Below, piece after piece: positions 1 through 28,445 of a DNA stretch of 28,445 nucleotides (positions are counted from its first letter, which is position 1; each line of letters begins with the position of its first letter). Made by a program: the position numbers and the translations under genes. The notes under the pieces were generated by a model. The model did not search any database. It was not told the origin of the DNA and saw only the letters and a list, made by a program, of their open reading frames with translations. Source of the stretch: a virus. The stretch is taken from positions 1 to 28,445 of IMG/VR virus record IMGVR_UViG_3300042888_000219, one strand, 5' to 3'.

Positions 1-3000
1 AATTTTCATGATAGTCTTGTTTGCAATTTCATCGGCGGAAGCATTAGAACCACTTACATTAACACTGACGCTATAGTTATTATACATGGGTGCGACAATG
101 TTTGCACCACTTTGTGCAGATCCACTAACTTTTGTTTCGGGGTCTGCTGAAGTATTGAATTTTGGCATAAAGAAAGATCCTTGATTTATCTTGCTAAGCA
201 TAGGAATACCATACTTATCCACCATAGACTTTTTAATTACAAACTCTCCTGGAGTAAGCATTGCCGACACAGAGTCTCTTGATCCTTGTCCTAGTATAGA
301 ACCTCCACCACTGTATTTCTTTATCATCCCGCCAGAGTTTGCAAACACAGGTCTTCCTCCAATGAATTCCCAACTTGAATCGTCTGCAGATTCTGCAGGT
401 AAAGTCCCTGTGTTTGGAGTAGTCATTCCTGTTACAGATAGTGCTTTTAGTGCTGCTTCATAAACTGCTAAGTAAGATCCTGCAACCCCTGCAAGTGCTA
501 TGTCTAAATTCTTTGCTGGTGTTATTGAAGCTTCTATTTCGCCAGCTTTTCTTTCCCATTCTGCCCTTGTCACCCCTGCAAGAGCAAGCTCTCTAATAGC
601 ATATGCTTCATTTTCACGATGATAATCCAAGGTTCTTTGAAGTGCTAGGTTTTTATTGTTAAGCGGCTCTATCATGTCTTCATTTATTATGTATATTTGA
701 TTTGTCAGGTCTCTTACAAGAAGATTATTTGCATAAATCTTATCCTCTTCTATACGAAGAAGCAAGCTTGTTTGATAAGACTGTTCTTTAATGTCTGCAA
801 TTTGTTGCTCAGCTTGTTCTCTTGTTAGCCCCCCAGAAGTTCTTAGTCCAGCAACTTGATTTTCCATTCCTTCTTGCAAACCTTGTCTTGCTTGTTCTGC
901 AGCAAATTGTGTGCTTGTAGCTCTCATTTCTTGCGCGGCAGCTGTAGCAGCATAGATATCTCCAGAACTTAAAGCTTGTGAAAGACCAAGTTGTTGTTTT
1001 TGTTGATTAACAATATAATCATTAATTGCTGCTACCTTGTCTAAGGCTTCAATTCTCTTGTCATGAGCTTTACGAATTTCATCTTCTTGCTTAGACATTG
1101 ACTCTAGATCTTTAGATATTCCCTCTGAAATTCTATTTCTTAGTTCATCTTGTCTTTTGACATCATCCATTCCTTGTTGAATTAGATCATTTGTTCTTTG
1201 ATAGTCATTAATTTCTTCTTGTTTTTTATCTATCTTATCTTGTTCTTGAGTAATAATTCTTTGATTTAAAACAACTTGTCTTTCCATTTCTTCAACAGTT
1301 GCTCCATTAGCTTCTTTAAATTTATCTGCTAATTCATTTACTTTTTTACGTTCTAGTTCATCGTATGCTTCTTCAATTATTTGCTTGGCTTCATCAAATT
1401 TTTCTAAATCTGTCTTTGTTTCAATAGTTAGGTCTATTTTTGCATCTGACTGCAAAGCTGCTTTAAGCTTATTCCATTCATCTTTGTTTTTCTTTATTGG
1501 GAATTTAGCAATTAATTCTACATCTTCTTCACTTTCAAGAATTTTGTCTATTTCCTCTTTAGTAAAACCTCCATCTTTCTCTAAACGAGTTCTGGCTGTT
1601 GCTTTATACCCCTCTCTATTTTGCCTTGATGTGGCCTCTTCTGTCCTAAGACCTGCTGCGTTTACAGTTGATAACCTATCAAGATTAATTAATCCTCTTT
1701 TACCCAAAGATTTCATTATGCTCTTTGCAGATTTAGCACCCTTGCTAAGAAGATCTGCAATTAAACTTTCAGAGAGGTTCATTGCTCTAAGTTGATCTGA
1801 TACACCATCATCAAAACTTAGCTCTTTAAGGAAGTTGTTAAAATCTTTTTTAGACTTTAGTATTTTTTTGGTTAAAGTCTTGGCTGTTCCATAAAGCTTG
1901 AGAGAAGCGTTAAGTGCTGATATCATTTCTTGAAGAGCACTCTTTTGTTTTTCTGCTGATCCTCCACCAGTATCTTTAGTATCATCTTTGGTATCTTCCG
2001 TTGGGGGTGTCTGTCCTCCAGTAGTCAGGGCCAGGGGAGCAATAGGTGCAACGTTGATTGCTCTTCTAAATACCTCTCCATCAACTACTACATTTTCATA
2101 TGCAACTGACTCACCGCGCATTGCTGCGGCGACGGCATTTGGATTTTGTAACAATGCTAAAGCTTGAGGATTTCCCGCTAGAGATAGAACTATTGCTAAA
2201 TCAATTGGGTTAAGTTTATCTGGGAAAGCACTTTCTAGAGAATTGGCTACTTGACCAGCAGTTGTTGGGTTTGTTCCAAAAACATCCATAACTATTTGAG
2301 GAATTATTTTTGGTTTAATATTTCCTAGTTCATCTACCGCTGCCTTACCAAAAGACTCTATAGCCCTTACACCTGTGGATAATGCTTTTGGTATATCTTT
2401 TGCTTTAACTCCAACATCTATTAAACTGTTAACAAGTTTATCAGATTCAAAAGTTAACACACCAAATATTTCTGGATCTAGCTTCATTCTATCTATTGTT
2501 TTTAAGGACTGAAGAACTGTCCCTGGGTTTTCGCCTTTTTCCATAACTAGTTCAATGTTTATATTTTTGTATTCTGCAAGTAATGCTACGGCCTTCCCAA
2601 ATTCCAATATTTGTTCTTTTGATGCCATGATTTCTTTTGCAAAACCAATATCTTTGAATTCAGTAAGCCTTGTAAACACCTCTACACTATCAGTTCCTAG
2701 TTTTTTTAATTCTAGATCTGATGATACAAGGTTATCAGCAAGCTCTCCTGGACTTACACCTGTTTTTGGTCTAGTTCCTTTAATTCCACCACCCATCTTT
2801 GACTCTATAAGATTGGCAAAATTACTTTTATTAAATGCTTCAGAAGATCCCTCATAAACTCCATCAATCATAGACTGAACAACTTCTTGGGCAATGCTGG
2901 TGTATGATCCCTTAATGTCTGAAAGCTTTTGACTAATGTTTTCTGGAGTAATTCCAGACATTGTTTCGGTAAATATGTCTTGAACATATTTCTTTTGGTT

Positions 3001-6000
3001 TGAATCTAGTTCTGCAAAGTTTTCTTTTTTAAAGAATTGTTTTGCTAAAGCATCTGGGCTAAACTCACCAGTAATATTTTTTATTTGGTCGTCAGTAAAA
3101 CCTGAAAAAGATAACTGACTTGCCAAAGCCTGCATCATTGCTCCAGAGTCTGCTCCACCCGCAAATATTTGTCCTATATAGTCTGATGATTCTTTCTGTA
3201 ATTTATTTAATTCTTCAAGTCTTTTTTCATATTCTGGGAAATCAATAAGAGAATTTCTTCTTTCTTCTTCAAGAACTGCTTCTGCATTTGAAAGATTTTT
3301 AATTGTTTGCAAGGAAAAACCTAAACCTGTTGCAAGAGGTTTTAAGGATACTTCTATCTCTGCTGCTGCTTCTGTAAAGCTTGTTGTTATTCCTGGAATT
3401 TTTGGAAGCATATCTAAGAGATCGTCCACTATTGGTATCCTTGGTGCAGTCATCATCCTATCTTCTGCCCCTGGCATAAAGTTAATGTCTAATATTCTTT
3501 GCCACATTGGAAGTTCTGGAATAACAGATCTTTCAGCACTAGTTTTTTTATCTAAAGATAAGTTTTTATAAGGCTCTGTAATTCCTTCAATATTTGGACG
3601 AGAAGTAATTCTTTTGCTTTCTAAGTTAATTAATGCTTGAGATCCTGATTCAAAAATTTGATTAGCAAAATCACGGGCAAGGGAGGAGTTGAGTATTGCA
3701 TCTCCAGTTGCCTCTGCAATTGCCTTTCCAAAAGTTTCTGCTTTTTCTGTTTCTAGTCCACTAGCAATTCCTTGGGCTAGGAGCGTGGATACCTTTTGAT
3801 ATCTTTCTTCTGATGTTGAGTTTTTAAGATCTTGAATAAACTTACTTCCAGCTTCAGATTCAAAATATGAACCAAACTGTCCCATAGCCTCCCTATCTTC
3901 ATCCGTAAATCTAAAAAGCCTATCTTTAGCGTCAGGGGCTTTAAATCCAGTTGCTTCTTCGATAATTTTCATTCCATTAGCAACACCGCCTATATTTGCT
4001 CCCATTTCGGCTGCTGCTTTAGCAGCATCGTCAAGTTGTTTTCTTAGATAAACAAATCCACCAACTAAAGCTGTGGTAGCAAGAATAGCTAGCCCCATTG
4101 GGTTTGTTAGCATGGGAAGCATCATCTGTAGCCCCATGAGACCCATAGTCACTGGCATTATTTTTTGTGCCAACTCCCCCATAGATCCTTCCATCATGGA
4201 TGCCGCCATTGATATTCCCATAATCCCCATCATTGCGGTGTTTCCTGAACCAGCCAATCTTTGCCCTCTGTTTTGACCAGTTTTTTCGCTTACTCCTCCC
4301 TGCAAGAATCCTTTCATTCCCGATGCAGTATTTGCAATCATGTTTGCAGCGGTAGTTCCTGCTCTTTTTATTGCCGACCCAGCGTTGACAAGTGAATCCT
4401 TTATGTTTGTTGCGCCTTGGCTTGCTGCCCCCTTAATACCCTTCCAAGCGTCTGTCATTGCTCCTTTTAGATTTGCTGAATTTAAAGACATAAGAATTTG
4501 ATTCCATTTTGCTACGGTCTTAGTTTTTATAGTAGTAAGTGCTTTTTCTAATCCCTCAACTGCTAAAACACCACCCATCAACAAAGACTCATAAAGCTTT
4601 ACCGATCCCGCTTTTACTGCTTGCATAGCAGAATTAAAAGTATTTGATATTCCAGTTTTAACTACAGAAATTCCTTTTTCTAATCCTTCAATTGCCCTGA
4701 AGCTTCCCCAAAGCAGTGATTCGTATAGTTTATTTGCTCCTACCCTCACAGAAGTCACGGCATTTGAAAATGCTTGACTCATTTTTTTAGACATTGTTGA
4801 TATAACAACTGCTCTTCCTAGTGGGTCCATCATTAATTGAGCAAACTTTGATATTCTAATAGCGGTTGTTTTTACCGAACTCACAAGAGAATTAAAAGAA
4901 TTTTTTAATGGTTGCAATCTTTCGGAAATAGCAGCAACGCCATTATTAAATTTTTGTAGAATTTTTTGTCTTGCAACTTCAATCACTACCGCTCTTCCCA
5001 ATGGGTCTAACATAAGTTGGACACCTGTAGAAATTTTTCGTGCCCCAGAAGTGAGTGCTGATCCAAATTCATTTATTTTTTGTTTTACTGGATCAAAAGC
5101 TTTAACCGTTTGGGTGATGGCATTGTTTAATTTTTCTTGTGCTGCTTTTCCAGCTATAACCGTAGCCATTGTTCTTGGAACGGGGTTTGCAGCAATGGAC
5201 GCTGCATTCCTAACACTGTCTCTTATCCTTCCAAATCTTTCTTTTATAGGGGCTAATTTTTCCGAGACCCTACCTTTAATGTCTTCTCCCTTGTAAAATG
5301 CTTTGTTCTTTAATCTTTGAAGATTTTTTGGAAGGTCTGACATAAAAGTAGAAACAACATTGGTCATTTGTGCAGGTAGTCTTTTTACGGAATCCCAAGC
5401 AATCATTGTTTTAAGCATTGCAGTCTCATAGGCATTTTTTGCTTTTAAAGGAAGAGTCTTTACTTTTTCCCAAGCTATTTGTGTTTGAAGGAATACTTCT
5501 GTGTAAGCTGCTTTTGCTTTTGCTAGTGTAGCTTTAAGAGCTTCTACTCCTGTTAGCTTAAGTCCCATCCAGGAATAAGATATTTGTGTTAAGAATTTTT
5601 TAACAGAATTAACAGATTTTGCTATCCATGGATTTAAGTCTAGAAAAAGCTGTCCAAGACTTGAGAATACTGGTCTTATATTCCTTAATGCTTCTTTTGC
5701 GAATAAAGGAACCTGCTTAAGTATATTTCCCATTTCTGTAAATACTATTTTAATGTCTTTAGAGAACGTTGATCCTTTTCGTACCGTTTCTTGTTTTGCA
5801 TTTAGAATTTGTTGTTTTATTGAGGCTGCTTGCAATGCTGCAGCAGACTGTGGTCTTGGTTCTTCTGCAGATATTGTTTTTCCTCCACCAATTGGGGGTA
5901 GCGGTGGAAGAGCTCCACCAGAAAGAATTGCTGCCTTTACTGATGCTGCAAAAGAATTTCCGACTACTTTCCCTGCTGCTGATGCTCTGTTAGTATTTTT

Positions 6001-9000
6001 TTTAGTACCAGTTTCAATACCGTCTACATACTGCTTCATTGTATTTTCAGCAACCTTGGAAGGACTAGATATACCAAGCGCCGAATCTCCTCCAGCTCTT
6101 AGAGCAGATGCAGTTGCTCCTGCTCCAGATCTCACTGCAGCAATAATTTTCGGAGCAGTTGCAGATGCACCTGGTCTTGAAGCCATTTGCTCTGCTGCAT
6201 TAAGGGGAATTGCTTTTGGAGAAGATAGGTGACCAAAATGCATTGGACCAGAAATTCCTGCTTTTTGACCAGCCCACTCTGAGAGACCTCGCCCAAATCC
6301 TTTATATCCAACCCCAAGCCTGTCTCTTATAGCTGGACTTTTCATAGAACGTAAAGACCTTACGCCCATTAGGGAGGCTCTTCCTAGTGGATCTGCGTGA
6401 CCAGCTCCCGTTCTATTTAATGTTGTTATTGGTGCAGTGTGTCCAGGTGCCCCCATAAACTGCATTGCGGAAGTTCTTAGTGGCCCACTCAAGACTCTTC
6501 GTCCTGTAGCAGTCTCTTGTGCCTTTATTGCAGCTGCAGTTGTTTTTGCTGCTCTTAATCTGGCCTGCTCTAATTGTTGTTCGTTTAAGGTTGCTTTTCC
6601 AGTTGCCTTAATTGTTTGGTCAACTTCTGCTTGAAAATTATTATAAAATTGATTCATTACTGGGGTCAGTCTTTTGTATGCGGCCTCTGCAACAGCAACT
6701 TCTTGAGCTGTTTTTTTAGCAAACCCTCTTGCAAATCCCGCAGCTAATCCAGATCCCAATTGTTCTGCGGATGGGGCCGAGGTTGCTAATTTTGAAAGAT
6801 TGGCGGAGGCGGTCATAGGAACTACTTGGTTTGTATATCCAGTAATGCCACTATTAAACCCTGGTAAAGTTCCTGCATTCATTGCAGCAATAATTGAAGA
6901 ATATTTTTGTGTTGCTTCTTTTGTTACAACAGACTCTCCTGGGGTAAGGAGAGCTGGTATGGTGTCTTCATTACCCATTCCAGGAACTTTTGTAACTCCC
7001 TTGCTGTATCCGCGAGCAACGACTCCCCTAGCTTGTGGACCAGTTACTATAGATCTACCAGCTTTACCCCTAGGACTAGCTGCACCCATCATCATGGGGG
7101 CTGACATAACTGTTGCACTTAAAGCTTTTGAATAATTTCCAAGCATTCCTACAAGACCATCTAAAGCTTTTCTTTGACCCAGGAATTTTCCTGTAAGATT
7201 ATCAGTTGACCTGCTTAGTGCATCTGCTGCCCCTCTTGCTTCATGCTCTTCTGCTGTCAAGTGCTGAAATGCACTAGAGTCTCCTTTTAGTCGAGCAAAA
7301 AACTTTCTTGTAGTTTGAGTTAATTTCACTATATTTGCAATACCATTTGCAAGCAAACCTATTGTCATAAGGATAATAGGACCTATTCCTGCAACGACCG
7401 CAATACCTATGGTTATAGCTTTTTTAATTCCATCTGGTAAATCATTAAAAGCATTTGCTATTTTTGCAACAAAATCAATTACTGGCATTATTGCCTTCAT
7501 AAATGTTTCGCCAATTGGAGCAATGGATACCTTTAGTCTTTCCATTGCTGCTGCAAACTTAGTGCTAGTAGCTTCTTCAATTTTAGAAAGTTCTTTTTCT
7601 GATACAGAAGCCAAATCTTCTACAGACATACTAGTTAGTTCAAGAGTTCTTTTTGCCTGACTACCATCTCTAACTAGGTTCTTAAACAATGCCCCCAACC
7701 TTGCATACTGATAAGTTCCAAAAACTTTTTGCAAAACTTGTTGTTGTTCAAAGTCTCCAAGTGTGGCAAGGGCAGTTCCAAAGTCATCAAGGGTAGCCAT
7801 AAGGTCTCCTTTATTTTTTTGAGTAATAGCATCAATGCTTATTCCGTATTTACCCATTTCTTCTCTAGCTGCCTTAGTTGGATTAATTAATCTTCCAAGA
7901 CCTGACTTAATGGCGTTTGCTCCTTGTTCTGCAGTAACTCCTCCCTCTCTCATGGCAGTCATCATTACAGCAAGATCTTTTATATCTCCACCAAGTCCCT
8001 TGACAACAGGGGCCACTCTAGGAATAGCGGCAGCCATATCTTGCATAGTAAGGATTGTTTCGTTTTCTGTGACGTTAAGAAAATCAATTGTAGATGTTAA
8101 ATCTTCATTGGAAACACCAAATGCGGTTTGTAGAGCAATGGTTGCGCCAAGTGCTTCATCATATTCCATCAACCCAAGGGTTGCCAATCTTATAGTTTGT
8201 TCCGTAGCCGCACTTAGGCTTTCTCCCTGTGCTCCAGTAGCAGCTACCTTTGCTGCAAGCTCTATCGTGCTAGAAAGACTTTTACCATACTTTGTATATT
8301 CCATACCAAGATCTTTTACTGCCTCAAGATTTCTTTCCATTTCAGCAGTTGTAGTTGACAGATTTCCATAAACTCTTTTAAAAGAAATTGATGATTGATC
8401 TATCTCTTTAAATGTTTTTGCTGCAACAGTACCCAGCATTGCTAAGGGTAGAGTGAATCCCACCATAAGCTGACGACCAGCCCACTGAGTATTTTTACCC
8501 CAGTTAAGAAGCTTTGTTGATCCTAAATCGATCATTCTGTTCATTAAAACTTGTCTTTGTGTTGCGACTGCAGAAGCTGCAGCCATTTTGTTTAAGTGGT
8601 TTGGAGTAAGAGCCATAGCTTGAGATGCACCTGTGGCAGTTTTTCCTAAAGCAACATATTGAGTTTGCATTCTTCTAACATTTTGCTCTGCAACCCGAGA
8701 CATCATATCAAATTCTCGTTTAAATACTCTACTCATTCCTGGAAGCTGAGATGCAGCGTATCTGGAATATTGACCAAGAGATAGCCTTCCTTTGTCTATT
8801 GACTCAGAGAATCTATCTGTTGCAGTAGTCATTGGAATTATTTGAGCATTCCACATCCTACTTGCATTAGCACTATTCATAAGTGCTTTATTTAATGCTG
8901 ATTGTTGTGCTAAGGCTCCAGCACTTGATGCTGCCATACCTTGGTTTGTTGCAGCCACTTGAGCTTGCAATGATTTTAATTGAGCAAGCGCCTGCGACGT

Positions 9001-9042
9001 ATTAACAATTACATTAATATTAGCATTTGCTGAAGTCGCCAT
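1..9042 (-). CDS. Tail tape measure protein (at least 3014 aa; 3' end outside the window)
   Basis: Sets the tail length and is ejected ahead of the DNA. I read the frame codon by codon from the ATG at 9042 to base 1 and found no stop. Residues ~110-430 match the TP901-type tape measure core (LLNWGKNTQWAGRQLMVGF, TIRLATLGLMEYDEALGAT, ITQKNKGDLMATLDDF). A hydrophobic segment lies at ~536-574 and a methionine-rich one at ~1600-1666; both could cross or disturb a membrane. A TIPALLTPGES motif at ~697 recurs as SAMLTPGEFVI at ~2930. Short tandem repeats lie at ~1175-1225 and ~1435-1525. A long coiled coil fills ~2550-2830. The final visible residues (YNNYSVSVNVSGSNASADEI) resemble tape measure C-termini, so the end is probably near. 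No lysozyme or peptidase domain was seen. SD: AAGGTGA. Confidence 0.92.
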   Translation of the reverse strand, partial: MATSANANINVIVNTSQALAQLKSLQAQVAATNQGMAASSAGALAQQSALNKALMNSANASRMWNAQIIPMTTATDRFSESIDKGRLSLGQYSRYAASQLPGMSRVFKREFDMMSRVAEQNVRRMQTQYVALGKTATGASQAMALTPNHLNKMAAASAVATQRQVLMNRMIDLGSTKLLNWGKNTQWAGRQLMVGFTLPLAMLGTVAAKTFKEIDQSSISFKRVYGNLSTTTAEMERNLEAVKDLGMEYTKYGKSLSSTIELAAKVAATGAQGESLSAATEQTIRLATLGLMEYDEALGATIALQTAFGVSNEDLTSTIDFLNVTENETILTMQDMAAAIPRVAPVVKGLGGDIKDLAVMMTAMREGGVTAEQGANAIKSGLGRLINPTKAAREEMGKYGISIDAITQKNKGDLMATLDDFGTALATLGDFEQQQVLQKVFGTYQYARLGALFKNLVRDGSQAKRTLELTSMSVEDLASVSEKELSKIEEATSTKFAAAMERLKVSIAPIGETFMKAIMPVIDFVAKIANAFNDLPDGIKKAITIGIAVVAGIGPIILMTIGLLANGIANIVKLTQTTRKFFARLKGDSSAFQHLTAEEHEARGAADALSRSTDNLTGKFLGQRKALDGLVGMLGNYSKALSATVMSAPMMMGAASPRGKAGRSIVTGPQARGVVARGYSKGVTKVPGMGNEDTIPALLTPGESVVTKEATQKYSSIIAAMNAGTLPGFNSGITGYTNQVVPMTASANLSKLATSAPSAEQLGSGLAAGFARGFAKKTAQEVAVAEAAYKRLTPVMNQFYNNFQAEVDQTIKATGKATLNEQQLEQARLRAAKTTAAAIKAQETATGRRVLSGPLRTSAMQFMGAPGHTAPITTLNRTGAGHADPLGRASLMGVRSLRSMKSPAIRDRLGVGYKGFGRGLSEWAGQKAGISGPMHFGHLSSPKAIPLNAAEQMASRPGASATAPKIIAAVRSGAGATASALRAGGDSALGISSPSKVAENTMKQYVDGIETGTKKNTNRASAAGKVVGNSFAASVKAAILSGGALPPLPPIGGGKTISAEEPRPQSAAALQAASIKQQILNAKQETVRKGSTFSKDIKIVFTEMGNILKQVPLFAKEALRNIRPVFSSLGQLFLDLNPWIAKSVNSVKKFLTQISYSWMGLKLTGVEALKATLAKAKAAYTEVFLQTQIAWEKVKTLPLKAKNAYETAMLKTMIAWDSVKRLPAQMTNVVSTFMSDLPKNLQRLKNKAFYKGEDIKGRVSEKLAPIKERFGRIRDSVRNAASIAANPVPRTMATVIAGKAAQEKLNNAITQTVKAFDPVKQKINEFGSALTSGARKISTGVQLMLDPLGRAVVIEVARQKILQKFNNGVAAISERLQPLKNSFNSLVSSVKTTAIRISKFAQLMMDPLGRAVVISTMSKKMSQAFSNAVTSVRVGANKLYESLLWGSFRAIEGLEKGISVVKTGISNTFNSAMQAVKAGSVKLYESLLMGGVLAVEGLEKALTTIKTKTVAKWNQILMSLNSANLKGAMTDAWKGIKGAASQGATNIKDSLVNAGSAIKRAGTTAANMIANTASGMKGFLQGGVSEKTGQNRGQRLAGSGNTAMMGIMGISMAASMMEGSMGELAQKIMPVTMGLMGLQMMLPMLTNPMGLAILATTALVGGFVYLRKQLDDAAKAAAEMGANIGGVANGMKIIEEATGFKAPDAKDRLFRFTDEDREAMGQFGSYFESEAGSKFIQDLKNSTSEERYQKVSTLLAQGIASGLETEKAETFGKAIAEATGDAILNSSLARDFANQIFESGSQALINLESKRITSRPNIEGITEPYKNLSLDKKTSAERSVIPELPMWQRILDINFMPGAEDRMMTAPRIPIVDDLLDMLPKIPGITTSFTEAAAEIEVSLKPLATGLGFSLQTIKNLSNAEAVLEEERRNSLIDFPEYEKRLEELNKLQKESSDYIGQIFAGGADSGAMMQALASQLSFSGFTDDQIKNITGEFSPDALAKQFFKKENFAELDSNQKKYVQDIFTETMSGITPENISQKLSDIKGSYTSIAQEVVQSMIDGVYEGSSEAFNKSNFANLIESKMGGGIKGTRPKTGVSPGELADNLVSSDLELKKLGTDSVEVFTRLTEFKDIGFAKEIMASKEQILEFGKAVALLAEYKNINIELVMEKGENPGTVLQSLKTIDRMKLDPEIFGVLTFESDKLVNSLIDVGVKAKDIPKALSTGVRAIESFGKAAVDELGNIKPKIIPQIVMDVFGTNPTTAGQVANSLESAFPDKLNPIDLAIVLSLAGNPQALALLQNPNAVAAAMRGESVAYENVVVDGEVFRRAINVAPIAPLALTTGGQTPPTEDTKDDTKDTGGGSAEKQKSALQEMISALNASLKLYGTAKTLTKKILKSKKDFNNFLKELSFDDGVSDQLRAMNLSESLIADLLSKGAKSAKSIMKSLGKRGLINLDRLSTVNAAGLRTEEATSRQNREGYKATARTRLEKDGGFTKEEIDKILESEEDVELIAKFPIKKNKDEWNKLKAALQSDAKIDLTIETKTDLEKFDEAKQIIEEAYDELERKKVNELADKFKEANGATVEEMERQVVLNQRIITQEQDKIDKKQEEINDYQRTNDLIQQGMDDVKRQDELRNRISEGISKDLESMSKQEDEIRKAHDKRIEALDKVAAINDYIVNQQKQQLGLSQALSSGDIYAATAAAQEMRATSTQFAAEQARQGLQEGMENQVAGLRTSGGLTREQAEQQIADIKEQSYQTSLLLRIEEDKIYANNLLVRDLTNQIYIINEDMIEPLNNKNLALQRTLDYHRENEAYAIRELALAGVTRAEWERKAGEIEASITPAKNLDIALAGVAGSYLAVYEAALKALSVTGMTTPNTGTLPAESADDSSWEFIGGRPVFANSGGMIKKYSGGGSILGQGSRDSVSAMLTPGEFVIKKSMVDKYGIPMLSKINQGSFFMPKFNTSADPETKVSGSAQSGANIVAPMYNNYSVSVNVSGSNASADEIANKTIMKI
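4540..4755 (-). repeat. 44-residue tandem repeat in the tape measure protein
   Basis: KLYESLLWGSFRAIEGLEKG (from K1438) and KLYESLLMGGVLAVEGLEKA (from K1482) are two copies 44 residues apart, each followed by a similar Val/Lys/Thr helix. Confidence 0.75.
4810..5007 (-). repeat. DPLGRAVVI repeats in the tape measure protein
   Basis: LMLDPLGRAVVIE (from D1346) and LMMDPLGRAVVIS (from D1406) are about 60 residues apart in a larger approximate repeat. A third copy, DPLGRASLMG, occurs at 6376-6393 (D884). Confidence 0.75.
5376..5530 (-). repeat. ~25-residue tandem repeat in the tape measure protein
   Basis: QTQIAWEKVKTLPLKAKNAYE is followed by KTMIAWDSVKRLPAQM; the IAW motifs start 25 residues apart (I1189 and I1214). 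A looser preceding unit includes KAAYTEVFL. Confidence 0.6.
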
Positions 9043-9064
9043 TTTTAAATATTCACCTTATTAA

Positions 9065-9073
9065 ATTATACCA
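9065..9073 (-). promoter_or_regulatory. Extended -10 promoter (TGGTATAAT) of the tape measure gene
   Basis: Exact TGGTATAAT lies 22 nt before the ATG at 9042 in the 60-nt gap after T, with SD AAGGTGA between. Confidence 0.6.
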
Positions 9074-9102
9074 TTAGGCACATCTTTTTTCATATAGTTT
9101 TC

Positions 9103-9812
9103 TTATGAAAATGGGTTTTTCGGATTGTTGTCTTTTCCTTTTCCTGCAGAGTATTCTAACCCTTTTCCAATTCCAAAACCAGCTTTTGATGCATTATGTC
9201 CTTGCAAAGAAGTTATGTCACTAGAATCTTTAGAATTCCCCCCGCTAAAAACTCTTGATTTCATATCTTCCCATTCTTTTTGACCACGATCTTTTCCATT
9301 TTCACCATCAAGATCTACTCCTTGTATTGCTGCAAAAAACTTCTTTTCTTGATAGTCGTCATCTCTTTTTGCTGTTAATATTGCAGTGAGTTCTGGCATG
9401 GAAAGATTACTTTCTAATTCTTCATAATCTTTCCAAATACCCAAAAGGAATACTTCAGATTCTAGTTTTGCGAGGTCTAACTCTTTCCAAGAGTCGCCGT
9501 CGTCAGAACGTTTCCCTCTGCATCCAGTTTAATTCCTGCTGCTGCTTCGATTACCTTATACACACTGGGAAGGTCAATATTATCTTCTAGTTCTTCACGA
9601 TTTTCAGCATACTTTTCATTATATTGCTTCATAGCAATCTGTACGCAATCCATTAAGAGATCCATAGACTGATCGTTGCTTTCTGCAACATCTGTAATTC
9701 CCTCAAACTTTTTCATAAATTCTCTTAGAAGTGAAATCTTTAGTGGACGCATCTTTACTTTAGTTCCATCCATCATTTCGATTTCTGATGAGTCATAAAC
9801 TGTTGTTGCCAT
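9103..9812 (-). CDS. GT frameshift fusion, tail assembly chaperone (236 aa)
   Basis: Reading G to codon 101 and then shifting -1 enters the second frame, which has no stop from the slip point to 9103. The junction reads ...EGN then RSDDGDSWKELDLAKLESEV, and the T part continues GIWKDYEELESNLSMPELTAILTAKR. This contains the expected 'SW-x-E-L' and 'SMPEL' features of T domains. The result is 101 plus 135 residues. The last ~65 residues are polar and glycine-rich (FSGGNSKDSSDITS, FGIGKGLEYSAGKGKDN). T has no ATG with an SD of its own; its only apparent start in the frame is a TTG at 9444. The minor GT form tethers the tape measure to tail tube subunits in lambda; here this is inferred by homology. 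Confidence 0.85.
9477..9812 (-). CDS. Tail assembly chaperone G
   Basis: The first, 111-aa product of the tail chaperone locus, made when the ribosome does not shift frame. It binds the tape measure protein and keeps it soluble until the tube forms. The sequence (MATTVYDSSEIEMMDGTKVKMRPLKISLLREF, then a helical acidic body ELEDNIDLPSVYKVIEAAAGI) fits tail chaperones: a strand-rich N-terminus with KVKMRPL, then helices. The frame ends LTTATLGKS. The slippery GGGAAAC lies at codons 99-101. The gene lies between the tail tube and tape measure genes, the invariant site of this locus in long-tailed phages. SD: GAAGGGAA. Confidence 0.88.
   Translation of the reverse strand: MATTVYDSSEIEMMDGTKVKMRPLKISLLREFMKKFEGITDVAESNDQSMDLLMDCVQIAMKQYNEKYAENREELEDNIDLPSVYKVIEAAAGIKLDAEGNVLTTATLGKS
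9510..9516 (-). other. -1 ribosomal frameshift slippery heptamer GGGAAAC
   Basis: G-GGA-AAC is in the correct reading phase (X XXY YYZ) near the end of G, and the -1 frame continues into T. GGGAAAG is the lambda site. A small hairpin (ACTCTT/AAGAGT, 9480-9494) starts 15 nt downstream, further than typical stimulators. Confidence 0.85.
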
Positions 9813-9845
9813 TTTGCACGTTCCCTTCGGTTAGTTTGTGAGAAT

Positions 9846-9854
9846 ATTATATCA
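9846..9854 (-). promoter_or_regulatory. Extended -10 promoter (TGATATAAT) of the tail chaperone genes
   Basis: Exact TGATATAAT lies 33 nt before the ATG at 9812, with SD GAAGGGAA in between. Confidence 0.65.
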
Positions 9855-9862
9855 TGACTAGA

Positions 9863-9886
9863 CCCCCCGTGCAATGCACTGGGGGG
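9863..9886 (-). terminator. Strong G/C hairpin after the tail tube gene
   Basis: CCCCCC-A-GTGC pairs with GCAC-GGGGGG around a three-base loop, ten G/C-rich pairs with one bulged base. It begins 26 nt after the stop. Eleven bases later comes an extended -10. There is no U-run, so it may end or protect the tail tube message. Confidence 0.55.
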
Positions 9887-9912
9887 CCATAGCCTATTCA
9901 ATTATTTTTTTA

Positions 9913-10593
9913 TCAGGTTGTGCTATTGATAGTTCTATCAACAATTTTTCCATATGATCCATTGTTTGCAGGAAGCAAACGGAATGAAACTTCGAACATC
10001 GAAGCCTCGTCACGCTTGGCTGATACCGTTACGTTGTCAATTGACAAAGCACGGTAAGCAACATAAATGCGCTCAATGTAAGCATCTGGATCGCAATCGC
10101 CAGTTCCTGGACCAACTGCAACAAGACCTCTTTCTACTGGACACTCTCCAATAGCACCAGAAGTTAGCTCAAGGCTTGAAGCCTGAGAAATTGTTCCTGT
10201 GTCCATTGGTGTATCCAATGTGACGCTGCCATTGTAGTCTGTACTTGGTGCTGCAATTGCAACAAGAAGGTTTTCGAGTGTTGCTTCAGCAAATGCTGTT
10301 GCAAGATTCACCTGCATACCTTGCTTGTAAAGCTTTGCAACGTCAAGAAGTTGATCTACCTGAACCTCACCAAAATCTGGTTGGAATTGTAGTTCAAGAC
10401 CGTTTGTGGTGTAACCAATGTTACGAACAAGAGCCTGACCCTCAGCTGAATCGGTAAGGGTATCTAGATAAGAATCGTCCTCAACAAAGTCTGGGAAGAC
10501 TACTGTATCTGGATCGAATTCTCCTGCCGTTGAAACGAACATGGCTGCGGCACCAACAATAATGTTTTTTGAATCTCCGCGTGTATATGCCAT
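9913..10593 (-). CDS. Major tail tube protein (226 aa)
   Basis: Hexameric rings of this protein stack to form the tail tube. The position, directly before the frameshifting chaperone pair and tape measure, is diagnostic. The sequence is beta-rich: AYTRGDSKNIIVGAAAMFV, ALVRNIGYTTNGLELQFQPDFGEVQVDQ, LDVAKLYKQGMQVNLATAFAEATLENLLVAI, IERIYVAYRALSIDNVTVSAKRDEASMFEVSFRLLPANN. The helix followed by 'VNLATAFAEATLENLL' and the C-terminal strand ending 'FEVSFRLLP' match long-tailed phage tube proteins. It has SD AGAGGT and looks GC-rich with favourable codons, as expected for an abundant structural protein. A strong hairpin follows the stop. Fold details such as the long loop joining rings were not mapped. 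Confidence 0.85.
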   Translation of the reverse strand: MAYTRGDSKNIIVGAAAMFVSTAGEFDPDTVVFPDFVEDDSYLDTLTDSAEGQALVRNIGYTTNGLELQFQPDFGEVQVDQLLDVAKLYKQGMQVNLATAFAEATLENLLVAIAAPSTDYNGSVTLDTPMDTGTISQASSLELTSGAIGECPVERGLVAVGPGTGDCDPDAYIERIYVAYRALSIDNVTVSAKRDEASMFEVSFRLLPANNGSYGKIVDRTINSTT

Positions 10594-10611
10594 AATTTTT
10601 TACCTCTCTTT

Positions 10612-10635
10612 CCATATATTATTTTTTATATATGG
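10612..10635 (-). promoter_or_regulatory. Hairpin in the tail tube mRNA leader
   Basis: CCATATAT pairs perfectly with ATATATGG around an eight-base A-rich loop, 18 nt before the ATG and just upstream of the SD (AGAGAGGT). A 5' hairpin like this could protect an abundant message from degradation; that function is inferred. Confidence 0.4.
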
Positions 10636-10655
10636 GTGGTGTTTCCTCAATATAG

Positions 10656-10661
10656 ATTATA
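10656..10661 (-). promoter_or_regulatory. TATAAT promoter element of the tail tube gene
   Basis: Exact TATAAT on the coding strand, without TG at the extended position (CTG directly abuts the hexamer). It lies 62 nt before the ATG, leaving a leader of about 55 nt that contains a hairpin and the SD. Confidence 0.5.
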
Positions 10662-10671
10662 CAGCATTTTT

Positions 10672-11205
10672 TTACAGATAATCTTCCAGGGAGTTAGTAT
10701 AGTGATATTCCATATCAATTATAAACTCAGAGACATAATAAGGTCTTATGCTAAAATCTCTTAAATTTTCTGTTTCTGTTGCCAAAGATGATGCAACTTG
10801 ATAAACTCTAAGCTTGTGAAAGAATATGGGATATATATCCTTGCCGCCATGGTCTCTTATCCACTTGTTTATATCTTTTCCTGCATCATCTGATCTGTCC
10901 AGGATAGTCTGAATTGCAGATCCCCAGATAAAAGTATCTCTTTCTTTTGCTTTTAGGTTATACCTGATTTCTTCACATTTTATAGGATAAAAAGAATCCT
11001 TCATTTTGGTAAACATCCTGTCATAAATAATATAACTTTTGTTTTCCCAGCTTTTCTTTCCTGAAGATGCATCTCCCAATGGGAAGATTGGTATTGTTTG
11101 TCCATAGTTCTTGCTTTCAGACAAGGATGGCTGAATAGCTTTCATAGTATCCCAAAGATACTTATTAACAATTGCTGGAGCTACCACCAAATCTTCAAGA
11201 CTCAT
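10672..11205 (-). CDS. Probable tail terminator/completion protein (177 aa)
   Basis: Siphophages usually encode the tail terminator, which stops tube growth and joins it to the neck, directly before the tail tube. This gene is in that place and in the right size range. It begins with a helix (LVVAPAIVNKYLWDTMKAI), and the core contains IPIFPLGDASSGKKSWENKSYIIYDRMF, FYPIKCEEIRYNLKAKERD, FIWGSAIQTILDRSDDAG, and the final strands FSIRPYYVSEFIIDMEYHYTNS. The mix of an early 'PIFP' and long amphipathic helix between strands is the alpha/beta layout expected for the family. The start has SD GGGAGG and overlaps the upstream stop (ATGA). Function is inferred from position and layout. Confidence 0.55.
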   Translation of the reverse strand: MSLEDLVVAPAIVNKYLWDTMKAIQPSLSESKNYGQTIPIFPLGDASSGKKSWENKSYIIYDRMFTKMKDSFYPIKCEEIRYNLKAKERDTFIWGSAIQTILDRSDDAGKDINKWIRDHGGKDIYPIFFHKLRVYQVASSLATETENLRDFSIRPYYVSEFIIDMEYHYTNSLEDYL

Positions 11206-11876
11206 ACAATCGCCTCCCTATTATAACTAAAGTACTTTCTTCCAGCTATAACTCCAACAGACTTTCCAGACTTTGCTCCTTGAGAAAACATAGCTGAAAA
11301 TTCTTTTGGATTCCTTAATTTTTTCATAAGTGGCTCAAGTATTGAAAAAACAAAATAAGAATTAAAAAACTCTTCTATTGCTCCTCCAAAACTTCCAGCA
11401 ACTTGATCTCCTCCTGGATGAGCCACATAGATAGATTTTGTTGTAAAAACCGTTTCCTCCCCATCTTGAAAAACAAGAACTGAAGAGTTTTTTGGAGAGA
11501 TGGTTACGCTAATGGCATTTTCCATAATCTCTGCTTTATTAGAAAATACTTGTCCCGATTCTGAAGCTGGCTGATTGGACAAAACAAATTTTCCGTTAAG
11601 AAGAATAGATGTGTTTGTTGCATTAACATTTATCTTAAATAACCTTGATGACCTATCCCCCGTTTTTTTCCATTCATACACATGATGAAGCATTTCTGGA
11701 TTAGATCTTGCTTTAGAGTCTATATACATGCCCAAAGCTTCAGCAGTATATCCTCCAAGAACCCTGTTAAATTCCAACCTATTTAAATTTATTCCTTGAA
11801 TAAATCCTTCTGTGTATTGAACGGTATTCTTAAAAACTTTTTTAAAGTCATTTGACTCTAGCTTGACAGTTATCAT
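11202..11876 (-). CDS. Probable neck / HK97 gp10-like protein (224 aa)
   Basis: The N-terminal region MITVKLESNDFKKVFKNTVQYTEGFIQGINL, a helix with LGGYTAEALGMYIDSKARSN, and the later GGAIEEFFNSYFVFSILEPLMKKL resemble the alternating strand-helix layout of gp10-like neck proteins, which join the head-closure ring and tail. A beta-rich middle (ATNTSILLNGKFVLSNQ, AISVTISPKNSSVLVFQDGEETVFTTKSIYVAH) lies between. At 224 aa it is larger than typical (about 120-170 aa), owing to that middle. The gene overlaps both neighbours by ATGA and has SD AGGA. No other family fits better by eye, but the match is not strong. Confidence 0.5.
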   Translation of the reverse strand: MITVKLESNDFKKVFKNTVQYTEGFIQGINLNRLEFNRVLGGYTAEALGMYIDSKARSNPEMLHHVYEWKKTGDRSSRLFKINVNATNTSILLNGKFVLSNQPASESGQVFSNKAEIMENAISVTISPKNSSVLVFQDGEETVFTTKSIYVAHPGGDQVAGSFGGAIEEFFNSYFVFSILEPLMKKLRNPKEFSAMFSQGAKSGKSVGVIAGRKYFSYNREAIV

Positions 11877-12307
11877 TTTTTCAAATCCTGTCTATCTGAC
11901 CTGTTAAAGAAAATCTTATAGTACTCTATTTCATTCCAAGGATTAACATAAGGCTCGACAGAGAGTATTTCATATATTACAGACTTTCCTTCTTCTTCAA
12001 CGTATAAACTTGTGTTTGTTCTTTTATCTTTTATATCAGTAATGATTATATTGGTTATAGGATAATATAAACCTTCTAAAGATACTCTAGGATCTTTTTT
12101 GGTTCTTCCAATTAACTTATCTTCATACTCAAAAAACTTACCACCTTTTATTCCATCTCTTTCTACCGCCCCTAAAATTTCTGCATACCCCAAAAGGGTT
12201 TGATCAAGGCTCCAAGTTTTTTGTTCTATTCCAAGATCATCTTGAGACTCAGTAGAATAATAAATATCCATACTCATAGACATCAAGTGATCATAGCAGG
12301 AGTCCAT
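11873..12307 (-). CDS. Probable head-closure/neck protein (144 aa)
   Basis: It is third in the connector chain. The sequence is beta-rich: MDIYYSTESQDDLGIEQKTW, LLGYAEILGAVERDG, GLYYPITNIIITDI, and KSVIYEILSVEPYVNPWNEIEYYKIFFNRSDRQ. The combination of a small barrel with a terminal strand ending 'YKIFFNRSDRQ' is like head-closure (SPP1 gp16/HK97 gp9-type) proteins that cap the portal after packaging. No Cys-cluster, membrane segment or catalytic motif is visible. It overlaps its upstream neighbour by TAATG and its downstream neighbour by ATGA. SD: GGAG. Assignment is mainly by position and size; a tail-completion role is the alternative. Confidence 0.55.
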   Translation of the reverse strand: MDSCYDHLMSMSMDIYYSTESQDDLGIEQKTWSLDQTLLGYAEILGAVERDGIKGGKFFEYEDKLIGRTKKDPRVSLEGLYYPITNIIITDIKDKRTNTSLYVEEEGKSVIYEILSVEPYVNPWNEIEYYKIFFNRSDRQDLKK

Positions 12308-13263
12308 TATAGTACTCCAAGGCGGTATATGGGTATTGAGTAATTTTGCAAAATTCTATCTACTAAAAGATTTCCAGTTCCTCTTAAAGAAAGGTCACTA
12401 TACTTTACCCTAAATTGATCTGTTTGATATTCTGTAACATATTTTTGGATATAAGAAAGCCTTCCACATTTCATATCATCCATGAGCATTCTTGCTGCAT
12501 CTTTAATATCTTGTGGAACTACGGGCCATCCAAAATCTCCATAAACTGTATAATCCCAATCTTTTGGAAATATAGAAGGTCCTTTTATTTCTGTTAAAGC
12601 TAAAATTTGATCGTAGTCATCTCCATAAAGCATAAAAGAATCAGATGCCCCAACTGGGATGCTTACAGTCTTAGACTGTTGCCTATTATAACTACCGTCA
12701 ACGCCTATGGTCATTGCAGTTTTATCTGGACTTAACATATAGGAATACTGTCCTGTAATTGGAGTAACTCTATCATAAACTTTTACATTGTTTTCATAGA
12801 CAGCATTTATCTTGTTTGTTCTCTTAGATAGAGGTAGATAGTCTGCTCCAAGACCTGTGGTTTCTATTTCCCCGCGAGTATAGTAAAATCCTCCCACCAT
12901 AGTGTCTATAATTTGTCTTGCAGTTCTTTCTAGATTAAGATACTCTTCACTGTCACATCCAGGATCACCCAATAGCAATGGATTAATATACGGTCTGTAA
13001 ATATACAGATTATCCATAACAACGGTTTCATCTGGTTCATCTTCTACATCAAGGCTATAAATATAAAGAGAGTAGGTTTCATCATATTTTTCAAATGTTG
13101 TCGGAAGCTCATACGAAACAACACCATTTGAGTCTGATGTGAGTGTAATTGATAGTTCTAATTCTGTATGATCGTCATAGATCTCCAGGGCATAGTCTGT
13201 GCTTGGCGTAAGGCCATCATAGGACACCGATAATGGAAAGGGTGTCTGTCTGAGTATGTTCAT
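12307..13263 (-). CDS. Head-tail connector-like protein with N-terminal beta-sandwich (318 aa)
   Basis: The position after the capsid and the C-terminal part fit an adaptor that binds the portal. The N-terminal ~95 residues (LSVSYDGLTPSTDYALEIYDD, VVSYELPTTFEKYDETYSLYIYSLD) read like an Ig/fibronectin-type sandwich. The rest, about 100-318, contains EYLNLERTARQIIDTMVGG, GADYLPLSKRTNKINAVYEN, WPVVPQDIKDAARMLMDDM and RGTGNLLVDRILQNYSIPIY. The VP-x-DI-x-x-AA pattern is common in head-tail connectors of the gp6/gp15 type. There is no clear SD; only three bases follow the upstream stop, so translation is probably coupled. Its stop overlaps the next ATG (TAATG). The added N-terminal sandwich is larger than a minimal connector and may be exposed on the virion. 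Confidence 0.6.
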   Translation of the reverse strand: MNILRQTPFPLSVSYDGLTPSTDYALEIYDDHTELELSITLTSDSNGVVSYELPTTFEKYDETYSLYIYSLDVEDEPDETVVMDNLYIYRPYINPLLLGDPGCDSEEYLNLERTARQIIDTMVGGFYYTRGEIETTGLGADYLPLSKRTNKINAVYENNVKVYDRVTPITGQYSYMLSPDKTAMTIGVDGSYNRQQSKTVSIPVGASDSFMLYGDDYDQILALTEIKGPSIFPKDWDYTVYGDFGWPVVPQDIKDAARMLMDDMKCGRLSYIQKYVTEYQTDQFRVKYSDLSLRGTGNLLVDRILQNYSIPIYRLGVL

Positions 13264-13266
13264 TTT

Positions 13267-13734
13267 TTATAGGCCGTAATGAGTTGCTACCTCTTGAGGG
13301 GTTGTTTTACGAACACCCTTACGAGTAAGCCACATTTCGGCTGCCTCCTTCGTAACAATGTTATATCCTTTGCTAACCGTTCCTACCGAAACCCAATTCA
13401 TATTCTTTTCAGAATAAAGGGCAATCTTCTCACTAGAATCTTTTTTTTCTGATGAAACATCTTTTTTATTACTAAAAGTATTTGCTGATCCCACAATAAC
13501 TACATTATTTTCGTTTTGTCTTGAATTAGACATAGGGATTCTTTTTCTCACTACAGTCTTTTCAGATCCAATAACTTGATTGTCTTCTGCCTGTTCAACA
13601 ACAGAAATCTTTGCATTTGTATTTAACAATACTGACAAGATAGAACTTTTTGTTTTTGCTTGAGAAATATCGATATAATTCTCTTCAGCATATTCTTTAA
13701 GCTGAGCAACAGTCATTTTTTCAAAGTTTGACAT
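13267..13734 (-). CDS. Small post-capsid protein with SAP/Rho-N-like N-terminus (155 aa)
   Basis: Residues 1-38 (MTVAQLKEYAEENYIDISQA...SSILSVLL) form a two-helix pattern like the SAP or Rho N-terminal fold often found in phage head genes, with K and S where small nucleic-acid-binding folds have them. Residues ~45-105 are polar and low-complexity (KKDVSSEKKDSSEK). The C-terminal ~50 residues (MNWVSVGTVSKGYNIVTKEAAEMWLTRKGVRKTTPQEV) form a compact, probably conserved domain. The gene lies directly after the capsid gene, where phages commonly encode decoration, head-completion or connector proteins. The start has SD AAAGGAAGG behind an extended -10. Only three bases separate its stop from the next ATG. 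Which head role it has cannot be decided from the sequence. Confidence 0.7.
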   Translation of the reverse strand: MSNFEKMTVAQLKEYAEENYIDISQAKTKSSILSVLLNTNAKISVVEQAEDNQVIGSEKTVVRKRIPMSNSRQNENNVVIVGSANTFSNKKDVSSEKKDSSEKIALYSEKNMNWVSVGTVSKGYNIVTKEAAEMWLTRKGVRKTTPQEVATHYGL

Positions 13735-13755
13735 TTATGTACCTTCCTTTAGTTA

Positions 13756-13764
13756 ATTATATCA
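13756..13764 (-). promoter_or_regulatory. Extended -10 promoter (TGATATAAT) of the connector operon
   Basis: Exact TGATATAAT lies 21 nt before the ATG at 13734, with SD AAAGGAAGG in between. It probably drives the chain of close or overlapping genes from 13734 to 10672, with no further promoter visible inside. Confidence 0.65.
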
Positions 13765-13777
13765 GAATATGCTTGAA

Positions 13778-13801
13778 GGGGACCAGCTAATGCCAGTCCC
13801 C
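13778..13801 (-). terminator. Hairpin after the capsid gene
   Basis: In the minus-strand RNA GGGGACUGGC pairs with GCUGGUCCCC around a four-base loop, giving ten pairs including two adjacent G-U wobbles. On the plus strand those two positions are mismatches. It starts 21 nt after the capsid stop. No U-run follows, so it could be a 3' stabiliser, a processing site or an imperfect terminator. Confidence 0.5.
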
Positions 13802-13822
13802 CACAAACTTATTTAGTTGTGA

Positions 13823-14965
13823 TTAGGAAGGGTCTACTGCTGCATCAGCATAAGCTACTGCATCAAGTTCTTCCCATGCAATTCCGAGACGAACGAATAC
13901 GGTGTATTCGATTGTGTCCTTCTTTGCTTGGTATTCACGGTTGACTGTGATGTCGCGTTGGAATCCCCATACACGGTTAGCAGGGAATGTTAGGTCAACA
14001 TAGTCTGCTGGGTAGTAAGGAACTTCAAGAACATCTACACCAAGCACTCGCGTAATGTTAGCATTACCGAATGTTTGTCCTGCACCATCAAGGTATGCTT
14101 GACGGTTACGCTCTGTACCTGCAACTCTTGGATCGAATGCTGCTGCGATTGCATCAGCAAGGGTTCCGTTGTTAGCAACGATACCAGCAAAAGCATCTGT
14201 TCCTGCGTAGAAACGCAAGTTGCTCTTGACTGCACGGTACTTACGAGGCAATGCGTAAATGATTTGCTGCATTACTTCTGGGGTCCATGCATTGTTAGAC
14301 ACTGTGACGACTGCTTCATGAGCGTCTCCACTTGTCTTAACCTGATTGACAAAACCATCCATAATTCCGAGGAATGGGTCAGCTCCGCCGTCACCATTAA
14401 TTGCTAGGTCTTCGATATCATTAGCAAAAGCATTCGTCATCAAACGAACGAGATGATCCTCCAGAGCGCCACCTTCGATATTATCTTCAAGTGCCTCCGT
14501 TGAAACTTCCCAGTCAAGACGAATCTTCTTTGTGGTAAGTTCTACCTTCGAGAAGGTTGCACCTGCGTTTTCATAACTACCAAGTGCCTGTGCTGCTGCA
14601 CGAATAACACGCTCGCCAACGTTGACCTTTTCGATCTCCATTGTGTTTGCTCGCATGGTTACTCTGCGACCATCCTTAGCCAGGACTGTTCCATCCCAAA
14701 CATAGTCGATAAAACGACGAGCCTGTTCTGGATTCAAAAGACCTGAAAGTACTCCTGTTGGATTAACAGCGTTTGGTCCTGTCGTATCTCCATAGTTAGC
14801 GTTTGGGACGTTACCCAATACACCAGCAGCTGGATCTACAACGGAACCGATTCCACCTGCGGCAACTGCGCCTTCACCTTGGTAAAGACCTGGTGCTGCC
14901 GTTGGTTCTGGGCTCCATCCATCAGTTTCACTGCTTGGCTGATTCTTTAAAATTTTTTCTGACAT
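13823..14965 (-). CDS. Major capsid protein, HK97 fold
   Basis: Builds the icosahedral shell. The 380-aa sequence has a Gly/Ala/Pro-rich N-terminal ~75 residues that may be removed by the protease. The HK97-type body follows: LLNPEQARRFIDYVWDGTVL, KVELTTKKIRLDWEVSTEAL (~140-160), the spine-helix region LEDHLVRLMTNAFANDIEDLAINGDG, DPFLGIMDGF and the peripheral WTPEVMQQIIYALPRKYR. The A-domain and C-terminal part carry LRFYAGTDAFAGI, ILGVDVLEV-like RVLGVDVLEVPYYP and DTIEYTVFVRLGIAWEE. The codons look more GC-rich than the neighbours, fitting high expression, and the SD is strong. A stable hairpin follows the stop. Protease/scaffold upstream and connector genes downstream confirm the assignment. 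Whether the shell is covalently crosslinked is not evident. Confidence 0.92.
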   Translation of the reverse strand: MSEKILKNQPSSETDGWSPEPTAAPGLYQGEGAVAAGGIGSVVDPAAGVLGNVPNANYGDTTGPNAVNPTGVLSGLLNPEQARRFIDYVWDGTVLAKDGRRVTMRANTMEIEKVNVGERVIRAAAQALGSYENAGATFSKVELTTKKIRLDWEVSTEALEDNIEGGALEDHLVRLMTNAFANDIEDLAINGDGGADPFLGIMDGFVNQVKTSGDAHEAVVTVSNNAWTPEVMQQIIYALPRKYRAVKSNLRFYAGTDAFAGIVANNGTLADAIAAAFDPRVAGTERNRQAYLDGAGQTFGNANITRVLGVDVLEVPYYPADYVDLTFPANRVWGFQRDITVNREYQAKKDTIEYTVFVRLGIAWEELDAVAYADAAVDPS

Positions 14966-14970
14966 TGTAT

Positions 14971-14979
14971 TTCACCTCC
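14971..14979 (-). promoter_or_regulatory. Strong ribosome binding site of the major capsid gene
   Basis: TGGAGGTGA precedes the capsid ATG at optimal spacing. The 32-nt gap to the protease gene contains no TATAAT, so the capsid gene is probably transcribed with the protease and boosted at translation. Confidence 0.65.
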
Positions 14980-14997
14980 ATTTTTCTTTTTGTATTT

Positions 14998-15591
14998 TTA
15001 TGCGAATAGGTCGGACTTTGTGAGGAAACGTCCACCCCATAGTGATTTGTTCTGAGTCTTTTCAAATAGAAAGGACTCCTGCACGACCTCTCCAAGGTCG
15101 CCAGACTTGCGAAAAGCGGTGTCTTTTTCTACTGCATCTACACGCTTTCCAAACTCATTCTTTACAGAATCAACATCTTGTTTAACACCCGATACGGTCT
15201 TGTTGAGTTCTTCTACTTTCTCGTTAAGAGCCTTAATGGTGTCAGCAAGCATGTTCATTGTAGAATTCATTTGATTGGCGACTGATTTTGTTGCCTCAAT
15301 GCTTTCAGCATACGCTTTAGCTAGATCCTCATCATCAGACTTCTTCATGTCGCCCTTCATTTCTTCGGAATCATCTTCCTCTTCTTCGTCATCTGCTTCT
15401 TCGTCTTCCATCTTTTCAGTTGTTTCGGTATCTTCTGCCTTCTCAACTTCTTCTGACTTCAACTCTTCTGCAGCATCTTCTTTAACTGACTTCTCCACAA
15501 CTTCTTCTACAGCGGCTTCTACTGTTTCTTCAGTAAGAACTTCTGCAACTTCTGTTGCTTCGTCAGAATTTTTAATTACTTCATTTTCCAT
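14998..15591 (-). CDS. Internal in-frame scaffolding protein (197 aa)
   Basis: A second ATG (Met246 of the protease frame) begins MENEVIKNSDEATEV. It is preceded by AAAGGAGG with eight bases to the ATG, a near-ideal SD, while the protease's own ATG has none. The product would be the acidic plus coiled-coil half alone, the composition expected of a capsid scaffold. The arrangement parallels lambda, where scaffold Nu3 is translated from an in-frame start within protease gene C. The fused copy would bring protease into the prohead, and the free copy would supply bulk scaffold. The start is seen in the sequence; separate expression is inferred. Confidence 0.7.
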   Translation of the reverse strand: MENEVIKNSDEATEVAEVLTEETVEAAVEEVVEKSVKEDAAEELKSEEVEKAEDTETTEKMEDEEADDEEEEDDSEEMKGDMKKSDDEDLAKAYAESIEATKSVANQMNSTMNMLADTIKALNEKVEELNKTVSGVKQDVDSVKNEFGKRVDAVEKDTAFRKSGDLGEVVQESFLFEKTQNKSLWGGRFLTKSDLFA

Positions 15592-16326
15592 TTTGCTTAC
15601 CTCCTTTGCATCATTTTTGATAGTAGAAAGAATAGACTTTACTACTTCTGACTTTTGTGCGTCATTAGTTTCAACAAAACCAATGTTCTCCATATTCTTA
15701 TCGCATCTAGGACAGTCTGATGAACTATCAGAAGATAGTTGAACTGTATCGTCCTCTTTACACCAGAATACGCTTTCAATGAGGGCTTTTGCGAGATATC
15801 CTCCTGCATGTCCCTTTTCAACACTAATGACATTTGCATACTGATTAGCAGGATTGTCAACAAGAGAAAGTTCAAAGAGATCATATTCTTTAATAATTCT
15901 GATTGACTTATCCATTTCCTTGTTGTACACATCTTCGTAATCTTTTACATTGCCACCGATTGAAAATCCTGTGAGTGTTTTATCAAGAACCTTTTCCCAG
16001 GTATCTTGAGCACCCTTACTTACATATGCAGAAACATAAATTCCCTTATACAATTCTCCAGTTGTCTGATCGTAGAATGAGTCTTCTTTAAAAGATACTA
16101 GCTTTCCTACTGCCTTTTTGTCATCATGCATTTCTCGAATGTTTCCACGAAACCCCTCAAAAGCTTTTATGCTTGCTTCTGAAGGAACAACGTCATTCTG
16201 CCTGTCGATGTTATCCAAAGTAGCGAATCCTGACACGATTCTTCTTTCAATGTCAACCTTAGCTATAGGCATTGATAGCCTTAAGCTGTTTCCTTCTGAT
16301 TCCCAATGAGCTTTAGAAATTTCCAT
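14998..16326 (-). CDS. Prohead maturation protease with C-terminal scaffold domain
   Basis: Cleaves scaffold and capsid subunits during prohead maturation. The N-terminal ~170 residues are an HK97-type (U35) serine protease: RIVSGFATLDNIDRQNDVV, catalytic His67 in MHDDKKAVGK, catalytic Ser122 in LTGFSIGG, and ELSLVDNPANQYA. Residues ~185-215 have a small cysteine cluster (FWC...CPRC) followed by NIGFVE, like a degraded zinc ribbon. From Met246 on comes a very acidic Glu-rich stretch (EDEEADDEEEEDDSEE). A coiled coil then follows (MNMLADTIKALNEKVEELNK, VDSVKNEF), and the protein ends SLWGGRFLTKSDLFA. This second half is scaffold-like and has its own internal start (see the scaffold entry). There is no SD before the first ATG; an extended -10 lies ten bases upstream. 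The capsid gene follows 32 nt later. Confidence 0.9.
   Translation of the reverse strand: MEISKAHWESEGNSLRLSMPIAKVDIERRIVSGFATLDNIDRQNDVVPSEASIKAFEGFRGNIREMHDDKKAVGKLVSFKEDSFYDQTTGELYKGIYVSAYVSKGAQDTWEKVLDKTLTGFSIGGNVKDYEDVYNKEMDKSIRIIKEYDLFELSLVDNPANQYANVISVEKGHAGGYLAKALIESVFWCKEDDTVQLSSDSSSDCPRCDKNMENIGFVETNDAQKSEVVKSILSTIKNDAKEVSKMENEVIKNSDEATEVAEVLTEETVEAAVEEVVEKSVKEDAAEELKSEEVEKAEDTETTEKMEDEEADDEEEEDDSEEMKGDMKKSDDEDLAKAYAESIEATKSVANQMNSTMNMLADTIKALNEKVEELNKTVSGVKQDVDSVKNEFGKRVDAVEKDTAFRKSGDLGEVVQESFLFEKTQNKSLWGGRFLTKSDLFA
15600..15607 (-). promoter_or_regulatory. Internal Shine-Dalgarno of the scaffold start
   Basis: AAAGGAGG lies inside the protease gene, eight bases before an in-frame ATG at 15591. 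It is among the best SDs in the window, comparable with that of the capsid gene. Confidence 0.7.
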
Positions 16327-16336
16327 ATTAGTTACT

Positions 16337-16345
16337 ATTATACCA
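16337..16345 (-). promoter_or_regulatory. Extended -10 promoter (TGGTATAAT) of the protease gene
   Basis: Exact TGGTATAAT lies ten bases from the ATG at 16326, with no SD in between. A leader of about 3 nt, effectively leaderless, is predicted. Confidence 0.65.
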
Positions 16346-16362
16346 ACTTTTTTATCAAAATG

Positions 16363-17997
16363 TTATGAAGTACGTCTTCCTTCGCCAGCAGGGTTTCTTC
16401 CAGTGGTTGTAGCAACACTATCAGATGCATTATTTGCTCTTTCTGTGTCTCTTTGTCTGTTCCCTGCAAGATCTGCACGGGCATCAGTTGCCTGTCTTGG
16501 AGTCATTTCAAAAACTTCATCTCCATCTGGACGATGAGGCATTCCAAGTTGTTCTCTCGCTTCGTTTGGAGTGATAACTTGAGTCTTGAGATATCTTTCC
16601 AGAATCTGAGATTGAGAAACTTCATCAGTAAGAGTAAGTTCCTTAAACTTAAGACTAACCAAATCTGTTTTTGTTCTTACAACCTTATTAATCATTTTTT
16701 CAATATATCGTTGTGCTGGTCTTGTTACTTGTTCCTTAAAAGTTCTATCTTGAGACAATGCTGCTGCAAGACCTCCTGCATCTACACCGCCCAACTTTGA
16801 AAGAGGAACCTGATGTGCCATCAAAATGTTGTCACGATTTTTTTGATGATATTTATCAAAAGAAGCTTCTTGAACATTTGCTTCAATCGGAACCATTGTA
16901 AATTCAATCTTGTTTCCATCTTGATCCGCAGGAAGTGGGACGTACAGAGTTCTATGATTCTGTCCCTTAAGACCTGTTTGCAAGAATCTAAACAATCTAT
17001 CCTCTGACTCACTATCAAGCTTTGCTCCCTTTACAACAACAATGTATCTTGGAACTGCTTTATTTTCAAAGTAGTCAATATTAAATTGAGCAGCAAGCTG
17101 ATCTCCCTTCAAAGAAAGGTAGGCAGAAAGAATATCAGGTACACCATAAAAAGTATTCAAAGGGGAGTATGCCTTTAAGTGAATAACTTCGTTTGGTCGT
17201 GGATCTTCAGTAATTGGATTTGGATTAGTTCCCCCAAAGTTACGGAAATAAACTACTTGACCACTGACTATTTGAGTAAATCCATCTCTAATTCTTCTTA
17301 CCCTCATGGTTGTTGCAGGAATGTGTCCAAGGTATCCAACCTCACCTGTGACGGTTCTTCCTACTTCTATATAGGCATTTCCTGTTGATTCAAGATCTAG
17401 ATTTACCTTTTCCATTGTTGTGAGAAAGCTATCATCGCTGTTTAGGCTTTCTATCCACTCAATAGCCTCACCTTTGATTCTCTCAAGTCTTTTCCTGGCT
17501 TTATCCATGGCACTTTGATTTTCCATGTTTTCCATACGAATAACTACATCTGGGGCAGTTTCAAACCTGTACCCAAGACCTACCGTGTTGGCTACCTTTG
17601 CATCAATAGCAGCATGGTTAGCAAAGTTTGTATCATAAAAGCTTGCCAATTCATAAAGATTGTAAGGAGGGGTGATGACATCAAAAACACCATATCCATT
17701 TCGATATGCTTCTCCAGGATTTATTTGTTTTGTTTTAACTCCATCAATTCCTGTTGAACGTACCCCCGCAGTATCTGCGTATGTTCCCACTACTTGACCC
17801 ATTTGATTTGTGGGTATATTAGAAATAGACTTTTCCATTTTATTTTCTGCTCTTGTGGTTCTACGTCTAAAGTTTAGATTTATTCCACTAAGATCTTTTA
17901 GGTCTTCCCAAGACTTATTAAATGGATCTTGATTAATAAATTCATTTTCTTCATTGTATTCATTTGAATACCTAATGGCTATCTCTTGTCTTTCCAT
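16363..17997 (-). CDS. Portal protein
   Basis: Forms the dodecameric ring at the unique capsid vertex through which DNA is packaged and ejected. At 544 aa it fits the HK97/PBSX portal family. Recognisable parts are the clip/stem-side region NSDDSFLTTMEKVNLDLESTG, IEVGRTVTGEVGYLGHIP, the conserved VIHLKAYSPLNTFYGVPDIL, a tunnel-helix-like segment with NIDYFENKAVPRYIVVV, and the late crown-type segment ending VITPNEAREQLGMPHRPDGD. The N-terminal 60 residues are polar and basic (NFRRRTTRAENK) and the C-terminal 45 are disordered-looking (TDARADLAGNRQRDTERANN). The start overlaps the preceding stop (TAATG) and has SD GGGAG. The protease gene follows after 36 nt, the usual portal-protease-capsid order. 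The portal call is firm; the placement of structural sub-domains is approximate. Confidence 0.93.
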   Translation of the reverse strand: MERQEIAIRYSNEYNEENEFINQDPFNKSWEDLKDLSGINLNFRRRTTRAENKMEKSISNIPTNQMGQVVGTYADTAGVRSTGIDGVKTKQINPGEAYRNGYGVFDVITPPYNLYELASFYDTNFANHAAIDAKVANTVGLGYRFETAPDVVIRMENMENQSAMDKARKRLERIKGEAIEWIESLNSDDSFLTTMEKVNLDLESTGNAYIEVGRTVTGEVGYLGHIPATTMRVRRIRDGFTQIVSGQVVYFRNFGGTNPNPITEDPRPNEVIHLKAYSPLNTFYGVPDILSAYLSLKGDQLAAQFNIDYFENKAVPRYIVVVKGAKLDSESEDRLFRFLQTGLKGQNHRTLYVPLPADQDGNKIEFTMVPIEANVQEASFDKYHQKNRDNILMAHQVPLSKLGGVDAGGLAAALSQDRTFKEQVTRPAQRYIEKMINKVVRTKTDLVSLKFKELTLTDEVSQSQILERYLKTQVITPNEAREQLGMPHRPDGDEVFEMTPRQATDARADLAGNRQRDTERANNASDSVATTTGRNPAGEGRRTS

Positions 17998-18365
17998 TAT
18001 TCTTGACTCCCATACTTAAGTAATGACTGTTGAGCGTCATGTACTGATCCTATATCGTTTAGGTTTGGAATCAATCCGTTTTTCATTCTATCAACCTGTT
18101 CTGAGTATTCTTCATCAGTTGCTCTTTTGATCCCCGCGTAAAACCAAGGATCTCCATCTGGTTCCCCATAATGAGACGCTGCTTTTCTAATTTCTGCGAT
18201 TTTTGAAATATCATGCTTCATTGATGGAATGTTTAAAAGGTTACCTTGACCATCATGAAACAAATGTCCACTAGGCAATCTCCAAAAATACAGACCCCAA
18301 TCGTAACCTTTAGGAATAAAGGTGGCCTTAGACTTACCAACTTTTGGTTTTTTTGTATTACTCAT
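17997..18365 (-). CDS. Conserved small protein preceding the portal (122 aa)
   Basis: The protein starts MSNTKKPKVGKSKATFIPKG and contains YDWGLYFWRLPSGHLFHDGQ, LLNIPSMKHDISKI, RKAASHYGEPDGDPWFYAG and EEYSEQVDRMKNGLIPNLND. I recall similar proteins directly upstream of portals in actinobacterial phages, without a known function. A TTG-initiated extension to 18413 would overlap the previous gene and read through two TATAAT boxes. The ATG at 18365 lies six bases after an extended -10, so I chose it and expect a leaderless message. The stop overlaps the portal ATG by one base (TAATG), giving translational coupling. The N-terminus is basic; no membrane segment or catalytic motif is seen. A head-assembly or connector role is inferred only from position. 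Confidence 0.75.
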   Translation of the reverse strand: MSNTKKPKVGKSKATFIPKGYDWGLYFWRLPSGHLFHDGQGNLLNIPSMKHDISKIAEIRKAASHYGEPDGDPWFYAGIKRATDEEYSEQVDRMKNGLIPNLNDIGSVHDAQQSLLKYGSQE

Positions 18366-18371
18366 GGTTGA

Positions 18372-18380
18372 ATTATAGCA
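18372..18380 (-). promoter_or_regulatory. Extended -10 promoter (TGCTATAAT) of the pre-portal gene
   Basis: Exact TGCTATAAT lies six bases from the ATG at 18365, with no SD, so a leaderless transcript is expected. A second TATAAT (18382-18387) lies ten bases upstream and overlaps the TAA stop of the preceding gene. Confidence 0.7.
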
Positions 18381-18382
18381 GA

Positions 18383-21300
18383 TTATACAGGTTTTTGTGT
18401 TATTGTTAGCCAAGTTTGGTCTGCAAACATAGTAAAGTAGTCTTCCTCTAGAGACATTCCTGTGTCATCATCAGAAACTATAATGTTTGTTCCACAATAT
18501 GCTGAATAAATATCTGCAGGAGTTATAGAAAACTCTGTACTTTCACCTAGTACATAAATATCTTTCCATTCATTTGGTATGGTGAGTACCCCATTTTCAT
18601 CGTACCACTCTCTCCAGTCAACAATATTCAAAGGGTTTGGATCTTGATCGTTATAAAGAATATCCGTCCATATTCTTGGAATAACAATACTAAACTCATT
18701 CAATCCAGATGCTTTAAAGAATGAAAGATTGTTAAACCTTAAACCATACAGCATGTTTATTGATCCAGAATATCCAGAAAAGTCTAGAGGTATACTGAAA
18801 GAAAAGGCCAAAGCGTTCCATTCATCCTTCAGTATGTATGGATTTGTTACGCTTATTCCGTTTTGATAAAAAGTTAGGTTTGGATAATCTATCAATGTTC
18901 TTTGATCCCTGGCAGAAACATAATATCTTTTTGCAGTGCTATCTGGGGTGATAATAAACTCTATCGTTCCTTCTGTGTGATCCAAAGTAAATAACTTTTG
19001 AGATGTAGGAATTGGTTTATCAACATCAAACTTCACAAACATCTGAACAGCGCCAAGTCCATAATTAATACTTTTGTTTTCGTTTATAGGAACGATGATC
19101 CCATACTCTTTATCTGCATCAGTTTCCAAAACCCTAAGTCCTGTTTTTTCTGTTAAGTATAAGTAAGGTAAATTATCTTTTCCAATAAGTACTGGATTCT
19201 TTGATTTACCACTATAATATATTCCTGTTTTTACATATGGATAGATATTGTACCCACTTCGAGTACCTATAGGTGTTAATCCATTTTCGTTTAATGATTT
19301 TGCAGCTATCTCAAGGCTTCTAACTTTTAGAGGATTACTAATTATTCCATCTTGCTTTATGTCAAAATGAAGAACCATAGCAACATTCTCAAAACTAATT
19401 TTTTTAGGTGGATAGATAACTGTTCCATCAATAATCCTAAACTTAGTTTTATATGCTTGATATGGATTAATATTTGTATTTTGTTTTTCTGCATATACTG
19501 TATAGGAATCTGTTAAATTTTTAGTATCAATAAATCTAGATAGGGGCTCATCTGCTCCCTCTGCAAGAAGTTGGAAGGTTACATAGGCATCAAGAGACGA
19601 GCCACTTGTATCTATTTCATATTCTGTAAGAATGTTTTCTTTTAGATCTTCATAGTTATCATATCCACTTAAAATTGAATTATCCAATATTTCATAACTT
19701 TTTTGTATTGGATCGTTATAGTCATCAAACAACTCTTGGTATGTCCAGTTTGGATTGTCTACCGTTGTTTCAATAATTTCAATTAGCGATGGATATCCAT
19801 AGTTAACTTGAAGGTAGTCAATGTCATAGGCTCTTGATCCATCTCTTGTTGTTATATAAGATGCAAAAGATGAAAGAGGAAAGTATTCTTCCCATTGAGC
19901 CGAAACTGAAATATCAAGGAAGTAGGTGTTGTATCTAAAGAAAGGTGATAGAGTATATGATGAATAATGATTCTCAAGCAAGGCTTCGTCATCATAATTT
20001 ACTATCCCCGTGGCAAGATCGAAATGCTCAGATATTTCTTCAAAGTTTGACTGATCTGAAAATCCTAATCTATATATTTTTCCTTCAAATGTTACAGAAC
20101 CATCTCCACCAACAAAAACACTTAAGAGTTCTGGTGATCCAAAGAATGACGAAAGCTCAAAGTTGAAAGATTGAGATAGTGTGGGGATGTGGAATCCAAC
20201 TGCAAAGTGAGTGTTGTCTACTGTGATTCCTGTACCGTCTAACTCTTGTCCATCAAAAACATAAGATACGTCATATCCATCTATATTTATTTCAAATCTT
20301 TTTCCATTTAAATTGTTTACTATGTGAATAAGAGGTCTTGAGTAGTTAACTTCTTCCTCTACCTCAAAAACTCCGTAGATAGAACTTAGTGGTGTAGAAA
20401 GAAAGGACATGGTTTGGAAGTTTAGATAGCATTGTTCTGTCCAGTTGGTTCCAGTAACTGGTTCCCACGTTGAAGACTCTATACTTGGTCTAAAAGAAAA
20501 GAACAATGGGTGATCTTTTAAAGGATAAAGTAAATCATTCAAATCTTTATTGTCGGAATACCATTCTGATCTATCTCTACCCCCCAAGTATATATCTGGC
20601 AAAGAGTATCCTGGAACAGATATAGAGTTAGTTGTCGCAACTAAGTTGTTGTAGTAGCCAGCGTCCCACCTTTCCATGTCTGGGTAAACTTTACTGTTGC
20701 TATATTTTGCATTGGAAAATTGAACAACTGCTTCTTCTCCATCAAAAGAATCATTAATAAGTTCTACTGGATCAGTTCCCTGCCCCCAAACAAATCTTTT
20801 TCTTGCAACCTGCAAAGGAACTGCGTAGGGAAAAATAGATACACAGTCTATTTCAAACATACTAAAATCTGGGTATGAGTAAAATCCAATCCAATCACTT
20901 TCAGATCGAGATAGAGAAGCTCTGTCAACTGTTATCTGACCAACTTGCTCTCCATTAATAAACATAGATACATTTTCATCCTTTATCACTAAGTGAAGGA
21001 GCATTGGTCTATACCATTCATATACGTTATGAGATATAAACTTTTTATCAATTACCAAGGTGATAAATCCTTCAGTTACATATACCCCATCATCTGTATC
21101 TAGTGGGCCAAGTATTCTTCTTGATTCTTTTGTTATTGGTCTTACTTTTAACCATGTTTCAAAAGTAAAATCTTTGTAGCTTCCCTCTAAGGTAAACATT
21201 TTTTTATTAGGAAAGATAATTGAAGGAGTCCCCTCACCTGATGGATAGACTCTAGTAACATTTTCTGATCCAAAAATCATTGGAATTCCCACGTTTTTTG

Positions 21301-22051
21301 CAAAAAGATTTCCACTGTCTGCCAGATAATATGCATTGTCCGATAGAATTCCATACTGATCGGCTTGCACAGCATCTAAAGATAGACCAGAAGAGAATGG
21401 TGCGCTTTGAGGAGTTGCCCCCAGAGATGATGAGATATAAGCTTCTGACCATTGTCCAACAGTAATACCATTAAATATAAAGTTATAATCTCCTGATATT
21501 CCACCTGTATTTACCGTTGCTCTAAAAATAAGTCTACAGAAATCTGAATCAAACTCTTGTATGGTAAAAGTATCTTGTAAATGATTCCATCCAGATCTTT
21601 CTATCGGAGTGAATTCTGTTAATACTTCAACCCAGGAAGATGATCCATTGTCGTAATACTCGTAACCAATCTCATATTTTGACACATAGTTTGATCCTTG
21701 ATAAACATACATGCTTATACAGAAAGTTTCCAAGTCTTCGTTGCACTCATTGAATGCAAAAATATCGGGGCTTATAGCTTCAATAATCATTCCGTCAGAT
21801 AAGGGAACGTTTCCCTGAATACCCGCATAGATGTCGCTATCAAATGGCGATCCTTGGTCTGGAATGGAAAGCCCATCATCGGCAGTTCCATTAGTAATAG
21901 ACCATCCTGGATAAGGAGAAGACCCGACCTCAAAAGTTCTTTGTTGATTATCGATTAAAGATATGTAAGAAACATCATCGTCTAGTGGCCAAATTGCAAC
22001 TGGATGTTCAGAATATAGTCTTGCCGCATAAAGATTTGAAACAACGCTCAT
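18383..22051 (-). CDS. Large LamG/concanavalin A-like virion structural protein (1222 aa)
   Basis: Probably a large virion surface or tail-appendage protein. The N-terminus (MSVVSNLYAARLYSEHPVA) leads into a beta-rich region at about 50-205 (SSSWVEVLTEF, WNHLQDTFTI) that looks like a carbohydrate-binding type sandwich. Residues about 283-420 have the LamG/ConA pattern: FTLEGSYKDFTFETWLKV, then a strand region, VSMFINGEQVGQITV and IDCVSIFPYAVPL. A similar lectin-like pattern recurs near the C-terminus, about 1010-1170 (VQMFVKFDV, GTIEFIITPD, YYVSARDQRTLIDYPNLTFY). The middle is rich in Tyr, Ser and Asp with no recognised motif. No catalytic residues, signal peptide or coiled coil were seen. 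The start has SD TAGGAG and an extended -10 promoter. The gene lies between RNR and the pre-portal gene, upstream of the head module, an uncommon place for an adhesin. Function in glycan binding is inferred. Confidence 0.75.
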   Translation of the reverse strand: MSVVSNLYAARLYSEHPVAIWPLDDDVSYISLIDNQQRTFEVGSSPYPGWSITNGTADDGLSIPDQGSPFDSDIYAGIQGNVPLSDGMIIEAISPDIFAFNECNEDLETFCISMYVYQGSNYVSKYEIGYEYYDNGSSSWVEVLTEFTPIERSGWNHLQDTFTIQEFDSDFCRLIFRATVNTGGISGDYNFIFNGITVGQWSEAYISSSLGATPQSAPFSSGLSLDAVQADQYGILSDNAYYLADSGNLFAKNVGIPMIFGSENVTRVYPSGEGTPSIIFPNKKMFTLEGSYKDFTFETWLKVRPITKESRRILGPLDTDDGVYVTEGFITLVIDKKFISHNVYEWYRPMLLHLVIKDENVSMFINGEQVGQITVDRASLSRSESDWIGFYSYPDFSMFEIDCVSIFPYAVPLQVARKRFVWGQGTDPVELINDSFDGEEAVVQFSNAKYSNSKVYPDMERWDAGYYNNLVATTNSISVPGYSLPDIYLGGRDRSEWYSDNKDLNDLLYPLKDHPLFFSFRPSIESSTWEPVTGTNWTEQCYLNFQTMSFLSTPLSSIYGVFEVEEEVNYSRPLIHIVNNLNGKRFEINIDGYDVSYVFDGQELDGTGITVDNTHFAVGFHIPTLSQSFNFELSSFFGSPELLSVFVGGDGSVTFEGKIYRLGFSDQSNFEEISEHFDLATGIVNYDDEALLENHYSSYTLSPFFRYNTYFLDISVSAQWEEYFPLSSFASYITTRDGSRAYDIDYLQVNYGYPSLIEIIETTVDNPNWTYQELFDDYNDPIQKSYEILDNSILSGYDNYEDLKENILTEYEIDTSGSSLDAYVTFQLLAEGADEPLSRFIDTKNLTDSYTVYAEKQNTNINPYQAYKTKFRIIDGTVIYPPKKISFENVAMVLHFDIKQDGIISNPLKVRSLEIAAKSLNENGLTPIGTRSGYNIYPYVKTGIYYSGKSKNPVLIGKDNLPYLYLTEKTGLRVLETDADKEYGIIVPINENKSINYGLGAVQMFVKFDVDKPIPTSQKLFTLDHTEGTIEFIITPDSTAKRYYVSARDQRTLIDYPNLTFYQNGISVTNPYILKDEWNALAFSFSIPLDFSGYSGSINMLYGLRFNNLSFFKASGLNEFSIVIPRIWTDILYNDQDPNPLNIVDWREWYDENGVLTIPNEWKDIYVLGESTEFSITPADIYSAYCGTNIIVSDDDTGMSLEEDYFTMFADQTWLTITQKPV

Positions 22052-22066
22052 ATGTTCTCCTACTTA

Positions 22067-22075
22067 ATTATAGCA
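22067..22075 (-). promoter_or_regulatory. Extended -10 promoter (TGCTATAAT) of the LamG-like structural gene
   Basis: Exact TGCTATAAT. Fifteen bases separate TATAAT from the ATG and include the SD TAGGAG, so the leader would be about 8 nt. The RNR hairpin occupies the place where a -35 box would be. Confidence 0.65.
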
Positions 22076-22106
22076 AAGCGAGGTAGGTTTTTATTCTACC
22101 CCGCTT
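22076..22106 (-). terminator. Hairpin after the RNR gene
   Basis: AAGCG-G-GGTAG pairs with CTACC-T-CGCTT around a nine-base A-rich loop, giving 11 stem pairs in the minus-strand RNA. The central G-U pair is an A/C mismatch on the other strand, which suggests selection as minus-strand RNA. It lies 15 nt after the RNR stop and 3 nt before the next extended -10. There is no U-tract, so it may be a 3'-end stabiliser rather than a true intrinsic terminator. Confidence 0.5.
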
Positions 22107-22120
22107 CGCGTCCAACCTAT

Positions 22121-24070
22121 TTAAGCAGAAATGAGGTCAACTACTTCACATGAGCCTGATCCCGCTGTGCAAGCAAGTTCTTGAGATCCAGATGTATTGT
22201 CTTCTAGTTCATACAAAGGAAGTGATTCCCATGGAATTCTTTTTGGCATTTTTGCTACCAATTCTTTGTACTCTTCTTCAGTAATCTCTTGATATGGCGC
22301 TTGTTTGTACGAATGTTCAGATGCTGGTAGGAACGAAACGCCACCTATAGAATCAAAGTTTTTAAATACCCAAGCTCCAACATCTAGCCATTCATCTTCT
22401 TTTATGTTGATAGTAACTGATGGATTATGTTCTGTCCAATGAGTCCTGTAAACCTTCCAGACTTCAAGGTGCTCTATAGCAGAAATATCTTCTGTTACTA
22501 CCGCATTCTTTGGTGCTTTAATTGGAAAAGAGAACACGGTAGTTGAATCTACTTTCATTACGTCTGGTTCATTAGGAACATCAAAGTCTTTTAGGAATGC
22601 CGTCAAAGGATCTTTATTGTCTGCACGAACGGTACGAATGTAATACTTAGAATACCAAGGATGAATTCCACTTGAAACACCTGTTAATTGAGACACAGTT
22701 CCTGATGGTTTTACCGTGGTTATAGCAACAGAAGGATTGATTCCAAGAACTTCTGCCTCTTCCTTATTAGTCTCAATAGATGATTCACGAAGTCTATCAA
22801 GCATTGCAGAAAGATCCTTGTGCCTTGTTCCTGTTAGTGGATTTCCAAAAATACCAGTAAGAGATACACCAAGAAGTCTTTCTTCTTCACAGTTATCTTT
22901 CCAAGATTTACGAATATACTTGAAATTAGTTAGACTTGATTGCCAAGTGCCCAGAATTGTTGCAATTCTAATCTTATCTTTTAGAGTTTCTTCTGTATCA
23001 CTTGCATCAATTACTACTTCTGTTAAGTTACAGAATTCATTAGCCCTTAGAAGAATTTCTCCACAAGGGTTTGTACCAACAACCTTTGATGAATCACGCC
23101 TTCCAAACTTATCTATATGCTTGCGAACAGAATCCATGTTGTAGATTCCTCGTTCACCTGACTTTGATTCATATAGGTTTCTCCACTCACGAAGAAATTG
23201 AGCAGTATTTGGTTTTGCGTTGTATACCGCTGAGTTATTAGCAAGTGCTCTTTGACCTTCTGTTTCCCACCATTGACCACTTTTTGCCTTGGCCATTTCA
23301 AAATCATCCAAATTGGAAAGGGAAATTAAGGCAGATCTACGGACTCCGCCAACAACAACTACTTCTCCGACCTTGCACATAATGTCGTGAGCCTCAATAG
23401 GCTTTAATCGCCTTCCTGCGGCTATCTTAAACTGTTCAACGGTAAACCTAAAAAGATCTGCAAGTGGTTCTGGACCTGATGCCCTACCTCCAAAAGTTTT
23501 TAGTCTTGCTCCTGCAGGACGAACCTTTGACATATCCCAATTGGGAATTTGTCCAGTAACCAACAGCCCAATAAGTTCTTTGTATGCCTTTGCCCATCCA
23601 AGCTTTGAATCTTCAACAACAATGGTTGTTCCTGTTGGGTAAAGTTCTTCTGATATCACAGGAAGATTATTTACATACTTCTGTTCAACAGAGAATCCTA
23701 CGCCTGTTCCATTCATCAAAATGTACATGGCTTCATCAAAAGATCTCAAGGAATCAACAGCAATAAAAGAACAGTTGTATGATGCAATGTTGTCTCTTTC
23801 TAGTGCTGGTCCTGCTGTCATCAAAGATCTCATGGAAGGCATTACCTTGTGATGCAAGATTGCTTCTTTTACTTGAGCAAACTTAATATCATTTTCCTTG
23901 TAATCATAGTTCTTTACAAGATGATCTTTCATAAAGTCAATGTATCGATCTACTGTCTCAGACCACGTTTCCCTCCTGCCCTTGCTTTCTATCCAACGGC
24001 TGTATCGTGAAACTGCAATAAAGTTGCGGTATGGATCTAAAATTGATCCATCTGAGTCAATAAATGTCAT
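22121..24070 (-). CDS. nrdJ: Adenosylcobalamin-dependent (class II) ribonucleoside-triphosphate reductase, monomeric type
   Basis: It reduces ribonucleotides to deoxyribonucleotides for phage DNA synthesis in the host cytoplasm, using a B12-derived radical and needing no oxygen or second subunit. The key residues fit the Lactobacillus RTPR scheme. SYNC (C100) and C347 form the reducible pair. NPCGEI holds the thiyl-radical C336 with N334 and E338; the 11-residue step from C336 to C347 equals RTPR 408 to 419. FGGRASGPEPL (193-203), VVGGVRRSALISL and TVKPSGTVSQLTG are family signatures. A C-terminal cysteine pair (C634, C641) can act as the swinging reductant. At 649 aa it is about 90 shorter than the Lactobacillus enzyme (739 aa), with about 53 residues missing between the first cysteine and NPCGE, where the effector-binding insertion lies. 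SD: TTAGGAAAGG. Its place among virion genes is unusual. Confidence 0.93.
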   Translation of the reverse strand: MTFIDSDGSILDPYRNFIAVSRYSRWIESKGRRETWSETVDRYIDFMKDHLVKNYDYKENDIKFAQVKEAILHHKVMPSMRSLMTAGPALERDNIASYNCSFIAVDSLRSFDEAMYILMNGTGVGFSVEQKYVNNLPVISEELYPTGTTIVVEDSKLGWAKAYKELIGLLVTGQIPNWDMSKVRPAGARLKTFGGRASGPEPLADLFRFTVEQFKIAAGRRLKPIEAHDIMCKVGEVVVVGGVRRSALISLSNLDDFEMAKAKSGQWWETEGQRALANNSAVYNAKPNTAQFLREWRNLYESKSGERGIYNMDSVRKHIDKFGRRDSSKVVGTNPCGEILLRANEFCNLTEVVIDASDTEETLKDKIRIATILGTWQSSLTNFKYIRKSWKDNCEEERLLGVSLTGIFGNPLTGTRHKDLSAMLDRLRESSIETNKEEAEVLGINPSVAITTVKPSGTVSQLTGVSSGIHPWYSKYYIRTVRADNKDPLTAFLKDFDVPNEPDVMKVDSTTVFSFPIKAPKNAVVTEDISAIEHLEVWKVYRTHWTEHNPSVTINIKEDEWLDVGAWVFKNFDSIGGVSFLPASEHSYKQAPYQEITEEEYKELVAKMPKRIPWESLPLYELEDNTSGSQELACTAGSGSCEVVDLISA

Positions 24071-24210
24071 AAAAAACCTTTCCTAATTTTAATTTGTGAA
24101 CATTGAGTATATCACTTTTATGTCTTTCAATGCAACCTCATCTGTAACATTTTTATAAATATCGTTGCAAATAAATAATTTTTGAAATAGTAATCTTTAT
24201 AACAATTGTA
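24071..24210 (-). other. 140-nt intergenic region between tail fibre and RNR
   Basis: This very AT-rich spacer holds the RNR promoter. I see no open frame with an SD and no strong hairpin; TGCAAC and GTTGCA could pair only across a loop of roughly 29 nt. Confidence 0.5.
24106..24114 (-). promoter_or_regulatory. Extended -10 promoter (TGATATACT) of the RNR gene
   Basis: This is a one-mismatch version of the TGNTATAAT motif found before other genes. A poor -35 (TTGCAT) lies 18 nt upstream of the hexamer. The predicted leader is about 28 nt and carries the SD TTAGGAAAGG. Confidence 0.55.
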
Positions 24211-25485
24211 TTACATTCCAGCAAACATCAAAACAGATTCAAGGCCGATGGTTCCTCCACCACTTGTAGGGGTTTCCCATGTTGGTGCTGATGATCCATT
24301 TGATGTTAGAACTTGTCCAAGTGTTCCCGCAGATGTTATTGCCATTGCGGTACCTGTAGAATAAACTGCTCCGCCATTAATAGCTGTTAGAGATGCATTT
24401 GTTCCTCCAGATGCTAAAGATATGTCTGTGGCATCCCAGGTTCCTGAAGTAATTGTTCCAACTGTTGTAGCTGCTGCTGAGTTTACTGCTGCTGTTGTGA
24501 CAATTTCTGTTATAACATTTGCTAAAGTTTTTGGCCTAAGTATTCCATCAGAAGCAATTTCAACTAAGTAGTGGGATGCTGCAGTTACAGTATCTGCTGT
24601 AGTTAAAGATAATAGTGGAACTACTACAGTACCTGTAAAGGTTGGTGAGGCAGATAAAACAACATTCCCCGTTCCTGTAGAAGTAGTGACTCCAGTTCCA
24701 CCGTTTGCTACTGGCAAGGTTCCTGAAACATGTGTTGTCAAACCTATTTTTCCGTAAGATGGCGCTACTCCTACTCCCCCAGATATTAATGCGTTTCCTG
24801 TGGCAATATCTGCTAACTTTGCTAAAGTAGTTGCTCCAGATGCATAGATTATGTCTCCTATAGCATAAGAGGTTAGTCCCGTTCCACCCTTATCAACCGA
24901 AATTGTTGTAGCATTCCAGGTTCCTGTTGCAATTGTGCCTACAGAAGTAAGGCTTGAAGTTATTACAGAAGATCCTAGAGTTGTTGAACTAAGAACAGAA
25001 ACATTGTTTATTTCATAAACTTTTCCTGTTGCAATGTTTATATCGCCAGCAAAGTTTGTTTGTCCAGAAGCATTGCCGATATTTGTTGTTGTTGCTGCTG
25101 CTCCTATATTAAGAGTTGTAGCTGTAGCATTTATTAAATTAAATGTTGTTGCAGAAGTTGTTATATTTCCACCATTTACCGCCAAATCTCCTGTTATAGC
25201 AGTATTTGCATTTCTAATTGTTGTCGTTCCAGTTGTTGCACCAATAGAAACAGTAGTGGCTGCTTGTCCAACGCTCAACGTTGTAGCATTTGCATTAAAA
25301 ACTGTAGCGGTAAGGGCTGTAGTAGTAAGATCTCCCCCATCTACCCGAACATCATTAATAAAAATGGGGGTGGTTAAAAATGAATCAAGATTTGCAGCTA
25401 AATCCTCTATATCTGATGCTACGTTTACTGGATCAGTAGATAAAGGATAAGATAAAAAGTAGTTAGGAGTTGATCCTGTTGCCAT
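24211..25485 (-). CDS. Repetitive tail fibre protein (424 aa)
   Basis: Probably a trimeric tail fibre shaft. The start MATGSTPNYFLSYPLSTDP is a typical N-terminus of phage fibre proteins of this kind. Residues about 55-150 are Thr/Ala-rich short repeats (ATTLSVG, TTVSIG, TTTIRN, ATTLNIG, TTTNIG) spaced as in beta-helical shafts. From about 180 on there are copies of the fibre motif GTWNAT-x-I...GGTG: GTWNATTISVDKGGTG, LPVANGGTGVTT and GTWDATDISLASGGT. The C-terminus (TIGLESVLMFAGM) shows no peptidase S74-type chaperone. Composition is low-complexity with very few charged residues. No SD precedes the ATG; an extended -10 sits six bases upstream, so the message is probably leaderless. Attachment to the baseplate and receptor specificity are inferred. 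Confidence 0.85.
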   Translation of the reverse strand: MATGSTPNYFLSYPLSTDPVNVASDIEDLAANLDSFLTTPIFINDVRVDGGDLTTTALTATVFNANATTLSVGQAATTVSIGATTGTTTIRNANTAITGDLAVNGGNITTSATTFNLINATATTLNIGAAATTTNIGNASGQTNFAGDINIATGKVYEINNVSVLSSTTLGSSVITSSLTSVGTIATGTWNATTISVDKGGTGLTSYAIGDIIYASGATTLAKLADIATGNALISGGVGVAPSYGKIGLTTHVSGTLPVANGGTGVTTSTGTGNVVLSASPTFTGTVVVPLLSLTTADTVTAASHYLVEIASDGILRPKTLANVITEIVTTAAVNSAAATTVGTITSGTWDATDISLASGGTNASLTAINGGAVYSTGTAMAITSAGTLGQVLTSNGSSAPTWETPTSGGGTIGLESVLMFAGM

Positions 25486-25491
25486 ATTTTA

Positions 25492-25500
25492 ATTATATCA
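25492..25500 (-). promoter_or_regulatory. Extended -10 promoter (TGATATAAT) of the tail fibre gene
   Basis: TGATATAAT is exact on the coding strand. Only six bases separate the TATAAT from the ATG at 25485, so transcription should start at or within a base or two of the ATG. The gene has no Shine-Dalgarno, consistent with a leaderless mRNA. Confidence 0.7.
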
Positions 25501-25510
25501 TCTTAAGATG
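25499..25510. promoter_or_regulatory. Perfect 12-bp palindrome at the tail fibre promoter
   Basis: CATCTTAAGATG is a perfect inverted repeat. Its left end supplies the TG of the extended -10 element, so a protein bound here would cover the spacer and compete with RNA polymerase. It may be an operator, or chance in AT-rich DNA; no second copy was noticed in the window. Confidence 0.3.
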
Positions 25511-25558
25511 TTTTTATAATAGATTATTGCTGTAAAAGCATTATTATATAACAAAATC

Positions 25559-25576
25559 AACACATGTCACTGTGTT
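25559..25576 (-). terminator. Weak hairpin after the small tail-region gene
   Basis: AACACA pairs with TGTGTT around a six-base loop about 30 nt after the stop at 25608, and the minus strand continues into a T-rich GATTTTGTT. It could be a weak terminator before the tail-fibre promoter. The stem is only six pairs and mostly A-T, so confidence is low. Confidence 0.25.
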
Positions 25577-25607
25577 AAAAATTGTTATTGATTGCTAGAT
25601 GGTTGTG

Positions 25608-25850
25608 TTATTCAGTTACTTCTACAACTGGTGCAATAAAGATATCTGCTTTACTGTCATAGGTATAACCAATGCCAGCGTAGCAATCCCTTATAGTTCC
25701 ATTGTAACTCGTCCTGATCCAAGTACCGTTTAAGCCAATACCGTGAATGTACGCCTCAATTGCTGCATCCGATTCCGTTGCATCCAAATCGTCAGGGACA
25801 ACAATTACTTCCCGAACGATTCCATCCTCTATACGCGCTGCATGTGCCAT
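25608..25850 (-). CDS. Small conserved tail-region protein (80 aa)
   Basis: The protein begins MAHAARIEDGIVREVIVV and contains GTWIRTSYNGTIRDCYAGIGYTY, then ends APVVEVTE. I recognise the pattern (a short N-terminal strand, then W-x-x-TSYN and YAGIGYTYD) from small proteins encoded near tail-fibre genes in many aquatic phages, usually of unknown function. An open frame extends upstream to 25946, but it overlaps the end of the glycine-rich gene and is Arg/Cys-rich there. The ATG at 25850 has a proper SD (AAAGGA) and leaves a 26-nt gap, so I chose it. No catalytic motif, membrane segment or signal peptide is visible. Its role, possibly as a tail-fibre accessory, is inferred from position only. 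Confidence 0.75.
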   Translation of the reverse strand: MAHAARIEDGIVREVIVVPDDLDATESDAAIEAYIHGIGLNGTWIRTSYNGTIRDCYAGIGYTYDSKADIFIAPVVEVTE

Positions 25851-25876
25851 GATTATTTTCCTTTCGTGTATTTGTT

Positions 25877-27562
25877 TTAGATTGCGTAGCGAACAATAAC
25901 AACACCGGAACCGCCTGCGGCCCCGGTTGGCTGCGACGCATTCCAACCACCGCCGCCACCCCCACCACCAAGATTGGCTGTGCCTGCTGTTGCCGCCGCA
26001 AGTCCGGCACCGTCAGAATCTGCGCCGTTTCCACCGCCTGAAGTACCAGTTCCTTTTGTTTGACCACCGCCACCACCGCCACCCGCGTAGCCAACCGAAG
26101 CACCTGTAATGGTTGAGGTTGTACCGGCCCCGCCGTTTCCGCCGTTATTACCCGAAGCCGCGGAACCGACCGCGCTAGATCCACCGCCACCACCGCCACC
26201 GGCTGCCCCATTTCCGCCATTGTTTCCTTGAGTAACAATTCCAGAACCGCCAGCCGTTGATGTGTCACCACCGCCGCCACCTGAACCACCAAATAAACCT
26301 GCACCTGTGTCACCGCCACCAGTGCCGCCGCCGAAGGTTGTAAACGATCCAAGACGTGTTTCCGAACCTCTTGACGTTGCGGCTCCGCCTGCCCCGATTG
26401 TCACCGTATGACCAGCAACGGGTAAATACAAGTTGGTTAAATAAATTAAACCACCAGCGCCACCACCGCCACGACCGTAACCACCGCCGGCTGTCCCAGT
26501 TCGACCGCCTGCTCCACCCGCCACAACGAGGCAGTCCACAAACCCTGCACCACTCACTTCAAGAGTCGAACTCGAAGTAAACGAATGGACACGGTACAAC
26601 TGACCGTTCACACCATTCGTACCGTCACCCGTGTAAGTCGTTACAGTTCCACCAGTAGCACTAACACCCGCTGCTGAACCGGCAGTAATTGTGCGAACAA
26701 TGACAACACCGCTGCCACCGGCCACACCATTCGCTGAACTTCCTGTACCACCAGCACCTCCGCCCGTGTTTGCAGTACCCGCTGTTCCAGCAGCGCCGCT
26801 TCCACCTGCACCGCCTCCACCAGCGCCACCAGAACCAGCACCAGTAGTAAAACTGCCACCTCCACCGCCTCCTCCAAGAGTTACAGATGTCCCGGTGATT
26901 GTTGAAGCCGTCCCAGCACCACCTGCGCCACCTGCCGTTGCACTTGTGCCGTTTGCGCCTACTGCGCTACTTCCACCACCGCCTGCGCCTGCGCCATTAG
27001 CGCCAACAAAACCATTGCCACCGGCAAAACCATCAACAATAAGACTTGCGCCGCCGTTACTCGCGGCAGCCGGTGTTCCACCACCACCGCCACCGCCACT
27101 GCCACCACGGAAACCAAAGTAACCAGAGTTGGATTGGTTGTTATTTGTTCCACCACCGCCTCCACCTATGGCTTGAAGTGATCCAAGTTTTGAACTACCA
27201 CCGTTTGATCCGCCACCGGCCACACTTGTGGAATAAACTGCACCAGCCCCGCCAGCACCTACTGTTACGGTAGTACTTCCTGCTTGCAAGAACTGCGAAC
27301 TTATTGAAAGAACTTGAGCACCACCACCGCCACCGCCCTGCGAACCACCACTACCGCCACCGCCACCAACAACTAGCACATCCACAACACCGGAACTAGA
27401 AACAACTAAACTTCCTGAAGACGTGAAAGTTCTCACCTCATAAGTGATCCCCCCATCCGTGTAAGTAGTAATCGTTCCACCACTAGAAATTTGTGCAAAA
27501 CGACCCGCTGTCGGGATCGCTGACCCTGCACCGAGGGCTGTTGAAAGTTTAGAAATAGTCAT
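25877..27562 (-). CDS. Large glycine-rich tail/adhesion protein with two poly-Gly modules (561 aa)
   Basis: A longer paralogue of the preceding gene. Module 1 begins with VVDVLVVGGGGG near residue 60 and contains TTVTVGAGGAG; it closes near residue 300 with GVAGGSGVVIVR. Module 2 begins with VDCLVVAGGAGG near residue 345, contains HTVTIGAGGAA, and closes at the C-terminus with AAGGSGVVIVRYAI. Each module is preceded by a similar threonine-rich strand containing TTYTDGG or TTYTGDG, so the whole lead-in plus poly-Gly unit is duplicated. The start ATG overlaps the upstream stop by one base and has an SD (TGAGGA). The DNA is much more GC-rich than the flanks because of GGN codons, which also produces long spurious proline-rich frames on the other strand. 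Probably a tail-tip or fibre adhesin; partner and receptor are unknown. Confidence 0.85.
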   Translation of the reverse strand: MTISKLSTALGAGSAIPTAGRFAQISSGGTITTYTDGGITYEVRTFTSSGSLVVSSSGVVDVLVVGGGGGSGGSQGGGGGGAQVLSISSQFLQAGSTTVTVGAGGAGAVYSTSVAGGGSNGGSSKLGSLQAIGGGGGGTNNNQSNSGYFGFRGGSGGGGGGGTPAAASNGGASLIVDGFAGGNGFVGANGAGAGGGGSSAVGANGTSATAGGAGGAGTASTITGTSVTLGGGGGGGSFTTGAGSGGAGGGGAGGSGAAGTAGTANTGGGAGGTGSSANGVAGGSGVVIVRTITAGSAAGVSATGGTVTTYTGDGTNGVNGQLYRVHSFTSSSTLEVSGAGFVDCLVVAGGAGGRTGTAGGGYGRGGGGAGGLIYLTNLYLPVAGHTVTIGAGGAATSRGSETRLGSFTTFGGGTGGGDTGAGLFGGSGGGGGDTSTAGGSGIVTQGNNGGNGAAGGGGGGGSSAVGSAASGNNGGNGGAGTTSTITGASVGYAGGGGGGGQTKGTGTSGGGNGADSDGAGLAAATAGTANLGGGGGGGGWNASQPTGAAGGSGVVIVRYAI

Positions 27563-28356
27563 TAGTTTGTCCTCACTCGCACGATTACTATGCCAGAACC
27601 ACCAGCAACACCATTTGCAACGCCCTGTGCGCCACCATCTCCACCATTTCCTCTATTCGCTGTTCCTGCTGCCGGTGTACGGATAAATGAAATACCACCT
27701 TTGCCACCGACACCGTAAGTCACTGAACTATTAGTAATAGAGTTTGCTACACCAGCACCACCGTTGCCAATCGAAACGTTATAGCCACCAGTTTGACCAT
27801 TGGCTGAAGCGCCAGCACCACCACCAGCACCAGAACGACCGTCTGGCCCATCCGCTGCGCCACCAGCGCCACTAAACCCACCAATTAGTGACCCACTAGC
27901 CCCAGCCCAAACATTTCCCCCACCACCGTGTGCCCCGTTGCTCCTGCTATTAAAAGCGCCAGTTCCTCTTGCTCCTCCTATACCAGTAAGTTGAACAATT
28001 CGAGAAAATCCACCATCTGCATTTGCTGCACCACCAGCACCTACCGTCACAGAAACCGTACCAGAAGGCACAAAAAAACTTGTACTATAAATTACTGCAC
28101 CCGCTCCACCGCCACCAGCGGAAGTTCTTGATCCGTCTGTTTCTCCACCGCCACCGCCACCACCACCAACAACAAGAACATCACAGACTCCTGCTGTTGT
28201 AACAGTAAGGTTTCCAGAAGCAGTAAAAGTTACATATTTGTAGTCAACACCAGTGTCGGTATAAGTACCAGTAGCGGTATTAGAAAAGTTGGCATTGATG
28301 ATAGCGGTGGTATTAGTATTTGCTAAACCTGCCTGCTTAAAACTATTAATAGCCAT
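27562..28356 (-). CDS. Glycine-rich tail/adhesion protein (264 aa)
   Basis: This is probably a virion surface or tail-tip protein. A short N-terminal segment (about residues 1-50) is followed by a strand-rich lead-in ending in CDVLVVGGGGGGGG at about residue 60. A long Gly/Ala/Ser-rich stretch with a TVSVTVGAGGA motif comes next, and the protein closes with GVAGGSGIVIVR. This order matches the widespread glycine-rich domain of phage tail proteins; poly-glycine helix bundles are known in some phage adhesins (T4-like gp38), but homology to those is not shown here. The same unit occurs twice in the next gene, so the two are paralogues. The start has a good SD (CGGAG) and overlaps the upstream stop (TAATG). 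It has no enzymatic motif, signal peptide or membrane segment. The exact role in host binding is inferred. Confidence 0.85.
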   Translation of the reverse strand: MAINSFKQAGLANTNTTAIINANFSNTATGTYTDTGVDYKYVTFTASGNLTVTTAGVCDVLVVGGGGGGGGETDGSRTSAGGGGAGAVIYSTSFFVPSGTVSVTVGAGGAANADGGFSRIVQLTGIGGARGTGAFNSRSNGAHGGGGNVWAGASGSLIGGFSGAGGAADGPDGRSGAGGGAGASANGQTGGYNVSIGNGGAGVANSITNSSVTYGVGGKGGISFIRTPAAGTANRGNGGDGGAQGVANGVAGGSGIVIVRVRTN

Positions 28357-28445
28357 TAGGAAATCTCCGAAACAAATGCACTAAAATTACAAGTGTTAGC
28401 GGAAGATGATACACGGATAAAGTTTGCTGCAGGCATTGTAATACC
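28356..28445 (-). CDS. 3' end of an unidentified upstream gene (partial)
   Basis: An open frame of 29 codons plus TAA enters from the right edge of the window and ends with residues VSEIS. Its stop overlaps the start of the next gene by one base (TAATG), the same coupling seen between the two glycine-rich genes downstream, and the Shine-Dalgarno of that next gene (CGGAG) lies inside it. Given its position it is probably the end of another tail or adhesion gene, but too little is visible to name it. The frame is short enough to be open by chance; the coupling is the main support. Confidence 0.6.
   Translation of the reverse strand, partial: GITMPAANFIRVSSSANTCNFSAFVSEIS

Follow-up and report, generated by a model that had tools for sequence, protein, structure and literature searches.

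Apparent exchange of glycine-rich heads between tandem modules of two putative phage tail adhesins

In the T-even phages, recombination between conserved motifs of a glycine-rich adhesin reportedly swaps specificity, an observation attributed to Tetart et al. in 1998. The T-even adhesin gp38 (T2, PP01, S16) consists of a scaffold of glycine-rich strands with hypervariable loops; its receptor specificity is described as residing in the loops, and its single glycine-rich domain as following a beta-helix portion located at the gp37 tip (PMC12892980). In cyanophage Pam3, a domain of the fibre gp24 combines a TNF-like part with a glycine-rich lattice whose variable distal tip is proposed to bind the host, and a small partner, the chaperone gp25, is encoded beside it (PMC9608196). 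Polyglycine domains also occur at the tail tip of mycobacteriophage Bxb1. Phage proteins of the Pfam family PF21722 (Gly_rich_2), among them those of Synechococcus phage Bellamy and of Pelagibacter phages HTVC023P and HTVC033P, contain the domain discussed here, with two-module genes and clusters of paralogues; most bear the label "glycine-rich domain-containing" or hypothetical, and the entries seen assign no function. Domain and fold are already known, and we found no published account of whole heads being exchanged from one tandem module position to another in the open-licence literature, outside which many journals stand.

The DNA analyzed here (the window) is an entire IMG/VR virus record of 28,445 bases, one end of which lies inside a gene that we call U110 while the other is crossed by a tape-measure frame. 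On the minus strand, in the order of transcription, the end of U110 is followed by the glycine-rich genes A264 and B561, the small gene SM80, a 424-aa fibre-like protein, a B12-type ribonucleotide reductase, a 1222-aa protein with weak lectin-like matches, a 138-aa protein, the portal, a 442-aa gene, the capsid, and a 3014-aa tape measure (Table 1). The 442-aa gene, named from its location between portal and capsid, is a putative protease. The U110 stop codon and the A264 start codon overlap by one base (TAATG), and the A264 and B561 open reading frames (ORFs) likewise share one base, 27562, in a further TAATG (junction CTAATGAC). The 29-aa end of U110 matches eight other loci (L149, L150, L016, L151, L031, L161, L023, and L026) at 72 to 86%. 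In our reading, A264 and B561 are probably adhesins of a tail tip or tail fibre, built from three Gly_rich_2 modules whose heads are exchanged at two joints. Fold and synteny point to a virion location and to receptor binding, and the proteins may assemble as trimers and affect host range.

Table 1. Features of the glycine-rich locus, with positions in the 28,445-base window.
Feature	Position	Strand	Basis or remark
U110, last 29 codons and stop, cut at record end	28356..28445	-	Translation
A264, single-module glycine-rich protein, 264 aa	27562..28356	-	ORF, Pfam, AlphaFold model
A264 frame, 36 aa ahead of DxLVV motif, position-specific	28183..28290	-	Model and module comparison
A264 glycine-rich head, joint motif to joint motif	27577..28182	-	Motifs and module comparison
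B561, two-module glycine-rich protein, 561 aa	25877..27562	-	ORF, Pfam, AlphaFold model
B561 module 1 frame	27383..27490	-	Match to same position in L150 and L016
B561 module 1 head, also found in module 2 of L150 and L016	26693..27382	-	
5' joint of exchanged head, alignment overlap around DVLVVGGGG codons	27357..27396	-	
3' joint of exchanged head, alignment overlap around GGSGVVIVR codons	26693..26719	-	
B561 linker and module 2 frame	26537..26692	-	86% to L150 linker and second frame
B561 module 2 head	25889..26536	-	No close copy found in viral contigs
SM80, 80-aa companion, phrog_7759, 26 nt past B561	25608..25850	-	SM87 is the longer form from an upstream start

The three motifs of the module, which occur once in A264 (DVLVVGGG at residue 59, SVTVGAGGA at 102, and GVAGGSGIVIVR at 249), are found twice in B561 (61/98/279 and 343/386/547), slightly altered in the second module to DCLVVAGG, TVTIGAGGA, and GAAGGSGVVIVR. 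Both B561 modules align along their whole length to the A264 module (48% and 45% identity). These results bear out a preliminary description, made from the sequence, of three copies of one module divided between two genes that overlap by one base. B561 and A264 score 86.7 and 55.4 bits with PF21722, both above its curated cut-off of 24.3, and all 57 modules of the alignment described below (A2), the three of the window included, match it at E <= 0.001, as do 218 BFVD models. PF21722 is the sole Pfam family found at E <= 0.1, which leaves the proteins outside the sequence family of gp38. B561 also matches phrog_863, "tail fiber assembly" (5e-7), a weak and composition-prone result. Searches of NCBIfam, and of PDB sequences with B561, a module profile, and an SM80 profile, gave no match, nor did a tblastn search of annotated phages with B561, for which low-complexity filtering is the presumed cause. 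The preliminary description had also called the DNA repetitive and GC rich. The GC content is indeed 57% in A264 and 49% in B561 versus 38% in bases 1 to 25876; the repeats, however, are only short glycine-codon ones, with the direct-repeat families listed being of 20 to 87 nt and tandem arrays scoring at most 52 within the two genes. As GC3 (0.35 in A264 and 0.25 in B561) is within the span of nine other genes measured (0.17 to 0.36), the rise in GC stems from glycine codons, and we rejected the idea that it marks foreign DNA.

Structure prediction of a module had been suggested as a check, and the AlphaFold model of A264, built on the alignment of 57 modules, reached a pLDDT of 86.1 and a pTM of 0.85 (80.0 and just 0.54 for B561). 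The predicted fold is a short TNF-like beta frame followed by a glycine-rich head. The best fold match of the A264 model is the Pam3 fibre (Z 14.6, 2.6 A, 170 residues aligned); the Bxb1 tail tip also matches (Z 12.4), and the glycine-rich domains of ALK/LTK lie far below both (Z about 6). Module 1 of the B561 model gave Z 14.9 to the Pam3 fibre and 15.3 to the Bxb1 tail tip, the comparison with Bxb1 being one of fold. In the predicted, unsolved structure of A264, the TNF-like beta part is continuous with the glycine-rich lattice, as in Pam3 gp24, and the proposal of a variable distal tip facing the host may, by analogy, fit the window modules too. In contrast to these proteins, gp24 has one module and an N-terminal alpha-helical docking domain; no helix of at least four residues is present in the A264 model, and the B561 model has one at residues 4 to 9 only, the N termini being of low confidence. 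The window differs from gp38 in that several tandem modules, each TNF-like plus glycine-rich, are divided between two genes, and in that whole heads change position. S16 gp38 is absent among the fold matches listed, which is no argument against kinship.

To compare modules between phages, we took 58 from 24 chosen loci (HMM span >= 200 and score >= 60) and aligned 57 of them, excluding a partial one (L037, 13-600); more distant glycine-rich proteins (e.g., L009, L011, L013, L039, and L154 to L157) stand outside the pair counts. Each module was divided at the DxLVV motif into a 36-aa frame and a head, and the 1,596 pairs comprise 230 from the same position, 1,338 from different positions, and 28 between unclassed modules. 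Median DNA identity of frames is 63 to 81% at the same position versus 50% at different positions, and that of heads is 51 to 55% versus 53%; the frame belongs to the gene position, and heads sharing a position resemble each other no more than heads from different positions do. Codon-shuffled DNA gives identity floors of 47.9 +- 1.7% for heads and 44.4 +- 4.5% for frames, and since same-position frames lie above their floor, their likeness is more than composition. A tree of the 57 modules groups them by gene position (A, B1, B2, C1, and C2) with few exceptions. The plainest, explained by this difference between frame and head, is seen in L016 and L150, whose second modules join the window B1 module within the B1 group. 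By this tree, the three modules do not stem from a recent tandem duplication; they are positions that separated long ago and are common to other phages.

Within the 57 modules, head columns with at least 80% Gly are 0.88 to 0.90 identical and those of the C-terminal motif 0.76 to 0.88, compared with 0.34 to 0.38 for the remaining head columns and 0.15 to 0.16 for gappy loop columns. The structural glycines, like the end motif, are conserved throughout, and the loop columns are almost without positional signal. This finding is in line with the constant scaffold and variable loops of the preliminary description; the equal variation of loops and framework that would have refuted it was not observed.

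Head DNA identity reaches 75% in just 7 of the 1,596 pairs, and the direct exchange events seen are few. The clearest involves the window itself, whose B1 head has 85 to 86% DNA identity to the module-2 heads of L150 and L016, versus 44 to 46% for the frames. Compared with L150, the B561 gene is a mosaic: nt 1 to 206 correspond to the same position (88%), nt 167 to 870 to the head of the second module (85%), and nt 844 to 1045 to the linker and second frame (86%). The successive alignments overlap by 40 and 27 nt, at the DVLVVGGGG and GGSGVVIVR codons, and maximum chi-square breaks in the gene are placed at nt 186/187 against L150 and 210/211 against L016 (0 of 2,000 permutations each). Between L008 and L023, mismatches are clustered through nt 180, number four in nt 181 to 1718 (at 221, 224, 233, and 634), and are dense again from nt 1719, just beyond the stop codon; between L026 and L160, the head of the last module is near-identical between two motifs. 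Mismatches are few in both pairs, and the exact breaks are resolved to tens of bases. Synonymous differences between L023 and L008 are 0.00 in the head and 0.69 in the frame, another pair gives 0.05 and 0.68, and the B2 modules of the window and L149 show the opposite direction (0.71 in the head and 0.23 in the frame). These three exchanges, all on metagenome contigs, indicate that heads have been relocated at framework motifs, from one module position to another as well as from contig to contig, in agreement with the earlier expectation that this DNA recombines. Recombination at conserved motifs flanking a variable part is also what is described for gp38, a likeness in mode of working, not a sign of kinship. 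Head-only searches of viral contigs found no close copies of the A and B2 heads, and with B1 they returned the L150 contig again and one 55% relative. An omega of 0.11 to 0.26 places recently shared heads under purifying selection, so that diversity arises mostly via head exchange and not via rapid point mutation.

Might the joins instead be assembly chimeras, with identity at conserved motifs misleading the assembler among co-occurring phages? The contigs are all metagenomic, the breaks lie where frames and heads share sequence, and, between different flanks, L008 and L023 have 1.5 kb in common at almost 100%. We nevertheless think this unlikely, because the window, L150, and L016 are separate records that differ by 12 to 16% in the head as well as in the frames, which rules out recent contamination as the source of the shared head; moreover, position 2 holds this head in both L150 and L016, and the lack of positional signal in heads holds generally across the 57 modules and does not derive from a few joins. 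Isolates speak against chimeras as well: Melnitz-2 and Melnitz-3 are 99.8% identical over 5,010 nt that end within a fibre gene, where only one of the two goes on into a Gly-rich head. As this break precedes the DxLVV joint, it supports head replacement but not the exact joint. A further reading dispenses with exchange altogether, so that selection holds the frames while heads diverge fast through point mutation and small indels. Head lengths ranging from 188 to 242 aa, loop columns far more variable than glycine columns, and the many same-position pairs with a conserved frame and unlike heads (most of them) would suit it. The synonymous differences above, in which heads can far exceed frames in likeness, the presence of one head at two different positions, and the low omega of recently shared heads make it very improbable, and for the listed pairs it is already contradicted unless these are chimeras.

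Head exchange could also serve proteins that are virion parts but not specific adhesins, such as a general sticky brush for wall lipids or glycans, or a decoration, with specificity residing elsewhere, e.g., in the 424-aa fibre or the 1222-aa lectin-like protein. The Bxb1 tail tip is the second best fold match, related glycine-rich "brush" domains of Bxb1 are described as thought to touch lipid-rich walls (PMC13243795, PMC13252515), a MAG match of the window capsid is to Actinomycetota, and the record holds those other candidate binding proteins. Against this, a general brush has no need for a large pool of unlike heads kept under purifying selection, and the loops of PP01 gp38 and Pam3 are described as, or proposed for, binding specific receptors (PMC12892980, PMC9608196); we regard it as a minority reading, though one to be taken seriously. 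The "host-range switching cassette" of the preliminary description, if meant as a programmed switch (an invertase, a retroelement, or phase variation), found no support. The modules are clustered and number 1 to 4 per gene between contigs, but no inverted repeats of at least 20 nt were found within 24100 to 28445, no recombinase or reverse transcriptase was recognized in the ORF list of the window (a record cut at both ends, its ORFs partly run against families), and the pattern fits ordinary homologous recombination; on what is seen, we consider such a switch very unlikely.

SM80, whose link to the modules is genetic, is most likely an assembly factor for glycine-rich proteins. At 25 SM80 loci selected without regard to Gly-rich genes, a Gly-module gene ends 0 to 43 nt upstream of SM80 in all 20 that have at least 600 bases upstream; four others have too little upstream DNA, and one is cut. 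Among 43 records chosen by capsid alone, 8 contain the Gly-rich domain, 6 an SM80 homologue, and 5 both (Fisher p = 3.3e-4), the two not being neighbours in G017. Of 26 annotated phage records listed with an SM80 homologue, we examined 20, which include near copies, and all 20 have a Gly-rich domain over the cut-off. The Gly-rich ORF lies within 64 nt upstream in 13 and within 4 kb in 6 more, and one has none in the stretch examined; in cyanophages S-SSM5, P-RSM4, and S-TIM4, other genes intervene. The notion that SM80 always adjoins a Gly-rich gene is weakened by the 7 of 20 annotated loci without an adjacent one. Pam3 gp24-type fibres are homotrimers with a cognate chaperone, and SM80, half the size of gp25, is tied to its modules through genetics. 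We found no published account of this link in the same open-licence literature, beyond which many journals lie.

The layout of a single-module gene, a double-module gene, and SM80 is shared by L149, L016, L031, and L161, in the last of which SM80 is cut by the contig end. Two double-module genes are present in L023, L026, L027, and L151, four modules in one gene in L152, and one double-module gene in still other contigs; in L150, two other genes occupy the place of A264. The module number thus differs between contigs, a test for copy-number change between strains having been proposed at the outset. In this contig survey, the module HMM scores had no bias correction and are inflated by glycine; the PF21722 survey covered 50 of 70 records first listed. 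When 12 records were searched for the window capsid and portal, both were present in the five chosen by capsid, and neither was matched in the seven reached via modules or SM80 (G044 to G050), which may be fragments, yet G046 carries a different major head protein. By gene content, the unit U110-A-B-SM80 recurs in phages without the capsid and portal genes of the window. Within the window's capsid group, the site upstream of the reductase differs: G007 has the four-module gene, G006 has fibre genes of other kinds plus a single distant Gly-rich protein, and no Gly-rich gene was found in the stretches examined from G005, G009, G012, G016, and G018. Gene arrays at this site in G009 and G016 were considered as repeated adhesins and rejected, being oxygenase-, dehydrogenase-, and methyltransferase-like. 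In L161, the order is tape measure, a 400-aa phrog_5313 protein, an 88-aa protein, U110, A, and B. The tail order is the same in phage phiPsal1, which has an SM80 homologue and one Gly-rich ORF left unannotated; its U110 homologue is annotated, by similarity, as a putative virion structural protein; phiPsal1 is described as coming from sequence data of the actinobacterium Pontimonas salivibrio and as since lost (PMC6106888).

In the reading that we consider probable, each module consists of a predicted TNF-like frame of about 36 aa tied to its position and a head of about 190 to 240 aa with stacked glycine-rich strands, the strand tips of which would form a variable surface facing the host at the tail tip. 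In coinfected cells, homologous recombination at the DVLVVGGGG codons at the base of the head and the GGSGVVIVR codons at its end would carry a head as a whole from one module position, or one phage, to another, changing the binding specificity while leaving the frame, the neighbouring module, and the tail attachment undisturbed. SM80 and U110 travel with the modules, and SM80 would help assembly. A more far-reaching and tentative possibility, which we would not yet favour, is a plug-and-socket system in which position-specific TNF-like sockets, spread over two genes, would accept glycine-rich heads from a common pool via two standard joints. Unrelated aquatic phages would share this pool, a virion would simultaneously show several independently exchangeable specificities, and SM80 would act as a general assembly factor for whichever head is present.

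In uncultured aquatic phages, receptor-binding proteins are difficult to spot, and the glycine-rich ones usually stay hypothetical. As a constant companion, SM80 provides an easy genomic marker of adhesins of this type, the domain being present in 20 of the 20 annotated records examined with a homologue. Should heads be interchangeable parts bounded by fixed joints, the two motifs would allow them to be excised from metagenomes, catalogued, and linked to hosts, and where host range changes, one would look to head exchange before loop mutation.

A Gly-rich ORF of phiPsal1 (MG835450.1), a phage genome from sequence data of the actinobacterium Pontimonas salivibrio, has a strong match (2.8e-25) to PF21722, the Gly_rich_2 family, and lies where that record is annotated with two short hypothetical genes. 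The ORF is directly adjoined by a homologue of SM80, the 80-aa companion protein encoded 26 nt after the larger of the window's Gly-rich adhesin-type genes. For the SM80 homologue in another virus record, G035, one TAA falls inside the profile match, yet an 82-aa ORF was called there.

Phage isolates Melnitz-2 and Melnitz-3 (L197) share 99.8% identity over 5 kb and then diverge within a fibre gene; past this point, one isolate runs into a Gly-rich head and the other into an unrelated end. In G009 and G016, two virus records from the window's capsid group, the position that the Gly-rich genes have in the window, 5' of the ribonucleotide reductase gene, is occupied by arrays of at least 10 genes of 220 to 290 aa each (loci L172 and L174), and those scanned resemble 2OG-Fe(II) oxygenases, one short-chain dehydrogenase, one methyltransferase, and DUF6065.

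Coordinates of the features discussed
Feature	Record or locus	Position	Remark
1222-aa protein	Window	18383-22051	Laminin_G_3 and CBM_4_9 matches, weak, under Pfam cut-offs; further candidate binding protein
B12-dependent (class II) ribonucleotide reductase gene	Window	22121-24070	Between fibre and structural genes
phiPsal1 Gly-rich ORF	L163	3096-4004	
Melnitz-2 stretch compared	L198	10717-11010 and beyond	
SM80 homologue	G035:C1	12539-12787	

The sole capsid relative found among genome contigs (77%) comes from an Actinomycetota MAG, in which its contig (L196, RGSB01000058.1) is 4.9 kb long; this faintly hints at the host. The fold also occurs outside phages, since model m815e7451b826, compared by fold with the predicted viral proteins of BFVD, resembles predicted Gly-rich proteins of the algal viruses Micromonas pusilla virus SP1 and Bathycoccus viruses.
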